In this document: piece by piece, positions 1 to 64,000 of the stretch
Layout of the letters: the number at the start of each line of letters is the position of its first letter
How positions within the stretch are numbered: the stretch's first letter is position 1
Assembly (NCBI RefSeq): GCF_009730335.1
Contig: NZ_CP046315.1
Span: 1,302,001-1,366,000 of the forward strand
Origin: Schaalia odontolytica
Lineage (GTDB): Bacteria; Actinomycetota; Actinomycetes; Actinomycetales; Actinomycetaceae
Direction: 5' to 3'
DNA: 64,000 nt
Made by a program: the position numbers and the translations under genes
The notes under the pieces: model-generated
The model's database searches: none
Seen by the model: the letters and a program-made list of their open reading frames with translations, nothing else
What the model was told of the DNA's origin: nothing

Positions 1-1
1 T

Positions 2-2167
2 CTGCGGCCCGAGGGGCGCAACGGAGCGCTCGTACGCACCGTCGAATCCTACCGCCAGTACTGGGACAAGTGGGCGCAGACCTGGGAGTTCCAGGCGCTG
101 CTCAAGGCGCGCGCCTGTGCGGGGAACGAGGCCGTGGGGCGTGCCTTTGAGGAAGCCGCACAGCCCTATGTGTGGAGCGCCGCGACGCGCGAAGGATTCG
201 TCGAGGCGGCGCGTGCGATGCGCCGTCGCGTCGAGGACAACATCTCGCGTTCGCATGCGTCGCGTGAGCTCAAGCTCGGGCGCGGCGGCCTGCGTGACGT
301 CGAGTTCACGGTTCAGCTGCTCCAGCTTGTTCACGGTCGCACCGACGCCTTCCTGCGTGTGAGGTCGACGCTAGAGGCGATTGAGGCGTTGCGCGAGGGT
401 GGCTACATCGCGCGTAGCGACGCGCAACAGCTCGCCTCGTGCTACCGATTCCTGCGCGCTGTCGAACACCGCACTCAGCTGCCCCGCATGCGTCGCACGC
501 ACCTGATTCCGGACAAGGAACGGGAGCTGCGTGTCCTTGGGCGTGCGATGGGGACCGCTCGCTTCGCGGATGCTGAGTCGATCAGTGCCGCTATCGACGA
601 GGTGCGCCCTCGCGTGCGCGCTTTGCACGAGGACGTCTTCTATCGCCCGATCATCGCCGCAACGGCGTCGCTCAGCGAAGACGAGGTGTCCCTGCACGCG
701 GATGGCGCGCGTGACCGACTCGCAGCGATTGGCTACCGAGACCCGGCGGGAGCGCTCACGCACATCCGCGCTCTCACGCAGGGAACGAGCAGGCGCGCGG
801 CGATTCAACGCCACCTGCTGCCGGTGTTCATCTCGTGGCTGGCCGGTGGGGCCGACCCCGACATGGGCCTGTTGAACTTCCGGATCCTGTCCGAGGACAT
901 TGGCGATTCGCATTGGTATCTCGCGCTTCTGCGAGACTCGGGCGTCGCTGCCCACAGGCTCACGACCATGCTCCCGAACTCGCGCTGGATCGCCGAGGCC
1001 CTCGCCAAGCGTCCCGAGGCCGTGGCCTGGCTCGACGACGATGGCGAGTTGGCTCCGCGCGAGCCGCATCGGCTAGCTCGGGAAGTTGCGGCCCTCATTG
1101 ACCGTCACGAGGACGCGGCCGAGGCGGCCGCTCGAGTCCGAGCCGTGCGCACGCGTGAGCTCACGCGTTGCGCGATGAGCGACCTGCTGGGCGGCGTCGA
1201 TCCGCGCGGGAATGCGATCGCCGACGCCACGGATGCGGCAATTCTCGGAGCCCTCGCCATCGCCCAGCGGGAGGAAACTGAGCGCTGGGGCGAGGAGCGG
1301 GCAAACGTTGTCTTTGTCGCGATGGGGCGCTACGGCGGACGCGAGTGCTCGTACGCCTCGGATGCCGACGTGGTTGCCCTGCATGAGGCCGTCGGGGGTG
1401 CCACCGAGGCGGAGGCGGCGGCCAGCGCAACGGTGATCGTCAACCGCGTGAAGAATCTTCTCGGCTCGGCGACAAACCAGCTGGGCATTGTCGTCGACCT
1501 CGACCTGCGTCCCGAGGGCAAGAACGGCCCAATGAGCCGGACGATTGAGTCGCATCGTGAGTACGCGCAGCGGTGGGCGTCCACATGGGAGCGCCAGGCG
1601 GCTGTGCGTGCGCGCCCGATCGGGGAGAGTGGCCTCGCCGATTCTGCCCGAGAACTCTTCGCGGAGCTCGCCTATAGGGGAGTGAGTGAGTCGGAGGTGC
1701 GAGACATTCGCTTGCTCAAAGCCCGCATGGAGAACGAGCGTTTGCCGCGCGGTATCGAGCCCGCTCGCCACGTGAAGCTCGGCCCCGGCGGCCTCACGGA
1801 CGTGGAGTGGACGATCCAGCTCATTCAGATGCGTGCTGGAATGAACAACCCCGCACTGCGTACACCCTCGACGACGCAGGCGATCCTGAGCGCTCGGGAG
1901 CACGAGCTGATCAGTGCTCAAGACGCGCAGACTCTTCTCGATGCCTGGGACATGGCAACCCGTATTCGCGCGGCCAACACGCTGGCAAGTGGCCGCATGA
2001 GCGGTGTGAAGCTCGACGTCTTGCCGCGTGACAGCGCGGAGCTGCGTGCCCTTGCGGCGATCCTCGGGTACGGTAGCGGCGGGCTAAACGCCCTCGAAGA
2101 CGACTGGTTGCGCGCTGGACGCAAAGCGCGCGCCGTTATGGAACGACTTTTCTGGGAGCAGCAGTGA
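2..2167 (+). CDS. glnE: Bifunctional glutamine synthetase adenylyltransferase/deadenylylase, 5' truncated by window edge
   Basis: GlnE adds and removes AMP on glutamine synthetase and so sets its activity to nitrogen supply. The frame is open from base 2, so the N-terminal part lies outside the window; about 721 residues are present. The two-fold internal duplication of the family is visible: LRPEG(R/K)NG near the start and again near 1510, and G(R/P)GGL(R/T)DVE near 290 and 1790. The second nucleotidyltransferase motif GRYGGRECSYASDADVV (about 1327-1377) belongs to the adenylylating domain. The stop overlaps the next start (GTGA), which suggests co-transcription with the phosphatase downstream. 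The identification is firm; only the N-terminus is missing. Confidence 0.95.
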   Translation: MRPEGRNGALVRTVESYRQYWDKWAQTWEFQALLKARACAGNEAVGRAFEEAAQPYVWSAATREGFVEAARAMRRRVEDNISRSHASRELKLGRGGLRDVEFTVQLLQLVHGRTDAFLRVRSTLEAIEALREGGYIARSDAQQLASCYRFLRAVEHRTQLPRMRRTHLIPDKERELRVLGRAMGTARFADAESISAAIDEVRPRVRALHEDVFYRPIIAATASLSEDEVSLHADGARDRLAAIGYRDPAGALTHIRALTQGTSRRAAIQRHLLPVFISWLAGGADPDMGLLNFRILSEDIGDSHWYLALLRDSGVAAHRLTTMLPNSRWIAEALAKRPEAVAWLDDDGELAPREPHRLAREVAALIDRHEDAAEAAARVRAVRTRELTRCAMSDLLGGVDPRGNAIADATDAAILGALAIAQREETERWGEERANVVFVAMGRYGGRECSYASDADVVALHEAVGGATEAEAAASATVIVNRVKNLLGSATNQLGIVVDLDLRPEGKNGPMSRTIESHREYAQRWASTWERQAAVRARPIGESGLADSARELFAELAYRGVSESEVRDIRLLKARMENERLPRGIEPARHVKLGPGGLTDVEWTIQLIQMRAGMNNPALRTPSTTQAILSAREHELISAQDAQTLLDAWDMATRIRAANTLASGRMSGVKLDVLPRDSAELRALAAILGYGSGGLNALEDDWLRAGRKARAVMERLFWEQQ

Positions 2168-2835
2168 AGATTGTGCTGGTACGGCACGGACAGACCCCCG
2201 CGAATCGCCTCGGTGCGCTCGACACGGTGCGCCCCGGTCTCGGGCTGACTCCCGAAGGACTCCTCCAGGCCCAGCGCCTCGCGGATCGATGGGAGTCCGA
2301 GGTTGCGCCGCCTCCCACCGTCATCGCACTGTCCGGGCTGCACCGTACGCGCCTGACCGCGGCCCCGCTGGCGAGCGCCTATGGGCTGACTCCGCAGGTG
2401 CACCCCGGCATCCGCGAGCTACGCTCCGGCGATCTCGAAATGGCGGCCGACCCGGCATCGCAGTCCCTCTACGTGCGCACGACCCTGTCGTGGTGCGCCG
2501 GGGATTTGGATAATCGCATGCCCGGCGGCGAAAGCGGGCGCGAGGCCCTGGCCCGCTCGCTGGAGACCGTGCGTCGGGTGGGCCTGGCCGCACGCGAGCA
2601 AGCTGGGGACGAGGCCGTCGCGGTGTTCGTCATCCATGGTGCCCTCACGCGCCTGCTGGCCACGTGGCTGTCCACCGACATCGACGAGGACCTCGTCTCC
2701 AAGCACTTCATGTCCAACACGGGCACGTCCACCTTCGAGTGGGCGCCCGACTTCACCCCGTCCTCCGCGGACGAGCTGGCGAAGGGGCTCCGCGCCCTGA
2801 TCTGGAACGACCGTCCCCTCGATCAGTGGTCTTGA
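2164..2835 (+). CDS. Histidine phosphatase family protein (phosphoglycerate mutase-like)
   Basis: A 223-residue cytoplasmic protein of the histidine phosphatase superfamily. The catalytic RHGQT motif is at residues 8-12, a second arginine region is LHRTRLTAAPL near residue 60, and the second catalytic histidine is in VIHGALTRLL near 157. The family includes phosphoglycerate mutases, alpha-ribazole phosphatases and broad acid phosphatases; the substrate here cannot be read from sequence. The GTG start overlaps the glnE stop by 4 bases. The 3' end overlaps the convergent small gene at 2823 by 13 bases. It could hydrolyse a small phosphoester; no nitrogen-related role is shown. Confidence 0.85.
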   Translation: MKIVLVRHGQTPANRLGALDTVRPGLGLTPEGLLQAQRLADRWESEVAPPPTVIALSGLHRTRLTAAPLASAYGLTPQVHPGIRELRSGDLEMAADPASQSLYVRTTLSWCAGDLDNRMPGGESGREALARSLETVRRVGLAAREQAGDEAVAVFVIHGALTRLLATWLSTDIDEDLVSKHFMSNTGTSTFEWAPDFTPSSADELAKGLRALIWNDRPLDQWS

Positions 2836-3056
2836 TGCTGCTCCTGATCGGGTGCAACGAAGGCTGACACCTCGAAAGGGAACGAGCGGTACGTGAAGTA
2901 GTTGCGCAAGTACGACAGGTGGTCCTCGCACGCGAGCCACGTCTTCGTGCGGGCGTGGTGGATCGCAGGGTTACGCCAGTCGATGCGGTAAATCGCGGCG
3001 TTCGTGCATTCACGCGCCGAGCAGATGCCCGATGCGGCTTCGACTCCCAGTGCCAT
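2823..3056 (-). CDS. Small Cys/His (probable zinc-binding) conserved actinobacterial protein
   Basis: A 77-residue protein with Cys12, Cys17, Cys43 and His46 arranged as C-x4-C ... C-x2-H, a likely zinc knuckle, and a central IDWRNPAIH...KTWLACEDH block. From memory this resembles a conserved actinobacterial family sometimes mislabelled as acetone carboxylase; the real function is unknown. It is divergent from the SixA-like gene (33 bases between starts) and convergent with the phosphatase gene, whose stop it overlaps. It is kept as real because of the conserved Cys/His pattern and its placement exactly between two coding regions. Confidence 0.7.
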   Translation of the reverse strand: MALGVEAASGICSARECTNAAIYRIDWRNPAIHHARTKTWLACEDHLSYLRNYFTYRSFPFEVSAFVAPDQEQHQDH

Positions 3057-3088
3057 GGTGTCCTCCCAGTGCGGTTACGCTTGGAAGT

Positions 3089-3571
3089 ATGCCAACCCTC
3101 GTTCTCGTTCGCCACGCGCAGGCCGCATATTCATACCCCGATCACACTCGACCCCTTACACGCGTGGGCGTCGATCAGGCCGCGCGTCTCGGCGGTGTCT
3201 TATCTCGCGAGATCGGCGCATTCGACGTCGCGGTGTGCTCGGACGCGACGCGCGCCCAGCAGACCTTCGCTCAGATCAGTCAGCGCGTGTCGATCCGTGA
3301 TAGCTGGTTCGACCGCGGCGTCTACAACGCCGACGAGGAGGATATCCTGACCCTGGCGCGTACTTTCGAGGGCAGCAATGCACTCATCGTCGGTCACGAG
3401 CCGACCATCTCCGGCGCGGGCTACGTCCTGGCTTGCGAGGACGATCGGTCAGAGGTAGCCCGAGGTGTACCGACCGCGACGGCTCTCATCCTCACCTTCG
3501 ATGGAACCTGGGAGAATCTGACCCCCTCCAGCTGCACCCTGCGCGCGGTGCTGACCCCGCTCACCCGCTAG
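3089..3571 (+). CDS. SixA-like phosphohistidine phosphatase
   Basis: A 160-residue histidine phosphatase of the short SixA type. RHAQAAY lies at residues 8-14, CSDATRAQQT in the middle, and the second catalytic histidine is in IVGHEPTISG. SixA removes phosphate from histidine phosphotransfer proteins in proteobacteria; in actinobacteria the substrate is unknown. The ATG at 3089 is chosen because the protein then begins MPTLVLVRHAQ as in the family and a GGAAG ribosome site lies just upstream; a longer frame from 3032 would run into the divergent gene. Confidence 0.85.
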   Translation: MPTLVLVRHAQAAYSYPDHTRPLTRVGVDQAARLGGVLSREIGAFDVAVCSDATRAQQTFAQISQRVSIRDSWFDRGVYNADEEDILTLARTFEGSNALIVGHEPTISGAGYVLACEDDRSEVARGVPTATALILTFDGTWENLTPSSCTLRAVLTPLTR

Positions 3572-3679
3572 GTCACGTGTCCGCGGATGAGGCCGCGGCC
3601 TCGTCCATCGTTCCTGTGAGTGTGTTTACGTTTGTCCACGTGACGCCCGCCCGGATGCGGATGGGGGCCGCAAGCGCGT

Positions 3680-3685
3680 TAGAAT
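3680..3685 (+). promoter_or_regulatory. Candidate -10 element of the yebC-pdxST transcript
   Basis: TAGAAT lies 34 bases before the yebC start in an otherwise non-coding 148-base gap. No good -35 hexamer is seen at the usual distance, so this is a candidate only. Confidence 0.4.
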
Positions 3686-3719
3686 ATGGCAGTATCTATC
3701 CACCCAACAGGGAGAAGTG

Positions 3720-4481
3720 ATGTCGGGACACTCTAAGTGGGCGACCACCAAGCACAAGAAGGCCGCTATTGACGCCAAGCGCGGCAAGCTCTTCGCGCGC
3801 CTCATCAAGAACATTGAGGTTGCAGCTCGCACGGGCGGCGGCGACCCCGCTGGCAACCCGACCCTGTACGACGCCATCCAGAAGGCGAAGAAGAACTCCG
3901 TTCCCGCCGACAACATCGACCGCGCCGTCAAGCGCGGCTCCGGTGCCGAGGCCGGTGGCGCCAACTACGAGACCATCATGTACGAGGGCTACGGCCCGGG
4001 TGGCGTCGCCTTCCTGGTGGAGTGTCTGACCGACAACCGCAACCGTGCCGCCTCCGACGTTCGCCTGGGCTTCACCCGCCACGGCGGCTCGCTGGCCGAT
4101 CCCGGTTCGGTGTCCTATCTTTTCTCGCGTCGCGGCATCGTTGAGGTTCCCGCCGCCGACGGTGTGGACGAGGAATCCATCATGATGGCCGTTCTGGACG
4201 CGGGCGCCGAAGAGGTTGAGGACGCCGGCGAGCTCTTCATCGTCGAGTCCGACCCCAAGGACGTCGTTGCCGTGCGTACCGCCCTGCAGGACGCAGGCAT
4301 CGACTACGACTCTGCCGAAGTCCAGTTCGTCGCCTCCACCGAGGTCGAGCTCGATCTCGAGGGCGCCCTCAAGGTCAACAAGCTCATCGACGCCCTCGAG
4401 GACTCCGATGACGTGCAGAACATCTACACGAACATGTCCCTGTCGGACGAGGTTCGTGCCCAGCTGGAAGAGCAGGAGTGA
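3720..4481 (+). CDS. yebC: YebC/PmpR family probable transcriptional regulator or translation factor
   Basis: A 253-residue YebC family protein, normal length for the family. The N-terminus [18 protein letters not shown] is diagnostic. The family was long annotated as DNA-binding regulators; recent work links some members to translation of proline-rich stretches, so the role is best left open. The ATG at 3720 is preferred to the GTG at 3717 because GGGAG sits at a good distance and the family begins at this residue. The gene is the first of a run with pdxS, pdxT and ruvC, a grouping common in actinobacteria. Confidence 0.92.
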
Positions 4482-4483
4482 AC

Positions 4484-5386
4484 ATGAGCGATTCGACCGC
4501 TAAGCGCGAGGTCGGCACCCCGCAGGTCAAGCGCGGTATGGCCCAGATGCTCAAGGGTGGCGTCATCATGGACGTCGTTACCCCCGAGCAGGCAAAGATC
4601 GCCGAGGACGCGGGCGCCGTGGCGGTTATGGCCCTCGAGCGCGTGCCCGCCGACATCCGCGCCCAGGGTGGCGTGGCCCGCATGTCCGACCCCGATCTGA
4701 TCGAAGGCATCATCGAGGCCGTGTCCATCCCCGTGATGGCCAAGGCCCGCATTGGCCACTTTGTTGAGGCGCAGGTTCTGCAGTCCCTCGGTGTCGACTA
4801 CATCGACGAGTCCGAGGTCCTGACCCCCGCCGACTACACCCACCACATCGACAAGTGGAACTTCACCGTTCCCTTCGTCTGTGGTGCGACCAACCTCGGT
4901 GAGGCGCTGCGCCGCATCAACGAGGGCGCGGCCATGATCCGCTCCAAGGGTGAGGCCGGCACCGGCGACGTTTCCAACGCGACGACGCACATGCGTAAGA
5001 TCCGCGACGAGATCCGCCACCTGACCTCCCTGCCCGAGGACGAGCTGTACGTTGCGGCCAAGGAACTGCAGGCCCCCTACGAGCTCGTCGCCGAGGTCGC
5101 CCGCGAGGGTCGCCTCCCCGTCGTGCTCTTCACGGCCGGTGGCATTGCCACCCCCGCCGACGCTGCCATGATGATGCAGCTGGGCGCCGAGGGCGTCTTC
5201 GTCGGCTCGGGCATCTTCAAGTCCGGCGATCCCGCCAAGCGCGCGGCCGCCATCGTCAAGGCCACGACCTTCTACGACGATCCGTCCGTCATCGCCGAGG
5301 TCTCCCGTGGCCTGGGCGAGGCCATGGTCGGCATTAACGTCGACGACCTGCCGGTCGATCACCGCCTCGCGGAGCGCGGATGGTGA
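4484..5386 (+). CDS. pdxS: Pyridoxal 5'-phosphate synthase, lyase subunit
   Basis: PdxS makes pyridoxal 5'-phosphate from ribose 5-phosphate, glyceraldehyde 3-phosphate and ammonia supplied by PdxT; it forms a 12-mer. The 300-residue product has the expected VIMDV with Asp30, the active lysine in VMAKARIGH (Lys87), and the phosphate-binding [10 protein letters not shown] segment near 150. AGGAG at 4474-4478 fits the ATG at 4484 better than the GTG at 4478. It follows yebC after 2 bases and its end overlaps pdxT, consistent with coupled synthesis of the two subunits. Confidence 0.97.
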
Positions 5387-5973
5387 CCATCGGCGTCCTC
5401 GCCCTGCAGGGCGACGTCGCAGAGCACGCGCGGGCGCTGGAAAACTCCGGCGCCCGCGCGCTGCTTGTGCGCAGGGTTTCTGAGCTCGACCAGGTCGACG
5501 GCCTGGTCATCCCGGGCGGCGAGTCGACGACCATGTCGAACCTCCTGCTCTCCTTCGGTCTGTTTGACACGCTCAACGACCGGATCGCCTCCGGCCTGCC
5601 GGTCTACGGCACGTGCGCGGGCATGATCATGCTCGCGTCGTCGATCCTGGACGGACGTGAGGACCAGCGTTCTTTCGGCGCGCTCGACATGGTGGTGCGT
5701 CGTAACGCCTTCGGTCGTCAGGTCGACTCCTACGAGGAGGACCTGGACGTCGAGGGCGTCAAGGGTGGTCCCTTCCACGCCGTGTTCATTCGCGCCCCGT
5801 GGGTCGAGTCGGTGGGCGAGGGCGTCGAGGTCATCGCGCGCGCCGGTAACAGCACTGACGGCCCGATCGTCGGCGTGCGCCGCGGCAACATCATGGCGAC
5901 GTCGTTCCATCCCGAGGTGGGGGGAGACGATCGGATTCACGCGATGTTTGTCGATATGGTGGCGCGCGCCTGA
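5380..5973 (+). CDS. pdxT: Pyridoxal 5'-phosphate synthase, glutaminase subunit
   Basis: PdxT hydrolyses glutamine and passes ammonia to PdxS. The 197-residue protein begins [12 protein letters not shown], has the oxyanion region PGGEST, the nucleophile Cys79 in YGTCAG, and the His177/Glu179 pair in SFHPEV, so the triad is complete. It overlaps pdxS by 7 bases and its stop overlaps the ruvC ATG by one base. Confidence 0.97.
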
Positions 5974-6602
5974 TGCGCGTCATGGGCATCGACCCCGGCC
6001 TGACGCGCTGCGGCCTCGGCGTCGTTGACGTCGATGCGTCGCGGCGTGCCTCGCTCGTGTATGTCGGTGTCGCCCGTACCGATAAGGACCTGGCGACGCA
6101 CTTCCGGCTGCGCGCGATCGCGGACGCGATCGATAGCGTCATCGAACGCTACGAGCCGGAGGTCGTCGCCATCGAACGCGTCTTCGCGCAGGACAACCTC
6201 CAGTCGGTGACGACGACGATGCAGGTCATGGGTGCGGCGATGACGTGCGTGGGTCGCGCCGGACTGCCGATGGCCGTCCACACGCCCTCCGAGGTGAAGT
6301 CCGCCGTTTCTGGTAACGGAAACGCGGACAAGGCGCAGGTGCAGGCGATGGTCGCACGCATCCTTGGCCTCGCCAAGGCTCCTAAGCCCGCGGACGCTGC
6401 GGACGCTCTTGCCATTGCGATTACGCACGCGTGGCGGGGGACAGGCTTGCTCGGCGCCCCCGAGGACTCGTCGGTCGCCGTCTCGATCTCGGGTCGCCTG
6501 ACCGCCCGCGGATCCATGACGCCCGCCCAAAAGGCGTGGGCTGAGGCCCAGGCCGCGCAACGCCGAACGGGTGCCGTCGATCCGAGGCGTAGGCGCGGCT
6601 AG
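5973..6602 (+). CDS. ruvC: Crossover junction endodeoxyribonuclease RuvC
   Basis: RuvC cuts Holliday junctions symmetrically after RuvAB branch migration. The 209-residue protein has the acidic residues expected: Asp7 in MGIDPGL, Glu68 in VVAIERVF, and Asp141/Asp144 in PADAADALAIA. The C-terminal 40 residues past the core are basic and variable. The start overlaps the pdxT stop, so ruvC is read from the pdx transcript, while a separate promoter and LexA-type box appear just after it for ruvAB. Confidence 0.96.
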   Translation: MRVMGIDPGLTRCGLGVVDVDASRRASLVYVGVARTDKDLATHFRLRAIADAIDSVIERYEPEVVAIERVFAQDNLQSVTTTMQVMGAAMTCVGRAGLPMAVHTPSEVKSAVSGNGNADKAQVQAMVARILGLAKAPKPADAADALAIAITHAWRGTGLLGAPEDSSVAVSISGRLTARGSMTPAQKAWAEAQAAQRRTGAVDPRRRRG

Positions 6603-6620
6603 AATCGTACATATGTTCGC
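6600..6620 (+). promoter_or_regulatory. SOS (LexA) box overlapping a -10 element upstream of ruvA
   Basis: TCGTACATATGTTCGC at 6605-6620 matches 10 of the 12 fixed positions of the actinobacterial LexA box TCGAAC-N4-GTTCGA. TAGAAT at 6600-6605, overlapping the ruvC stop, is a fair -10 element, so LexA would sit at the transcription start. This suggests damage-inducible ruvAB transcription separate from the pdx-ruvC message. Confidence 0.75.
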
Positions 6621-6657
6621 CCGCGTACGCGGGTGACCCATGAACGAAAGGAACGCA

Positions 6658-7263
6658 GTGATCTCCATTCTGCGCGGCACAGTTGCGAGCGTCGGCCTCG
6701 ACCACATCGATATCGTGGTGGGAGGCATCGGCTTCCGCGTGCACGTGACGCCCGCCTTCGCCCAGGGCGCCTCGCGCGATCAGGAGATGACCGTGTTCAC
6801 GTCAATGATCGTGCGCGAAGACTTGATGACGCTGTACGGTTTCGAGTCCGCCGATGAGCGGGACGTGTTCACGAAGCTGCTGTCGGTGTCGGGCATCGGC
6901 CCGAAGATCGCGCTCGCCGCACTTGCAGTCTTGCGCCCCGACGACCTGCGCCGCGCGGTGCGCGACCAGGACCTGAGCGCTCTTCAGCGGATCCCAGGCG
7001 TGGGCAAGAAGTCAGCCCAGCGCATGGCCCTGGAAATCGGCGACAAGCTGGGCACCCCGGCAGCACTGCCGGGCGCGCAAACAGCAGCCGCCCCCGCGCC
7101 CACCGAGGACGCCGTCGCCTCCGAGGTCAGCGCTGCCTTGGTCGGCCTGGGATGGTCCGAGGCACAGGCTGCCAAGGCCATCGAGAAACTCGCGGGCAGT
7201 GGTCTTGGCGCATCCGACATGCTGCGCGCCGCCCTCGTGACGCTGGGAGGCGGACGTGGCTGA
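6658..7263 (+). CDS. ruvA: Holliday junction branch migration protein RuvA
   Basis: RuvA is the tetrameric junction-binding partner of RuvB. The 201-residue product has the N-terminal OB fold, two helix-hairpin-helix motifs ([10 protein letters not shown] and [12 protein letters not shown]) and a C-terminal UBA-like domain that contacts RuvB after an Ala/Pro linker. The GTG at 6658 is chosen because AAAGGA lies 5 bases upstream and the protein then begins MISILRG like the family; the earlier ATG at 6640 has no such support. ruvB overlaps its end by 8 bases. Confidence 0.95.
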
Positions 7264-8308
7264 TCAGATGGATTCCGGTTTCGACGTCGATGCGATGCGC
7301 ATCGTCGCCCCCGACGCCGGCGAACTCGAGCGGGCAGCCGAGGCCGCGCTGCGCCCCAAGAAGCTCTCTGAGTTCGTGGGTCAGCGCGTCGTTCGAGGCC
7401 AGTTGCAGCTCGTCCTCGACGCCGCGCGGATGCGTTCGGCCAGCCCCGACCACGTCCTGCTTGCGGGCCCTCCGGGACTCGGCAAGACGACGCTGGCAAT
7501 GATCATCGCCGCGGAGATGGGAACGTCCCTGCGACTGACCTCCGGCCCCGCGATCCAGCACGCTGGTGACCTTGCCGCGATTCTTTCCGGCCTCCAAGAG
7601 GGCGACGTCCTCTTCATCGACGAGATCCACCGCCTCGCGCGAACCGCCGAGGAAATGCTCTACCTCGCCATGGAGGACTTTCGCGTCGACGTCGTCGTGG
7701 GCAAGGGGCCCGGCGCGACATCGATCCCGCTGACTCTGCCGCCTTTCACCGTCGTCGGCGCCACGACGCGATCGGGCCTGCTGCCGGCTCCGCTGCGCGA
7801 CCGCTTCGGCTTCACGGCCCATCTCGAGTTCTACGAGACCGATGAGCTCCAGTCGGTGGTCACCCGTTCCGCCTCGCTGCTGGGTTCGCCCATTGACGCG
7901 CAGGCCGCCCACGAGATCGCCTCGCGTTCGCGTGGAACGCCTCGTATCGCGAACCGCCTCCTGCGTCGCGTCGTCGACTACGCCCAGGTGCATGGCGACG
8001 GGCAGCTGACCCTCGAGGCCGCGCGTGGTGCCCTCGAGCTTTTTGAAGTTGACCCCTCCGGCCTCGACCGCCTCGACCGCGCGGTCCTCGAGGCCATCTG
8101 CCGTCGTTTCGCCGGTGGTCCCGTTGGCCTCACGACCCTGTCGGTGACGATCGGCGAGGAAGCAGAAACCGTCGAAACGGTCGCGGAACCCTACCTCGTG
8201 CGCGAAGGGTTCCTCGTGCGCACCAACCGCGGACGCATGGCAACCGCCAAGGCATGGGCCCACCTCGGCCTCACTCCGCCCGCGCCGGACGGTGGCCTCT
8301 TCGACTAG
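7256..8308 (+). CDS. ruvB: Holliday junction DNA helicase RuvB
   Basis: RuvB is the hexameric AAA+ motor that drives branch migration. The 350-residue protein has Walker [10 protein letters not shown] (71-79), Walker B LFIDEIHR near 122, sensor 1 in GATTRSG, and a C-terminal winged helix. The GTG at 7256 lies inside the end of ruvA behind GGGAGG. It is the last gene of the ruv group; a 179-base gap follows before yajC. Confidence 0.96.
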
Positions 8309-8487
8309 GGGAGTGAGCCTCGTCCCTATCCGTGCAGGCCGCGGGCACGTGCGGAGTGTCAAAACGGCTCCGGAGGCGTCTCGCGCCGCGCCACACGTTG
8401 ATCACTTAGGCTAAAACCCTGCTCGGGCATTAGACTGGCAAAGTGCGCTCGAAGCGCTAGACCGTCATCGAAAGTGAATCAGCCTTT

Positions 8488-8895
8488 ATGAACAACTACA
8501 TGCTCCTGATCATGGCAGCTTTCCTCATCGTCTTCATGATGTGGAGCTCGCGCTCCCGCAGGCAGCAGATGCAGAAGCTGGAACAGGAAAAGCGTGACCA
8601 GCTCGCAGCCGTCACCCCCGGAGAATGGGTGCGTACCCGCGTGGGCTTCTGGGGTCGTTTTGTTGACCTCGACGGCGACATTGTTGTCCTGGAGACCTCT
8701 AACGGACACGAGATGTACTGGGAACGTGAATTCATCGCCGAGATCGGTGGCCAGCCGCCGCTCGCTGACGCGGAGCAGGCTGAGGCGGACGCCGACGAGG
8801 TGGAGACCGTCGAGGAGGACGCATCTGTCCTCGGCCTCGATCAGGAAGACGCCCAGTCTTTCGACGTGCGCGACACCGACGAGCAGCAGAAGTAA
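8488..8895 (+). CDS. yajC: Preprotein translocase accessory subunit YajC
   Basis: YajC associates with SecDF in the Sec translocon. The 135-residue protein has a single N-terminal membrane helix (residues 4-19) followed by a basic stretch SSRSRRQQ, the conserved KRDQLAAVTPGEWVRTRVG block, and an acidic C-terminal tail. It lies directly before secD as in most bacteria. The ribosome site is weak. The gap upstream (8309-8487) holds no gene and no convincing promoter. Confidence 0.92.
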   Translation: MNNYMLLIMAAFLIVFMMWSSRSRRQQMQKLEQEKRDQLAAVTPGEWVRTRVGFWGRFVDLDGDIVVLETSNGHEMYWEREFIAEIGGQPPLADAEQAEADADEVETVEEDASVLGLDQEDAQSFDVRDTDEQQK

Positions 8896-8921
8896 CTCAA
8901 GGCTGAACGGAAAGTAGAACC

Positions 8922-10886
8922 GTGGCATCACATAAGCGACGCCCCGTGCGCGCGCTCGTGACCCTGACCGTCGCCATCGTGGCGGCGTGCGCGGCACTTG
9001 CGATCGGGCACTTCGTGAAGGGCGTGTCCCCGTATCCCGACCTGGCCCTTGACCTTAAGGGTGGTACCCAGCTGATCCTGACACCGACCCCGACGTCGGA
9101 GGGACAGCGTGCGATCACCGAGGAAGATATCACGCAGGCGATCGCGATTATTCGTAATCGTATTGACGCGTCCGGTGTGTCCGAGTCTGAGATCTCCTCG
9201 ATGGGTAGCTCTAATATCATGGTGTCGATCCCCGGCACCCCGTCCCAGGAGCAGCTGGATCTGATCCGTTCGTCCTCGCAGATGAACTTCCGCCCGGTGC
9301 TGCGTATTGGGCCTGCGCAGGGCATCCTCCAGAACCAGCAGCAGCCGCAGGTGGATAACCCTCAGTCGGGTGCGCAGTCCGGTGCCCAGTCGGGCGAACA
9401 GAGCGGTGCGCAGTCAGGCGAACAGAGCGGCGCTGGCGCGGCTGATACGGCTCAGTCCGGCATTCAGTCCACTGCACTGGATGAGGCGACCGCTCGCGGC
9501 GCTGCCGACGCGGATGGCGACGGCGTCCTGTCCGACACTCCTGCGACGACTCCCGAGAATGCGTCGGATCTCGCCTGGGTGACCGAGCAGGTCATGTACG
9601 ACTTCCTGACGCTCGATTGCTCGGCATCCGCCGATGTGAAGCGCGTCGAGGGCGCCGCTGACAAGCCCTACGCCGCCTGCGACGAGTCCGGCCAGGTCAA
9701 GTACATCCTGGGCCCCGTGGCCGTTCCCGGTTCGGATCTGGAGGCTGCGAGCGCGGCCATCGCAACGAACGGCACCGGACAGTCGACCGGTCAGTGGATT
9801 GTCTCGCTGCGGTTCAACCACGAGGGCGCCGAGAAGTTCAAGGAGACCTCGACGATCCTGTACGGCTACCACGATTCGGACCCTCAGGGGTCGTCCTATC
9901 GTGGCAGTCCGGACCGTAACTCGTTTGCGGTCGTTCTCGATGGAACCGTGATTACCGCTCCGTCGATGCAGGCCATCATTACGAACGGTGAGGCCCAGAT
10001 CAGCGGCAACTTCACCGCGCAGTCTGCGAGAGCGCTGGCTAACCAGCTGCAGTTCGGCTCGCTCCCGCTGAACTTCGAGGTCGAGTCCGAGCAGCAGATT
10101 TCTGCGACGATCGGCACGGATCACCTGACCGTTGGTCTGTGGGCGGCCCTCATCGGCTTCCTGCTGGTCATCCTCTACCTGATTTGGCAGTACCGCGGCC
10201 TCGCGATTATTTCTGCCGGTTCGCTGGTCGTTGCCTCGGTTATCACCTACCTGGTGATTACGCTGCTGTCGTGGGCGATGGGCTACCGCCTGTCCCTGGC
10301 CGGTGTCGCCGGTCTGATCATGGCAATTGGGGTCACCACGGACTCGTTCATCGTCTACTTCGAACGTGTTCGAGACGAGGTCCGAGACGGACGACCGCTG
10401 CGCGCCGCCGTCGAAGAGGGCTGGGATCGCGCCAAGCGCACCATCCTGATTTCCGACGCGGTCAACATGGTTGCGGCCGTGGTTCTCTACCTGCTCGCCG
10501 TTGGTGGCGTTCAGGGCTTCGCCTTCACCCTCGGCATCACGACAATTATTGACATCGCGGTGATCTTCCTGTTCACCCACCCGATGATGGAGCTGCTGAT
10601 CCGCACTCGCTTCTTCGGCGAGGGCCACAAGCTGTCGGGTCTGGACCCCGAGCACCTGGGTGCGAAGAACTCGCTCGTGTACGCGGGTCGCGGACGCGTG
10701 GTCGTGCGTGGTGAATCCGCGACGACAAAGGACAAGAGCGACGAGGCCGGCGACGGTCTGTCGATTGCCGAGCGCCGCCGTGCCGCCCGCCTCGCCGCCG
10801 CGAAGGCCGAGGAAGAGACCGTTGACGACGCTTCTGTCGAGACAACGGATAGCGCTGCAGGCGTGACCGAGGAAGAGGAGAACTGA
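8922..10886 (+). CDS. secD: Protein translocase subunit SecD
   Basis: SecD works with SecF to pull proteins out of the Sec channel using the proton gradient. The 654-residue protein has an N-terminal membrane helix, a large periplasmic region starting YPDLALDLKGGTQL, and five C-terminal membrane helices with GVTTDSFIVYFERVRDE near 470-486. The periplasmic P1 region carries an unusual insertion of six Gln-Ser-Gly-Ala/Glu units (residues 148-171) and a low-complexity linker. A basic/acidic cytoplasmic tail of about 70 residues ends the protein. GTG start; secF follows after 1 base. Confidence 0.96.
   Translation: MASHKRRPVRALVTLTVAIVAACAALAIGHFVKGVSPYPDLALDLKGGTQLILTPTPTSEGQRAITEEDITQAIAIIRNRIDASGVSESEISSMGSSNIMVSIPGTPSQEQLDLIRSSSQMNFRPVLRIGPAQGILQNQQQPQVDNPQSGAQSGAQSGEQSGAQSGEQSGAGAADTAQSGIQSTALDEATARGAADADGDGVLSDTPATTPENASDLAWVTEQVMYDFLTLDCSASADVKRVEGAADKPYAACDESGQVKYILGPVAVPGSDLEAASAAIATNGTGQSTGQWIVSLRFNHEGAEKFKETSTILYGYHDSDPQGSSYRGSPDRNSFAVVLDGTVITAPSMQAIITNGEAQISGNFTAQSARALANQLQFGSLPLNFEVESEQQISATIGTDHLTVGLWAALIGFLLVILYLIWQYRGLAIISAGSLVVASVITYLVITLLSWAMGYRLSLAGVAGLIMAIGVTTDSFIVYFERVRDEVRDGRPLRAAVEEGWDRAKRTILISDAVNMVAAVVLYLLAVGGVQGFAFTLGITTIIDIAVIFLFTHPMMELLIRTRFFGEGHKLSGLDPEHLGAKNSLVYAGRGRVVVRGESATTKDKSDEAGDGLSIAERRRAARLAAAKAEEETVDDASVETTDSAAGVTEEEEN
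9363..9434 (+). repeat. Six 12-base tandem repeats inside secD
   Basis: Six consecutive 12-base units beginning CAG (TCN or AGC) GGN encode QSGA, QSGA, QSGE, QSGA, QSGE and QSGA. The units differ mainly at third positions. A less regular QSGI copy follows at about 9450. Confidence 0.9.
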
Positions 10887-10887
10887 C

Positions 10888-11976
10888 ATGATGAGTTTTG
10901 CTCAGTGGGGTAACGCCCTGTACTCGGGCGACAAGTCCTATGCCGTCGTTCCCAAGCGCAAGGTCTTCGTCGGCCTCGCCGCCGCGGTGCTCGTTCTCGG
11001 TTTCGCGCTCGTCGCGATCCTTGGCCTGAACCGCTCGATTGAGTTCACCGGAGGCTCGCAGTTCGATGTCGCTCACGTGAGCGATCAGAGCGAGTCTTTC
11101 GCCTCGCGTGCAGTCACCTCCACCGGCCTCGTTGAGGGCACCCCGAAGGTGACTCGCGTGGGCACGGACTCGGTCCGAATCCAGACGTCGTCCCTGGATT
11201 CCGCGCAGACCGCGCAGATGCGTGACGCGCTGGCCAGCGCCTACGGAGTGGATGCGACCGAGGTGCAGTCCTCCTCGATCGGCCCCTCCTGGGGTTCCTC
11301 GGTCACCACTAAGGCCGCTCAGTCGCTCGTCATCTTCATGGCGCTCATCGCCCTGCTGATGACGGTGTACTTCCGCTCGTGGCGCATGGCTGCGTCTGCG
11401 CTGCTCGCGCTGGTGCACGACATCGCCGTGACCATCGGCGTGTTCGCGATCCTGCAGGTCGAGGTCTCGCCCGCAACCGTGATCGGCTTCCTGACGATTC
11501 TGGGTTACTCGCTCTATGACACCGTCGTCGTCTTCGACAAGGTGCGTGAGCTGACCTCGGACGTCTACGAGCAGAAGCACTACACCTTCGCCGAGTACGT
11601 GAACCTCGCAGTCAACCAGACGATGGTTCGTTCGATCAACACCTCGGTTGTGGCGCTTCTCCCCGTCGGCGCGATTCTGATCATCGGTTCCGTGGCCCTT
11701 GGCCCGGGTACCCTGGTGGATATCTCGCTGGCCCTGTTTGTCGGTATGATCGCCGGTACCTACTCGTCGATCTTCATCGCGTCGCCGCTTCTGGTCACCT
11801 TCCAGGAGCTGTCGGCCAAGACCCGCGAGCACAACGCGGCCGTCGACCGGGCACGTCAGGGCCGCCACGCCGCTGACACGCCGGGCGCCTCCGCATCGGT
11901 GAAGGTGGCTCCTATCAAGCCCGGCAAGCGCCTGGGCAACGAGAATCAGCCCCACAGGAAGAAGAATCATCGATGA
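10888..11976 (+). CDS. secF: Protein translocase subunit SecF
   Basis: SecF is the partner of SecD. The 362-residue protein has an N-terminal helix (near 31-50), a periplasmic domain starting RSIEFTGGSQFDV, and five further helices with the signature SLYDTVVVFDKVRE near 210. The C-terminal tail is basic. GAGGAG lies 7 bases before the ATG at 10888; the ATG at 10891 is also possible. The stop overlaps the apt start as ATGA. Confidence 0.96.
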   Translation: MMSFAQWGNALYSGDKSYAVVPKRKVFVGLAAAVLVLGFALVAILGLNRSIEFTGGSQFDVAHVSDQSESFASRAVTSTGLVEGTPKVTRVGTDSVRIQTSSLDSAQTAQMRDALASAYGVDATEVQSSSIGPSWGSSVTTKAAQSLVIFMALIALLMTVYFRSWRMAASALLALVHDIAVTIGVFAILQVEVSPATVIGFLTILGYSLYDTVVVFDKVRELTSDVYEQKHYTFAEYVNLAVNQTMVRSINTSVVALLPVGAILIIGSVALGPGTLVDISLALFVGMIAGTYSSIFIASPLLVTFQELSAKTREHNAAVDRARQGRHAADTPGASASVKVAPIKPGKRLGNENQPHRKKNHR

Positions 11977-12512
11977 TCGGTGAGCTCGGCGAGCGCATCG
12001 CCACTCTGGTGCGAAGCAACATGCTGGAAATCCCGGATTTTCCGGAACCCGGCGTCCTGTTTCGTGATATCACTGAGCTGTTTGCGAACGGTCCTGCATT
12101 CAAGGAACTGGTTGAGCTGATCGGCGCTCGCTACGCGGGTCGCATCGACGCAGTCGCGGGTCTTGAGTCGCGTGGCTTCATCCTCGGCGCTCCCGTGGCC
12201 GCCGAGCTTGGCCTCGGAATGCTGACGATCCGCAAGGCTGGCAAGCTGCCCGGCCACGTAATCGGAGTCGACTACGAACTCGAGTACGGCACGGCGCGCA
12301 TGGAAATGCACCCCGAGTCGGTCCATGAGGGCCAGCGCGTCCTCATCATCGACGACGTGCTCGCGACGGGCGGCACAGCTAACGCGGCGGTGAAGCTGCT
12401 GCGTCAGTGCGGCGCGTCCGTCGAGGCCGTGGCCGTTCTCCTGGAACTCGATGCGCTCGGCGGTCGCTCGGTGCTGACGGATGTGACGGTGGAGAGCGCG
12501 CTACACCTCTAA
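11973..12512 (+). CDS. apt: Adenine phosphoribosyltransferase
   Basis: Apt salvages adenine to AMP using PRPP. The 179-residue protein contains the family start FPEPGVLFRDITELF, GLESRGFILG, and the PRPP-binding motif VLIIDDVLATGGTA. It overlaps secF by 4 bases and is closed by a strong hairpin before rel. The secDF-apt-rel order is typical of actinobacteria. Confidence 0.96.
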   Translation: MIGELGERIATLVRSNMLEIPDFPEPGVLFRDITELFANGPAFKELVELIGARYAGRIDAVAGLESRGFILGAPVAAELGLGMLTIRKAGKLPGHVIGVDYELEYGTARMEMHPESVHEGQRVLIIDDVLATGGTANAAVKLLRQCGASVEAVAVLLELDALGGRSVLTDVTVESALHL

Positions 12513-12527
12513 GCGTCGTTTCGTGAC

Positions 12528-12572
12528 AACGAGCGGGTCCGGGGATCGTCACGATCCCCGGACCCGCTCGTT
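12528..12572 (+). terminator. Strong hairpin ending the yajC-secDF-apt transcript
   Basis: A 22-base-pair perfect inverted repeat (12528-12549 with 12551-12572) with a single central base lies between the apt stop and the rel start. There is no T-run after it, so it may act as a terminator in the manner of high-G+C hairpins or as a 3'-end stabiliser. Confidence 0.8.
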
Positions 12573-12590
12573 CGTCGCTATCATGGGGCC

Positions 12591-14891
12591 ATGAGCAGCG
12601 ACGACATGACTTCAGGATCCGCACTTCCCGCGGCCGGTTCCCGAGTGCGCTCTGGCCTCGTTTGGTTTGGCTCACGCGGACGTGCCACAATCCCGGAGAT
12701 TGAGCCGCTTGTGCGCGCCCTGCGGGCGAACCATCCGAAGGCGGACATCAGCGTCGTCGAGCGGGCCTACCGTACAGCCGAGGAACATCACCGCGGTCAA
12801 ATGCGCAAGTCCGGTGAACCGTATATCACCCATCCGGTCGCCGTTGCGACCATCCTCGCGGAGATGGGCATGACGACCCCGACGCTTGTCGCAGCGCTGC
12901 TGCATGACACGGTCGAGGACACGGACTACACGCTTGAGCAGCTCGCTGCCGAGTATGGCGAGGCGATTGCCAACCTCGTTGACGGCGTTACCAAGCTCGA
13001 CAAGGTGCACTACGGCGCCGCTGCCCAGTCTGAGACGCTGCGCAAGATGCTCGTCGCGATGAGCCGCGATATCCGTGTGCTGCTCATCAAGCTCGGCGAC
13101 CGACTGCATAATGCCCGCACGTGGCGGTTCGTGCCCGCCAAGTCGGCGGCAAAGAAGGCGAAGGAGACGCTGGAGATCTACGCGCCCCTGGCTCATCGCC
13201 TCGGCATGAACATGGTGAAGTGGGAGCTTGAGGAGCTGTCGTTCAAGACGCTGTACCCGGATATCTACGAGGAGATCGACCGCCTCGTCACGGAGAGGGC
13301 ACCCCAGCGCGAAGAATATCTGCGAGATGTCATCGACCAGATCGAAGAGGATTTGCGTCGTTCGGGCACGAAGGGGACGGTGAGTGGCCGTCCGAAGAGC
13401 CACTACTCGATCTACCAGAAGATGATCGTGCGCGGCAAGGCCTTCGATGAGGTCTACGATCTGGTGGCTGTGCGTGTACTGGTGGAGTCGATCAAGGATT
13501 GCTACGGCGTGCTGGGGGCGCTGCACGGGCGCTGGAACCCGATTCCCGGCCGTTTCAAAGACTACATCGCGATGCCGAAGTTTAATCTCTACCAGTCGCT
13601 GCATACGACGGTTATCGGACCCGGTGGCAAGCCGGTGGAGATCCAGATCCGTACCTTCGACATGCACGAGCGCGCCGAGCATGGCGTCGCCGCGCACTGG
13701 AAGTACAAGCAGAACCCAAACGCTTCGAGTGGCGACGCGGATCGCATGAGCTCTGACGAGCAGGCGAACTGGTTGCGTGCTTTGGTCGAGATGGAGCGCG
13801 AGACGGGCGATCCTGAGGAGTTCCTCGATTCGCTGCGCTTCGAGATCGCCGGCGATGAGGTCTACGTGTTTACGCCGAAGGGCCAGGTCATCGTGTTGCC
13901 GGCGCGTTCGACGCCCGTCGACTTCGCGTATGCGGTGCACACGGAGGTCGGCCACCGCACGGTGGGCGCGAAGGTCAACGGCCGCCTTGTCTCCCTGGAT
14001 ACACGCCTCGAGTCGGGCGAGACGGTCGAGGTCGTGACTTCTAAGTCAGATAAGTCCGGACCTTCGCGCGACTGGCTGGCTTTTGTCGCCTCTCCGCGTG
14101 CACGCTCCAAGATCAAGGCGTGGTTCTCCAAGGAGCGCCGCGAGGAAGCTGTGGAGGCCGGAAAAGAGGCGCTTGCCCGCGCGATGCGCAAGCAGAACCT
14201 GCCGCTCCAGCGCCTCATGAGCCACGAGTCGATCCTGTCGGTCGCGACGTCTTTCGGCTATCCGGACGTGTCCGGCCTGTACGCAGCTGTCGGCGAGGGC
14301 CATATCTCCGCACAAAACGTCGTCTCCAAGCTGGTCGACAACCTGGGTGGGGGAGACGGCACTGAGGAGACGCTGTCCGAGGCCGTGACCCCGGGTTCTC
14401 AGAAGCCACGCTCCGAAGCCTCGGGCGATGCGGCGATCACCGTCGCCGGTCTGAGTCCGAACGAGATCTGGGTCAAGCTCGCCAAGTGCTGTACGCCGGT
14501 GCCCGGAGACGACATCGTCGGCTTCATTACCCGAGGCCAGGGTATCTCGGTGCATCGCAGTACGTGCGCGAACGCTGTCCGTCTAGGACAGCTGCAGCCC
14601 GAACGCTTCGTCGACGTGTCCTGGAACGAGAAGGGGCTGGGCGCTCCGTTCCGGGTGCAGATTGAGGTGCGTGCTCTCGATCGTGGCGGACTGCTCTCGG
14701 ATCTGACGCGCGTGCTGTCCGACTATCGCGTCAACATTCTTGCCGCCGCGCTGAAGACCGACGGAGATCAGGTCGCCTCGGGTAACTTCTCATTCGAACT
14801 GGCCGACCTCGGGCACCTGAACGCGGTCCTGTCCGCCCTTCGTCGGGTCGATGGGGTCTTCGAGGCGGTGCGCCTCGGCGCCGATTCATAG
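12591..14891 (+). CDS. rel: Bifunctional (p)ppGpp synthetase/hydrolase (RelA/SpoT homologue)
   Basis: Rel makes and degrades (p)ppGpp in the stringent response. The 766-residue protein has the HD hydrolase domain with HDTVED at 105-110, the synthetase domain with GRPKSHYSIYQKM near 265, a TGS domain (VYVFTPKGQVIVLP, near 425), the zinc-finger-like CCTPVPGDDIVGF near 627, and a C-terminal ACT domain. Both catalytic sites look intact, so it should be bifunctional as in other actinobacteria that have one long Rel. The ATG lies 18 bases after the apt hairpin. Confidence 0.96.
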   Translation: MSSDDMTSGSALPAAGSRVRSGLVWFGSRGRATIPEIEPLVRALRANHPKADISVVERAYRTAEEHHRGQMRKSGEPYITHPVAVATILAEMGMTTPTLVAALLHDTVEDTDYTLEQLAAEYGEAIANLVDGVTKLDKVHYGAAAQSETLRKMLVAMSRDIRVLLIKLGDRLHNARTWRFVPAKSAAKKAKETLEIYAPLAHRLGMNMVKWELEELSFKTLYPDIYEEIDRLVTERAPQREEYLRDVIDQIEEDLRRSGTKGTVSGRPKSHYSIYQKMIVRGKAFDEVYDLVAVRVLVESIKDCYGVLGALHGRWNPIPGRFKDYIAMPKFNLYQSLHTTVIGPGGKPVEIQIRTFDMHERAEHGVAAHWKYKQNPNASSGDADRMSSDEQANWLRALVEMERETGDPEEFLDSLRFEIAGDEVYVFTPKGQVIVLPARSTPVDFAYAVHTEVGHRTVGAKVNGRLVSLDTRLESGETVEVVTSKSDKSGPSRDWLAFVASPRARSKIKAWFSKERREEAVEAGKEALARAMRKQNLPLQRLMSHESILSVATSFGYPDVSGLYAAVGEGHISAQNVVSKLVDNLGGGDGTEETLSEAVTPGSQKPRSEASGDAAITVAGLSPNEIWVKLAKCCTPVPGDDIVGFITRGQGISVHRSTCANAVRLGQLQPERFVDVSWNEKGLGAPFRVQIEVRALDRGGLLSDLTRVLSDYRVNILAAALKTDGDQVASGNFSFELADLGHLNAVLSALRRVDGVFEAVRLGADS

Positions 14892-14978
14892 ACGAGGCGC
14901 GGGCGGCCTGCGTCGATTCGCGCGAAAAGGGTGTTACATCCGTCCCCTTTTGGGTGATGAGCTTTCCCCTGCTCGTTA

Positions 14979-15009
14979 GATGTGACACACTAGCTGTGTG
15001 TGTCACATC
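14979..15009. promoter_or_regulatory. 12-bp perfect inverted repeat upstream of the DUF349 gene
   Basis: GATGTGACACAC, 7 bases, GTGTGTCACATC. The TGTGA...TCACA edges recall CRP/GlxR half sites but the spacing is too long for that dimer. TTAGAT at 14976-14981 could be a -10 element, putting the repeat at the transcript start, where it could be an operator or a 5' hairpin. Confidence 0.6.
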
Positions 15010-15056
15010 GGCACGCACCCGCGCCGGGCGTAAGCCCTCGTCTCAGAAGGAATATC

Positions 15057-16391
15057 GTGACCACGACGCCGATTCCGAATAACGAAACCGCTCCCGAAGC
15101 TGCCCCGTCGACGATTGAGGAGGCCGCGGTCTCGACGACGATTGCTGCTTCTGAGGTGCCCGAGCACCCCTTCGCCCGTATCGGCGAGGACGGCACTGTC
15201 TACGTCAAGGATGGAGACGAGGAGCGCGTCATCGGCGGCTTCCCCGAGGGCATTCCTGCTTCTCCCTACGCTCTGTACGAGCGTCGCTACGCAGACCTCG
15301 AAGCCACCATCAAGCTTTTTGAGGATCGCCTGGGCACGCTGAGCCCGCGCGACATCGACCAGACTCTCGCAACGCTGCGCGAGCAGGTCGCCTCCCCGAA
15401 TGTCATCGGCGACATCCCGGCGCTGCGCGAGCGCGTTGCGGCGGTTGAGAAGGCCGCCGAGGAGCGTAAGGAAATCGCCCGTGAGGAGCGTAAGGCCGCC
15501 AAGGCTGTTGCTCTCGCCGAGCGCACTTCTGTCGTTGAGCGCGCCGAGGCTATTGTCTCCCAGGATCCCGCCAAGACCCATTGGAAGCAGTCGGGTCAGA
15601 CCCTGCGCGACCTCCTTGATGAGTGGAAGAACCTGCAGCGCCGCGGCCCGCGCCTGGAGAAAGCCATCGAGGATGAGCTGTGGAAGCGTTTCTCCTCCGC
15701 GCGCACCCAGTTCGACCGTCACCGCCGCCAGTTCTTCTCGCAGCTCGATCAGGCCCAGTCCGAGGCTAAGCGAGTGAAGGAAGCCCTGATCGCTGAGGCC
15801 GAGGCTCTGTCCTCGTCCGTGGACTGGTCGCGTACCTCCGGTGCCTACCGTGAGCTCATGAACCGCTGGAAGGCCGCCCCTCGCGCGTCGCGTAAGGAAG
15901 ACGACGAGCTGTGGGCACGTTTCCGCGCCGCCCAGCAGGTGTTCTTCGACGCTCGCCGCGCCAAGGACGAGGCCACCGACGCGGAGTACCGCGACAACCT
16001 CGTCGCGAAGGAAGTGATCCTCGTTGATGCTGAGGCCATCCTGCCGGTGACCGACATTGATCGCGCGAAGGCTCAGCTGCGTCAGATCCAGGACCGCTGG
16101 GAAGAGGTGGGCCGCGTGCCGTCCGCCGACCTGCACCGCATTGAGGGTCGTCTGCGTGCCGTCGAGGCCGCCGTCCGCGAGGCCGAAGAAAAGGAATGGC
16201 GCCGCACCAACCCCGAGACGCGCGCACGCGCGGCCGGCATGGTGGGTCAGCTTGAGGAGCAGATCGCTCAGCTCGAGCGTTCTCTGTCTGAGGCCGAGGC
16301 CAAGGGCGATGAGAAGGCCGCCAGGAACGTGCGCGAGGCTCTTGAGACCAAACGCGCCTGGCTCGCGCAGATCTCCTCCTCCATGGAGTGA
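15057..16391 (+). CDS. DUF349 domain-containing coiled-coil protein
   Basis: A 444-residue, highly charged, mostly helical protein with repeated DUF349 units: W-K-x-(A/S) blocks such as THWKQSGQTLRDLLDEWKNL, DWSRTSGAYRELMNRWKAA and QDRWEEVGRVP. The family is widespread in actinobacteria and of unknown function. The GTG at 15057 follows AGAAGGA by 5 bases; a longer frame from 15000 would start inside the inverted repeat and is less likely. The MBL-fold hydrolase gene follows after 1 base, so the two are probably co-transcribed. Confidence 0.85.
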   Translation: MTTTPIPNNETAPEAAPSTIEEAAVSTTIAASEVPEHPFARIGEDGTVYVKDGDEERVIGGFPEGIPASPYALYERRYADLEATIKLFEDRLGTLSPRDIDQTLATLREQVASPNVIGDIPALRERVAAVEKAAEERKEIAREERKAAKAVALAERTSVVERAEAIVSQDPAKTHWKQSGQTLRDLLDEWKNLQRRGPRLEKAIEDELWKRFSSARTQFDRHRRQFFSQLDQAQSEAKRVKEALIAEAEALSSSVDWSRTSGAYRELMNRWKAAPRASRKEDDELWARFRAAQQVFFDARRAKDEATDAEYRDNLVAKEVILVDAEAILPVTDIDRAKAQLRQIQDRWEEVGRVPSADLHRIEGRLRAVEAAVREAEEKEWRRTNPETRARAAGMVGQLEEQIAQLERSLSEAEAKGDEKAARNVREALETKRAWLAQISSSME

Positions 16392-16392
16392 C

Positions 16393-17112
16393 ATGCGCCT
16401 TCACGTTATTCCATCGCCTTTCTACGCGGCGAATGGGCTCGTGCTCGTCCCTTCCGGGGCGGGCACTGCCCTTGTCGTCGACCCTTCAGCGGGAATCCAA
16501 CACCTGATCCGCGAGGTCCTCGAGCTTGAGGGTGTGAGCGTGGGCGCGGTGCTTCTGACACACGGACACCCCGACCACGTCTGGGACGCGGCCGCGGTGT
16601 CCACTTGGGGAGTGGACGGAGGCACCGTTCCCGTGTACGTGCCGGGACCTGACATGTACCGCATGGATGCCCCGGCCTCGTTCCTGCCGATGCCGCTGCC
16701 CGACTTTGTGGGGGAGTGGGTCAAGCCCGCCGACCTGCGTGAGGTGCCCTCAGATTCGTTTGAGGTGTGCCCCGGCGTGTGGCTGCGCATGGTTCCCGCA
16801 CCCGGACATACCGAGGGATCGGCTGTCTTCCTGGGGGAGAGCCCGCTCGATATCCGGGTCAACAACCAGTCCTTCTACCGTTCCGACGAGGCGGTTCCGT
16901 GGGCGATGAGCGCAGACGTGCTGTTTAAGGACAGCGTCGGGCGCACCGACCTGCCCGGGGGCGACGAGACTCAGATGCGACATTCTTTGCGCACGATTTC
17001 CAACGCTCTCGATCCTCGCACCGTCCTTGTTCCCGGACACGGCCCGGCGACCACGCTCGCAGATGAGATACGCTCAAACCAGTATCTGATTCGCGCTCGT
17101 CGCATCGGCTAA
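16393..17112 (+). CDS. MBL-fold metallo-hydrolase (glyoxalase II-like)
   Basis: A 239-residue metallo-beta-lactamase fold protein. The zinc motif THGHPDH lies at residues 57-63, a further ligand histidine in PAPGHTEGSAVF near 138, an Asp in LFKDSVGRTD, and a last histidine in LVPGHGPATT. This layout is that of the glyoxalase II-like group; the substrate is unknown. The ATG is one base after the DUF349 stop. hisS follows after 27 bases, the usual hydrolase-hisS arrangement of actinobacteria. Confidence 0.88.
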   Translation: MRLHVIPSPFYAANGLVLVPSGAGTALVVDPSAGIQHLIREVLELEGVSVGAVLLTHGHPDHVWDAAAVSTWGVDGGTVPVYVPGPDMYRMDAPASFLPMPLPDFVGEWVKPADLREVPSDSFEVCPGVWLRMVPAPGHTEGSAVFLGESPLDIRVNNQSFYRSDEAVPWAMSADVLFKDSVGRTDLPGGDETQMRHSLRTISNALDPRTVLVPGHGPATTLADEIRSNQYLIRARRIG

Positions 17113-17139
17113 CCACCTTCCTCATAGAAAGAACGCTTA

Positions 17140-18492
17140 ATGGCTCGCACGTCCCTGTCAGGTTTCCCCGAATGGCTCCCGGAGGGCCGCATCATTGAGA
17201 TGCACGTCCTCGACGAGCTGCGTCGCGTGTTTGAATTGCACGGCTTCGCGGGCATCGAAACCCGTGCGGTCGAGACCCTCGAGCAATTGGAAGCAAAGGG
17301 TGAGACCTCCAAGGAGATCTACGTGCTCGAACGCCTGCAGGCCCTGAAGGCCGCGGCGGCCGGTGCACGCGCTCCCAAGGACAAGGGCATGGGTCTGCAC
17401 TTCGACCTCACGGTTCCCTTCGCCCGCTACGTGGTCGAGAACGCGAACGAGCTGGATTTCCCGTTCAAGCGCTACCAGATCCAGAAGGTGTGGCGCGGTG
17501 AGCGTCCCCAGGACGGTCGCTTCCGTGAATTCACGCAGGCGGACATCGACGTCGTGGGTAACGGTGAACTCCCGTTCCACTTCGAGGTGGACCTGCCGCT
17601 GGTGATGGCCGAGGCTCTGAATAACCTGCCGATCCCGCACGTGCGCGTGCTCGTGAATAACCGCAAGGTCGTTCAGGGCGTGTGTGAGTCCCTCGGGGTC
17701 ACGGACGTTGAGGCTGCCCTGCGCGGCCTCGACAAGATCGACAAGATCGGCCCGGAGGGTGTGGCCGCCGAGCTGGCTCAGTCCGGCATTGATGGGGACC
17801 AGGCATCCGTTCTGCTCCAGATGGCGCAGATCCGCACGTCCGAGTCTTCAGAGGTGCGCGCGCGTCTGGCCGACCTCGGCGTGGGCGGCGAACTGCTGGA
17901 CGAGGGCCTGAAGGAGCTGACCGAGCTCCTCGATACCGCGAACAAGCGGATGCCGGGTGCGGTCGTTGCGGACCTCAAGATCGCTCGCGGTCTCGATTAC
18001 TACACGGGCAGCGTGTACGAGTCGGAGATCGAAGGTCATGAGGCTCTCGGCTCGATCTGCTCGGGCGGACGCTACGACTCCCTGGCGAAGGACGGCAAGC
18101 GCACCTACCCGGGCGTCGGCCTGTCTATCGGCGTCTCGCGCCTCGTGTCGCGCATGATTTCCGCGCCGATGGTGAGGGCCTCTCGTAAGGTGCCCACGGC
18201 GGTCGTCGTCGCGGTCATCGCGGAGGACCAGCGTGAGCGCTCGGAGGCGATTGCCGCTGTGCTGCGTTCGCGCGGCATCTCAACGGACGTTGCTCCCAGC
18301 GCCGCAAAGTTCGGCAAGCAGATCAAGTTCGCCGATAAGCGCGGCATCCCCTTCATCTGGTTCCCGGGCGAGGAGGGTAGCGCTGACACGGTGAAGGACA
18401 TTCGCAGTGGCGAGCAGGTGGACGCCGATCCGCACACGTGGGTCCTGCCCGAGGCCGACGCGGTCCCTACTATCGAGAAGGTGACCGACTGA
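17140..18492 (+). CDS. hisS: Histidine--tRNA ligase
   Basis: Class II synthetase that charges tRNA-His. The 450-residue protein has motif 2 in RYQIQKVWRGERPQDGRFRE (near residue 110), the histidine-binding RGLDYYTGSVYE near 286, motif 3 in GVGLSIGVSRL near 325, and a C-terminal anticodon-binding domain. It has no T-box-like leader. Immediately followed (0 bases) by the GTG of a dynamin-like GTPase, so these genes share a transcript. Confidence 0.95.
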   Translation: MARTSLSGFPEWLPEGRIIEMHVLDELRRVFELHGFAGIETRAVETLEQLEAKGETSKEIYVLERLQALKAAAAGARAPKDKGMGLHFDLTVPFARYVVENANELDFPFKRYQIQKVWRGERPQDGRFREFTQADIDVVGNGELPFHFEVDLPLVMAEALNNLPIPHVRVLVNNRKVVQGVCESLGVTDVEAALRGLDKIDKIGPEGVAAELAQSGIDGDQASVLLQMAQIRTSESSEVRARLADLGVGGELLDEGLKELTELLDTANKRMPGAVVADLKIARGLDYYTGSVYESEIEGHEALGSICSGGRYDSLAKDGKRTYPGVGLSIGVSRLVSRMISAPMVRASRKVPTAVVVAVIAEDQRERSEAIAAVLRSRGISTDVAPSAAKFGKQIKFADKRGIPFIWFPGEEGSADTVKDIRSGEQVDADPHTWVLPEADAVPTIEKVTD

Positions 18493-20145
18493 GTGTCCCT
18501 CACGGCGGTTGAAGCAGCTCGCTCGCTAGCGCATGCCCTCGAGGAAACGCTCCATGCCATTCCGGAAGGGAGTCGTGGCGACGCGGAGCGCGCGCTGCGA
18601 CGCCTGCAGGACGTCGTGTTGCCGCGCCTCGAGGATGCGGATGCACCCGTGCTGGTGGTCGTCGGTGGCTCGACGGGGTCTGGTAAGTCGACGCTCGTCA
18701 ATTCGTTGCTTGGCCGAAACGTGAGTCGGGCGGGCGCAGTGCGTCCGACGACTCGGCGCCCCGTGTTGGTCTGCGCGCCCAAGGCACGCGAGTGGTTCCT
18801 GTCGGACCGAGTGCTGCCGAGACTGGCGAAGAGCGAGGGCTCGGGTGGGGATAGCCTCGACGCGATCACTATCGCTGTCGAGAAGACGCTGTGGCCCGCC
18901 GTGGGCATTGTGGACGCGCCAGACATCGATTCCGTCGAGGACGGAAACCGTCGCCTGGCTGCAGAGCTGCTCGACGGCGCAGATCTGTGGGTGTTTGTCA
19001 CGACCGCGGCCCGCTACGCGGATGCGGTGGCGTGGAAGCACCTGGAGGAAGCCGCGAGCCGCGGATTGCGTGTCGCCATCGTGCTCAACCGCGTCCCCCC
19101 TGGGGCGGCGCAGGAAATTCGCGAGGATCTGGCCTCGTTGGCTCGCCGGCGTGGCCTGGGTGAGGTCGCGATTTATACGGTCGAGGAACAGCCCCTCAGC
19201 GATGGGCGCCTGTCCGCCGAAGTAATCGCGCCGATCGGGTCCTACCTGGAGGGAATCGGACGCGATACCGAGGAACGCGCCGCTATCGTACGTCGATCGC
19301 TGTCCGGTGCCGTCGCCTCGTCGTTGGAGGAGACGACGCGCGCACTGGAGGCTGCGAGGGAATGCAACCGCGAGTTCGAGGCGGCCGCCGGCGATATCGA
19401 GCAGCTCGTTGCTTCCTATGCCCGGGAAGTGTCCTCCTCGTCGAGTGATGACGTACTGCGCGGCGAAGTAAGCGCACGCATCGCCGAGGTACTGGGCTCG
19501 TGGGATATGTCCAAGACCGTCTCGCGTGTGTTTTCTGGTCTGAGCTCGCGCGTGATGGGTGCACTTCGTGGACAGGCAGCCCCGGACGTTCAGGTGCAGC
19601 GCGATCTGACCGGAGGCCTTGCGCAGCGTTTGGCGGACCAATACCACCGGGCGTGGGGTGAATCCCTGCGCAGGGCGCGTACGGTCGTGGACACGTCTTC
19701 GTTCGATGAGCTGCTCGACGTCGATGCGGCGGAGCAGCGCGCACGCACAGTTGCGCAGGAGTGGACGCGTGAGGTCACGCAGATCATTCGTGGCCAGGCC
19801 GAGTCCTCGCGCGTCAGTGGGCGCATGCTCGCGGGCGGCATCAACGTCGTGACGGTCTCGCTGATGGTGGCCGCGTTTACGATGACCGGTGGTCTCACCG
19901 GTGTTGAAGTCGGTATCGCTGGGGCATCGGCCGCCCTGTCCCAGGCAATCCTGGAAGCCTATTTCGGTGAACGCACGGTTCGTTCGCTGGCCGAGCAAGC
20001 CCGTGCAGCGCTCGAACGCCTCGCCGGAGAGTCTCTGTCGGCTGTCGTTGCCCCGGTGAGCGCGAGCCTCGATCGGGCTTCCGACAGGGTTCTCATCGAC
20101 AAGCTGGCGGTGGCTGAGGAGAGAGCTCGGGAGGTGTTGGTGTGA
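18493..20145 (+). CDS. Dynamin-like/YfjP-type GTPase, first of a pair
   Basis: A 550-residue GTPase. P-loop GGSTGSGKST at 58-67, switch I threonines in RPTTRRPV near 85-91, G3-like VDAPDID near 138. The G4 position reads VLNRVP, which lacks the aspartate of (N/T)KxD, so guanine specificity or activity may be altered. A hydrophobic segment (about 456-490) could enter the membrane. The pair arrangement resembles actinobacterial dynamin-like systems (Streptomyces DynA/DynB, mycobacterial IniA/IniC), but direct homology is inferred, not shown. Its last codon overlaps the second GTPase start. Confidence 0.8.
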   Translation: MSLTAVEAARSLAHALEETLHAIPEGSRGDAERALRRLQDVVLPRLEDADAPVLVVVGGSTGSGKSTLVNSLLGRNVSRAGAVRPTTRRPVLVCAPKAREWFLSDRVLPRLAKSEGSGGDSLDAITIAVEKTLWPAVGIVDAPDIDSVEDGNRRLAAELLDGADLWVFVTTAARYADAVAWKHLEEAASRGLRVAIVLNRVPPGAAQEIREDLASLARRRGLGEVAIYTVEEQPLSDGRLSAEVIAPIGSYLEGIGRDTEERAAIVRRSLSGAVASSLEETTRALEAARECNREFEAAAGDIEQLVASYAREVSSSSSDDVLRGEVSARIAEVLGSWDMSKTVSRVFSGLSSRVMGALRGQAAPDVQVQRDLTGGLAQRLADQYHRAWGESLRRARTVVDTSSFDELLDVDAAEQRARTVAQEWTREVTQIIRGQAESSRVSGRMLAGGINVVTVSLMVAAFTMTGGLTGVEVGIAGASAALSQAILEAYFGERTVRSLAEQARAALERLAGESLSAVVAPVSASLDRASDRVLIDKLAVAEERAREVLV

Positions 20146-21731
20146 GGCGAGCAACGAACCCCGTGGCATCGGCTGCCCAGCAGCTTGACGAGATGTGCAC
20201 CCTGGCAGCACCGGACCTCGATCAGCAGACTCTTGCGCACATTCGCGATCTCATTGATGTGACCGCCGAACGCAGTGAGGTCGACCCGTCCTGGTGCGTT
20301 ATCGGCATGCTGGGAGGTACGGGTGCCGGCAAGTCCTCCCTCGTCAACGCGCTGAGCGGTGGAGAGGTCGTCACTGCGGGTGTTCGGCGCCCCACGACGA
20401 ACGAGGCATGCGCCGTGCTGCCGCGAGGCCGAGAACCGCAGGAATTGCTGGGGTGGCTGGATATCGGTCGTCGGGTGGAGGCGCCGCAAGCGCTGCCTGG
20501 CGACACTGTCGTCGTTGATTTGCCGGACATTGATTCGGTTGATGCCCGTCATGCGGACATCGCCGATCGTCTGGCGTCGCGCGTCGACGCGCTCTTCGTT
20601 GTCGTCAACCCGCAGAAGTACGCGGACGCGCGTCTGCACGACGAGTGGCTGGTGCGCCTGCGCTCGTCGCATGCCTCGGTGACGGTCGTCCTGACGCACA
20701 TCGATACCATTTCCTTGCCCGAGCGTGATGCGATCGAGCAGGATCTGCATCGTCTGCTGAGTGACCGTGGCATGGCTGATGCCGAGGTTTTCGCGGTATC
20801 GGCGACGACGGGTGAAGGCATGCGCACGCTCATCAAGCACCTGACGCGCGAGGCCGAGCGGGTCTCACGCCAGGCGTCGCGCGCGCGTGCTGCGCTGCGA
20901 GAGGCCTCCCGGATACTGCGCGAGTCCTTGGAACTGACCGGAACGGTCCGAGGCCTCGAGACCGATGGCCTGGCCGCCGAGTTGGCTGGCACGGCCGCCG
21001 ACCTCGCGGGTGCTCCGATCATTGCCGAGGCCGTGGCTGACTCGACGCTGCGAGCTGGACGCCGGGCGGGCGGCTGGCTGCCGTTGCGCTGGCTAGCGCG
21101 TACGGGTGTGGACCCGCTGCGCCGCCTGCATCTGGATGATGAGTCGCGTGCCGAGGGGGCGACGACTCCGACGTTGCCGACTCGGTCCGCCTCCGACGAA
21201 GCTGCTTTCGTCAACGCCGTTCGGGGGGCGATTGGGGAGCGCGCGCAGGGGCGTCCCGCCCGTTGGCGTGCGGCGCTGGTCGAGCGTGCGCTCTGCGGGG
21301 CGCGAGAGGTCCCGGACGCAGCGCACCGTGAGGTTGCGGAGCACATTCGCGTCTCGACCGGAGCCCCGGCGCTGTGTCGTGCGCTGGGTCGTGCGCAGCT
21401 GCTCGCGTGGCTCGGCGTTGTCGTAGGTGTCGCGTGGATCGTCCTCGTGCACCTGGGCAGGGCTGTCCTCATCGATGTTCGGGTCCCCGCGCTCGGGCCG
21501 ATTCCGCTTCCGACGGCCCTGGTCGCGCTGTGCCTGTTGATCACGGTGCTCTGCGCGTGTGCGAGCCGAGCACTCGCCCGGTGGGCTGCATCGCGCCGTC
21601 GACGTGTCGTGATGCGTGACCTGCGGGGATTGTGCCGCGATGCGGTCGATCGACTCGTCGTTGCTCCCCTGCGTTCCGAGGACAATCGGCAGGTGACGAT
21701 CGCCTCGTTCCTCGCTCGCCTGCCCGTCTGA
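20142..21731 (+). CDS. Dynamin-like/YfjP-type GTPase, second of a pair
   Basis: A 529-residue GTPase. P-loop GGTGAGKSS at 58-66, RRPTTNEAC as switch I, VDLPDIDS as G3, and LTHIDT as a dynamin-like TxxD G4, so this copy keeps the guanine aspartate that its neighbour lacks. Two C-terminal membrane helices (about 424-449 and 456-480) are followed by a basic segment. It overlaps the first GTPase by 4 bases. A paired, membrane-linked role in membrane remodelling or septation is inference. Confidence 0.8.
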   Translation: MRRATNPVASAAQQLDEMCTLAAPDLDQQTLAHIRDLIDVTAERSEVDPSWCVIGMLGGTGAGKSSLVNALSGGEVVTAGVRRPTTNEACAVLPRGREPQELLGWLDIGRRVEAPQALPGDTVVVDLPDIDSVDARHADIADRLASRVDALFVVVNPQKYADARLHDEWLVRLRSSHASVTVVLTHIDTISLPERDAIEQDLHRLLSDRGMADAEVFAVSATTGEGMRTLIKHLTREAERVSRQASRARAALREASRILRESLELTGTVRGLETDGLAAELAGTAADLAGAPIIAEAVADSTLRAGRRAGGWLPLRWLARTGVDPLRRLHLDDESRAEGATTPTLPTRSASDEAAFVNAVRGAIGERAQGRPARWRAALVERALCGAREVPDAAHREVAEHIRVSTGAPALCRALGRAQLLAWLGVVVGVAWIVLVHLGRAVLIDVRVPALGPIPLPTALVALCLLITVLCACASRALARWAASRRRRVVMRDLRGLCRDAVDRLVVAPLRSEDNRQVTIASFLARLPV

Positions 21732-21961
21732 GTGTCGTCCCGCCGCAATGGGCGGACGATTCGCTGACAGTGAGTTCGCCGACCACGCGCCTCTGTCAGC
21801 CGCCTGCGAGGGTATGCTGGTTGTAGCGATGAGGCGCTGCCCCTTGTTATGGTGCCCGCGGGATGCGGGATTTGTTGTTATGGGTGAGGCCGCGCCGAGG
21901 AGCCGAGTAGGCCCGCCCCGATGGTTTTGCTGACACCGATTGCACCACGCAAGGATGAATT
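21732..21961 (+). other. Non-coding leader region of the DEAD-box helicase gene
   Basis: 230 bases without a supported gene. A bulged hairpin around CGTCCCGCC/GGCGGACG at 21739-21759 may end the GTPase transcript. TATGCT at 21813-21818 is a possible -10 element, which would give a leader of roughly 135 bases containing a small CCCGC/GCGGG hairpin (21857-21871). Long leaders are common for cold-shock-type RNA helicase genes. Confidence 0.4.
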
Positions 21962-24130
21962 ATGCCCTCTGACGATTTCATGGAACGCGCTGACGACGAG
22001 CGCGAGATGACGGCGATTGCCGACGATATTGACGACCTCGACGACGCTCGTGAGTTCGGTGATGACCACGCGGACGAGGAGGACACGGACACTGTGACCT
22101 TCGCGAGCCTCGGCCTGCCCGAGGAGATCCTCGCGGCTGTCACCGATATGGGATTCCGCGTCCCCACCCCGATTCAGGCCGCCGCCATCCCTCCGCTGCT
22201 GGAGCTGCGCGACGTCGTCGGCATCGCCCAGACGGGTACCGGAAAGACCGCTGCATTCGGTCTGCCGCTCCTAGCGATTGTTGACGCGGACGAGCGCAAC
22301 GTGCAGGCTCTCGTCCTGGCCCCCACCCGCGAGCTCGCGATGCAGAGTGCCCAAGCGATCGAGGATTTCGCCGCACGTACGGCCCGCCTCGACGTCGTCC
22401 CCGTCTATGGTGGCTCGCCCTACGGCCCGCAGATCGGCGCGCTCAAGCGAGGAGCACAGGTCGTCGTCGGCACCCCGGGTCGCGTCATTGACCTCATCGA
22501 GAAGGGCGCCCTCGATCTGTCGCACGTGCGCATGCTGGTCCTCGACGAGGCCGACGAAATGCTGCGTATGGGCTTCGCTGAGGACGTCGAGACGATTGCG
22601 TCGAGCGCCCCGGATGATCGACTGACCGCGCTGTTCAGCGCGACGATGCCCGCGGCCATTGAGAAGGTTGCCCGCGAGCACCTGAAGGATCCGGTCAAGG
22701 TCGCGGTTTCCACCGAGTCCTCGACGGTCGACACCATCCACCAGACCTACGCGGTGGTGCCCTACAAACACAAGATCGGTGCGCTTTCGCGCGTACTGGC
22801 TACCCGCGCCCAGCACATCAAGGAAGGCCAGGAAGAGGCTGACGCCGCGATCGTCTTCGTGCGCACGCGCGCCGATGTCGAAGAGGTGTCGTTGGAGCTC
22901 TCGAGCCGTGGATTCCGTGCAGCCGGCATTTCCGGCGACGTCGCTCAGACCGAGCGCGAGCGCATGGTCGAGCGCCTTAAGAACGGCTCGCTCGACGTGC
23001 TGGTCGCGACCGACGTGGCCGCCCGAGGCCTCGACGTCGAACGTATCTCCCTCGTCGTTAACTTCGACGTTCCGCGTGAGCCCGAGGCCTACGTCCACCG
23101 CATCGGTCGCACCGGCCGTGCGGGCCGTGAGGGCCGCGCGCTGACGTTCTTCACCCCGCGTGAGCACGGTCGTCTGCGCCGCATCGAGAAGCTGACGGGC
23201 ACCGAGATGGAAGAGGTCGAGATTCCCTCGCCTGCAGCCGTCTCCGAATTCCGCGCGAGCCGCCTGCTTGAGGGCCTGTCCGCTCGTATCGAGCGCGGCC
23301 GTCTCGACATGTACAAGCGTCTGCTCGCCGACCTCGGCGATGAGATCTCCGTCGAGGACATCGCCGCCGCCCTCATGGCGACGGCCGTCGGCGACGAAGG
23401 CCCGGCCCCGCGCGTCGAGAAAGACCGCCGTGGCAACGGCAAGATCCGCCGCGAGGAACAGCTGGACGAGTCCGGTGAGTTCGTCGGCGCCACTTTCGAG
23501 GCTGGGCGTGATAAGGACCGCCCGCTCAAGGGCGGCGCGAACGGTGCTCGTCGTCGCGCGGGCGGTCGCCCGGCACCCGGCTCCGGTACCCGCTACCGCA
23601 TTGAGGTGGGCAAGAAGGACCGTGTCAAGCCCGGCTCTATCGTTGGCGCCATTGCTGGCGAGGGCGGCATCGACGGCCGCGACATCGGCAACATCGAGAT
23701 CTACCCAACCTTCTCACTGGTCGACATCACCGCGGACCTGTCCAGCGAGCAGCTGTCCCGTATCTCCAAGGGATACGTGTCGGGCCGTCAGCTGTGCATC
23801 CGCGTGGACGAGGGCCCCGGCGGCCGCTCTCACGGCGACCGCGACGGTTTCGAGCGCCGTGAGCGCCGCGACTTCGACCGAGATAACCGAGGACGCGGTG
23901 GCTACGGTGATCGCGAGGACCGTTTCGGGGACCGTGATGAGAAGCGTCCGCACCGCTTCGAAAAGGGCGACGGATCGCGTCCGCGCCGCAGCGTTCGCAC
24001 CGAGCGCTGGGAGAAGGACATCAAGCGCGCCCGCCGCGAACGCGAGGGCGGCCGCGACGGCGGTTGGGACCGCGACGGAAGCCGCGACGGCGGACGCCGC
24101 CACTTCGGCAAGCGCCGTTACGACGACTGA
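21962..24130 (+). CDS. DEAD-box ATP-dependent RNA helicase (CsdA/DeaD type)
   Basis: A 722-residue RNA helicase. After an acidic N-terminal 45 residues come the Q motif (PTPIQ), motif I AQTGTGKT, Ia PTRELA, Ib GTPGR, motif II DEAD (in LVLDEADEML), III SAT, V ATDVAARGLD and VI HRIGRTGR. A DbpA/CsdA-like RNA-binding domain follows near 550-620 and an Arg/Asp/Gly-rich tail of about 100 residues ends the protein. This suits an rRNA or mRNA unwinding role. AAGGATG gives the ribosome site. Its 3' end overlaps the convergent MFS gene by 13 bases. Confidence 0.93.
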   Translation: MPSDDFMERADDEREMTAIADDIDDLDDAREFGDDHADEEDTDTVTFASLGLPEEILAAVTDMGFRVPTPIQAAAIPPLLELRDVVGIAQTGTGKTAAFGLPLLAIVDADERNVQALVLAPTRELAMQSAQAIEDFAARTARLDVVPVYGGSPYGPQIGALKRGAQVVVGTPGRVIDLIEKGALDLSHVRMLVLDEADEMLRMGFAEDVETIASSAPDDRLTALFSATMPAAIEKVAREHLKDPVKVAVSTESSTVDTIHQTYAVVPYKHKIGALSRVLATRAQHIKEGQEEADAAIVFVRTRADVEEVSLELSSRGFRAAGISGDVAQTERERMVERLKNGSLDVLVATDVAARGLDVERISLVVNFDVPREPEAYVHRIGRTGRAGREGRALTFFTPREHGRLRRIEKLTGTEMEEVEIPSPAAVSEFRASRLLEGLSARIERGRLDMYKRLLADLGDEISVEDIAAALMATAVGDEGPAPRVEKDRRGNGKIRREEQLDESGEFVGATFEAGRDKDRPLKGGANGARRRAGGRPAPGSGTRYRIEVGKKDRVKPGSIVGAIAGEGGIDGRDIGNIEIYPTFSLVDITADLSSEQLSRISKGYVSGRQLCIRVDEGPGGRSHGDRDGFERRERRDFDRDNRGRGGYGDREDRFGDRDEKRPHRFEKGDGSRPRRSVRTERWEKDIKRARREREGGRDGGWDRDGSRDGGRRHFGKRRYDD

Positions 24131-25530
24131 GCGCTAGCTGCCTCACCCGTGATGCGTTCCGATGAGGGACGCAGCCGCGTCACCGCGACCACGGTGAGGA
24201 TCGCAAGCACAGCAGCAATCACCCAATAGGGAGCGTAGGCCGCCCCGCCCACCGTGGCGGTGGCGGCCCACGCGCTCATGGCGACGGACACGAGGGCGAG
24301 TTCGAGGGCAGGGCCCGCCGAATCGGCGACCTGCAGCCAAGAGGCCACGCGCCCGTGCTTGGCCTCGGGGGTAACCTCGAGTGCCATGACGGACAGGGGA
24401 GCGTGAACGAGACCGACTCCGAGGCCGACGAGCAGCCAGCCGATGAGGGCCACCCACACGGGGATCGAGGGGAACAGGAGCGCTCCGATGGGGATCGCTC
24501 CGATCGCCATGAGTGTTCCGCCGATGACCGGGAGCCGGCGGCGCGGGTGCGCATCGTGAACGCGTGCCTGGCCGACCGCGCCAATTGACCATGTGATCGA
24601 CCCGAGGGTGACCCACCAGGCAGAGGATGCCTCGGACCAGCCGTGCACGCGCTGGAGGATGAGCGGGATCATGACGGCGAGACCGACCTGTGAGGCCAGT
24701 GCGCTCAACCTTGCAAGGATCGCAGAGGGCATGCCGCGGCGGGACATGAACGTTCCGCGCGGCAGGAGGCGGGGCAGCGCCCAGGCAGTGATACACGCGC
24801 CGAGGGCGAAGACCGCGAACTGCGCGAAGGGCGAGGACAGGGCGCCCGCAAGCTGGAGCAGCATGACGCCAATTCCGACAAGCCCGGCGTCTCGCGAGAG
24901 GGACGCGAGCACGGGGGAGCGCTGGCCCTGTGCAGTCGGGATCGAGCGCAGGACGTAGGCGATGGGGAGCGCCGCGACCGCAACGAAGAGCGGAACGACG
25001 CCGAAGACGTAGCGCCAGCCCCACTCCTGGGTCATGTGGCCTGCGATCGCGGGGCCGACCAGCGAGGGGAGAACCCACGCCAACGAGAAAGACGCAAAGA
25101 ACGAGGGACGGTGATGGGGGGAAGCAACTGCTCCGACGAGGACGTAGAGCGGGACAATGAGGAGGCCTCCGCTGAGCCCCTGAAGCGCGCGGCCGATAAC
25201 GAACACGACCACGTTTGTGCCTGCGGCGCACACCACCAAACCAATGGCGAAAAGAACCAATCCCGCGAGTAGGACAAAACGGGGGCCCTTCCAATCCGCC
25301 AGCGCGCCCGCGACCACGGTGGCGCTCAGCTGCGTCGCCAACGCCGCGCCCGAGGCGATCGGATACCACGCGGCTGCATCGAAAGATTCGACGACCGCAG
25401 GCATGATTGTCGTGGCGGCGAGCTCCTCGAAGGCCACGAGGGTAATGAGGAGAACCGAGCCGATGGCCAAGCCAATTTCGGACGGTGTCCAGGACGATCG
25501 GGCGGGGGAGGAGGAACCGGCGGTTGGCAT
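24118..25530 (-). CDS. MFS transporter, drug exporter-like
   Basis: A 470-residue membrane protein of the major facilitator superfamily with about 14 hydrophobic segments, starting [20 protein letters not shown]. The loop [16 protein letters not shown] carries the family motif between helices 2 and 3, and the [16 protein letters not shown] segment resembles drug:H+ antiporters (DHA2/EmrB-like). The substrate is unknown. The ATG at 25530 is preferred to far upstream starts that run into aspS. TACGAT ends 7 bases before it, suggesting a leaderless message. Confidence 0.85.
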
Positions 25531-25537
25531 GTTCACT

Positions 25538-25543
25538 ATCGTA
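25538..25543 (-). promoter_or_regulatory. -10 element of a leaderless MFS transcript
   Basis: On the minus strand TACGAT ends 7 bases before the MFS ATG, the spacing at which transcription would start on the start codon. No ribosome site is seen. Confidence 0.5.
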
Positions 25544-25577
25544 CTCGCGGCACGCGCGACTCTTCGGAAGGCAGGCG

Positions 25578-25583
25578 TACAAT
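25578..25583 (+). promoter_or_regulatory. Candidate -10 element of aspS
   Basis: TACAAT lies 50 bases before the aspS GTG, between the divergent MFS gene and aspS. The -35 region is not recognisable. Confidence 0.5.
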
Positions 25584-25632
25584 GACACTGCCGCCGCCTG
25601 TCTCGCGGATGGTAACTACGAAAGGAATCACA

Positions 25633-27438
25633 GTGCTTCGCACTCACAACATTGGAACCCTCGGCACCGATCTGGTCGGCCAGACCGTGACGCTCACCGG
25701 TTGGGTGGATCGTCGTCGTGACCACGGTGGCGTGGCGTTCATCGACCTGCGCGACGCGTCCGGCATCGCCCAGGTTGTCGTCCGCGACGAGCGTGTCGCC
25801 CACGAGCTGCGCTCCGAGTTCGTCCTGAAGGTCACCGGCGAGGTCTGCGCTCGCCCCGAGGGCAACGAAAACCCGCACCTGGCCACCGGCGCCATTGAGG
25901 TGATGGGTGACGACATCGAAATTCTGAACACCAGCGCGCCTCTGCCGTTCCAGGTGTCCTCCAATGCTGAAGATTCCGGCAACGTGGGCGAGGAAACCCG
26001 CCTGAAGTACCGCTACCTCGACCTGCGTCGCGAGCCCGAGCAGTACGCGATCCGCCTGCGCTCGAAGGTCTCCCGCGCTGCCCGTGAGGCGCTCTACGCC
26101 CGCGACTTCGTCGAGATCGAGACCCCGACTTTGACCCGGTCGACCCCCGAGGGCGCCCGCGACTTCATCGTCCCCGCGCGTCTATCGCCCGGTTCCTGGT
26201 ACGCCCTGCCTCAGTCGCCCCAGCTCTTCAAGCAGCTGCTCATGGTGGCCGGCATGGAGCGCTACTTCCAGATTGCGCGATGCTACCGCGACGAGGACTT
26301 CCGCGCTGACCGTCAGCCCGAGTTCACCCAGCTCGACATCGAGATGAGCTTCGTGGACCAGGACGACGTCATTGAGGTCGCTGAGGACGTCCTGAAGAAC
26401 GTGTGGGCGCTCATCGGCTACGACCTGTCCACGCCGATCCCGCGCATGACCTACAAGGACGCGATGGAGCGCTACGGCTCGGATAAGCCCGACCTGCGCT
26501 TCGGCCTCGAGCTCACCGAGCTCACCGAGTACTTCAAGGACACGACCTTCCGCGTGTTCCAGGCCCCCTACGTGGGCGCCGTTGTCATGCCCGGTGGCGG
26601 GTCGCAGCCACGTCGTACCTTCGACAAGTGGCAGGAGTGGGCCAAGGCACGCGGTGCCAAGGGCCTTGCTTACGTCACGATCGCCGAGGACGGCACGCTG
26701 GGCGGCCCCGTCGCGAAGAACATTACCGAGGCCGAGCGTGAGGGCCTGGCTGCCGCCACCGGCGCCAACCCCGGTGACTGCATCTTCTTCGCCGCCGGCA
26801 AGCCGACGCCGTCGCGTGAGCTGCTCGGCGCGGCTCGCCTCGAGATCGGCAAGCGCTGCGACCTCATCGACCCCGACGCCTGGGCCTTCACCTGGGTCGT
26901 CGACGCTCCGCTCTTCAAACCCACCGGCGACGCCGAGGCCGAGGGTGACGTCGCGCTGGGCCACAGCGCCTGGACCGCCGTCCACCACGCGTTCACCTCG
27001 CCCAAGCCCGAGTGGGTTGACTCCTTCGACAAGGACCCGGGCAACGCTCTGGCCTACGCCTACGACATCGTCTGTAACGGCAATGAGATCGGCGGCGGCT
27101 CCATCCGTATCCACCGCCGCGACATCCAGAACCGCGTGTTCAACGTGATGGGCATTGGTGAGGAGGAAGCCCAGACGCAGTTCGGCTTCCTGCTCGACGC
27201 CTTCAAGTACGGCGCCCCGCCGCACGGTGGTGTTGCTTTCGGTTGGGACCGCATCGTCTCCCTGCTGACGAAGTCCGACTCGATCCGCGACGTCATCGCC
27301 TTCCCGAAGTCCGGCGGCGGTTTCGACCCGCTGACCGAGGCCCCGGCCCCGATTACGCCCGCGCAGCGTAAGGAAGCCGGCGTCGACGCGAAGCCGAAGA
27401 AGCGCGGCGAGGAAGCATCCGAAGAATCGGACAAGTGA
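25633..27438 (+). CDS. aspS: Aspartate--tRNA ligase (probably also Asn-accepting type)
   Basis: Class II synthetase, 601 residues, the long bacterial form with a GAD insertion. The N-terminal OB fold ([20 protein letters not shown]) binds the anticodon, motif 2 is near [20 protein letters not shown], and motif 3 is [14 protein letters not shown]. The GTG at 25633 is used because GAAAGGAA lies 6 bases upstream and the protein then starts like its relatives. Whether it is discriminating or also charges tRNA-Asn depends on gatCAB, which is outside the window. Confidence 0.95.
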
Positions 27439-27459
27439 TCTCCCGTCCGTGACTTTGTC

Positions 27460-27500
27460 CACGGAACCCCCATCGGTTACCGACTGGTGGGGGTTTCGTG
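27460..27500 (+). terminator. Terminator of aspS
   Basis: A 13-pair stem (27460-27472 with 27488-27500, one G-U) whose 15-base loop can form a further short TCGG/CCGA stem. It ends where the presumed yciO promoter begins. Confidence 0.8.
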
Positions 27501-27512
27501 CACAATGGGTAC

Positions 27513-28130
27513 ATGTCGTACGTCGAGATGCACCCTGAGAATCCGCAGGCACGTTTGGTCAATACGGTCGTTGACCTGCTGGAACGCGGCGGCACGATCG
27601 CGCTGCCTACCGACTCCGGCTACGCGATCGCCACGAAGGCGGGCAACAAGGCGGGTATGGACACAATCCGTGCCATCCGTAAGCTCGATGACAAGCACAA
27701 CTTCTCGTTGCTGTGTCACTCGTTTGCGCAGCTGGGTGAGCTCGTGATCATCGATAATCACGAGTTCCGCACCATGAAGGCGCTCACCCCCGGACCCTAC
27801 ACGTTCATCCTGCGGGGGACCAAGGAGGTCCCGCGCATCATGCTGAACAAGAAGAAGCACACGGTGGGCGTGCGCATCCCCGATCATGTCATTACGCAGG
27901 CGATCGTCGAGGCGCTGGGTGAGCCCCTGGCCTGTTCGACGCTCATCATGCCGGGCGAGGAAGAGCCGCTGACCGACGGTTTTGACGTGGATGATCGCAT
28001 CGGTCACCAGGTTGATCTGGTGGTTGTGGGGCCCGTGGGCGTCGCGGAGCCGACCACGGTCATTGACTTTGCTGGTGGGGACGCTGTCGTCGCCCGCGTC
28101 GGTGCGGGCGATATTTCGCTCTTCGACTGA
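27513..28130 (+). CDS. YciO-type Sua5/YrdC domain protein
   Basis: A 205-residue protein of the Sua5/YrdC/YciO family. GGTIALPTDSGYAIATKAGNK, KLDDKHNFSLLC, TPGPYTFILRGTKEVPR and QPTTVIDF-like segments match the YciO branch, not the TsaC branch that makes threonylcarbamoyl-AMP, and the physiological role of YciO is uncertain. CACAAT (27501-27506) ends 6 bases before the ATG, so the message may be leaderless. The esterase gene follows after 4 bases. Confidence 0.85.
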   Translation: MSYVEMHPENPQARLVNTVVDLLERGGTIALPTDSGYAIATKAGNKAGMDTIRAIRKLDDKHNFSLLCHSFAQLGELVIIDNHEFRTMKALTPGPYTFILRGTKEVPRIMLNKKKHTVGVRIPDHVITQAIVEALGEPLACSTLIMPGEEEPLTDGFDVDDRIGHQVDLVVVGPVGVAEPTTVIDFAGGDAVVARVGAGDISLFD

Positions 28131-28134
28131 TCGC

Positions 28135-29316
28135 GTGGCATTCGAGCAGACGGCTTTTTCGCGCACCGGTTTCTGCCGGCTGCGCTGGGAGGCGTCGGAC
28201 GGCGTCTATCGTTACGCCGACGGGCTTCCGATCGTCGGGCCTCGGCTCGTCGTCGATGGGGTCGACGCCGTTCGCGTGACCTTCCAGTGGGGCGCCCAGG
28301 CTGCGGCTGATTGCTACGTCATCCTCAACACGATTACGGATCGGGCGCGCGAGCACCTCGACGACTTTTGCATGTCGATAGGGCCTGGGCGGTCGGACGC
28401 TCGGGCGCTCGTGTGTGCTCTTCCCGCGGATGCGATCCTCAGCTACCAGAAGGTGATCGTCGGGCCGTCGGGCCTCGACCCCAGCGTGGGTACGGACATG
28501 GGGGAGTGGATTCGCTTCCTTGAGGATGCTCGCCCCGATTCGTCGAATCCGCTCAGGGTCGTGAATGGGCGCGGTGCCGCAGCCTCACTCTTTGTTGGGC
28601 CCGACGCGCGGGTGGTGTGGCCGTCGCAGGATCTGTCTGCTCCCGAGATGCGTCCGGCGCGTGAACATGAGATTGGCGCGCGTATCGATGCCCGGCTGGG
28701 GCAAACACGGCAGCGCCGGATCGTGATGTATGACGGCGAGGCGGATCCGACGTGCACGCTGATCCTCTTCGACGGCGAGATCTGGCGGGGCAACGGCGTT
28801 GGCTGGTTGCCTCGGCGCTATCCCGGCCTGCGCGTCGTGACAATCGACGCGGGAGATCTGGACGAGCGCGAGGCGGAGTTGACCGATGCGGATCGCGTCG
28901 GTGCTCTGCTGCAGGCAGTGTGCGACGAGACTGGGGTGGGGCCTGTGATGGTCGCGGGCCAGTCCTACGGCGGTCTGGCTGTGTTGGAAGCGGCGCTGCG
29001 CAGTGATCTTTCCCTCGATTGTGCGGTCGCCCAGTCTCCGTCCCTGTGGTGGGGAGGAGAGCAACGAGGAGTTGGCGAAGGGACGCTGATGGGCGACCTT
29101 CGCACCGGGAGCGTCAGGCCGCGCAGGGATGTGCACCTACGTCTACAGGTGGGGACGCTGGAACAGACGATGCGACCCGTTGTGGATGACTGCGCGCAGC
29201 TCCTGCAGGGCCTGGGAGCAGCCGTTGAGGTCGACCACTATCGCAGCGGGCATGATGTGGCGTGGTGGCGTGAGGGTCTTGTGCGGGCCCTCGATGAATG
29301 GTGGGCTCGCCCATGA
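28135..29316 (+). CDS. Enterochelin-esterase-like siderophore hydrolase (Fes/IroE type)
   Basis: A 393-residue protein with the two-part layout of enterochelin esterases: an N-terminal beta domain and a C-terminal alpha/beta hydrolase. The nucleophile elbow is GQSYGG near 282-287 and the catalytic histidine is probably in RSGHDVAWWREGL near the end; the ILFDGEIWRGNG block is typical of Fes. It would cleave a ferric tri- or polyester siderophore in the cytoplasm to free iron. The GTG at 28135 is chosen because it lies just after yciO; upstream extension would overlap it. It sits directly before the iron-box-controlled uptake operon, which supports the function. Confidence 0.82.
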   Translation: MAFEQTAFSRTGFCRLRWEASDGVYRYADGLPIVGPRLVVDGVDAVRVTFQWGAQAAADCYVILNTITDRAREHLDDFCMSIGPGRSDARALVCALPADAILSYQKVIVGPSGLDPSVGTDMGEWIRFLEDARPDSSNPLRVVNGRGAAASLFVGPDARVVWPSQDLSAPEMRPAREHEIGARIDARLGQTRQRRIVMYDGEADPTCTLILFDGEIWRGNGVGWLPRRYPGLRVVTIDAGDLDEREAELTDADRVGALLQAVCDETGVGPVMVAGQSYGGLAVLEAALRSDLSLDCAVAQSPSLWWGGEQRGVGEGTLMGDLRTGSVRPRRDVHLRLQVGTLEQTMRPVVDDCAQLLQGLGAAVEVDHYRSGHDVAWWREGLVRALDEWWARP

Positions 29317-29354
29317 CGACCATTAGTGAGACAATCATAGCCCCAGCCGGAGCT

Positions 29355-29373
29355 TTAGGTTAGGCTTACCTAT
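29355..29373. promoter_or_regulatory. DtxR/IdeR-type iron box
   Basis: TTAGGTTAGGCTTACCTAT matches 17 of 19 positions of the actinobacterial iron box TTAGGTTAGGCTAACCTAA. It lies 33 bases before the start of the siderophore-binding lipoprotein gene, where iron-loaded repressor would block transcription. Confidence 0.9.
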
Positions 29374-29406
29374 GCCAGTTAACCTATCGACTGAATTGAG
29401 GCACTC

Positions 29407-30444
29407 GTGCACCTGTCGACGCGAATTCGCGCCATCGTCGGCGTCGCTCTGACCGCTCTTGCCCTGGGGGCATGCTCGTCCAACCAGCCCGCCCCGGCCT
29501 CGTCCCCCGAGGCCTCCGCGACCTCCGAAACCTCCGCGACGCGCACCGTCACCGACGCATCCGGTCAGGAAGTGACCCTGCCGTCGCACCCCAGCCGCGT
29601 CGTCACGCTCTCTGAGCCGACGACCGACAACGCGCTCGCCCTGGGCGTGACCCCGATCGGTGTCGTCTCCGGCCGCGGCCAGCAGACGGTCCCCAACTAT
29701 CTCGTTGAACGCGCGGGCGATATCCCGATCCTGGGCTCCATTGGCACTCCGAACCTTGAGGCCATCGGTGCGGCACACCCGGATCTCATCCTCGTCGACG
29801 GCACATCGGTGAAGAACAATGACACCGAGACGCTGACCGCGCTGGCTCAGATCGCACCCGTCTTCTTCACGACTCAGAAGGGCGGCGACTGGCGCGAGAC
29901 CTTCACTCTGACGGCTGACGCGCTCGGCGTTGCCGACCAGGCTGAGGCCAAGCTCGCGGAATTCGACCAGCATGTGGCGTCCGTGAGTGCACGCCTGAAG
30001 GACGCCGGCTACCTCGATCAGACCTACTCGGTCGTGCGTTGGCAGGGTGACAGCGCTGGCCTCATCCTCAAGGAGCTGCCCGCCGGCCAGGCTCTCACCG
30101 CGCTCGGCATGAAGCGTCCCGCAAACCAGGACCGTGACGGTGAAGGCCACTCGGAGCCGGTCTCCCTCGAGAACATCGACCAGATCGACGCGGACTGGAT
30201 CTTCTTCGGCACGCTGGGCAAGGCCTCGGTGAACAACCCCTCCGCCGGTGGTAACACAGGCGTCGAGGCCTCGGCTGCAGCCCTCGAAGAGGCGAAGGCC
30301 ACCGTCGGCTTCGACTCCCTCGGCGCCGTGAAGGCGAATCACGTGATCCCCGTCGACGGCTCCCTGTGGACCTCGACTGGCGGTTACCTCCTCATGGACG
30401 GCATCGTCTCGAGCATCGAGGCCCAGTTCGTCCCGGCTTCCTGA
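29407..30444 (+). CDS. Iron-siderophore ABC transporter, substrate-binding lipoprotein (FepB/FecB-like)
   Basis: A 345-residue periplasmic-binding-protein-like lipoprotein. The signal peptide ends in the lipobox LALGAC with lipidated Cys23; a Ser/Ala/Thr linker follows; then a class III binding protein domain with TVTDASGQEVTLPSHPSRVV and NLEAIGAAHPDLILV. It captures ferric siderophore at the cell surface for the two permeases downstream. GAGG lies 6 bases before the GTG. Regulated by the iron box upstream; permease gene follows after 35 bases. Confidence 0.92.
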   Translation: MHLSTRIRAIVGVALTALALGACSSNQPAPASSPEASATSETSATRTVTDASGQEVTLPSHPSRVVTLSEPTTDNALALGVTPIGVVSGRGQQTVPNYLVERAGDIPILGSIGTPNLEAIGAAHPDLILVDGTSVKNNDTETLTALAQIAPVFFTTQKGGDWRETFTLTADALGVADQAEAKLAEFDQHVASVSARLKDAGYLDQTYSVVRWQGDSAGLILKELPAGQALTALGMKRPANQDRDGEGHSEPVSLENIDQIDADWIFFGTLGKASVNNPSAGGNTGVEASAAALEEAKATVGFDSLGAVKANHVIPVDGSLWTSTGGYLLMDGIVSSIEAQFVPAS

Positions 30445-30479
30445 GTTCGTAACAGGGCACCCCGGGTTGATGACCTAAC

Positions 30480-31475
30480 ATGACTACCCGTCGCATCACC
30501 AGCGTCGCCATTGCTTGTGCAGTGGCGACGCTGGTGCTTGCCGCCGTCACACTCGCGTCCCTCGCTCTGGGTTCGCGCCAGATTGCTCCCGACGTCGTGT
30601 GGGACGCTCTCGTGAACGGGGGAAGCAGTCAGGACGCCCAGGTGGTCACGCAACTGCGTGTTCCCCGTACGCTCGCCGCGCTCGTCATTGGCGGAGCGCT
30701 GGGGTTGGCAGGTTCGATCATGCAAGCGATGACAAGAAATCCTCTTGCCGATCCTGGCGTCCTCGGCATCAACGCCGGTGCCGCCTTCCTTGTTGTGACG
30801 GTGACGGCCGCGAGTGGCGTCGCCACTCGCACGTCGACGCTGGGCGCTTCTCTCATCGGTGCGGTGGTCGCGGCAGGTCTCGTCTTCGCTATGTCGGGGA
30901 GCGGGGGAGGCTCTCGATCACGCCTTGCCCTGGCGGGCATTGCCGTATCGGCTGCGCTCGCATCGCTGACCCAGGCGGTCCTCGCGGCGAATCAGTTTGC
31001 GTTTAACGAATTCCGATATTGGGCGTCGGGATCATTAGAGGGCGTCGACATGGGCTCCGTGGCTGCCGCCGGGGCAGTCATCGCATGCGGCGGCGTGGTT
31101 GCTGCCCTGATCTCCTCGGCTCTTGGGGTCCTCGCTATCGGTGAGGACACCGCGGTGAGCCTCGGTGTGCGTGTGCGCCTCATTCGCAGTCTCGGCGTCG
31201 TGGCCGTCACGGCTCTGGCTGGCGGGGCGACGGCGCTTGGTGGGCCGCTAACCTTTGTGGGTCTCGCGGTTCCGCTATTGGTGCGACGCGTTGTGGGTGC
31301 TCGGCAGGGGGCGATTGCGCTGTGGTCGCTGATCGTCGGTGCCGCGTGGGTGTGCGCTGCCGATGTTGTCTCGCGCCTTGTGCTGGCGCCTTCCGAGGTT
31401 CCCGTTGGCGTTATCGTCGCTTTGATCGGTGCGCCGTTCTTTATCATAGGGTCGCGCGGAAAGGGCATGTCATGA
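30480..31475 (+). CDS. FecCD-family iron-siderophore permease, first subunit
   Basis: A 331-residue membrane protein of the BtuC/FecCD family with about nine to ten hydrophobic helices. The family block RVPRTLAALVIGGALGLAGSIMQAMTRNPLADPGVLGINAGA is present in pieces near residues 60-100, and SLGVRVRLIRSLGV forms the ATPase-contact loop. The stop overlaps the second permease start as ATGA. Confidence 0.93.
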   Translation: MTTRRITSVAIACAVATLVLAAVTLASLALGSRQIAPDVVWDALVNGGSSQDAQVVTQLRVPRTLAALVIGGALGLAGSIMQAMTRNPLADPGVLGINAGAAFLVVTVTAASGVATRTSTLGASLIGAVVAAGLVFAMSGSGGGSRSRLALAGIAVSAALASLTQAVLAANQFAFNEFRYWASGSLEGVDMGSVAAAGAVIACGGVVAALISSALGVLAIGEDTAVSLGVRVRLIRSLGVVAVTALAGGATALGGPLTFVGLAVPLLVRRVVGARQGAIALWSLIVGAAWVCAADVVSRLVLAPSEVPVGVIVALIGAPFFIIGSRGKGMS

Positions 31476-32521
31476 GGCCAGCTCCGTCGCGCTACACAAT
31501 TGTCTCGCTGCGTCGCGTGTCGGTGCGCGTGCACCGGCGCAGCGCCGCCGTCGTGCTCATCGGATTCGCTCTTCTGTGTGCATTGGCGGTCTATTCGCTC
31601 ACTCTCGGTGACTACGGGCTCAGCGCCGCCGATTCATTCCGTCGTCTCCTCGGAGACGGTGGGCCTCGGGATGACTTTTTGGGCGTCTACTTCGTCCAGT
31701 CCGTGCGCCTGCCGCGTATGCTCGCGGCGGTGGCTGTTGGTGCAGCGCTTGGAATCGCCGGGCGTATCTTCCAGACGATCTCGGGCAATCCGCTCGGTAG
31801 CCCCGACATCGTCGGCCTGTCCACGGGGTGCGCGACCGGCGCTCTGATTGCCATCATTATTATGGGCTCGAGCCCCGCCGTCACAGGAATCGGCGCCTTG
31901 CTCGGTGGACTCGCCTCGGGCGCGTTCATCCTCGCGTGCGCGGGAGGCATGCGAGTGACGGGAATCCGCGTCGTCCTCGTGGGAATCGGATGTTCGGCGG
32001 CCTTGCGGGCGGTCAATTCGCTGCTCATCGTCAAGGCGCCTCTGGAGGCGGCCCAGCGTGCGCAGCTGTGGAGCGCTGGCTCATTCTCGGGCGTCACCAT
32101 CGCGCGTCTGACGCCTCTGCTGATCGTGATCGCCGGTGTCGTTGCGGTGTGTGCCATCTGTGCGGTTCCCCTCGGTCTCGTCGCGATGGGCGATGACATC
32201 GCGACAGGGCTTGGCGTCAGAGTGCGTCAGACCCGCATGCTCCTCATTGTCGTCGCCATTTTGCTTGTTGCGTCCGCGACTGCGGTCGCTGGGCCAGTCG
32301 CCTTCGTTGCTCTGGCGGCTCCGCACGTCGCGCATCGGCTGTGCGCGGCTGGGGGAGTCGGATTTGCCTCCTCCGCCATCGTCGGTGCTCTTCTTGTGCT
32401 GGTCTCAGACGTGTGCGCACAGAGGCTCGTCGCTCCGGCCGAGCTTCCCGTTGGCGTCGTGACCGGCGTCGTCGGAGGCCTGTACCTTCTGTGGTTGTTG
32501 ATTCGTGAGGTGAGATCGTGA
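31472..32521 (+). CDS. FecCD-family iron-siderophore permease, second subunit
   Basis: A 349-residue partner permease. It has RLPRMLAAVAVGAALGIAGR followed by ISGNPLGSPDIVGLSTG and the coupling loop GLGVRVRQTRML near 245. The ATG at 31472 overlaps the previous stop; a longer frame from 31322 would lie inside the first permease gene and is rejected. It overlaps the ATPase gene by 4 bases. Confidence 0.93.
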   Translation: MRPAPSRYTIVSLRRVSVRVHRRSAAVVLIGFALLCALAVYSLTLGDYGLSAADSFRRLLGDGGPRDDFLGVYFVQSVRLPRMLAAVAVGAALGIAGRIFQTISGNPLGSPDIVGLSTGCATGALIAIIIMGSSPAVTGIGALLGGLASGAFILACAGGMRVTGIRVVLVGIGCSAALRAVNSLLIVKAPLEAAQRAQLWSAGSFSGVTIARLTPLLIVIAGVVAVCAICAVPLGLVAMGDDIATGLGVRVRQTRMLLIVVAILLVASATAVAGPVAFVALAAPHVAHRLCAAGGVGFASSAIVGALLVLVSDVCAQRLVAPAELPVGVVTGVVGGLYLLWLLIREVRS

Positions 32522-33312
32522 CTGAGATCGTTACGAGGCAGGGGCTTAGTGCTCGGGACATCGTCGTCGGCTATGGGAAAAACGATCCGATTCTGGAAGG
32601 ATTATCCCTGGACGTGCTCGCTGGGGAGCTCACGGTCATTGTCGGCCCCAATGCGTGCGGGAAATCGACGCTTCTGCGTTCGCTGGCGCGTGTCCTTGAT
32701 GTGCGCTCTGGTGTGGTGGAACTCGATGGGCGTAGCGTCGCGAACATCAACCAGAAGGCGCTTGCGCGCCGACTTGGCCTACTCGCCCAGTCGTCCGTCG
32801 CTCCGGGCGACATGCTCGTTGAGGACTTAGTAGCACGTGGGCGGTACCCCTACCAGTCACTCCTGCGTCAGTGGAGTCGTGAGGATGACGAGGCCGTGGC
32901 GCGAGCGATGGAAGACGCAGGGGTCGCGCCTTTGGCGGGGCGTCGCGTTGGGGAGCTTTCTGGTGGGCAGCGCCAGCGCGTATGGATAGCGATGGCGCTG
33001 GCTCAGTCTACTGAGATTCTGCTGTTGGATGAGCCAACGACCTACCTGGATCTGAATCATCAACTCGAGGTGTTGCGCCTGGCGGAGCGCCTGCAGCGTG
33101 CAGGCACGACGGTCGTCGCCGTGTTGCACGACCTGCATCTGGCATTCCGCTACGCGACGCACCTCGTGTTCATGAAGAACGGTGAGATCGTGGCTCAGGG
33201 GGCGCCGCACGACGTTGTGACGGCAGACCTTGTCGAACGCGTTTTCAGTGTGCCGTGCAGGATCATTGACGACCCTGAGACTGGATCGCCGCTGGTGATT
33301 CCGACTCGATGA
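32518..33312 (+). CDS. Iron-siderophore ABC transporter ATP-binding protein (FepC-like)
   Basis: A 264-residue ATPase. Walker A GPNACGKST at 43-51, signature LSGGQRQRVWIA near 144, Walker B ILLLDEPTTYLDL near 164, and H-loop VLHDLHLAFRYA. It powers the two FecCD permeases. It is last in the overlapping group; the G+C content drops sharply after its stop. Confidence 0.94.
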   Translation: MTEIVTRQGLSARDIVVGYGKNDPILEGLSLDVLAGELTVIVGPNACGKSTLLRSLARVLDVRSGVVELDGRSVANINQKALARRLGLLAQSSVAPGDMLVEDLVARGRYPYQSLLRQWSREDDEAVARAMEDAGVAPLAGRRVGELSGGQRQRVWIAMALAQSTEILLLDEPTTYLDLNHQLEVLRLAERLQRAGTTVVAVLHDLHLAFRYATHLVFMKNGEIVAQGAPHDVVTADLVERVFSVPCRIIDDPETGSPLVIPTR

Positions 33313-33344
33313 CCCGTGTGTTGTGATCCCCAATATCTCAAATG

Positions 33345-33373
33345 TTGACCGGTGGGTCACGCAGTCCTATGAT
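33345..33373 (+). promoter_or_regulatory. Strong vegetative promoter upstream of surface protein gene
   Basis: TTGACC at 33345-33350 and TATGAT at 33368-33373 with 17 bases between. Transcription from here gives a leader of roughly 220 bases before the ATG at 33604. The whole 33313-33603 gap is AT-richer than its surroundings and holds no supported gene; a second -10-like TAGAAT is at 33478-33483. Confidence 0.65.
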
Positions 33374-33603
33374 TGTTGGATAATATAAGTCACAACAAGT
33401 TGGTAGAAGGCTGATATTTCCCGATAAAAACGTGTTTTGACTGCATGTTCCGGTAATTTGCTTGTTGTTCGCAATTGTAGAATAGGTGTCAGGCAATAGG
33501 ATGGTGTTCATAGCTAGTGGTTACTCGGACACTGACATATTGATTCTGGGCGTGGTGAAGCCAATTAGCGCACGACATCCCGTCGAGATGGAGAAGGACA
33601 CAG

Positions 33604-34752
33604 ATGACAACGCAGATGCGATCGCACGGTAGGGGGCTGCGCATGCCTCTACTGGCTCTGACCGCCTCTGCTTCCATCGTTGGTGGAGTGTTTGTCGCTG
33701 CGCAGCCCGCATACAGTGTTGACGGAGTTGTCGGTGTGGGCGGACAGTGTCTCACCGCTGTTGATGAGGGTGCATCCATCGTCGTTTCGTCGGTCGTCCC
33801 AGTCGGATCTCCGCTTCATGTGGAGGGGGCTGGCTGGGGTCCCAGCACTGAGGCGTCTCGCGGTTTTGTTATCGTCACGCTCGACGATGGGCAGGAAGTC
33901 CGACCCGATGGTGTCGCCCTTCCCGCCTGGGTTCCCACGTCTGTTCAGCGTAATAAGGCTGCGTGGAGCGTTGCAGAAGTGTCGACGACCGGCGAATTTA
34001 GCGCTGATATTGAGTTGCCGTCGACCTGGACGGTCGGCTCGGAGCACTCGATCATGATTGGCGATGGCGTGACCGGCACCTACGTGCAGGTGTCTGTGAT
34101 GGTCGTGGAGGCCGGTGAGCAGGCGCATGCGTGCTCGCTGACTCCGACCGACGATGCTTCGGTTGAGCCCACTGATGAGCCGTCGAATCAGCCTGCGGAT
34201 GAGCCGTCGACGGAGCCTGATGGCCATGCAACTTCTGACGTGGCGACCGACGGGCCGACGGAGTCTCCCGCGGACAATGCGGCTGATAATGCCGCGAAGC
34301 CCGATTTTGACCTGACCGATGACGCTTCTCACGATGCGGCAAGCGATGCGGCAGTCAGTGCCCCCTCGACTGTGGCTGCATCGCCGTCCCCTCGCGAAAC
34401 CCCCTCAGCAGATGCATCGGATACCTTGCGCTCGTCGGTGACGCCGACGCCCTCCGCATCGGCCTCGTCTGCGTTTTCCTCCGGCGGCAACGGATCTTCT
34501 TCGAGTGGTAGCGGTGGCGCTGGTTCGAACGCTGACGCCCCGTCCCCCTCCCCGTCCACGGAGCAGGAGAGCGTGTCTGCTTCGCAGATCGGCCCCAAGG
34601 CTCATTCGGAGCAGCAGGCCATGAACCAGGCTGTTCGCGAACAGGAGTCTCGCCTGAATGGCTGGATCCTCGCTGGTGGCGGTCTCCTTGCCCTTCTCGG
34701 AGCAATCGTGACGGTCAGCATTGTCCGCCGCTCGCACGGACTGCTGCGCTAA
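33604..34752 (+). CDS. Secreted, membrane-anchored Ser/Thr/Pro-rich surface protein
   Basis: A 382-residue protein not assigned to a known family. A signal peptide (cleavage near residue 38, after AQPAYS) leads to a roughly 140-residue beta-rich domain, then a low-complexity Asp/Glu/Pro/Ser/Thr stalk (about 175-320), and a single membrane helix (about 351-374) with a short basic tail RRSHGLLR. There is no LPXTG, so anchoring is by the helix. The ending LNGWILAGGGLLALLG resembles that of the next gene, suggesting related surface proteins. GAGAAGGA precedes the ATG. Confidence 0.8.
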   Translation: MTTQMRSHGRGLRMPLLALTASASIVGGVFVAAQPAYSVDGVVGVGGQCLTAVDEGASIVVSSVVPVGSPLHVEGAGWGPSTEASRGFVIVTLDDGQEVRPDGVALPAWVPTSVQRNKAAWSVAEVSTTGEFSADIELPSTWTVGSEHSIMIGDGVTGTYVQVSVMVVEAGEQAHACSLTPTDDASVEPTDEPSNQPADEPSTEPDGHATSDVATDGPTESPADNAADNAAKPDFDLTDDASHDAASDAAVSAPSTVAASPSPRETPSADASDTLRSSVTPTPSASASSAFSSGGNGSSSSGSGGAGSNADAPSPSPSTEQESVSASQIGPKAHSEQQAMNQAVREQESRLNGWILAGGGLLALLGAIVTVSIVRRSHGLLR

Positions 34753-34854
34753 AGCTCGCACACCTGCGGCGACGCACTGGGAGTATGTGCATTAACCGCA
34801 CGGTGTGTGTTGGGATTTAGCATTCGTGCGTTACGCCTGTTACTCTTGATCCGA

Positions 34855-34860
34855 TACAAT
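34855..34860 (+). promoter_or_regulatory. Candidate -10 element of the second surface protein gene
   Basis: TACAAT lies 34 bases before the ATG at 34895; TTACGC at 34831-34836 is a weak -35 with 18-base spacing. Confidence 0.5.
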
Positions 34861-34894
34861 AGTTTCTGCGGATTAAGTCACTAAGGAGAACGGT

Positions 34895-36250
34895 ATGCAG
34901 CACGGACGAGCATCGTCTGCCATAGCCGCTCGGAGCTTCGTCGGTCGCAGTCGAATCATGAGCCTGCTCATGGCACTGTTCCTGTTTGCGGGCATCGGTC
35001 TCGCCATCCCCGGTTTTGCTGCGCGTGCGGATGACGCAGTACCGCACTACGCCCTTCGGGCGGGGGATGATATCCAGGTCAATATCGCGAACAATGCTGA
35101 CTTCGCGGCCGAGTTCGCCGAAACCGGGTACTGGGGACTCATCCTCGATCATGGGGGTGTCACTCCACTCACTCGTCCGACTTTCAAGCGCGACGGCGAG
35201 ACGGTGACGCCTTCGGCCCCTGATCTGTGGGCCGCTCAGTCGTTGAAGGATTCGTATATCCATGCGCCTGTGCCAGACGGCACGAACAACGTTGAGGGCG
35301 TGAAGTGGCTGCCCGGGGAGACCCACACGATTACCGTCGTGTTCTACCGCAGTGATTCTTCGGGCGTCGAGCCCAACCCTATCTACGGCACAGTGAGCAT
35401 CTACACGCCGTACACGGATAACATCGACGATCCGACACCCGCTCCCACCGTAGATCCGGCGGCTTCGCCCGCCCGCACGGACGAACCGACGGCCGAGCCT
35501 GCCCCCACGACAGACCCCGAGCCCGCTCCGACGAGCGAGCCGAGCGCTGATCCTGCTCCGGCGCCCGCACCGGACCCGGTCGTTGAACCCACGACGGAGC
35601 CTTCCGTCGCTCCCGCGCCGCTGCCCGACGATCCGCAGCTGCCGGCCGTGCGCCCGAGCCCGACTCCCTCCGAGAGCGCGTCCCCCACGCCCACCCCGTC
35701 CGCTTCTGCGACCGCTTCGCAGCCGTCTGAGACCCCCGTCTCGCCGATTAGCGACGTGTCCCAGCTCAACGACTCGAATAAGGGTGGTGTCAGCGCAGCC
35801 TTCACGGCCGGCCTGCTGACGATCAACGTGCCGTCGGATAAGGCTGCCGCCGGCGACTGGGTGAGCGCCAACATCATGCAGACCGGCGAGGCACGCTGGC
35901 TGCAGGTCGAGGATTCCAACAAGGTCACCATGGATCTCACGGGTCTGCCGACCGGTGAGTACAAGGTCGTTGTTGCAAACCGCTCGCACGAGCTCGTTGG
36001 ATGGGCCGAATTTAAGGTTGCTTCCGCCGTCGGTGCAGCAGCGAACGGTTCGTCGGTTGACGCATCGGGCGCCGTGAAGCTTCACGCGGAGATGTTGTCC
36101 TCCTCGCTCGCTGGAGATGAGTCCGAGGGACTCAACGGATACCTGCTCGGTGCCGGTGCCTGCATGCTGATCCTCGGCGGCCTCGTGGTCGTCCAGGTTC
36201 TCTCCGGTCCTAAGATCGGCTCTTCCTCGAGTGGAGTCACTCTGTCCTAA
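34895..36250 (+). CDS. Secreted, membrane-anchored surface protein with Pro/Thr/Glu stalk
   Basis: A 451-residue protein of unknown family. A long basic N-region and helix (about 21-45) form a signal peptide ending near AARA. A first beta-rich domain (about 46-175) is followed by a Pro/Ala/Thr/Glu/Asp stalk (about 180-285), a second small beta-rich domain (near 295-385), and a C-terminal helix (about 413-436) with a short Ser/Gly-rich tail. The VKWLPGETHTITVVFYRSDS segment and general layout suggest a host- or surface-contact role but no binding motif is identifiable. TAAGGAGAAC precedes the ATG. Confidence 0.8.
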   Translation: MQHGRASSAIAARSFVGRSRIMSLLMALFLFAGIGLAIPGFAARADDAVPHYALRAGDDIQVNIANNADFAAEFAETGYWGLILDHGGVTPLTRPTFKRDGETVTPSAPDLWAAQSLKDSYIHAPVPDGTNNVEGVKWLPGETHTITVVFYRSDSSGVEPNPIYGTVSIYTPYTDNIDDPTPAPTVDPAASPARTDEPTAEPAPTTDPEPAPTSEPSADPAPAPAPDPVVEPTTEPSVAPAPLPDDPQLPAVRPSPTPSESASPTPTPSASATASQPSETPVSPISDVSQLNDSNKGGVSAAFTAGLLTINVPSDKAAAGDWVSANIMQTGEARWLQVEDSNKVTMDLTGLPTGEYKVVVANRSHELVGWAEFKVASAVGAAANGSSVDASGAVKLHAEMLSSSLAGDESEGLNGYLLGAGACMLILGGLVVVQVLSGPKIGSSSSGVTLS

Positions 36251-36260
36251 GCTAGGTTTC

Positions 36261-37604
36261 ATGGATCTGTTTGATTCTGAATCTGTCGACGAGTCGGGCG
36301 TGCCTGCTTTCAACGCGGGCGCGCCCCTCGCCGTTCGTATGCGCCCGACGACCCTCGATGAGGTTGTTGGACAGTCTCACTTGCTCGGCGAGGGGGCGCC
36401 GCTGCGCCGCCTCCTGTCCCCTGGTTCGAGTGACGGTGTCGCCGTTTCCTCAGTGGTGCTGTGGGGCCCGCCGGGCACGGGTAAGACGACCCTCGCTTAT
36501 CTGATTGCGCGCGCGTCGGGGCGACGTTTCGTTGAGCTGTCCGCAGTTTCCTCCGGGGTGAGCGACGTCCGGCGCGTGGTGGATGATGCGCGCCGAACCC
36601 TCGCGAGCGGGGGACAAGAGACGATTCTGTTCGTCGACGAGGTGCATCGCTTTTCTAAGTCACAGCAGGATTCGCTGCTTCCGGCGGTTGAGAATCGCTG
36701 GGTTGTGCTCGTCGCGGCAACGACTGAGAATCCGTCCTTCTCTGTTATTTCGCCGCTGCTCTCGCGTTCCCTCCTCTTGACGTTGCGCCCCCTGGATTCT
36801 GATGCAATCGAGGGGCTGATCCGCCGTGCGCTGGCCGATGAACGGGGTCTCGCGCGGCGTTTCTCGATCACGGACGAGGCCGTGGCCGGCCTCGTGCGCC
36901 TGGCGGGTTCGGATGCACGTAAGTCGTTGACTCTCCTCGAGGCGGCGGCAGGCGTTGCCAGTGATGACGGCTCTGGCGAGATCACTGTCGCGAGCGTCGA
37001 GGCTGCGGCGAATCAGGCGCTCGTTCGATGGAGCAAGGACCAACACTACGATGTCGCGAGCGCGTTCATTAAGTCGATGCGCGGGTCCGACGTGGACGCC
37101 TCACTGCACTATCTCGCCCGCATGATCGAGGCCGGGGAGGATCCGCGCTTTATCGCGCGGCGCATCATGATCGCGGCATCTGAGGAAATTGGGATGGCGG
37201 CTCCCGAGGTTCTCACGACGTGTGTGAGTGTCGCGCAGGGCGTCACGCTCATCGGTATGCCCGAGGCGCGTCTCCTGCTCGCCCAGGCGGTTGTCGCCGT
37301 GGCGACAGCCCCGAAGTCGAATGCGACGTACCTGGCGATTGATCGCGCGATCGCTGACGTGCGCGCCGGACGTGGGGGAGCGGTGCCCGAACATTTGCGC
37401 GACGCGCACTATGCCGGTGCGAAAACTCTGGGCCATGGCGACGGATACCTCTACGCGCACGATCAGCCGCACCATGTCGCCGCGCAGCAGTACCTCCCCG
37501 ACGACCTGGAAGGCACCCGTTACTATGAGCCAACCGAGAACGGACATGAGGCGATGCTCACGAAGCGGCTCGGTGTGATTCGCAATCTGCTGAAAAGACG
37601 CTAG
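36261..37604 (+). CDS. rarA: Replication-associated recombination protein A (RarA/MgsA)
   Basis: AAA+ ATPase that acts at stalled replication forks. The 447-residue protein has Walker A GPPGTGKTT near 75, Walker B ILFVDEVHRF near 124, sensor 1 AATTENPSF, and the C-terminal tetramerisation region with DVASAFIKSMRGSDVDAS. The start is taken as the ATG at 36261, 10 bases after the surface protein stop; a GTG at 36231 inside that gene is possible but less like the family. Its stop forms part of the putative rpsD -10. Confidence 0.93.
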   Translation: MDLFDSESVDESGVPAFNAGAPLAVRMRPTTLDEVVGQSHLLGEGAPLRRLLSPGSSDGVAVSSVVLWGPPGTGKTTLAYLIARASGRRFVELSAVSSGVSDVRRVVDDARRTLASGGQETILFVDEVHRFSKSQQDSLLPAVENRWVVLVAATTENPSFSVISPLLSRSLLLTLRPLDSDAIEGLIRRALADERGLARRFSITDEAVAGLVRLAGSDARKSLTLLEAAAGVASDDGSGEITVASVEAAANQALVRWSKDQHYDVASAFIKSMRGSDVDASLHYLARMIEAGEDPRFIARRIMIAASEEIGMAAPEVLTTCVSVAQGVTLIGMPEARLLLAQAVVAVATAPKSNATYLAIDRAIADVRAGRGGAVPEHLRDAHYAGAKTLGHGDGYLYAHDQPHHVAAQQYLPDDLEGTRYYEPTENGHEAMLTKRLGVIRNLLKRR

Positions 37605-37607
37605 GAT
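37579..37607 (+). promoter_or_regulatory. Candidate rpsD promoter inside the end of rarA
   Basis: TTCGCA (37579-37584) and TAGGAT (37602-37607) are 17 bases apart. This would start a leader of about 110 bases in front of rpsD. Confidence 0.5.
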
Positions 37608-37678
37608 GGAACAGTTGTCCGCACCAGCGGGCACCTGGGGCCTTAGCCGACGGACCGACGTGATCCTGGAGTTGGCCC

Positions 37679-37699
37679 CATGCCGGGAATCCCGGCATG
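37679..37699 (+). promoter_or_regulatory. Leader hairpin upstream of rpsD
   Basis: A perfect 9-pair hairpin (CATGCCGGG, AAT, CCCGGCATG) lies 24 bases before the rpsD ATG in a leader of about 110 bases. S4 represses its own mRNA in several bacteria by leader binding, so this could be part of an S4-responsive structure; that is inference. Confidence 0.5.
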
Positions 37700-37723
37700 A
37701 CATGAGAAACAGGAAGAAGAAAC

Positions 37724-38347
37724 ATGGCAACGAATCGTTCCCGCAAGCAGGTGCGCGAGTCCCGCGCCCTCGGTCTGGCTCTGACCCCCAAGGCCGTCCG
37801 CTACTTCGAGAAGCGCCCCTACGGCCCCGGTGAGCACGGCCGCACCCGTCGCCGCCAGGACTCCGACTACGCCGTTCGTCTGAAGGAAAAGCAGCGTCTG
37901 CGCGCGCAGTACGGTATCCGTGAGTCGCAGCTGCGCCGCGCCTTCGAAGAGGCCCGTCGCACCGCCGGCCTGACCGGTGAGAACCTGGTCGAGCTGCTCG
38001 AGATGCGTCTCGACTCCCTCGTCCTGCGCGCTGGCTTCGCCCGCACCATCCAGCAGGCCCGCCAGTTCGTCGTGCACCGTCACATCCTCGTTGACGGCAA
38101 GATCGTCGACCGCCCCTCGTTCCGCGTGAAGCCCGGCCAGACCCTGCAGGTCAAGCCGAAGTCGCAGACTACGGTTCCCTTCGAGATCGCCGCTGAGGGT
38201 ATTCACCGGGACGTGCTGCCCGCCGTCCCCGAGTACCTGGATGTCGAGCTGTCCCGCCTCAAGGCGACCCTGGTGCGTCGCCCCAAGCGCGCTGAGGTCC
38301 CCGTGACCGTCGACGTCCAGATGGTCGTCGAGCACTACTCGCGCTGA
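37724..38347 (+). CDS. rpsD: 30S ribosomal protein S4
   Basis: Small-subunit assembly protein, 207 residues. The S4 RNA-binding domain is seen at RLDSLVLRAGFARTIQQARQ and VVHRHILVDGKIVDRPSFRV (about 88-125). The N-terminus MATNRSRKQVRESRALG lacks the zinc cysteines of the C+ form. The gene stands alone between its own leader and a strong terminator, as usual in actinobacteria. Confidence 0.97.
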   Translation: MATNRSRKQVRESRALGLALTPKAVRYFEKRPYGPGEHGRTRRRQDSDYAVRLKEKQRLRAQYGIRESQLRRAFEEARRTAGLTGENLVELLEMRLDSLVLRAGFARTIQQARQFVVHRHILVDGKIVDRPSFRVKPGQTLQVKPKSQTTVPFEIAAEGIHRDVLPAVPEYLDVELSRLKATLVRRPKRAEVPVTVDVQMVVEHYSR

Positions 38348-38359
38348 CGCTCGTCTTTC

Positions 38360-38391
38360 CTGCGCCCCCGAGCTTCGGCTTGGGGGCGCAG
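38360..38391 (+). terminator. Intrinsic terminator of rpsD
   Basis: A 14-pair G+C-rich stem with a TTCG tetraloop (one G-U) followed by TTATTT. Confidence 0.92.
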
Positions 38392-38468
38392 TTATTTCAT
38401 GTATCCCACTGTCCGCTTTCGCGTGCCGATGTGCCGCAACGGGTGGATACCGACTAACATGGGGCACT

Positions 38469-41177
38469 ATGCGTACGTCTGAAATCCGCACCCGCTGGCT
38501 CGACTACTTCGAGAAGCAGGGTCATGAGATTCGTCCTTCCGTTTCTCTCGTCTCTCCGGAGCCTTCGATTCTGTTCACGATCGCGGGCATGGTTCCGTTC
38601 ATCCCCTACATTACGGGCGTTGAGCCCGCGCCGTGGCCGCGAGCTGCGTCGGTGCAGAAGTGCATTCGCACGAACGACATCGACAACGTCGGTAAGACGA
38701 CCCGTCACGGCACGTTCTTCCAGATGAACGGCAACTTCTCCTTCGGCGATTACTTTAAGGAAGGTGCGATTAACTACGCGTGGGAGCTGCTGACCGGCTC
38801 GCGCGACGAGGGCAAGTACGGCCTCGATGGTGATCGCTTCTGGGTGACCCTGTGGGATCAGGACGACGAGGCTTTCGGTGTGCTGACGAAGCAGATCGGC
38901 ATGGATCCCAAGCACATCGTGCGCCTGCCGCGCGAGGAGAACTTCTGGGACACGGGCCAGCCCGGCCCCGCGGGTCCGTGTGCCGAGTGGCACTACGACC
39001 GCGGTCCCGAATACGGCCCCGAGGCCGTGGGCGGTACCGTCGACCCGGGTGGTGACCGCTACCTCGAGGTGTGGAACCTGGTCTTCGACCAGTACATGCG
39101 CGGTGAGGGTTCCGGCAAGGACTACCCGCTGCTGGGTGAGCTGGACAAGAAGGCGATCGATACGGGCGCCGGCCTGGAGCGTCTGGCTTTCGTCATGCAG
39201 GACAAGCCCAACATGTACGAGATCGACGAGGTCTTCCCCGTCATCGAGGCCGCCATGCAGATGAGCGGTAAGCGTTACGGTCTGGGCGCCGCGGGCCCTG
39301 AGGCCGGCGCCGCCTATGACGACGACGTGCGCATGCGCGTCGTCGCTGACCACGTGCGGTCCTCTCTCATGCTGATTGGCGACGGAGTGCGTCCCGGCAA
39401 CGATGGCCGCGGCTACGTGCTGCGCCGCCTTATCCGCCGTGCCGTTCGCTCGATGCGTCTGCTCGGCGTCGACGAGGCAACCATGCCGACGCTGCTGACG
39501 GCGTCGAAGGACGCGATGAAGGCGTCGTATCCCGAGCTGGAGATCAACTGGAAGACGATCTCCGAAGTCGCTTACGCGGAGGAAGATGCGTTCCGTCGTA
39601 CCCTCAGCGCCGGCACGACGATCCTGGATGCGGCGGTTGCAACGGCGAAGGAATCGAAGGGCGCCCCCGTGATTTCTGGTGCGTCGGCATTCTCGCTGCA
39701 CGACACCTACGGTTTCCCGATCGATCTGACCCTCGAGATGGCCGCCGAACAGGGCGTGTCGGTCGACGAGGAGGGTTTCCGCACTCTGATGGCCGAGCAG
39801 AAGGAGCGTGCACGCGCCGACGCTCGCTCGAAGAAGACCGGGCACACCGACGTTCGCGTATTCCATGACATTGAGAAGGCGATGGGCGGCGGCTCGACGT
39901 TCCTGGGCTACACGGAGCAGGCTGCTGAGGCCACCGTTGAGGCTTTGCTTGTCGATGGTGTGGCGGCTCCGGCTGCCAGTGCTCCCGCCGAAGTTGAGGT
40001 TATCCTCGATCGCACTCCGTTCTATGCTGAGATGGGTGGCCAGCTCGCCGACCACGGCACCATTCGCCTTGCAGGTGGCGGTGTTGTCGAGGTCCACGAC
40101 GTCCAGGCACCGATTCGTGGCCTGAGCGTACACCGTGGCACCCTCACCGAGGGCGGCATGACGGTGGGCGAGAAGGCGTACGCCGAGATCGACGGCGAGC
40201 GTCGTCTCGCCATTGCGCGTGCTCACACCGCGACCCACATGGTGTACGCGGGCCTGCGTAACGTCGTGTCGGAGGACCTCACCCAGGCGGGTTCGGAGAA
40301 CTCGCCGTCGCGTCTGCGTTTCGACTTCCGCCATGGGTCCGCTCTTGAGGGCTCGCAGCTGAGCGACATTGAGGCTCTCGTCAACGAGAAGCTTGCCGAG
40401 GATCTGGCCGTGACCACCGAGGTCATGAGTATCGATGCCGCGCGGGAAGCCGGCGCGATCGCATTGTTTGGTGAGAAGTACGGTTCCGAGGTTCGCGTCG
40501 TCACCATCGGTGATGGGTTCGACCGTGAGCTGTGCGGTGGCACCCACGTGCCCACGACCGGTCACATCGGCCGCATCACGGTGCTCTCCGAGGGATCCGT
40601 CGGCTCGGGCGTGCGTCGTATCGACGCCCTGGTGGGCGACGGCGCATACGAGTTCCAGGCCAAGGAACATGCGCTTGTCAACCAGCTCTCCCAGCTCGTG
40701 GGCGGCCGCGCAGATGAACTGCCCGAGCGCATTGAGTCGCTGCTGGCCAAGCTGCGCGAGTCCGAGAAGGAGCTCGAGAAGGTCCGTACGGCACAGGCTC
40801 TGAGCCAGGGCGCCGATCTGGCAGCTTCCGCGAAGGCTATCGGTCCCGTGACCGTCGTCGCCTCTGCAGTTGGTGAGATGCCGTCCGCGGACGCTCTGCG
40901 TACCCTCGCGCTCGACGTGCGCGACCGCCTCGGCAATGATCGCGGGACTGTCGTTGCCCTCGGTGGCGTCGTCGGCGGCAAGCCGTCGCTGGTCGTCGCG
41001 ACGAATGAGGCAGCGCGCGAGGCATCGGTGAAAGCCGGTGCGCTGGTTCGCGCCGTCGGCAAGCACATGGGCGGTGGCGGCGGTGGCCGTGACGACATCG
41101 CCCAGGGCGGCGGCACCAAGCCTGAGGGTCTTGCCGATGCGATTGACGCGATCCGCAAGGAAATCGAGGCTCTGTGA
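38469..41177 (+). CDS. alaS: Alanine--tRNA ligase
   Basis: Class II synthetase, 902 residues. The aminoacylation domain begins RTRWLDYFEKQGHEIRPS, and the editing domain carries the zinc motif HTATHM near 585 and CGGTH near 690. A DHHA1 domain with GGGGGGRDDIAQGGG ends the protein. TAACAT ends 8 bases before the ATG, so the message is near leaderless. It overlaps ruvX by 4 bases (GTGA). Confidence 0.96.
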   Translation: MRTSEIRTRWLDYFEKQGHEIRPSVSLVSPEPSILFTIAGMVPFIPYITGVEPAPWPRAASVQKCIRTNDIDNVGKTTRHGTFFQMNGNFSFGDYFKEGAINYAWELLTGSRDEGKYGLDGDRFWVTLWDQDDEAFGVLTKQIGMDPKHIVRLPREENFWDTGQPGPAGPCAEWHYDRGPEYGPEAVGGTVDPGGDRYLEVWNLVFDQYMRGEGSGKDYPLLGELDKKAIDTGAGLERLAFVMQDKPNMYEIDEVFPVIEAAMQMSGKRYGLGAAGPEAGAAYDDDVRMRVVADHVRSSLMLIGDGVRPGNDGRGYVLRRLIRRAVRSMRLLGVDEATMPTLLTASKDAMKASYPELEINWKTISEVAYAEEDAFRRTLSAGTTILDAAVATAKESKGAPVISGASAFSLHDTYGFPIDLTLEMAAEQGVSVDEEGFRTLMAEQKERARADARSKKTGHTDVRVFHDIEKAMGGGSTFLGYTEQAAEATVEALLVDGVAAPAASAPAEVEVILDRTPFYAEMGGQLADHGTIRLAGGGVVEVHDVQAPIRGLSVHRGTLTEGGMTVGEKAYAEIDGERRLAIARAHTATHMVYAGLRNVVSEDLTQAGSENSPSRLRFDFRHGSALEGSQLSDIEALVNEKLAEDLAVTTEVMSIDAAREAGAIALFGEKYGSEVRVVTIGDGFDRELCGGTHVPTTGHIGRITVLSEGSVGSGVRRIDALVGDGAYEFQAKEHALVNQLSQLVGGRADELPERIESLLAKLRESEKELEKVRTAQALSQGADLAASAKAIGPVTVVASAVGEMPSADALRTLALDVRDRLGNDRGTVVALGGVVGGKPSLVVATNEAAREASVKAGALVRAVGKHMGGGGGGRDDIAQGGGTKPEGLADAIDAIRKEIEAL

Positions 41178-41662
41178 GCATTCGTCGGGGGATTCGTATC
41201 GGCGTGGACGTCGGCACCGTGCGTGTCGGCGTCAGCCGGTGCGACCCCGACGGCATTCTCACGATGCCCGTCGAAACCCTTCACAGGGCTCCCGATCTGT
41301 CCGATCTTGATCGCCTTGCCGACATTGTACGTAGCTACGACGCGATCGAAGTGATCGTTGGACTTCCTCGGCACTTGCGTGGGGGAGAGGGGATCTCAGC
41401 GAAGGGGGCGCGTAAGTATGCGCGCCGCATTAAGAAGCTTGTTCCCGATGTTCGTGTGGCGATGGTCGACGAACGTATGACGTCCAACCAGGCGCACGCG
41501 CGTCTTCGCGCATCCGGGATTCCTGAGATCGAGCATCGCAGCGTCATCGACCAGGTCGCGGCGCAGATTATTTTGGAACAGGCACTTGAGCTCGAGCGCA
41601 TGGGCGGTCGAGCTCCCGGTGAGGAAATCATCCTCGAACCAAGTGAAGGAGCGCACGCATGA
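41174..41662 (+). CDS. ruvX: Putative pre-16S rRNA nuclease / Holliday junction resolvase-like YqgF
   Basis: A 162-residue RNase H-fold protein. GVDVGTVRVGVSRCDPDG near residue 10, VIVGLPRHLRGGEG in the middle, and VDERMTSNQA near 100 carry the acidic residues. In E. coli YqgF processes the 5' end of 16S rRNA. It sits between alaS and mltG as in most actinobacteria, overlapping both by 4 bases. Confidence 0.93.
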   Translation: MSIRRGIRIGVDVGTVRVGVSRCDPDGILTMPVETLHRAPDLSDLDRLADIVRSYDAIEVIVGLPRHLRGGEGISAKGARKYARRIKKLVPDVRVAMVDERMTSNQAHARLRASGIPEIEHRSVIDQVAAQIILEQALELERMGGRAPGEEIILEPSEGAHA

Positions 41663-43095
41663 GTACGCCTCCCCCTTACCCCTTCCGTTCTCGTCGAGAG
41701 ATTCATTCCGGCGAGCGAAAGGTCTATTCGGATGCCGAGCTACACGAGCAGCATGCATCGCAGGACGCGACTGCGATGCCCGCTCAGGGAACCGACTTGC
41801 GCGGAGGTTCCTCTCGTGACGAGGCCGTGGCGCCCGTTGCGGCAACGGCGCGGGGTGAGCGCACACTTCCCTCTTTCGACGAGGTGACGGATACGGGCGC
41901 GATGCCTCGCGTGTCCGGTGCGGCGCTGCGTCAGCGCAGTGCAGCGCTGCGAGCAGAATCGCCTTCTGAGACCACGGGCATGCGTTCTCGCCGCCTTGCC
42001 AGCGAACGACGAGCGGCGCGCAAGCGCAAGCGCCGCCGTCGGGTGCGTTCCTTCTTCATCATCGTTCTGGTGCTTGGCCTGCTGGCCGGTGCCAGCTACG
42101 TCGCCTACGATCAGCTCTTTAACTCGTCGACGACTGCATCGGATGACTTCCCCGGGCCGGGCACCGGCTCGGTCGAGGTGACGATCGCAGAGAATTCCTC
42201 CGGTCGTGATATCGGCCAGACGCTCGTGGATGCCGGCGTCGTAAAGTCCGTCGGAGCCTTCGTGCGTCAGTTCGAGAAGACGCCGGCATCGATGTCGATT
42301 CGTCCCGGTACGTACCGCCTGAAGCAACAGATGAGCGCCGCCGGTGCGCTCGCAGGCCTGCTGGACGAGACGAACCGCGTCGATTCGACGATTACGATCA
42401 CGTCGGGTCAGAAGATGTCCGAGGTCAAGAAGCGGATCGTCGACATCATGGGCGTCACCGAGGAACAGGTGGACGCTGCTTTCGCCGACACGGAAGCGAT
42501 CGGCCTGCCGTCTGAGGCTGGCGGAAACGCCGAAGGATGGCTGCTGCCCGGTTCCTACGAGGTCTCCGAGGATGACACCCCGACGACCGTCATCGCGCGG
42601 ATGGTGAAGGGAACCGTCGATGAGCTTGATCGTCTCGGCGTTGCCCCCGCGGATCGGCAGACCGTCCTGATTAAGGCGTCGATCGTGGATGGTGAAATGA
42701 ACATCGACAAGTACATGCCGATGGTCGCTCGCGTCATCGAGAATCGCCTCGCCGACACGAACGGTGAGACGAAGGGCTACCTCGGCATGGACTCGACCGT
42801 CCTGTACGGCGTCGGAAAGACCAGCGGTGTTCCGGACCAGGCGGACCTGGACAACGACAATCCCTACAACACGCGCCTGCACGCAGGTCTGCCTCCGACC
42901 CCGATTGGACAGCCGAACGAGAAGGCGATCAAGGCAGTCCTGAACCCTGCTGAGGGCAACTGGCTGTACTTTGTGACCGTCAACCTGGATACGGGTGAGA
43001 CCCTGTTTGCCTCGACTCTCGAGGAACAGGAGAAGAACCGCGAACAGTTCAAGGCGTACTGCGCCGCAAACCCGAAGGTCTGCACCGCGTCATGA
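41659..43095 (+). CDS. mltG: Endolytic murein transglycosylase MltG
   Basis: MltG cuts nascent glycan strands at the cytoplasmic membrane. The 478-residue protein has a long charged cytoplasmic N-terminus with an Arg/Lys run (120-130), one membrane helix (131-150), and an extracellular YceG domain. The catalytic glutamate is taken to be that in KASIVDGEMNIDKY; GLPPTPIGQPNEKAIKAVLNP is the conserved closing block. The long N-terminal extension is common in actinobacteria. Confidence 0.93.
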   Translation: MSTPPPYPFRSRREIHSGERKVYSDAELHEQHASQDATAMPAQGTDLRGGSSRDEAVAPVAATARGERTLPSFDEVTDTGAMPRVSGAALRQRSAALRAESPSETTGMRSRRLASERRAARKRKRRRRVRSFFIIVLVLGLLAGASYVAYDQLFNSSTTASDDFPGPGTGSVEVTIAENSSGRDIGQTLVDAGVVKSVGAFVRQFEKTPASMSIRPGTYRLKQQMSAAGALAGLLDETNRVDSTITITSGQKMSEVKKRIVDIMGVTEEQVDAAFADTEAIGLPSEAGGNAEGWLLPGSYEVSEDDTPTTVIARMVKGTVDELDRLGVAPADRQTVLIKASIVDGEMNIDKYMPMVARVIENRLADTNGETKGYLGMDSTVLYGVGKTSGVPDQADLDNDNPYNTRLHAGLPPTPIGQPNEKAIKAVLNPAEGNWLYFVTVNLDTGETLFASTLEEQEKNREQFKAYCAANPKVCTAS

Positions 43096-43961
43096 TGTGG
43101 GCAGGTGTCATCGGTTCCCCGATTGAGCACTCCCTGTCCCCGGTGATCCACCGGGCGGCATGGGAAGACCTCGGAATTGTGGGATGGGAGTACCGCCGCA
43201 TCGAGCACGATGGGGCGAGCCTGCCCGAGTTCATCTCAGGGTTGGACGAGTCCTTCCGCGGTCTGTCGGTCACGATGCCCTGCAAGCAGGCGATCATTCC
43301 GCTCCTGGACGCGATCGATCCGCTTGCCATTGGAGTTGGTGCCGTCAACACGGTGGTTCCTTCCTTCGGCGTACTTGCCGGCTTCAACACGGATGTCACG
43401 GGGATCGCGTCGGCGATTCGGCGCGCGTGCTCGCAGGCGGACCGAGCGCTCCCGACAAGTGCCGTCGTGCTCGGGGCGCGAGCCACGGCCTCGTCTGCGC
43501 TCGCCGCCCTCGGTGAGCTTGGCATTGTGACCTCCACCGTCGCCGCGCGCCGTTTCGGGGGACCCGGTTCCGTCGTCGCTGCATCCTCTCGACTGGGCGT
43601 CAGTATCGAACAGGTGCTCTGGTCGGATCGCGGTGCGGTTCTTCGTGCCGTCAGCGGTGCTGACCTCGTGATTTCGACGCTGCCCGCTGGCGTTGCTGAC
43701 TCGCTTGCCGAGGAGATGACAGTTCGCGAGGGCCAGGTTCTCCTTGACGTTGTCTACTCTCCTCGCGAGACGGCGCTGCGCAGCGCCTTCGAAAGGAACG
43801 GCGGCATCGTTGCCGAAGGTACCGACATGCTCATCTTCCAGGCGGCAGCGCAGGTACAGCTCATGACGGGGCGCAGCCCGAAGACCGATGTCATGCGTGG
43901 CGCTCTGGAGGCGGAACTTGCTCGGCGTGCACGGGCGAGTGGGGGAGGAGCTGCCTCGTGA
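43092..43961 (+). CDS. aroE: Shikimate dehydrogenase family protein
   Basis: A 289-residue AroE family protein. The substrate side is canonical: GSPIEHSLSP, SVTMPCKQ with catalytic Lys65, GAVNT and GFNTD with Asp101. The nucleotide-binding loop reads VLGARATASSAL in place of the usual GAGGA type, so cofactor binding may differ. It lies directly after mltG (4-base overlap). The neighbouring aroC/aroK/aroB often found next to it are absent here; a prepilin peptidase gene follows instead. Confidence 0.88.
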   Translation: MMWAGVIGSPIEHSLSPVIHRAAWEDLGIVGWEYRRIEHDGASLPEFISGLDESFRGLSVTMPCKQAIIPLLDAIDPLAIGVGAVNTVVPSFGVLAGFNTDVTGIASAIRRACSQADRALPTSAVVLGARATASSALAALGELGIVTSTVAARRFGGPGSVVAASSRLGVSIEQVLWSDRGAVLRAVSGADLVISTLPAGVADSLAEEMTVREGQVLLDVVYSPRETALRSAFERNGGIVAEGTDMLIFQAAAQVQLMTGRSPKTDVMRGALEAELARRARASGGGAAS

Positions 43962-44650
43962 TCGTGACGTGGCTGCCGTCGTGGCTGAGCACCGATCTGT
44001 CTTTGATCTCAGGTTTTCTCACCTGGATCGTCGTTCTTTCCTGGCTGTGGCGGTCGGGATGGAAGATTCAGCGCCGCTACTTCATCGAAGCGACGCAAAA
44101 GCCCCTCACACGCAATGCGATCGTGTGGAGCGCGGGTATCGTCGGAGCAATCTTCTTTGTCGCGGCGCAGATGCGTCCCGGTATGCCCGGTGTGATGACG
44201 GTTGCGATGATCGGCGCGCTGAGCGCTTACGTCGATGCTCGTACCCATCGGTTGCCCAACGCGTACACGGTCGCAATGGGCATCGGTGTCGTCCTCGGTG
44301 TGATCGTCGGCGGCGTGATTTCACCGCTGTGGCAGGAACGCCTCCTCGGCGCGCTCATCGGTGCGCTTATTTGGTTCGTGCCGATTGCATTGTTGAATCG
44401 CTTGCCCGGCGGGATGGGCGGTGGTGACGTCAAGCTGGCTCCGGTGTTGGGAGCATTGGTCGGTTCCGTGGGACTGCACGCTGCGTTTTTTGCCCTCGCG
44501 CTCTCCTTCGTGTCCGCGGGCGTCGCGGCACTGTGGAAGATCGTCGTCGGATCCGCTGGCACGAAAACACGCGTTCCGATGGGCCCCTGGATGATCGGGG
44601 CAGCGCTCGTTGGCACCATCGCATGGGGCGTTGTCCCCGACTGGCTGTAG
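43958..44650 (+). CDS. A24-family prepilin peptidase (orphan)
   Basis: A 230-residue membrane protein with about six helices. The two catalytic aspartates of type IV prepilin peptidases are present in AYVDARTHRLPN and GGGDVKL. The N-terminal cysteine/methylase domain of full-length enzymes is lacking, as in the short actinobacterial form. No pilin or Tad genes are near. GTG start overlapping the aroE stop by 4 bases. Confidence 0.85.
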   Translation: MIVTWLPSWLSTDLSLISGFLTWIVVLSWLWRSGWKIQRRYFIEATQKPLTRNAIVWSAGIVGAIFFVAAQMRPGMPGVMTVAMIGALSAYVDARTHRLPNAYTVAMGIGVVLGVIVGGVISPLWQERLLGALIGALIWFVPIALLNRLPGGMGGGDVKLAPVLGALVGSVGLHAAFFALALSFVSAGVAALWKIVVGSAGTKTRVPMGPWMIGAALVGTIAWGVVPDWL

Positions 44651-44705
44651 GGATCAGCGCAGGTCTTATCGTGGACCACGCCGGGACGAGTGCGCGTCCG
44701 GATGG

Positions 44706-44711
44706 GACAAT
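44706..44711 (+). promoter_or_regulatory. Candidate -10 element for a leaderless trpE message
   Basis: GACAAT ends 6 bases before the trpE GTG. No ribosome site and no leader peptide with tandem Trp codons were seen in the 67-base gap. Confidence 0.4.
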
Positions 44712-44717
44712 AGAGCG

Positions 44718-46283
44718 GTGAGTATTTCGACGCCTTCGTATCAGTCTGAGTCTGTGAGCCTTGAATGGGGCCAGACGTGGCCCCCGCGCGATGTCTTTGT
44801 TGATCTCGCTGCGAAGCGCCGCGTGATCCCCGTGGTGCGCCGCGTGCTTGCCGACGAGCTGAGCGCGGTGGGTGTCTACCGGCAGCTTGCGCACGGCAAC
44901 TATGGCAGCTTTATTCTGGAATCCGCTGAGCATGGTGGTTCGTGGGGACGCTGGTCGTTCGTCGGAGCATCGAGCGCCGGTGCGATCGTCGCGCGTGACG
45001 GACGCGCGCAGTGGATCGGTTCGCATCCTGAGGGTGCCCTGGAGGAGGGAACCTTCCTCGAGGTCGTGCACTCCGCACTGGAGGAGCTCGCCGCACCTGC
45101 GATTGAAGGACTGCCCCCACTGACGGGTGCTCTCGTCGGTTCTCTGGGCTGGGGCATCATCCCCGAGTGGGAGCCGACGCTCGCAGCGACCGCACCGAAG
45201 GAATCCGACATCCCGGATGCGACGCTCGTGCTCGCCACCGAGGTCGCCGCGCTCGACCATGCGACTGGTTCGGTTTACCTCATGGCTATCGCCTGGAACC
45301 TGAACGGCTCGGCTGACGGTGTGGATGGGGCGTACGACCGAGCGATTGAGCGTCTCGACGCGATGACCACGCAGCTTGCGGCCCCGATCGCGCCCGCGGT
45401 TTTTGGCGCCAGCGGTGCCACGCCGCCGGAGGTGCGCGAGCGCACGGCACGAGCAGATTTTGAGTCTTCCGTCAGCGCGGCCAAGCGGGCGATTAAAGAC
45501 GGCGACGCCTTCCAGATTGTCGTTTCCCAGCGCCTTGACGTGTCGACGTCGGCCAGCGGCATCGACGTCTACCGGGTGCTGCGCACGGTCAACCCCTCGC
45601 CCTACATGTACTTTCTGGATCTGCCCGATGAGCGGGGCGGTCACTTTGTGATCGTCGGCTCGTCTCCCGAGACCCTCGTGAAGACTGAACGACGCCGCGT
45701 CTGGACGTACCCGATCGCGGGCTCGCGCCCGCGCGGAGCGGATTCTGCCGAGGACCATCGTCTCGCTGCCGAGCTTCTCGAGGACCCGAAGGAGCTGTCG
45801 GAGCACGTGATGCTCGTGGACCTGGCTCGTAACGACCTGTCGAAGGTCTGCGATCCTGCGTCGGTCGAGGTCTCCACGCTCATGGAGCTCAAGCGTTTCT
45901 CTCACATTCAGCACATCTCCTCCACGGTGACGGGGGTGCTGCGCGCGGACGCTGATGCGCTCGATGCCCTGGTTGCGACGTTCCCCGCAGGAACCCTGTC
46001 GGGGGCGCCCAAGCCTCGTGCCATCCAGCTGATCGATGATTTCGAGCCCGCGGCGCGCGGCGTGTACGGCGGTGTGGTCGGCTACTTCGACCTGTCGGGG
46101 GACGCGGATCTAGCGATTGCTATTCGCACTGCTTCCTTGAAGGACGGCGTAGCCTCGGTGCAGGCGGGTGCGGGTCTCGTTGCGGACTCGGTTCCTGCCC
46201 TGGAATACGTGGAGTCGCGTAATAAGGCCGCCGCGGCGGTTGAGTCCGTCGTGCGAGCGTCGACTCTCATCCCCTTGTCCTGA
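44718..46283 (+). CDS. trpE: Anthranilate synthase component I
   Basis: TrpE makes anthranilate from chorismate with glutamine- or ammonia-derived nitrogen. The 521-residue protein has the tryptophan feedback motif LES in GSFILESAE near 59, PYMYFLDL and FVIVGSSPETLVK near 300, and the catalytic block GTLSGAPKPRA near 425. The GTG at 44718 is used because the family begins close after it. trpG is not in the window, so the amidotransferase must be elsewhere. An 88-base gap separates it from trpC. Confidence 0.93.
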   Translation: MSISTPSYQSESVSLEWGQTWPPRDVFVDLAAKRRVIPVVRRVLADELSAVGVYRQLAHGNYGSFILESAEHGGSWGRWSFVGASSAGAIVARDGRAQWIGSHPEGALEEGTFLEVVHSALEELAAPAIEGLPPLTGALVGSLGWGIIPEWEPTLAATAPKESDIPDATLVLATEVAALDHATGSVYLMAIAWNLNGSADGVDGAYDRAIERLDAMTTQLAAPIAPAVFGASGATPPEVRERTARADFESSVSAAKRAIKDGDAFQIVVSQRLDVSTSASGIDVYRVLRTVNPSPYMYFLDLPDERGGHFVIVGSSPETLVKTERRRVWTYPIAGSRPRGADSAEDHRLAAELLEDPKELSEHVMLVDLARNDLSKVCDPASVEVSTLMELKRFSHIQHISSTVTGVLRADADALDALVATFPAGTLSGAPKPRAIQLIDDFEPAARGVYGGVVGYFDLSGDADLAIAIRTASLKDGVASVQAGAGLVADSVPALEYVESRNKAAAAVESVVRASTLIPLS

Positions 46284-46371
46284 CCCGTAGTGCGGGATGG
46301 CTGACTCGTTGGCGGCTATTTTTCGCTAGCCTAGGTGAGGATTGATCATTTCTGCCTGAAAGGGGAGCGTC

Positions 46372-47219
46372 GTGAGCGTTCTCGATGACATTATCGCTGG
46401 GGTCCGTCAGGACCTGAAGGAGCGTGAAGACCGCGTCCCTCTGGCTCGGATCAAGGAGATGGAGACCCAGGTCCCGGAGGCGAAGGATGCTCTCGGTGCT
46501 CTGCGTAACCGCGACGGTGCCGTCAAGATCATCTCCGAGGTCAAGCGATCTTCGCCGTCTAAGGGTGCTCTCGCAGCGATCCCGGATCCGGCAGCTCTCG
46601 CGTCGACGTACGAGGCCGGGGGAGCGTCGGTCATCTCGGTGCTCACCGAGCAGCGTCGCTTCAATGGTTCGCTCGCGGATCTTGACGCTGTGCGCGCGGC
46701 CGTCGACATTCCGATTCTGCGCAAGGATTTTATCGTCACTCCGTATCAGATCCACGAGGCGCGTACTCACGGCGCCGACCTCGTGCTGTTGATCGTCGCC
46801 GCGCTCGAGCAGAATGTGCTGGTGTCCCTGCTGGAACGCACTCGTTCGCTCGGCATGGAGGCATTGGTGGAGACGCACTCGCGACTCGAAGCCCTGCGCG
46901 CGATGGAGGCCGGTGCCTCGATCATTGGCGTCAACGCTCGCAATCTGAAGACGTTGGAAGTGGACCGCTCGACCGTTGAGCAGGTCATCGACGTGATTCC
47001 CCAGGATGTTGTCGCCGTCGCCGAGTCCGGCGTCGCGAATGCTCATGATGTTTTTGAATACGCCAAGTGGGGCGCGGACGCTGTTCTCGTCGGCGAAGCG
47101 CTCGTGACGTCGGGTGACCCCCGCGCGAGCATCCAGGACATGGTGAGTGCTGGGCAGCATCCCGCTCTGCGAACGGATCGTAAGGCTCGCGTCGCCGCGG
47201 CGCGTCAGGAAGGACAGTG

Positions 47220-47220
<1 letters not shown>
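46372..47220 (+). CDS. trpC: Indole-3-glycerol phosphate synthase
   Basis: TrpC closes the indole ring. The 282-residue TIM barrel has [13 protein letters not shown] with catalytic lysine, [26 protein letters not shown] and VAESGV. AAAGGGGAG precedes the GTG. The stop overlaps the trpB ATG by one base. The 88-base gap upstream contains a CTAGCCTAGG palindrome but no recognisable promoter. Confidence 0.95.
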
Positions 47221-48515
<1,295 letters not shown>

Positions 48516-48516
48516 C

Positions 48517-49326
48517 ATGACGCGTGCACCCCATTCAGCTATCGCGATTGACGCCGCCCTCCAGCGCGGCGACGCTGCGCTCATCGCATACCTGCCCGTG
48601 GGATTCCCGTCGGTCGAGGATTCGATCCGTGCGGGTAAGGTCCTTGCGGACTGCGGCGTCGACGTTATCGAGCTCGGCTTCCCGTACTCGGATCCGGGCA
48701 TGGACGGCCCGACCATCCAGCGTGCGACCGTCGCAGCTCTCGAACGAGGCACGCACCTCGAGGATCTCTTCCACGCGGTGGACGAGCTGACCTCGTACGG
48801 TATTTCGACCTGCTCGATGACCTACTGGAATCCCGTCGAGTGGTGGGGCGTCGAGCGCTTCGCCAAGGACTTCGCCGCCGTCGGCGGCTCCGGCCTCATC
48901 ACGCCGGACCTGCCGCCCGAGGAGGGCGCGCAGTGGGAGGCGGCGTCGGACAAGTATGACCTCGAACGTATTTATCTGAGCGCTCCTTCATCCCCCGAGC
49001 ATCGCCTCAAGCTCATCGCCGAGCACTCGCGCGGCTGGGTCTACGCGGCCTCGTCGATGGGTGTGACGGGTGCGCGCGCAGCGGTCGGAGCTCACGTCGC
49101 CGACGTCGTGGAGGGTACCCGCGCCGCCGGAGCCGAGCGCGTGTGCGTGGGCCTCGGCGTCTCCAACGGCACTCAGGCCCGCGAGATCGGCGCCTACGCG
49201 GACGGTGTCATCGTCGGATCCGCGCTCGTCAAGACTCTGTTCGACGAGAACATCGACCGTGGCCTGAAGGCCCTGGGCGAGCTCGCCACCGAGCTGAAGT
49301 TCGGCGTCACCGGGGTGCGCGCATGA
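48517..49326 (+). CDS. trpA: Tryptophan synthase alpha chain
   Basis: TrpA cleaves indole-3-glycerol phosphate and passes indole to TrpB. The 269-residue TIM barrel has IELGFPYSDPGMDGPTIQ with the two catalytic acids, ITPDLPPEE, and AASSMGVTGAR. GAGGAGAAG precedes the ATG; its stop overlaps the lgt ATG. Confidence 0.95.
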   Translation: MTRAPHSAIAIDAALQRGDAALIAYLPVGFPSVEDSIRAGKVLADCGVDVIELGFPYSDPGMDGPTIQRATVAALERGTHLEDLFHAVDELTSYGISTCSMTYWNPVEWWGVERFAKDFAAVGGSGLITPDLPPEEGAQWEAASDKYDLERIYLSAPSSPEHRLKLIAEHSRGWVYAASSMGVTGARAAVGAHVADVVEGTRAAGAERVCVGLGVSNGTQAREIGAYADGVIVGSALVKTLFDENIDRGLKALGELATELKFGVTGVRA

Positions 49327-50276
49327 GCGCCCTCATCGCGGCCGGTATCCCGTCGCCCTCGCAGGGCGTCTGGTACCTTGGGCCGATTCCGCTGCGGGCC
49401 TACGGCATCATCATCGCCGCAGGCATGATCATCGGCGTCTGGTGGACGGCACGCCGTTATCGCGACCGCGGTGGAAACCCGGACACGCTGTACGACGCCG
49501 CACTCTGGGCGATCCCGCTTGGCGTCGTCGGCGCGCGTATCTACCACGTCATCACGTCCCCGGATGCTTACTTCGGTCCGGGTGGTGACCCGATGCTCGC
49601 TTTCCAGATTTGGCGTGGAGGCCTCGGCATTTGGGGCGGCGTCGCCTTCGGCGCGCTCGGCGTGTATATCGCGGTCAAACGTGCGGGTGTCCGCCTCGGC
49701 CCAATCGCCGACTCCCTGGCCCCGGCTCTGCTGATCGCCCAAGCGATCGGCCGTTGGGGAAACTGGTTCAACCAGGAGCTCTTCGGCGCTCCGACGACCA
49801 TGCCGTGGGGCCTCCAGATCGACACGGCGCACATGCCCGCCGGCTACCCCGCGGGGACGCTGTTCCATCCGACGTTCCTCTACGAGTGCCTGTGGAACCT
49901 TGCCGCCGCCGCGCTCATCGTGTGGCTCGACCGGCGTCACCGCTTCGCCGGGGGACAGGTGTTCGGTCTGTACCTGATGGCCTACACCGCCGGCCGGTGC
50001 TGGATCGAGATGCTGCGCATCGACGATGCGCACAGAGTCTTGGGCCTGCGCCTCAATGTATGGACGTCCCTGCTCGTGTTCGCACTGGGCGTACTCGTGT
50101 TCGTCGTCGCCGGCCGGCTTGGGCGCCCGACGCGCGTTGTCGCTGAGACGACTGCGGAACACGCGGACGAAGAAGCCCAAGACCTGCAGACTGACGCCGG
50201 TGAATCCGATGCTGACGATGTTTCGGGGACCAGCGTGAGTGAGGATGAAACTGCTGAAGAGAGCACTCTCGAGTAG
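49323..50276 (+). CDS. lgt: Prolipoprotein diacylglyceryl transferase
   Basis: Lgt adds diacylglycerol to the lipobox cysteine of prelipoproteins such as the binding protein at 29407. The 317-residue membrane protein has seven helices, the signature GRWGNWFNQELFG near 140, and RAYGIIIAAGMIIG near 25. The last 60 residues are an acidic cytoplasmic tail common in actinobacteria. Placement after trpA is conserved in the phylum. Confidence 0.95.
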   Translation: MSALIAAGIPSPSQGVWYLGPIPLRAYGIIIAAGMIIGVWWTARRYRDRGGNPDTLYDAALWAIPLGVVGARIYHVITSPDAYFGPGGDPMLAFQIWRGGLGIWGGVAFGALGVYIAVKRAGVRLGPIADSLAPALLIAQAIGRWGNWFNQELFGAPTTMPWGLQIDTAHMPAGYPAGTLFHPTFLYECLWNLAAAALIVWLDRRHRFAGGQVFGLYLMAYTAGRCWIEMLRIDDAHRVLGLRLNVWTSLLVFALGVLVFVVAGRLGRPTRVVAETTAEHADEEAQDLQTDAGESDADDVSGTSVSEDETAEESTLE

Positions 50277-50394
50277 TTTTCGTCTTCCTCTGTGCGGGCA
50301 ATCCGTGTGCCAGCGCTCCCACCACGGGCGGATTCATGGGAATGATCACGTTAACCCGGTGTGCATCCTCCTCGTTTCAACCGTGATTGGACGG

Positions 50395-50400
50395 TAAACT
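50395..50400 (+). promoter_or_regulatory. -10 element of a leaderless pyk message
   Basis: TAAACT ends 7 bases before the pyk ATG and no ribosome site is present, so translation probably starts on a leaderless mRNA. Confidence 0.55.
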
Positions 50401-50407
50401 CATACCT

Positions 50408-51853
50408 ATGCGTCGAGCTAAGATTGTCTGCACTATCGGACCTGCCACTGAAACCCCTGAGCAGCTCCAGGCACTGGTGGACGCCGGCATGGATGTCGCG
50501 CGTATCAACCGGTCGCATGGAAAGGCTGAGGAACACACGGCCGTCATTTCGCGCGTGAGGAAGGCGTCTGCGACGTCCGGCCGAGCGATCGCGGTTCTCG
50601 TCGACCTCCAGGGCCCCAAGATCCGTCTTGAGACGTTCCAGGATGGCCCCCAGGAACTGAAGATCGGTGACACCTTCACCATCACGACCCGCGACGTTCC
50701 CGGCACCAAGGAACTCGTCGGTACGACTTTTAAGGGCCTGCCCGGTGACTGCGCTCCTGGCGACCGCCTGCTGATCGACGACGGTAACGTCGCGGTCCGC
50801 GTCGTCGAGGTCACCGAGACCGACGTCGTTACCCGCGTCGAGGTTCCCGGCATGGTGTCGGACCACAAGGGCCTTAACTTGCCCGGCGTCGCCGTCTCCG
50901 TTCCTGCCCTGTCCGAGAAGGACAAGGAGGATCTGCGCTGGGCCATCGAGCAGGATGCCGACTTCATTGCCCTGTCCTTCGTGCGTTCCGCCAAGGACAT
51001 CAACGACGTCCACGTGATCATGGACGAGATGGGCAAGCGCATCCCGGTTATCGCCAAGATCGAGAAGCCGCAGGCTGTCGAGGCGCTGGAAGACATTATC
51101 GAGGCCTTCGACGGCATCATGGTCGCTCGCGGTGACCTCGGTGTCGAGATGCCCCTTGAGGCCGTCCCGCTGGTGCAGAAGCGCGCCATCGAACTCGCCC
51201 GCATTGCCGCCAAGCCCGTCATTGTCGCGACACAGGTCATGGATTCCATGATCAAGAACCCGCGCCCGACGCGAGCCGAGGCATCCGACTGTGCTAACGC
51301 GATTCTCGACGGTGCCGATGCGGTCATGCTCTCCGGCGAGACCTCGGTCGGCGCGTTCCCCATCGAGACGGTGCGAACGATGGCCGCGATCATCGAGTCG
51401 ACGGAAGAGAATGGCGGCGAGCGTATCGCCTCGATCCCCGGCTTCTACGCCGACCGCGCGGGCGTCATCTGTGAGGCCGCGGCGCGTATCGCCGAGCACA
51501 TGGATGCCCGCTACCTCGTGACCTTCAGCCAGTCCGGTACCTCCGCTCGTCTGCTGTCGCGCATGCGCCGCCCGATCCCGATGCTGGCCTTCACGCCGCT
51601 CGAATCGACGCGTCGCCGCCTCGCCCTGTCGTGGGGTATCCGGGCCTATCGCGTGCCCGAGGTGCAGCACACGGACGACATGGTGTGGCAGCTCGATCAG
51701 GTGGTTCAGTCTGCGCACCTGGCGGACATCGGCGATCAGCTGGTCATCGTTGCTGGTATGCCCCCGGGCATCGCCGGCTCCTCGAACATGCTGCGTATCC
51801 ATGAAGTCGGAGATGAGGCCGACTACGCGATTGGCGGAACCCGCCACTCGTGA
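50408..51853 (+). CDS. pyk: Pyruvate kinase
   Basis: Pyk converts phosphoenolpyruvate and ADP to pyruvate and ATP. The 481-residue protein has RRAKIVCTIGPAT, DLQGPKIRLE, the active-site IAKIEKPQAVE, and MVARGDLGVEMP. The metal-site segment reads ARINRSHGKAEEH. The ATG at 50408 is chosen because the family begins there; the upstream frame from 50387 has no ribosome site. Confidence 0.95.
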   Translation: MRRAKIVCTIGPATETPEQLQALVDAGMDVARINRSHGKAEEHTAVISRVRKASATSGRAIAVLVDLQGPKIRLETFQDGPQELKIGDTFTITTRDVPGTKELVGTTFKGLPGDCAPGDRLLIDDGNVAVRVVEVTETDVVTRVEVPGMVSDHKGLNLPGVAVSVPALSEKDKEDLRWAIEQDADFIALSFVRSAKDINDVHVIMDEMGKRIPVIAKIEKPQAVEALEDIIEAFDGIMVARGDLGVEMPLEAVPLVQKRAIELARIAAKPVIVATQVMDSMIKNPRPTRAEASDCANAILDGADAVMLSGETSVGAFPIETVRTMAAIIESTEENGGERIASIPGFYADRAGVICEAAARIAEHMDARYLVTFSQSGTSARLLSRMRRPIPMLAFTPLESTRRRLALSWGIRAYRVPEVQHTDDMVWQLDQVVQSAHLADIGDQLVIVAGMPPGIAGSSNMLRIHEVGDEADYAIGGTRHS

Positions 51854-51865
51854 GATGCGTGAGTA

Positions 51866-51906
51866 GCGGGGGCGCCGGCACCAGGCCGGCGCCCCCGCAC
51901 TTTTTG
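51866..51906 (+). terminator. Intrinsic terminator of pyk
   Basis: A perfect 14-pair G+C stem (51866-51879 with 51885-51898), 5-base loop, then ACTTTTTG. Confidence 0.95.
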
Positions 51907-51916
51907 TCTGTTCGCG

Positions 51917-51945
51917 TGGACAAAACTAAATCCGTGGAATAAAGT
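51917..51945 (+). promoter_or_regulatory. Promoter of the 71-residue orphan gene
   Basis: TGGACA (51917-51922) and TAAAGT (51940-51945) with 17-base spacing. It predicts a leader of about 135 bases with several small hairpins before the ATG at 52088. Confidence 0.65.
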
Positions 51946-52087
51946 ACTCGGATACACGTTGAGACACGTGGACGCCGCACCAACGACGGCGCGGCAGTGC
52001 AGCAGATCGCTGCCCGGCGTGATCAGGAATGCCTGTGCGAACAAAGCACGTTTTCTGGCGCGCCCGAATTGAAGAGGAGAAAGAGAA

Positions 52088-52303
52088 ATGAATACGAAGA
52101 TCCGTACCGTGTCGGTCCACGACACCCTGTTTGGCCGCGTGGCCAACAACCTGGAGGTCGGCCAACTGTCACGCGCCGTTGAGCCGTGGTTCGCTGACTT
52201 CCATGACTCGAAGGTCAAGCAGGCAATCGCCGACCTTGACGAGCCGGCCCGCCGGGGCGCGGCTGCCGAGTACCTCGGTCTCGAACTGAGCGTCGTGGCC
52301 TGA
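52088..52303 (+). CDS. Uncharacterised 71-residue protein
   Basis: A small soluble protein I do not recognise. It is predicted helical and mildly acidic, with WFADFHDSKVKQAIADL and DEPARRGAAAEYLG segments. It is taken as real because it has its own promoter-like sequence, a strong GAGGAGAAAGAG ribosome site 3-4 bases before the ATG, and a perfect terminator after the stop, that is a self-contained single-gene unit. It is not part of the pyk or pdtaR transcripts. Confidence 0.75.
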   Translation: MNTKIRTVSVHDTLFGRVANNLEVGQLSRAVEPWFADFHDSKVKQAIADLDEPARRGAAAEYLGLELSVVA

Positions 52304-52312
52304 GCCGCGACA

Positions 52313-52345
52313 AAGGGGCCGACAAGCTTTGCTTGTCGGCCCCTT
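52313..52345 (+). terminator. Intrinsic terminator of the orphan gene
   Basis: A perfect 15-pair stem with a TTT loop, 10 bases after the stop; no long T-run follows. Confidence 0.9.
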
Positions 52346-52439
52346 GTTCGTCTGCGATTTTGCTGTATCAATTTGTGCTACGCACGTCGCATACGTGCTG
52401 AATTGCCGGTACCATTAGGAGCACGTACTCCACTGGCGG

Positions 52440-52513
52440 TACCCCGAGTGGGATTCGAACCCACAACAAGCCGGGTTTGAGCCGACCGCCTCTGCCAGTT
52501 GGGCTATCGGGGC
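52440..52513 (-). tRNA. tRNA-Leu (anticodon CAA), short variable loop
   Basis: Read on the minus strand: 7-pair acceptor (G1-U72 wobble), D arm GCC/GGC with a Leu-like loop CAACTGGCAGA, anticodon stem GTCGG/CCGGC with loop CTCAAAC (anticodon CAA), 5-base variable loop TTGTT, T arm GTGGG/CCCAC with TTCGAAT, discriminator A. The CCA is not encoded. Codon UUG would be Leu, yet the long class II variable arm is missing. Divergent from pdtaR; TATTGT at 52537-52532 may be its -10. Confidence 0.88.
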
Positions 52514-52576
52514 TTCGCGTGTGCGTGTCCCACAATAGAGCAGCTGAGCAAACCGATCAAACTGAGGAATATGACA

Positions 52577-53167
52577 ATGAGTGAAGAGCAGGCTGAACCG
52601 CGTCGCGTCCTCGTCGCAGAAGACGAGGGGTTGATTCGTCTCGATATCGTTGAGACGCTGACCCAGGCGGGGTTCGAGGTCGTTGGCGAGGCTGCCGACG
52701 GTGAGGAAGCTGTCGAGCTTGCACTCGAGCTCGAACCCGATCTGTGCGTGATGGATGTCAAGATGCCAAAGATGGACGGCATCACCGCAGCAGAGAAAAT
52801 CCTGCAGGAACTGTCCTGCGCTGTTGTCATGTTGACGGCTTTCTCCCAGACGGAGCTCGTTGAGCGTGCGCGCGACGCCGGCGCGATGGCATACGTCGTG
52901 AAGCCCTTCAGCCCTGCTGACCTGATCCCCGCCGTTGAGATCGCTCTGTCGCGTCACGCTGAGATCGAGTCGCTCGAGGATCAGATCGCCGATCTGTCGG
53001 ATCGCTTCGAGACCCGAAAGCGCGTTGACCGCGCGAAGGGTCTGCTCATGAAGAATATGGGCATGAGCGAGCCTGAGGCCTTCCGCTGGATTCAGAAGAC
53101 ATCGATGGATCGTCGTCTGTCCATGCGTGAGGTTGCTGACGCGGTGATCAACCAGGTCGACGACTGA
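52577..53167 (+). CDS. pdtaR: ANTAR-domain response regulator PdtaR
   Basis: A 196-residue regulator: receiver domain with acidic pocket VAEDE, phosphoacceptor aspartate in LCVMDVKMPKMDG, and conserved lysine in YVVKPFSP; a coiled linker; then an ANTAR domain (about 135-190, RVDRAKGLLMKNMGMSEPEAFRWIQ) that binds hairpin RNA to prevent termination. The ATG at 52577 is preferred to that at 52571 because GAGGA then has proper spacing. The partner kinase PdtaS is not in the window. Confidence 0.95.
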   Translation: MSEEQAEPRRVLVAEDEGLIRLDIVETLTQAGFEVVGEAADGEEAVELALELEPDLCVMDVKMPKMDGITAAEKILQELSCAVVMLTAFSQTELVERARDAGAMAYVVKPFSPADLIPAVEIALSRHAEIESLEDQIADLSDRFETRKRVDRAKGLLMKNMGMSEPEAFRWIQKTSMDRRLSMREVADAVINQVDD

Positions 53168-53181
53168 GTCATAGACGAGCG

Positions 53182-53211
53182 AATGGGGAGGGGCAATTGC
53201 CCCTCCCCATT
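53182..53211. terminator. Bidirectional terminator between pdtaR and the thioesterase gene
   Basis: A 30-base perfect palindrome (15-base arms) between convergent genes. Confidence 0.9.
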
Positions 53212-53227
53212 GCTGTGTTCTGGCAAC

Positions 53228-53704
53228 TCAGTCGTGGCTCGAACGCACCAGGATGCGGTTCGCCACGCGGGCGATGGAGATCAGTCGGTCGGCCTCGTCG
53301 CGAATCTCCACGGTGTGGACGGTCGAGCTGCGGCCGAGGTGAACGGCGGTCGCGGTCGCAGTGATAATTCCCTCGCGTCCTGCACTGATATGGGAGGCGT
53401 TGAGTTCAGTCCCGACGGCGTAGGCCTGCTTGCCCGGGTTGGCTTCACGCGCATGAATTTGTGCTGCAAACGACGCCGCAGTCTCCGCGAGGGCAGCGGA
53501 TGCCCCACCGTGGAGGATTCCGGCGCTCTGGCGGTTTCCGTCGATGGGCATGGAGATCACGGTGCGTGACGCGCTGTGCTCCAGCACTTCCATGCCGGTC
53601 GCTTCCATGAGGGTGCCGGGCCAGTGGGCGCCGACCCAGCCGCCCCGTGCGAGCGGATCGGGTGAGGAAGAATGCGTGTGTTTCGTCTGGTGCTCGTGTG
53701 TCAT
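53228..53704 (-). CDS. Hotdog-fold thioesterase (PaaI/YbgC-like)
   Basis: A 158-residue hotdog-fold protein. RQSAGILHGGASAALAETAASFAA matches the PaaI family helix with the catalytic HGG segment; VGTELNASHISAGREGIITA follows. It should hydrolyse acyl-CoA; the acyl group is unknown. The ATG at 53704 is used; a longer frame to 53734 would cross the polA start. A thioesterase next to pdtaR and polA is conserved in actinobacteria. Confidence 0.88.
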   Translation of the reverse strand: MTHEHQTKHTHSSSPDPLARGGWVGAHWPGTLMEATGMEVLEHSASRTVISMPIDGNRQSAGILHGGASAALAETAASFAAQIHAREANPGKQAYAVGTELNASHISAGREGIITATATAVHLGRSSTVHTVEIRDEADRLISIARVANRILVRSSHD

Positions 53705-53723
53705 GGCATCTAGGGTGGCATGT

Positions 53724-56429
53724 GTGAGTGACACTGTGCTGATTATTGACGGCCATTCGATGGCTTTTCGTGCGTTTTATGCCCTGCCGCCGGATAGCTT
53801 CGTGACGGCTACCGGCCAGCACACGAATGCGGTTTACGGCTTCGTTTCAATGCTGACGAGGCTGTTGGAAACCGAGCAGCCGACACACGTTGCTGTCGCT
53901 TTCGATGTGTCCAGACACTCATTCCGTACCGAGGAGTACCCGGAGTACAAGGGGACGCGCGACGCCACGCCCGAGGAGTTCAAGGGCCAGGTCGAGCTAA
54001 TTCGCGAGGTGCTCGATGCGATGGGCATCGTGTCGCTCTCACGCGAGGGTTTCGAAGCGGACGACATTCTCGCGACGCTCGCGTACCGTGCCGGCAACGA
54101 TGGTGCGACGGTCCTTGTTGTATCCGGTGACCGCGACTCCTTCCAGACGGTGACTGACAACGTCACGGTGCTGTACCCGGGCACGGGTCCCGGCGATCTG
54201 CGCCGCATGACTCCGCAGGCGGTGGAGGAGAAGTACGGCGTGCCACCGCACCGCTATCCCGAGATTGCCGCAATCGTGGGTGAGACCTCGGATAACTTGC
54301 CCGGCGTTCCGGGTGTCGGCCCGAAGACTGCCGCGCAGTGGATTAACAAGTACGACGGCCTGGACAACCTTTTGGCGCGGGCCGACGAGATCGGTGGAAA
54401 GCGCGGAGCGGCCCTGCGTGAACACATGGACGACGTCGTGCGCAACCGCCGCCTCAATCGCTTGCTCACCGACATGGACCTTGAGGTGTCGCCCAGTGAT
54501 CTGGCGCGCCGCCCCACGGATGTCGCCGCCATCGATCGGCTCTTTGATTCTCTCGAATTTGGTCGTCTGCGCCAGAAGGTGCGCGAGGTCGCTGGCATTG
54601 GGATGGGGGAGGGGCACGTCGATGAGGCTCCCGAGGCTGTGACCGAGGTGGAGATCTCGGTGGCCCTCGCGGATGCTTCCTGCGACATTGCCCAGTGGGC
54701 TCGCGCTCACTCGACGCTCGCCGTGCTCGTTGAAGGCGACATGCGGCCGACTCGCGGCGATGTCACCCGCCTTGTCCTAGCCTCTGACAAGGAGGCACTC
54801 GTGATCGACCCCGTCGAACTGAGCCCCAAGCAGGAGGAAGCACTCGGCGAGGTGCTCGCGACGGCCTCGTCCCTCATCGTGCACGACGCGAAGGGTGCGC
54901 GTCATGCTCTCTCCTCGCGCGGCTGGACTCTGGGCGGCGTCGAGTTTGACACGATGCTGGCGGCGTACCTCGCGCATCCCGATCAGCGCTCCCACAAGCT
55001 GGAGGATGTGCTCTCGCGTGTGCTTGGCGTCGTGATCGAGGAAGGGGAGGGTGACTCTGAGGCTCTCTTTGATCTCGGTGACATGGGAGCTGGCCCGAGC
55101 GCCGCCCAGGTGCGCGCCGGGAAGTTGGCCGCCTACCTTCACCCGCTCGCCTCGACTCTGCGCTCGCGCCTGGAGGAAAGCTCCGAGGCCGCGCTGCTCA
55201 CCGACATGGAGATGCCGCTGTCGGTTCTGCTTGGTCAGATGGAAGACATCGGCATCGCCGCGGACACGTCCGTGCTGAACGGTCTATCCGACGAACTCGG
55301 CAAGGCCGTCGACGCCGCGCGCGAGGGCGCGTGGGCTGCCGCCGGCCGTGAGGTCAACCTGTCGAGCCCCAAGCAGCTCCAGGAGCTCCTCTTCGACCAC
55401 TTCGGCCTGCCTAAGACGAAGAAGACGAAGACCGGGTACACGACGAATGCCGATGCCCTGGCGGACCTGCACGCGAAGACCTCCGACGAGGGGGGAGCGG
55501 GGCACGACTTCCTCGGGTTCCTGCTCACCCACCGCGACCGCATCAAGCTCAAGCAGATGGTCGACTCCCTGTCCGCGACCGTCGCCTCCGACGGACGCAT
55601 CCACACGACCTTCTCCCAGGTCGCCGCGGCCACGGGGCGCCTCGCGTCCTCCGATCCGAACCTGCAGAACATTCCCGCGCGCAGCGCCGATGGTATGCGT
55701 ATCCGCGGGGCCTTCGTCGCAGGTGAGGGATTCGAGTCGCTCATGAGCGCCGACTACTCGCAGATCGAGATGCGCCTCATGGCGCACCTGTCGGGGGACG
55801 AGGCACTCATCGAAGCGTTCAACTCCGGCGAGGACCTGCACCGCACGATGGCATCGATGGTGTTCGGAACGCCGGTCGCCGAGGTCAGTGCCGAGGAGCG
55901 CTCGCGCATCAAGGCAACGTCCTACGGCCTCGCGTACGGCCTGTCCTCCTACGGACTCGCCGCCCAGCTCGGCATTCCCGTGCCCGAGGCCGCCGCCCTG
56001 CGCGACCGCTACTTCGAACGCTTCGGGAAGGTGCGCGACTACCTTGAGGGCCTGGTCGCCCAGGCGCGAGCAGACGGGTACACCCAGACGATGTTCGGGC
56101 GCCGCCGCTACCTGCCCGACCTGCGCTCGTCGAACCGTCAGCGGCGTGAGATGGCCGAGCGCGCCGCACTCAACGCGCCCATCCAAGGCAGCGCTGCAGA
56201 CATCGTCAAGATCGCCATGATCAATGTCGTCGACGCCCTGTCCGAGGCCGGCCTGAAGTCGCGCCTCCTCGTGCAGATCCACGACGAATTGCTCGTTGAG
56301 GTCGCGCCGGGCGAGGCGGCCGCCGTCGAAGCGATCGTCCGCGACAGGATGGCGACGCCCGTGGAGCTCTCCGTTCCGCTCGATGTTGCTGTCGGAGTCG
56401 GGCGGTCCTGGCAGCTTGCGGCTCACTGA
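53724..56429 (+). CDS. polA: DNA polymerase I
   Basis: PolA fills gaps in repair and replaces RNA primers. The 901-residue protein has the 5' nuclease domain (TVLIIDGHSMAFRAFYAL, GFEADDILATLA, GDRDSFQ), a degenerate 3'-5' exonuclease region lacking the Asp/Glu motifs (as in Taq-type enzymes), and the polymerase with motif A ADYSQIEMR, motif B RSRIKATSYGLAYGLS and motif C VQIHDELL. The GTG at 53724 gives the family start; TAGGGT ends 7 bases before it, suggesting a leaderless message. An ATG at 53703 is an alternative. Confidence 0.95.
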   Translation: MSDTVLIIDGHSMAFRAFYALPPDSFVTATGQHTNAVYGFVSMLTRLLETEQPTHVAVAFDVSRHSFRTEEYPEYKGTRDATPEEFKGQVELIREVLDAMGIVSLSREGFEADDILATLAYRAGNDGATVLVVSGDRDSFQTVTDNVTVLYPGTGPGDLRRMTPQAVEEKYGVPPHRYPEIAAIVGETSDNLPGVPGVGPKTAAQWINKYDGLDNLLARADEIGGKRGAALREHMDDVVRNRRLNRLLTDMDLEVSPSDLARRPTDVAAIDRLFDSLEFGRLRQKVREVAGIGMGEGHVDEAPEAVTEVEISVALADASCDIAQWARAHSTLAVLVEGDMRPTRGDVTRLVLASDKEALVIDPVELSPKQEEALGEVLATASSLIVHDAKGARHALSSRGWTLGGVEFDTMLAAYLAHPDQRSHKLEDVLSRVLGVVIEEGEGDSEALFDLGDMGAGPSAAQVRAGKLAAYLHPLASTLRSRLEESSEAALLTDMEMPLSVLLGQMEDIGIAADTSVLNGLSDELGKAVDAAREGAWAAAGREVNLSSPKQLQELLFDHFGLPKTKKTKTGYTTNADALADLHAKTSDEGGAGHDFLGFLLTHRDRIKLKQMVDSLSATVASDGRIHTTFSQVAAATGRLASSDPNLQNIPARSADGMRIRGAFVAGEGFESLMSADYSQIEMRLMAHLSGDEALIEAFNSGEDLHRTMASMVFGTPVAEVSAEERSRIKATSYGLAYGLSSYGLAAQLGIPVPEAAALRDRYFERFGKVRDYLEGLVAQARADGYTQTMFGRRRYLPDLRSSNRQRREMAERAALNAPIQGSAADIVKIAMINVVDALSEAGLKSRLLVQIHDELLVEVAPGEAAAVEAIVRDRMATPVELSVPLDVAVGVGRSWQLAAH

Positions 56430-56497
56430 CCGGCGTGGCGACGCGACGCACACCACGGAAAGTGTCGCCATATTCGTCACATTTGCCAGTTAAAGGC

Positions 56498-56506
56498 TGC
56501 TAAACT
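56498..56506 (+). promoter_or_regulatory. Extended -10 promoter of rpsA
   Basis: TGCTAAACT fits the extended -10 form TGnTAnnnT and lies about 95 bases before the rpsA ATG. The -35 region is weak. Confidence 0.55.
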
Positions 56507-56600
56507 AGTTCACGGTGTCTGGGGACAAGTGCATCCGCATTCGTCTCGGGACGCCGGAACTGTCCATCTACTATCCAGTCCGTTTCGGAGAAACTACTAC

Positions 56601-58037
56601 ATGACCACCAACACGCCGCAGGTCGCTATCAACGACATTGGTTCGGAAGCAGACCTGATCGCAGCCATCGACGAGACCATCAAGTACTTCAACGATGGTG
56701 ACATCGTCGAGGGCACTGTCGTCAAGGTCGACCACGACGAGGTCCTCCTTGACATCGGCTACAAGACCGAGGGTGTCATCCTCTCTCGCGAGCTGTCCAT
56801 CAAGCACGACGTCAACCCCGACGACGTTGTCGCCGTGGGCGACCAGATCGAGGCGCTCGTCCTCCAGAAGGAAGACAAGGAAGGTCGCCTCCTCCTGTCG
56901 AAGAAGCGTGCGCAGTACGAGCGCGCGTGGGGCCAGATTGAGAAGGTCAAGGAAGAGGACGGCGTCGTTACCGGTACCGTCATCGAGGTCGTCAAGGGCG
57001 GCCTGATCCTCGACATCGGCCTGCGTGGCTTCCTGCCCGCCTCCCTCGTCGAGATGCGTCGCGTCCGCGACCTTGCCCCCTACATCGGTCGCGAGATCGA
57101 AGCGAAGATCATCGAGCTCGACAAGAACCGCAACAACGTGGTCCTGTCCCGCCGCGCATGGCTCGAGCAGACCCAGTCCGAGGTCCGCACGAACTTCCTG
57201 CACACCCTGCAGAAGGGCCAGGTGCGCTCCGGCGTCGTTTCCTCCATCGTCAACTTCGGCGCATTCGTCGATCTCGGTGGTGTCGACGGCCTGGTTCACG
57301 TCTCCGAGCTGTCCTGGAAGCACATCGACCACCCGTCCGAGGTCGTCGAGGTTGGCCAGGAAGTCACCGTTGAGGTTCTTGACGTCGATATGGATCGCGA
57401 GCGCGTCTCCCTGTCGCTCAAGGCCACCCAGGAAGATCCGTGGCAGGCATTCGCCCGCACCCACGCCATCGGCCAGGTTGTCCCCGGCAAGGTCACTAAG
57501 CTGGTCCCCTTCGGCGCGTTCGTCCGCGTCGAGGACGGCATCGAGGGCCTCGTCCACATCTCCGAGCTGGCTCAGCGTCACGTCGAGCTGCCGGACCAGG
57601 TCGTCAAGGTTGGTGAAGAGGTCTTCGTCAAGGTCATCGACATCGACCTTGAGCGTCGCCGCATCTCCCTGTCCCTCAAGCAGGCCAACGAGGGCGTGGA
57701 TCCGACCTCCGAAGAGTTCGATCCTTCGCTCTACGGCATGGCTGCCGAGTACGACGAGAACGGCAACTACAAGTACCCCGAGGGCTTCGATCCGGAGACC
57801 CAGGAGTGGATGGAAGGCTTCGACGCTCAGCGCGAGGCTTGGGAAGCCCAGTACGCCGAGGCTCAGGCTCGCTGGGAGGCCCACAAGGCTCAGGTCCGCA
57901 AGGCCCTCGAAGAGGACGCCGAAGCGGCTCCCTCCATCGAGGAGCAGGCCTCCTACTCGACCCCGGTCGACAACGAGGGCACCCTTGCTTCCGACGAGGC
58001 CCTTGCTGCCCTGCGTGAGAAGCTGACGAACAACTGA
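56601..58037 (+). CDS. rpsA: 30S ribosomal protein S1
   Basis: S1 binds mRNA at the ribosome. The 478-residue protein has four S1 motifs (near residues 35-105, 120-188, 205-275 and 290-362), typical of actinobacteria, then a charged acidic tail of about 110 residues. GGAG lies 10 bases before the ATG. It follows polA and is closed by a strong terminator. Confidence 0.96.
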   Translation: MTTNTPQVAINDIGSEADLIAAIDETIKYFNDGDIVEGTVVKVDHDEVLLDIGYKTEGVILSRELSIKHDVNPDDVVAVGDQIEALVLQKEDKEGRLLLSKKRAQYERAWGQIEKVKEEDGVVTGTVIEVVKGGLILDIGLRGFLPASLVEMRRVRDLAPYIGREIEAKIIELDKNRNNVVLSRRAWLEQTQSEVRTNFLHTLQKGQVRSGVVSSIVNFGAFVDLGGVDGLVHVSELSWKHIDHPSEVVEVGQEVTVEVLDVDMDRERVSLSLKATQEDPWQAFARTHAIGQVVPGKVTKLVPFGAFVRVEDGIEGLVHISELAQRHVELPDQVVKVGEEVFVKVIDIDLERRRISLSLKQANEGVDPTSEEFDPSLYGMAAEYDENGNYKYPEGFDPETQEWMEGFDAQREAWEAQYAEAQARWEAHKAQVRKALEEDAEAAPSIEEQASYSTPVDNEGTLASDEALAALREKLTNN

Positions 58038-58090
58038 ATCAGTCTTTGTGACTGACCTTCAACTCGTCGGTTCACGCACGTGAACGCATG

Positions 58091-58128
58091 AGTGGTGGTC
58101 CCCAGGTTTCCTGGGGGCCACCACTTTT
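58091..58128 (+). terminator. Intrinsic terminator of rpsA
   Basis: A 16-pair stem (one G-U) with TTT loop (58091-58106 with 58110-58125), followed by TTTGC. Confidence 0.92.
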
Positions 58129-58177
58129 GCTGTTTGCCGCTCCGCCAGATTTCCGGCCGCCGTGCGGGCGTTATGTT

Positions 58178-58311
58178 GGGGCCGGGCTGCTTGGTGTGCC
58201 CGTGGGCGGCGGCCCGCCCGCGAGCCGTCCGCGCCGCGAGCTTTGCTCGGCGCGTCGTCTCGAAGCCCGGCCAGGCCCCGCCACCGCCCACGGGCACCGC
58301 AGCCAGGCCCC
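58178..58311. repeat. 134-base G+C-rich imperfect inverted repeat
   Basis: The ends pair as GGGGCC(G)GGCTGC with GCAGCC(A)GGCCCC (58178-58190 with 58299-58311); inside, GTGCCCGTGGGCGG (58196-58209) pairs with 58284-58297; the tip (58227-58255) forms a CGCGCCG-AGC hairpin with TTT loop. The element lies in a non-coding gap after the rpsA terminator and is much richer in G+C than its right flank. It could be a palindromic chromosomal repeat or a structured RNA. Confidence 0.75.
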
Positions 58312-58508
58312 GCAGGCCTCGCGGCGGCCTCCAATCGGGCGGCCTAGTTGCTCAGCAATGTCGCACGTAATTCCGTTGGATCTGTTTCAAATACTGAAGA
58401 CGTATCGTTGGAGTTGTAACGTTTTGATAGGGTCTCAAAAACTGACCTCTGGAAACTATGTGCGACTTTTGTTCTGGCTGACGTCGTGGCCTCGTCGCAT
58501 TGACAACG
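58312..58508. other. AT-richer non-coding stretch
   Basis: Part of the 518-base gap between rpsA and brnQ. No ORF with a credible start or family is seen. It holds two short inverted repeats (GTCGCAC at 58360-58366 with GTGCGAC at 58460-58466; TTTTGA at 58422-58427 with TCAAAA at 58435-58440) and is visibly less G+C-rich than the genes around it. Confidence 0.6.
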
Positions 58509-58541
58509 AGACCCCGCTCAACAATATGCCGTGCGGGGTCT
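58509..58541 (-). terminator. Probable terminator of brnQ
   Basis: A 9-pair stem (AGACCCCGC with GCGGGGTCT) and 15-base loop, 15 bases beyond the brnQ stop on the minus strand; the following T content is low. Confidence 0.6.
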
Positions 58542-58555
58542 GGTGCTGACGGTGA

Positions 58556-59908
58556 TTAGGTGGCCGAACGCTTCATCACTGCCACGTCGATGCTCGCGCC
58601 GATCACCGCTGCGATGACCGTGGGGAGAATCCAGCCAAGCTGGTTCGCCTGGAGCGGGCTCCACATGAGGAACGAGTTAATCATGTCAGGCTTGACCCCC
58701 ACATGAGCCAGCGTCGTCGCTGCCGACCACGCCGCCGCCATCCAGGTGCCCAGGCGGAACGCCCACAGCGCCGGGGTGGCCAGGCGCAGCGGGTGGGTCG
58801 CGATCGTCAGGAACACGATGGTGATCGCGATGGGGTAGAGGAACGTGATGATCGGTACCGCGATGGCAAGCACCGAGCTCAGTCCTGCCGAAGCCAGCAC
58901 GAAGGAGATGATTGTGAAGACGATCATCCAGGCGCGGTACGAAATGGCCGGGACAAGGCGGTGGAAAAACTCAGAGGTTGCTGCGATCAGGCCGACCGCC
59001 GTTGTCATGCAGGCCGTCAGCACGATGAGGCCGAAAACGATTTGTCCGGGCCAACCCATCGTCATCTGGGCGGCGTCCGCGAGCAGCGACGCGCCGTCAC
59101 TGTAGCTCTGAGCATTCGGGATCACGTGACCGATGAGTCCCAGGCCCACGTAGACGACGGCAAGCAGCGAACCCGCGATAATGGCCGCCGTCGACGTACG
59201 GCGCACGACCTTCGCCCCGATGCCACCGCCGGTGTGTCCAAGCGACGTGACAACGATGATGCCGAAAGACAGAGCGGCGATAGAGTCCATCGTCATGTAA
59301 CCCTCGAGTAGGCCCGCCGCCAGGGGAGTGGCAGCGTACTCGCCGGTTGGAGCATCATGCGAAGCCGGCAGCGACGCCAGGCACAGGAAAACTAGGAGGA
59401 CGAGAAGCCCGAGCAGGATTGGGGTGAGGATCTTGCCGAGGTTGTCGATGATTGTGCCGGGATTCCAGCACAGATAGAACGCGATGCCGAAGAAAACGAA
59501 GCTGAAGATGATCGACGCGGTCAAGGACTTCGTGCCGATGAGAGGTGCGACGGCCGTCGAGAAAGACACTGCGCCTGTACGTGGGAGCGCGTAGAAGGCA
59601 CCGATCGACAGGTACACCATGATCGAAAAGACGATCCCGAAAGACTTGCCGGCGCGGCTCACGAGGTCGCGCATGTCTGTGCCCGACAGCGCGATCGTGA
59701 TGATGGAGATGACGGGCAGCGCCACGCCGCCGATCAGGAAGCCGATCATCGCAGGCGCGAAATTGCTGCCCGCCGATGCACCCATGATCGGCGGAAAAAT
59801 CAGGTTACCTGCGCCGAAAAACATAGAGAAAAGCGTCAGAGAGGTCGCGATGAGGACGGCGGTGCTGCTTGAGCGTCCAGCGGAATCGTCATTGACTGTC
59901 TGCGTCAC
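58556..59908 (-). CDS. brnQ: Branched-chain amino acid transport system II carrier protein
   Basis: BrnQ imports leucine, isoleucine and valine with a cation. The 450-residue protein has 12 hydrophobic helices and the family start LFSMFFGAGNLIFPPIMG, then GHTGGGIGAKVVRR in the middle. GTG start. It is divergent from coaE; the 91-base spacer holds the promoters of both. TATAGA on the minus strand (59938-59933) is a possible -10. Confidence 0.93.
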   Translation of the reverse strand: MTQTVNDDSAGRSSSTAVLIATSLTLFSMFFGAGNLIFPPIMGASAGSNFAPAMIGFLIGGVALPVISIITIALSGTDMRDLVSRAGKSFGIVFSIMVYLSIGAFYALPRTGAVSFSTAVAPLIGTKSLTASIIFSFVFFGIAFYLCWNPGTIIDNLGKILTPILLGLLVLLVFLCLASLPASHDAPTGEYAATPLAAGLLEGYMTMDSIAALSFGIIVVTSLGHTGGGIGAKVVRRTSTAAIIAGSLLAVVYVGLGLIGHVIPNAQSYSDGASLLADAAQMTMGWPGQIVFGLIVLTACMTTAVGLIAATSEFFHRLVPAISYRAWMIVFTIISFVLASAGLSSVLAIAVPIITFLYPIAITIVFLTIATHPLRLATPALWAFRLGTWMAAAWSAATTLAHVGVKPDMINSFLMWSPLQANQLGWILPTVIAAVIGASIDVAVMKRSAT

Positions 59909-59999
59909 TGCTACTCACTTGATGGTGTGGGTTCTATAACAGCCCCAATTCTTGCATGACGACCACATAAAGCAACAACTGGCGGGCTACCCTGTGGGT

Positions 60000-60692
60000 G
60001 TGAACACGACTCTGAGTTGCGGGGCTTGCACGGCGACCCTCATTCGGCCGATGGGTGCGCCTCACCCGCAGGGACCGCGCCGCATTGTTGCGGTCAGCGG
60101 AGGCATCGGTTCAGGGAAGTCTTCGGTGACGCGCGTCTTCGCGTCTCTGGGCGCGGTGACGGCGGACGCTGACACGATTGCGCGGGAGATCCTCGAACCG
60201 GGCGAGCCGGCGCTGAGCGAGGTCGCACGTGCTTTTGGAGGCGACCTGCTGAGGCAGGATGGGAGCTTGGACCGCGCGCTCTTGGCCTCCCGGGTCTTCG
60301 GGGGTGAAGGAGCTGACGAACGCGTCGCTCGGCTCAATGCCATCACCCACCCCCTCATTGAGGCGCGCGCGTGGTCGATCCTGCGTGGAGCCCCGGAGGG
60401 GAGCCTCGCGGTCTACGATATTCCGCTTCTCATCGAAGGGGACCATGTGGATCGCTTCGATGCGGTCGTCATCGTGGACGCACCCATCGAGGAACGCGTT
60501 AAGCGCCTGGAGGGCAGGGGATTTGCGCCCGAGGACGCGCGTGCACGTATCCGCGCCCAGGCCTCGTCGCAGGAGCGCCGCGCGATCGCAACGATCTGGA
60601 TTGACAACGAGGGCAGCTCCGACGACCTCGAGGAAGTCGCGCGCCTCGTCTATGAGCGTTGGCTGACCCCGGACGCTCCCCTCACCGTGTGA
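60000..60692 (+). CDS. coaE: Dephospho-CoA kinase
   Basis: CoaE performs the last step of coenzyme A synthesis. The 230-residue protein has the P-loop GGIGSGKSS, the DADTIARE segment and VYDIPLLIEG, and a lid region REERVKRLEGRG-like (EERVKRLEGRG). The GTG at 60000 is favoured because TACCCT ends 6 bases before it (leaderless) and no ribosome site supports the ATG at 59952; the ATG at 60051 is also possible, so the start is uncertain. Position after rpsA is conserved in actinobacteria; here brnQ is inserted between them. Confidence 0.9.
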   Translation: MNTTLSCGACTATLIRPMGAPHPQGPRRIVAVSGGIGSGKSSVTRVFASLGAVTADADTIAREILEPGEPALSEVARAFGGDLLRQDGSLDRALLASRVFGGEGADERVARLNAITHPLIEARAWSILRGAPEGSLAVYDIPLLIEGDHVDRFDAVVIVDAPIEERVKRLEGRGFAPEDARARIRAQASSQERRAIATIWIDNEGSSDDLEEVARLVYERWLTPDAPLTV

Positions 60693-60773
60693 CGAGGCTG
60701 GGGCGACCACGCTCGTCGCGAACCCGTGCGCTTTGTGCGCGCAGGAGACTTGCCTGGGCGGTAGCGTAGGAGC

Positions 60774-62858
60774 GTGAACAATAACGTCGTGACCCGCCAG
60801 AACAAGCCTTTCGAGGTCATCTCTCCCTATACGCCGTCGGGCGACCAGCCCAAGGCGATCCGGGAGCTGGCTGCGCGCATTCGAGACGGCGAACAGGACG
60901 CCGTTCTCATGGGCGCGACGGGTACGGGTAAGAGCGCGACCACGGCCTGGCTGATTGAGGAGCTGCAGCGTCCCGCTCTGGTACTTGAGCCGAACAAGAC
61001 GCTTGCAGCCCAGCTCGCGGCCGAGTTCCGCGAGCTGCTTCCGAACAACGCCGTCGAGTACTTTGTCTCCTACTACGATTACTACCAACCCGAGGCCTAC
61101 GTTCCCCAGACGGATACCTTCATCGAGAAGGACTCCTCGATCAACGACGAGGTCGAGCGGCTGCGCCACAGCGCTACGAACTCGCTGCTCACGAGGCGCG
61201 ACACGGTCGTCGTCTCCTCGGTGTCTTGCATCTACGGCCTCGGTACTCCCGAGGAATACGTAGCCCGCATGATTGAGCTCGAGCGGGGTATGATCATCGA
61301 CCGCGACGCTCTCCTGCGGCGCTTCGTCGCCATGCAGTACGTGCGCAACGACTTGGCTTTTACGCGCGGCACGTTCCGCGTGCGCGGCGATACGATCGAG
61401 ATCATCCCCGTGTATGAGGAGCTCGCGATCCGCATCGAGATGTTCGGCGACGAGATCGAGTCTCTTGCCGTTCTCCATCCGCTCACCGGCGACGTCATCG
61501 ATCACGTCGACCACACGTACCTTTTCCCGGCCTCGCACTACGTGGCCGGCGAGGAACGTATGAAGAAGGCGATCGCCTCCATCGAGGATGAGCTCGATGA
61601 TCGCCTCGCGTGGTTCCGCGGCCAGAACAAGCTGCTCGAGGAGCAGCGCCTGCGCATGCGCACCACCTTCGACCTGGAGATGCTCAAAGAAATCGGCTCG
61701 TGCTCGGGTGTCGAGAACTATTCGCGCCACATCGACGGGCGCGGACCCGGCACGCCTCCGCACACGCTGCTGGACTACTTCCCCGATGACTTCCTGCTCA
61801 TCATCGACGAGTCGCACGTGACCGTTCCACAGATCGGCGCGATGTTTGAGGGAGACATGTCGCGTAAGCGCACCCTCGTCGACTACGGGTTCCGCCTGCC
61901 CTCCGCGATGGACAACCGCCCTCTGAAGTGGGATGAGTTTACCGAGCGCATTGGGCAGACCGTCTACCTGTCGGCGACCCCCGGCCCCTACGAGCTTGAA
62001 CGCTCCGACGGCGTCGTTGAGCAGATCATTCGCCCGACGGGCCTCGTTGACCCGCTCGTCGTCGTCAAGCCCACCGAGGGCCAGATCGACGACCTCCTGG
62101 AGCAGGTGCGTGTGCGCGTCGAACGCGACGAACGAGTCCTCGTCACCACCCTGACGAAGAAGATGGCCGAGGAACTCACGACCTACCTCGCCGAGCGGGG
62201 CGTCAAGGTCGAGTATCTGCACTCCGACGTCGACACTCTGCGCCGCGTCGAGCTACTCCGCGAGCTGCGCCTGGGCACGTTCGACGTGCTCGTCGGCATC
62301 AACCTGCTGCGTGAGGGCCTCGACCTGCCCGAGGTCTCCCTCGTGTCGATCCTCGATGCGGACAAGGAAGGCTTCCTGCGCTCGACTCGCTCGCTCATCC
62401 AGACGATCGGCCGCGCCGCCCGAAACGTGTCCGGCGAGGTCCACATGTACGCGGACAACATGACGGATTCGATGAACGAGGCCATCTCGGAGACGATGCG
62501 TCGTCGCGAGATCCAGATCGCCTACAACAAGGAACACGGCATCGACCCGCAGCCGCTGCGTAAGAAGATCTCCGACGTGACCGACATGCTTGCCCGCGAG
62601 CAGGTTGATACGCAGACCCTCCTCGAGGGCGGGTACCGCAAGGAAAAGAGCAAGAGGGAGCGTAGCGACGCGACCGGTGGCGGCCGCGCCGTGATATCGG
62701 GTCAGCGGGCTGAGGCTGAGCTTGCCGAACTCATCGAGGAGCTGTCCGCCCAGATGATGATAGCCGCCCAGCACCTCCAATTCGAGGTCGCGGCTCGCCT
62801 GCGTGACGAGATCGAAGACCTGAAGAAGGAACTGCGCGCCATGAAGCGCGCCCACTGA
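60774..62858 (+). CDS. uvrB: Excinuclease ABC subunit B
   Basis: UvrB verifies damage and loads UvrC in nucleotide excision repair. The 694-residue protein has Walker [11 protein letters not shown], the beta-hairpin region [12 protein letters not shown], helicase motifs through [15 protein letters not shown], and a C-terminal UVR domain. GTG start; AGGAG is only one base away so it is not a normal ribosome site, and TAGCGT (60762-60767) 6 bases before the GTG suggests a leaderless message. No LexA box was seen. Confidence 0.96.
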
Positions 62859-62942
62859 CGTCGGCCCCGCCCCGGTTGCCTGTCGGCGTCGGGCGGCCCC
62901 GGCCTCGTCGATAGGCACTCCGGTGAGAATCGCGACCGACGC

Positions 62943-62968
62943 CACGTCGCACGCGGGGACGCGACGTG
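62943..62968. promoter_or_regulatory. Inverted repeat over the terC promoter -35 region
   Basis: CACGTCGC, 10 bases, GCGACGTG. It covers the position where a -35 would lie for the -10 at 62981. It could be an operator or the terminator hairpin of uvrB. Confidence 0.5.
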
Positions 62969-62980
62969 AGGTGCACCGAC

Positions 62981-62986
62981 TAGGAT
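62981..62986 (+). promoter_or_regulatory. -10 element of the riboswitch-terC transcript
   Basis: TAGGAT predicts transcription start near 62992-62994, just before the P1 strand of the riboswitch. Confidence 0.6.
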
Positions 62987-62997
62987 GGAAGCGTTAG

Positions 62998-63106
62998 CGG
63001 AGGGGAGTACTCCCACCAACAGTGGCGTCGTCATCACGACGGCCCGCCCATGCGGCGTGGCCTCCGGCGTCACCGGCCAGGATTTCCTGGCGGGAGGAGA
63101 CCTCCG
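62998..63106 (+). ncRNA. yybP-ykoY (manganese-sensing) riboswitch
   Basis: P1 is CGGAGG (62998-63003) with CCTCCG (63101-63106). Conserved elements in order: GGGGAGTA (63002-63009), GTCGTCATCAC (63027-63037), and GACCTCC (63099-63105). This matches the Bacillus yybP layout in which GGGGAGUAG, GUCGUCAA and GACCUUU occupy the same places. It lies immediately before a TerC gene, a usual target of the class. Confidence 0.87.
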
Positions 63107-63127
63107 GTACCCGACTCGTACCGGAGG
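63101..63127 (+). promoter_or_regulatory. Expression platform: hairpin burying the terC ribosome site
   Basis: CCTCCGGTAC (63101-63110), 7 bases, GTACCGGAGG (63118-63127). The 5' arm contains the P1 3' strand and the 3' arm contains the GGAGG ribosome site, 8 bases before the terC ATG. P1 formation and this hairpin are mutually exclusive. Confidence 0.85.
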
Positions 63128-63135
63128 CCCCACGT

Positions 63136-64000
63136 ATGCACGTGCACGCCCTTGCCTGGATAGTCCTGGCTGGCATCATCCTGACCATGATCGTCGTCGA
63201 CATCGTCGCCCACGTCCGCACACCCCACGAACCCACGCTCAAGGAAGCGACCTGGTGGTCCGTCGCCTACATCGCGATCGCCCTTATTTTCGGCGCCATC
63301 GTCTGGGCGGTCTGGGGACCCCAATACGGCCAGGAATACCTCGGCGGCTATATCACCGAAAAAGCGCTGAGTATTGACAACCTGTTCGTGTTCGTCATCA
63401 TCCTCTCCACCTTCCGCGTACCCAGGAAAAACCAGCAGGAGGTGCTGCTCGCCGGCATCATCATCGCCCTGGTTCTGCGCCTCATCTTCATTCTGGCTGG
63501 TGCCGCGCTTATCGAAAACTTCTCGTGGGTCTTCTATCTGTTCGGCGCGTGGCTGCTGTGGACAGCAATCAGCCAGGTTCGCGAAGGCTCCAGCGATGAC
63601 GACGACGAGGAGTACCGCCCGCCGTCAATCGTGCGCTGGGTGTCGAAGGTCGTGCCCGTCACCGACGGCTTTATCGGCTCGCGTATGCTCTACCGCCACG
63701 GTGGCCGCACCTATATCACGCCGATGCTGCTGTGTGTCATCGCGATCGGCACCGCCGACGTCATGTTCGCCGTCGACTCGATTCCCGCGATCTACTCGCT
63801 GACCTCCGAGGCGTACCTGGTGTTCGCTGCCAATGCGTTCTCGCTGCTCGGCTTGCGCCAGCTCTATTTCCTCATCGATGGCCTGCTCGACCGCATCGTG
63901 TTCCTCCACTACGGCCTTGCTGCGATTCTGGGTTTCATCGGCTTCAAGCTGATCAACCACGCGCTGCACACCAACGAGCTGCCGTTCATCAATGGTGGCC
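63136..64000 (+). CDS. TerC family membrane protein (probable metal exporter), 3' truncated by window edge
   Basis: The first 288 residues of a TerC family protein. Hydrophobic helices begin at once (ALAWIVLAGIILTMIVVDIV), and the family signatures YITEKALSIDNLFVFVII and ADVMFAVDSIPAI are present, each with a charged residue inside the membrane. TerC relatives in Bacillus export manganese, which fits the riboswitch upstream. The ATG at 63136 is 8 bases after GGAGG and begins the conserved region. The gene continues past the window. Confidence 0.92.
   Translation, partial: MHVHALAWIVLAGIILTMIVVDIVAHVRTPHEPTLKEATWWSVAYIAIALIFGAIVWAVWGPQYGQEYLGGYITEKALSIDNLFVFVIILSTFRVPRKNQQEVLLAGIIIALVLRLIFILAGAALIENFSWVFYLFGAWLLWTAISQVREGSSDDDDEEYRPPSIVRWVSKVVPVTDGFIGSRMLYRHGGRTYITPMLLCVIAIGTADVMFAVDSIPAIYSLTSEAYLVFAANAFSLLGLRQLYFLIDGLLDRIVFLHYGLAAILGFIGFKLINHALHTNELPFINGG

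Follow-up and report, generated by a model that had tools for sequence, protein, structure and literature searches.

Genomic Context of the terC Leader

The 3' end of the analyzed window (64,000 nucleotides of the Schaalia odontolytica contig NZ_CP046315.1) carries two genes on the forward strand: uvrB (60774-62858), and terC, whose ATG lies at 63136 and whose reading frame (63136-64000) continues beyond the window end, encoding a protein of 326 amino acids in the genome (Pfam TerC, 5.5e-49). The start codon of terC is preceded by a ribosome site, GGAGG (63123-63127), read from the sequence. The bases and coordinates of the leader as given in an earlier sequence-only reading, including those of helix P1 and of the 10-pair hairpin over GGAGG, all proved correct when we re-read the window.

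Beyond the window on its 3' side, two further genes lie on the same strand as terC, namely another terC copy (6175-7173) and then a gene for a P-type ATPase that ends at 9553 (L001:5136-9553); the three genes likely form a metal operon. In B. subtilis, TerC proteins are active in Mn efflux and in addition supply metal to exported enzymes (PMC10550928); the TerC encoded in the window is presumably an exporter. As judged by eye, a uvrB-like frame ends upstream of terC in five relatives (L023, L028, L062, L079, L080), and the uvrB-terC gene order of the window (60774-63136) may be conserved.

A likely -10 hexamer, TAGGAT, is located at 62981-62986 of the forward strand, and TANNNT is found at the same spacing, just 5' of P1, in 87 out of 103 distinct upstreams, against 11.9 expected from shuffles. 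Due to this conservation, the transcript probably starts a few bases 5' of P1; a scan for the sigma-70 consensus listed no promoter upstream of P1.

Structure and Conservation of the Proposed Aptamer

All elements of the leader lie on the forward strand. Helix P1 comprises six pairs between CGGAGG (62998-63003) and CCTCCG (63101-63106), the latter strand also belonging to the anti-ribosome-site hairpin described below. Next to P1 are the two sides of the metal loop L1, GGAGTA (63004-63009) and GAGA (63097-63100), so that both the L1 motif GGGGAGTA / GGGGAGUA and its 3' partner side are present in the window leader. They are followed inward by helix P1.2 (CTCCC, 63010-63014, with GGGAG, 63092-63096), a seven-base linker ACCAACA (63015-63021), helix P3.1 (63022-63030 with 63065-63073), loop L3 TCATCACG (63031-63038), hairpin P3.2 (63041-63062), and hairpin P4, GCCAGG-ATTT-CCTGGC (63076-63091). 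The fold energy of the 161-nt leader is matched by one out of 200 shuffles (z -3.25).

Comparison with related leaders supports this structure. Of 58 genomes, comprising those of relatives and that of S. odontolytica itself, 57 were found to encode TerC. Among the 70 terC upstreams that were read (30, L002-L031, and 40, L046-L085), 54 contain the L1 motif and the AGAC motif in this order 5' of the gene, motif presence being the selection criterion; among the remaining 16 are second copies of terC within operons. The alignment A1 consists of 41 of the 54 motif-bearing leaders, that of the window included, with 13 omitted as near copies or due to length or boundary (L004, L008, L009, L012, L015, L021, L047, L049, L056, L059, L063, L067, L081). 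It displays P1, P1.2, P3.1, P3.2, and P4, and covariation was counted on the structure predicted by RNAalifold and extended by hand. In A1, 85.2% of cells pair (70.0% in shuffles), changes on both sides are seen in 21 out of 27 pairs, and the covariation score is 0.453 versus 0.193 in shuffles, none out of 500 of which reach it, and at most 0.139 for the slid structure. P1, P1.2, P3.1, and P4 all covary, as does the variable P3.2, the weakest of the large helices (68.8% of cells paired). Variants of P1.2 recognized by eye are CTCCC/GGGAG, CTTC/GAAG (L061), CCTC/GAGG (L050), and CGTC/GACG (L084).

From A1 (41 related terC leaders, one round of homologues), we built a covariance model, R1. It scores the window leader at 94.9 bits (E 1.3e-22), and the next place in the genome at 18.7 bits; this difference, together with the covariation, rules out a chance match. 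R1 matches 79 of the 80 best named terC loci listed, the exception being L175, and the lowest score among the matches is 50.2 bits; the nearest named terC locus among the matches listed is that of Schaalia sp. ORNL0103. These best 80 loci yielded 81 matches, of which five are identical to training rows and 76 are not. Covariation is again observed in them (0.459 versus 0.211), in an alignment that is fitted to the model and hence biased toward it.

The core loops do not vary. GGGAGTA and the A at window position 63033 occur in 41 out of 41 leaders of A1, where GGGAGTA and AGAC are selection criteria, and GGGAGTA, AGA, and the L3 adenosine occur in 81 out of 81 R1 matches of the named loci (best 80 listed), which were picked by model score only. 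In the X. oryzae structure, L1 and L3 make up the metal site, and Mn2+ is contacted by an adenosine of L3 that is invariable (PMC6754395); the A at 63033 likely corresponds to A48 of that RNA.

In several relatives, inspection by eye suggests that the L1 strand may pair with runs resembling CTCCCC, located between P1 and the ribosome site. Two Blastococcus genomes carry second copies of the element 3' of terC (L195:2778-2881 and L198:3174-3277). In two further records, titled Xylanimonas cellulosilytica 352_XCEL (L120) and Sanguibacter keddieii 250_SKED (L121), TerC is 99% and 98% identical, respectively, to that of the window; in identity they rank next to Schaalia, and the record titles may be wrong.

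Relation to the yybP-ykoY Class

The sequence-only reading had assigned the leader to the yybP-ykoY class and had named a search with the Rfam model as a check, a negative outcome of which it would have taken as refuting. That search was negative: RF00080 (Manganese; Rfam release 15, curated cut-off 45 bits) matches nothing in the window at the gathering score, and with E relaxed to 10 it is equally silent on a 401-base stretch and on the whole S. odontolytica genome. In 20 motif-bearing upstream stretches of relatives, it gave one match of 14.5 bits (E 1.3). Matches to two other models, Pseudomon-groES (17 bits, cut-off 50) and SECIS_2 (14.2 bits, cut-off 70), were rejected as noise.

Despite the silence of RF00080, the relation to the class is upheld by the homologues and by R1. 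In the Rfam model, L1 is followed by hairpin P2 (alignment positions 26-44), and the alignments show that the seven-base linker of the window leader stands in its place, making the junction three-way and not four-way. Judged from these alignments, the absence of P2 would explain why RF00080 is silent. Of the conserved pieces of the class that had been claimed for the leader, L1, L3, P1, and P3 are confirmed, whereas P2 is missing. The leader resembles RF00080 in L1, the L3 loop with its invariant adenosine, the switch helix P1, P3, P4, and the association with terC, and differs from it in lacking P2 and in having no RF00080 score. It falls outside RF00080 as modelled, and since a three-way form is reported for Streptococcus, it represents a variant within a class already described.

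The two models can be compared directly on larger sets of genomes. In 40 genomes of the taxonomic class, R1 has matches at E 0.001 in 27, and RF00080 has matches in four, with none above its cut-off; training sequences came from three of the 40 genomes (G000, G039, G051). Three out of the four RF00080 sites coincide with R1 sites (G362 C22, G161 C21, G051 C4), the RF00080 match being short in the last of them. Conversely, R1 overlaps 13 out of 14 Rfam-found loci of the phylum, missing L035; six of them have E values of 0.0015 or better, and the other seven lie between 0.0085 and 0.064, two of the latter being partial. In three out of four alignments of Rfam-found loci shown, the extra bases form an insertion between P1.2 and P3; it is not seen in L041. 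The co-location of the two models at the same sites argues directly for homology. Across 296 genomes of the phylum, searched at E 0.01, R1 has matches in at least 61 and RF00080 in at least 13 (one above the cut-off), with no genome in common, these counts being lower bounds as 12 and eight candidates per genome, respectively, were scored.

Genes Downstream of the Element

We considered genes at 29 loci from the R1 scan of the phylum (L090-L118; L091 belongs to the training set). The element precedes TerC in 19 of them and a P-type ATPase bearing cation ATPase domains in five, the remainder being a Na/Ca exchanger, an M50 peptidase, a frame without a Pfam match, and two contig ends. The downstream genes thereby show the association with metal homeostasis that marks the yybP-ykoY class. 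Both the Na/Ca exchanger (L096:1501-2943) and the M50 peptidase with a CBS domain (L118:1501-2825) are unexpected for a plain Mn export switch. The 288-aa frame without a Pfam match (L094:1501-2522) may encode a new transporter or may be an incorrect frame.

Proposed Expression Platform

The anti-ribosome-site hairpin (63101-63127, forward strand) is formed by 10 pairs between CCTCCGGTAC (63101-63110) and GTACCGGAGG (63118-63127), with the loop at 63111-63117. The hexamer CGGAGG occurs twice, as the P1 5' strand (62998-63003) and over the ribosome site (63122-63127), and the two copies are identical, in keeping with the earlier remark that P1 mimics the anti-ribosome-site pairing. Since both helices use the same CCTCCG (63101-63106) with an identical CGGAGG, P1 and the hairpin are mutually exclusive. 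The region from 62860 to 63300 was scanned and holds no recognizable intrinsic terminator, and the hairpin covers the ribosome site; both observations agree with the proposed control at the level of translation and not by an intrinsic terminator.

A test of this pairing in relatives covered 92 leaders whose start codon was judged secure (60 of the 79 named and 32 of the 54), 78 of them distinct. In 65 out of 78 leaders, the P1 3' strand, taken together with the GAGA of L1, is so complementary to the bases preceding the start codon that at most 10 out of 200 letter shuffles are better, which sustains the proposed competition, and 48 out of 78 reach the stricter mark of all but two out of 200 shuffles. 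The tail of the window, represented by the identical L119, is surpassed by none out of 200. The other 13 leaders fall short of the first mark, most obviously L060 and L061 (143 and 184 out of 200, respectively), and in three leaders outside this test (L064, L067, L084) the ribosome site is not clearly paired as judged by eye, which speaks against generality.

The pairing occurs in two registers, both using the CCTC of P1. The outward one, CCTCCGGTAC with GTACCGGAGG, is the form found in the window. In the inward one, AGACCTC pairs with GAGGTTT or GAGGTCT (L021, L031; shorter in L024), which would dismantle L1. An inward arm pairing into the metal loop L1 was noted in six relatives (L018, L021, L022, L024, L026, L031). 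Joint changes of the arms are seen in L141 (CCTCCAAT/ATTGGAG), L179 (CCTCCAC/GTGGAGG), and L140 and L025 (CCTTCGGTAC/GTACCGAAGG).

In the alignment A3, containing 49 distinct tails from the 60 named leaders, 90.6% of the hairpin cells pair versus 87.1% (reached by none out of 500), and the covariation score is 0.132 versus 0.108 (six out of 500). Changes affecting both partners are seen in five of the 10 pairs (reached by 11 out of 500; a slide by -1 also gives five), and there is no excess of pair types (129 out of 500). As far as these alignments indicate, the hairpin is supported more by conserved complementarity than by covariation, which is modest. Counted over eight bases, leaders form 6.99 pairs with their own ribosome sites, 6.58 with swapped ones, and 5.33 with shuffled ones, the weak separation of own from swapped sites being partly due to the blindness of this count to the inward register. 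Any CCTCC facing a GGAGG would share much of the hairpin complementarity, and the extended test is controlled by letter shuffles only.

According to ViennaRNA, which ignores the metal core, the hairpin state (-78.9 kcal/mol) is favoured over the P1 state (-70.2 kcal/mol) by 8.7 kcal/mol without metal. A gap of this size suggests that the choice of fold is made during transcription, when P1 could form before the ribosome site is transcribed.

Proposed Mechanism and Alternative Explanations

At the level of sequence comparison, the leader is demonstrably conserved, with covarying helices, homology to RF00080, mutually exclusive pairings, and an associated gene. We consider it highly probable that it is a P2-less yybP-ykoY homologue, a metal-sensing riboswitch that heads the terC transcript and acts on translation, largely as the sequence-only reading proposed. 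Mn2+ as the ligand, the ON direction, and the co-transcriptional choice of fold are what we infer from these features. At low metal, 63101-63110 would fold onto 63118-63127, hiding the ribosome site. Mn2+ would dock L1 against L3 and stabilize P1 (62998-63003 with 63101-63106), and the stabilized P1 would release the hexamer 63122-63127, so that terC could be translated. Given that the hairpin is favoured by 8.7 kcal/mol without metal, switching may need a kinetic route.

The same RNA might respond mainly to another signal, which could be Ca2+ or a different divalent ion, or else alkaline pH combined with Mn2+, with the altered junction providing the tuning. The three-way aptamer of S. pneumoniae mgtA is said to have a higher in vitro affinity for Ca2+ than for Mn2+ (PMC9495176), pH likewise acts on mntP and alx of E. 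coli (PMC9603457), and relatives of the element precede a Na/Ca exchanger in one case and cation P-type ATPases in five. However, L1 and the L3 adenosine are invariant, and the commonest downstream gene is terC, linked to Mn in B. subtilis, making a different main signal improbable. Still less probable is that this aptamer works mainly through Rho-dependent termination of the untranslated leader and not through ribosome access itself. Rho does act at the E. coli mntP riboswitch (PMC11647493), and the window leader has no intrinsic terminator, but a second helix lies over the ribosome site and is kept in most of the leaders tested; both modes could coexist. We find it hardly credible that the hairpin is static, or a thermometer, and requires no ligand: it is very stable alone and RF00080 is silent, yet the covarying aptamer helices, the invariant core loops, and the recurrence before other transporter genes would then all be superfluous.

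Comparison With Known Systems and Implications

The preferred reading, a P2-less riboswitch acting on translation of terC, has partial parallels among described systems. In S. pneumoniae, mgtA is reported to be controlled by a yybP-ykoY riboswitch with a three-way junction (Martin 2019, as cited in PMC9495176), and given this reported case P2 may not be essential to the class. Compared by description and not by sequence, it resembles the window leader in the three-way aptamer, and its P-type ATPase gene has counterparts in five relatives of that leader; it differs in phylum and in acting at the level of transcription. In E. coli, the ribosome site of mntP is hidden without Mn and freed with Mn, similarly to the translational ON switch proposed here, although the mntP leader is 229 nt long (PMC11647493). 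The E. coli genome, used as a control, scores above the RF00080 cut-off (locus not given), whereas the window leader has no score. Within the same phylum and at the same gene, an Rfam-predicted yybP-ykoY leader of C. glutamicum terC (cg2157) was observed by RNAseq; unlike the window leader, it was detected by the 2013 Rfam model, at 49.13 bits (PMC3890552). Literature searches on yybP-ykoY or manganese riboswitches, covering mainly open-access papers, revealed no description of a form lacking P2 in Actinomycetota.

A broader proposal, which we regard as possible but rather unlikely, is that a distinct P2-less subclass, missed by Rfam, is a standard means by which translation of terC, and of some genes for cation P-type ATPases, is controlled in much of Actinomycetota, its altered junction conferring a metal preference of its own (e.g., shared between Mn2+ and Ca2+).

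If the preferred reading is true, annotation based on RF00080 misses the control of terC by metal in the taxonomic class (zero out of 40 genomes over the cut-off versus 27 out of 40 with R1), and the Rfam family would gain from a P2-less sub-model. RNAs of this kind would also constitute a natural test of the contribution of P2 to Mn2+ sensing.
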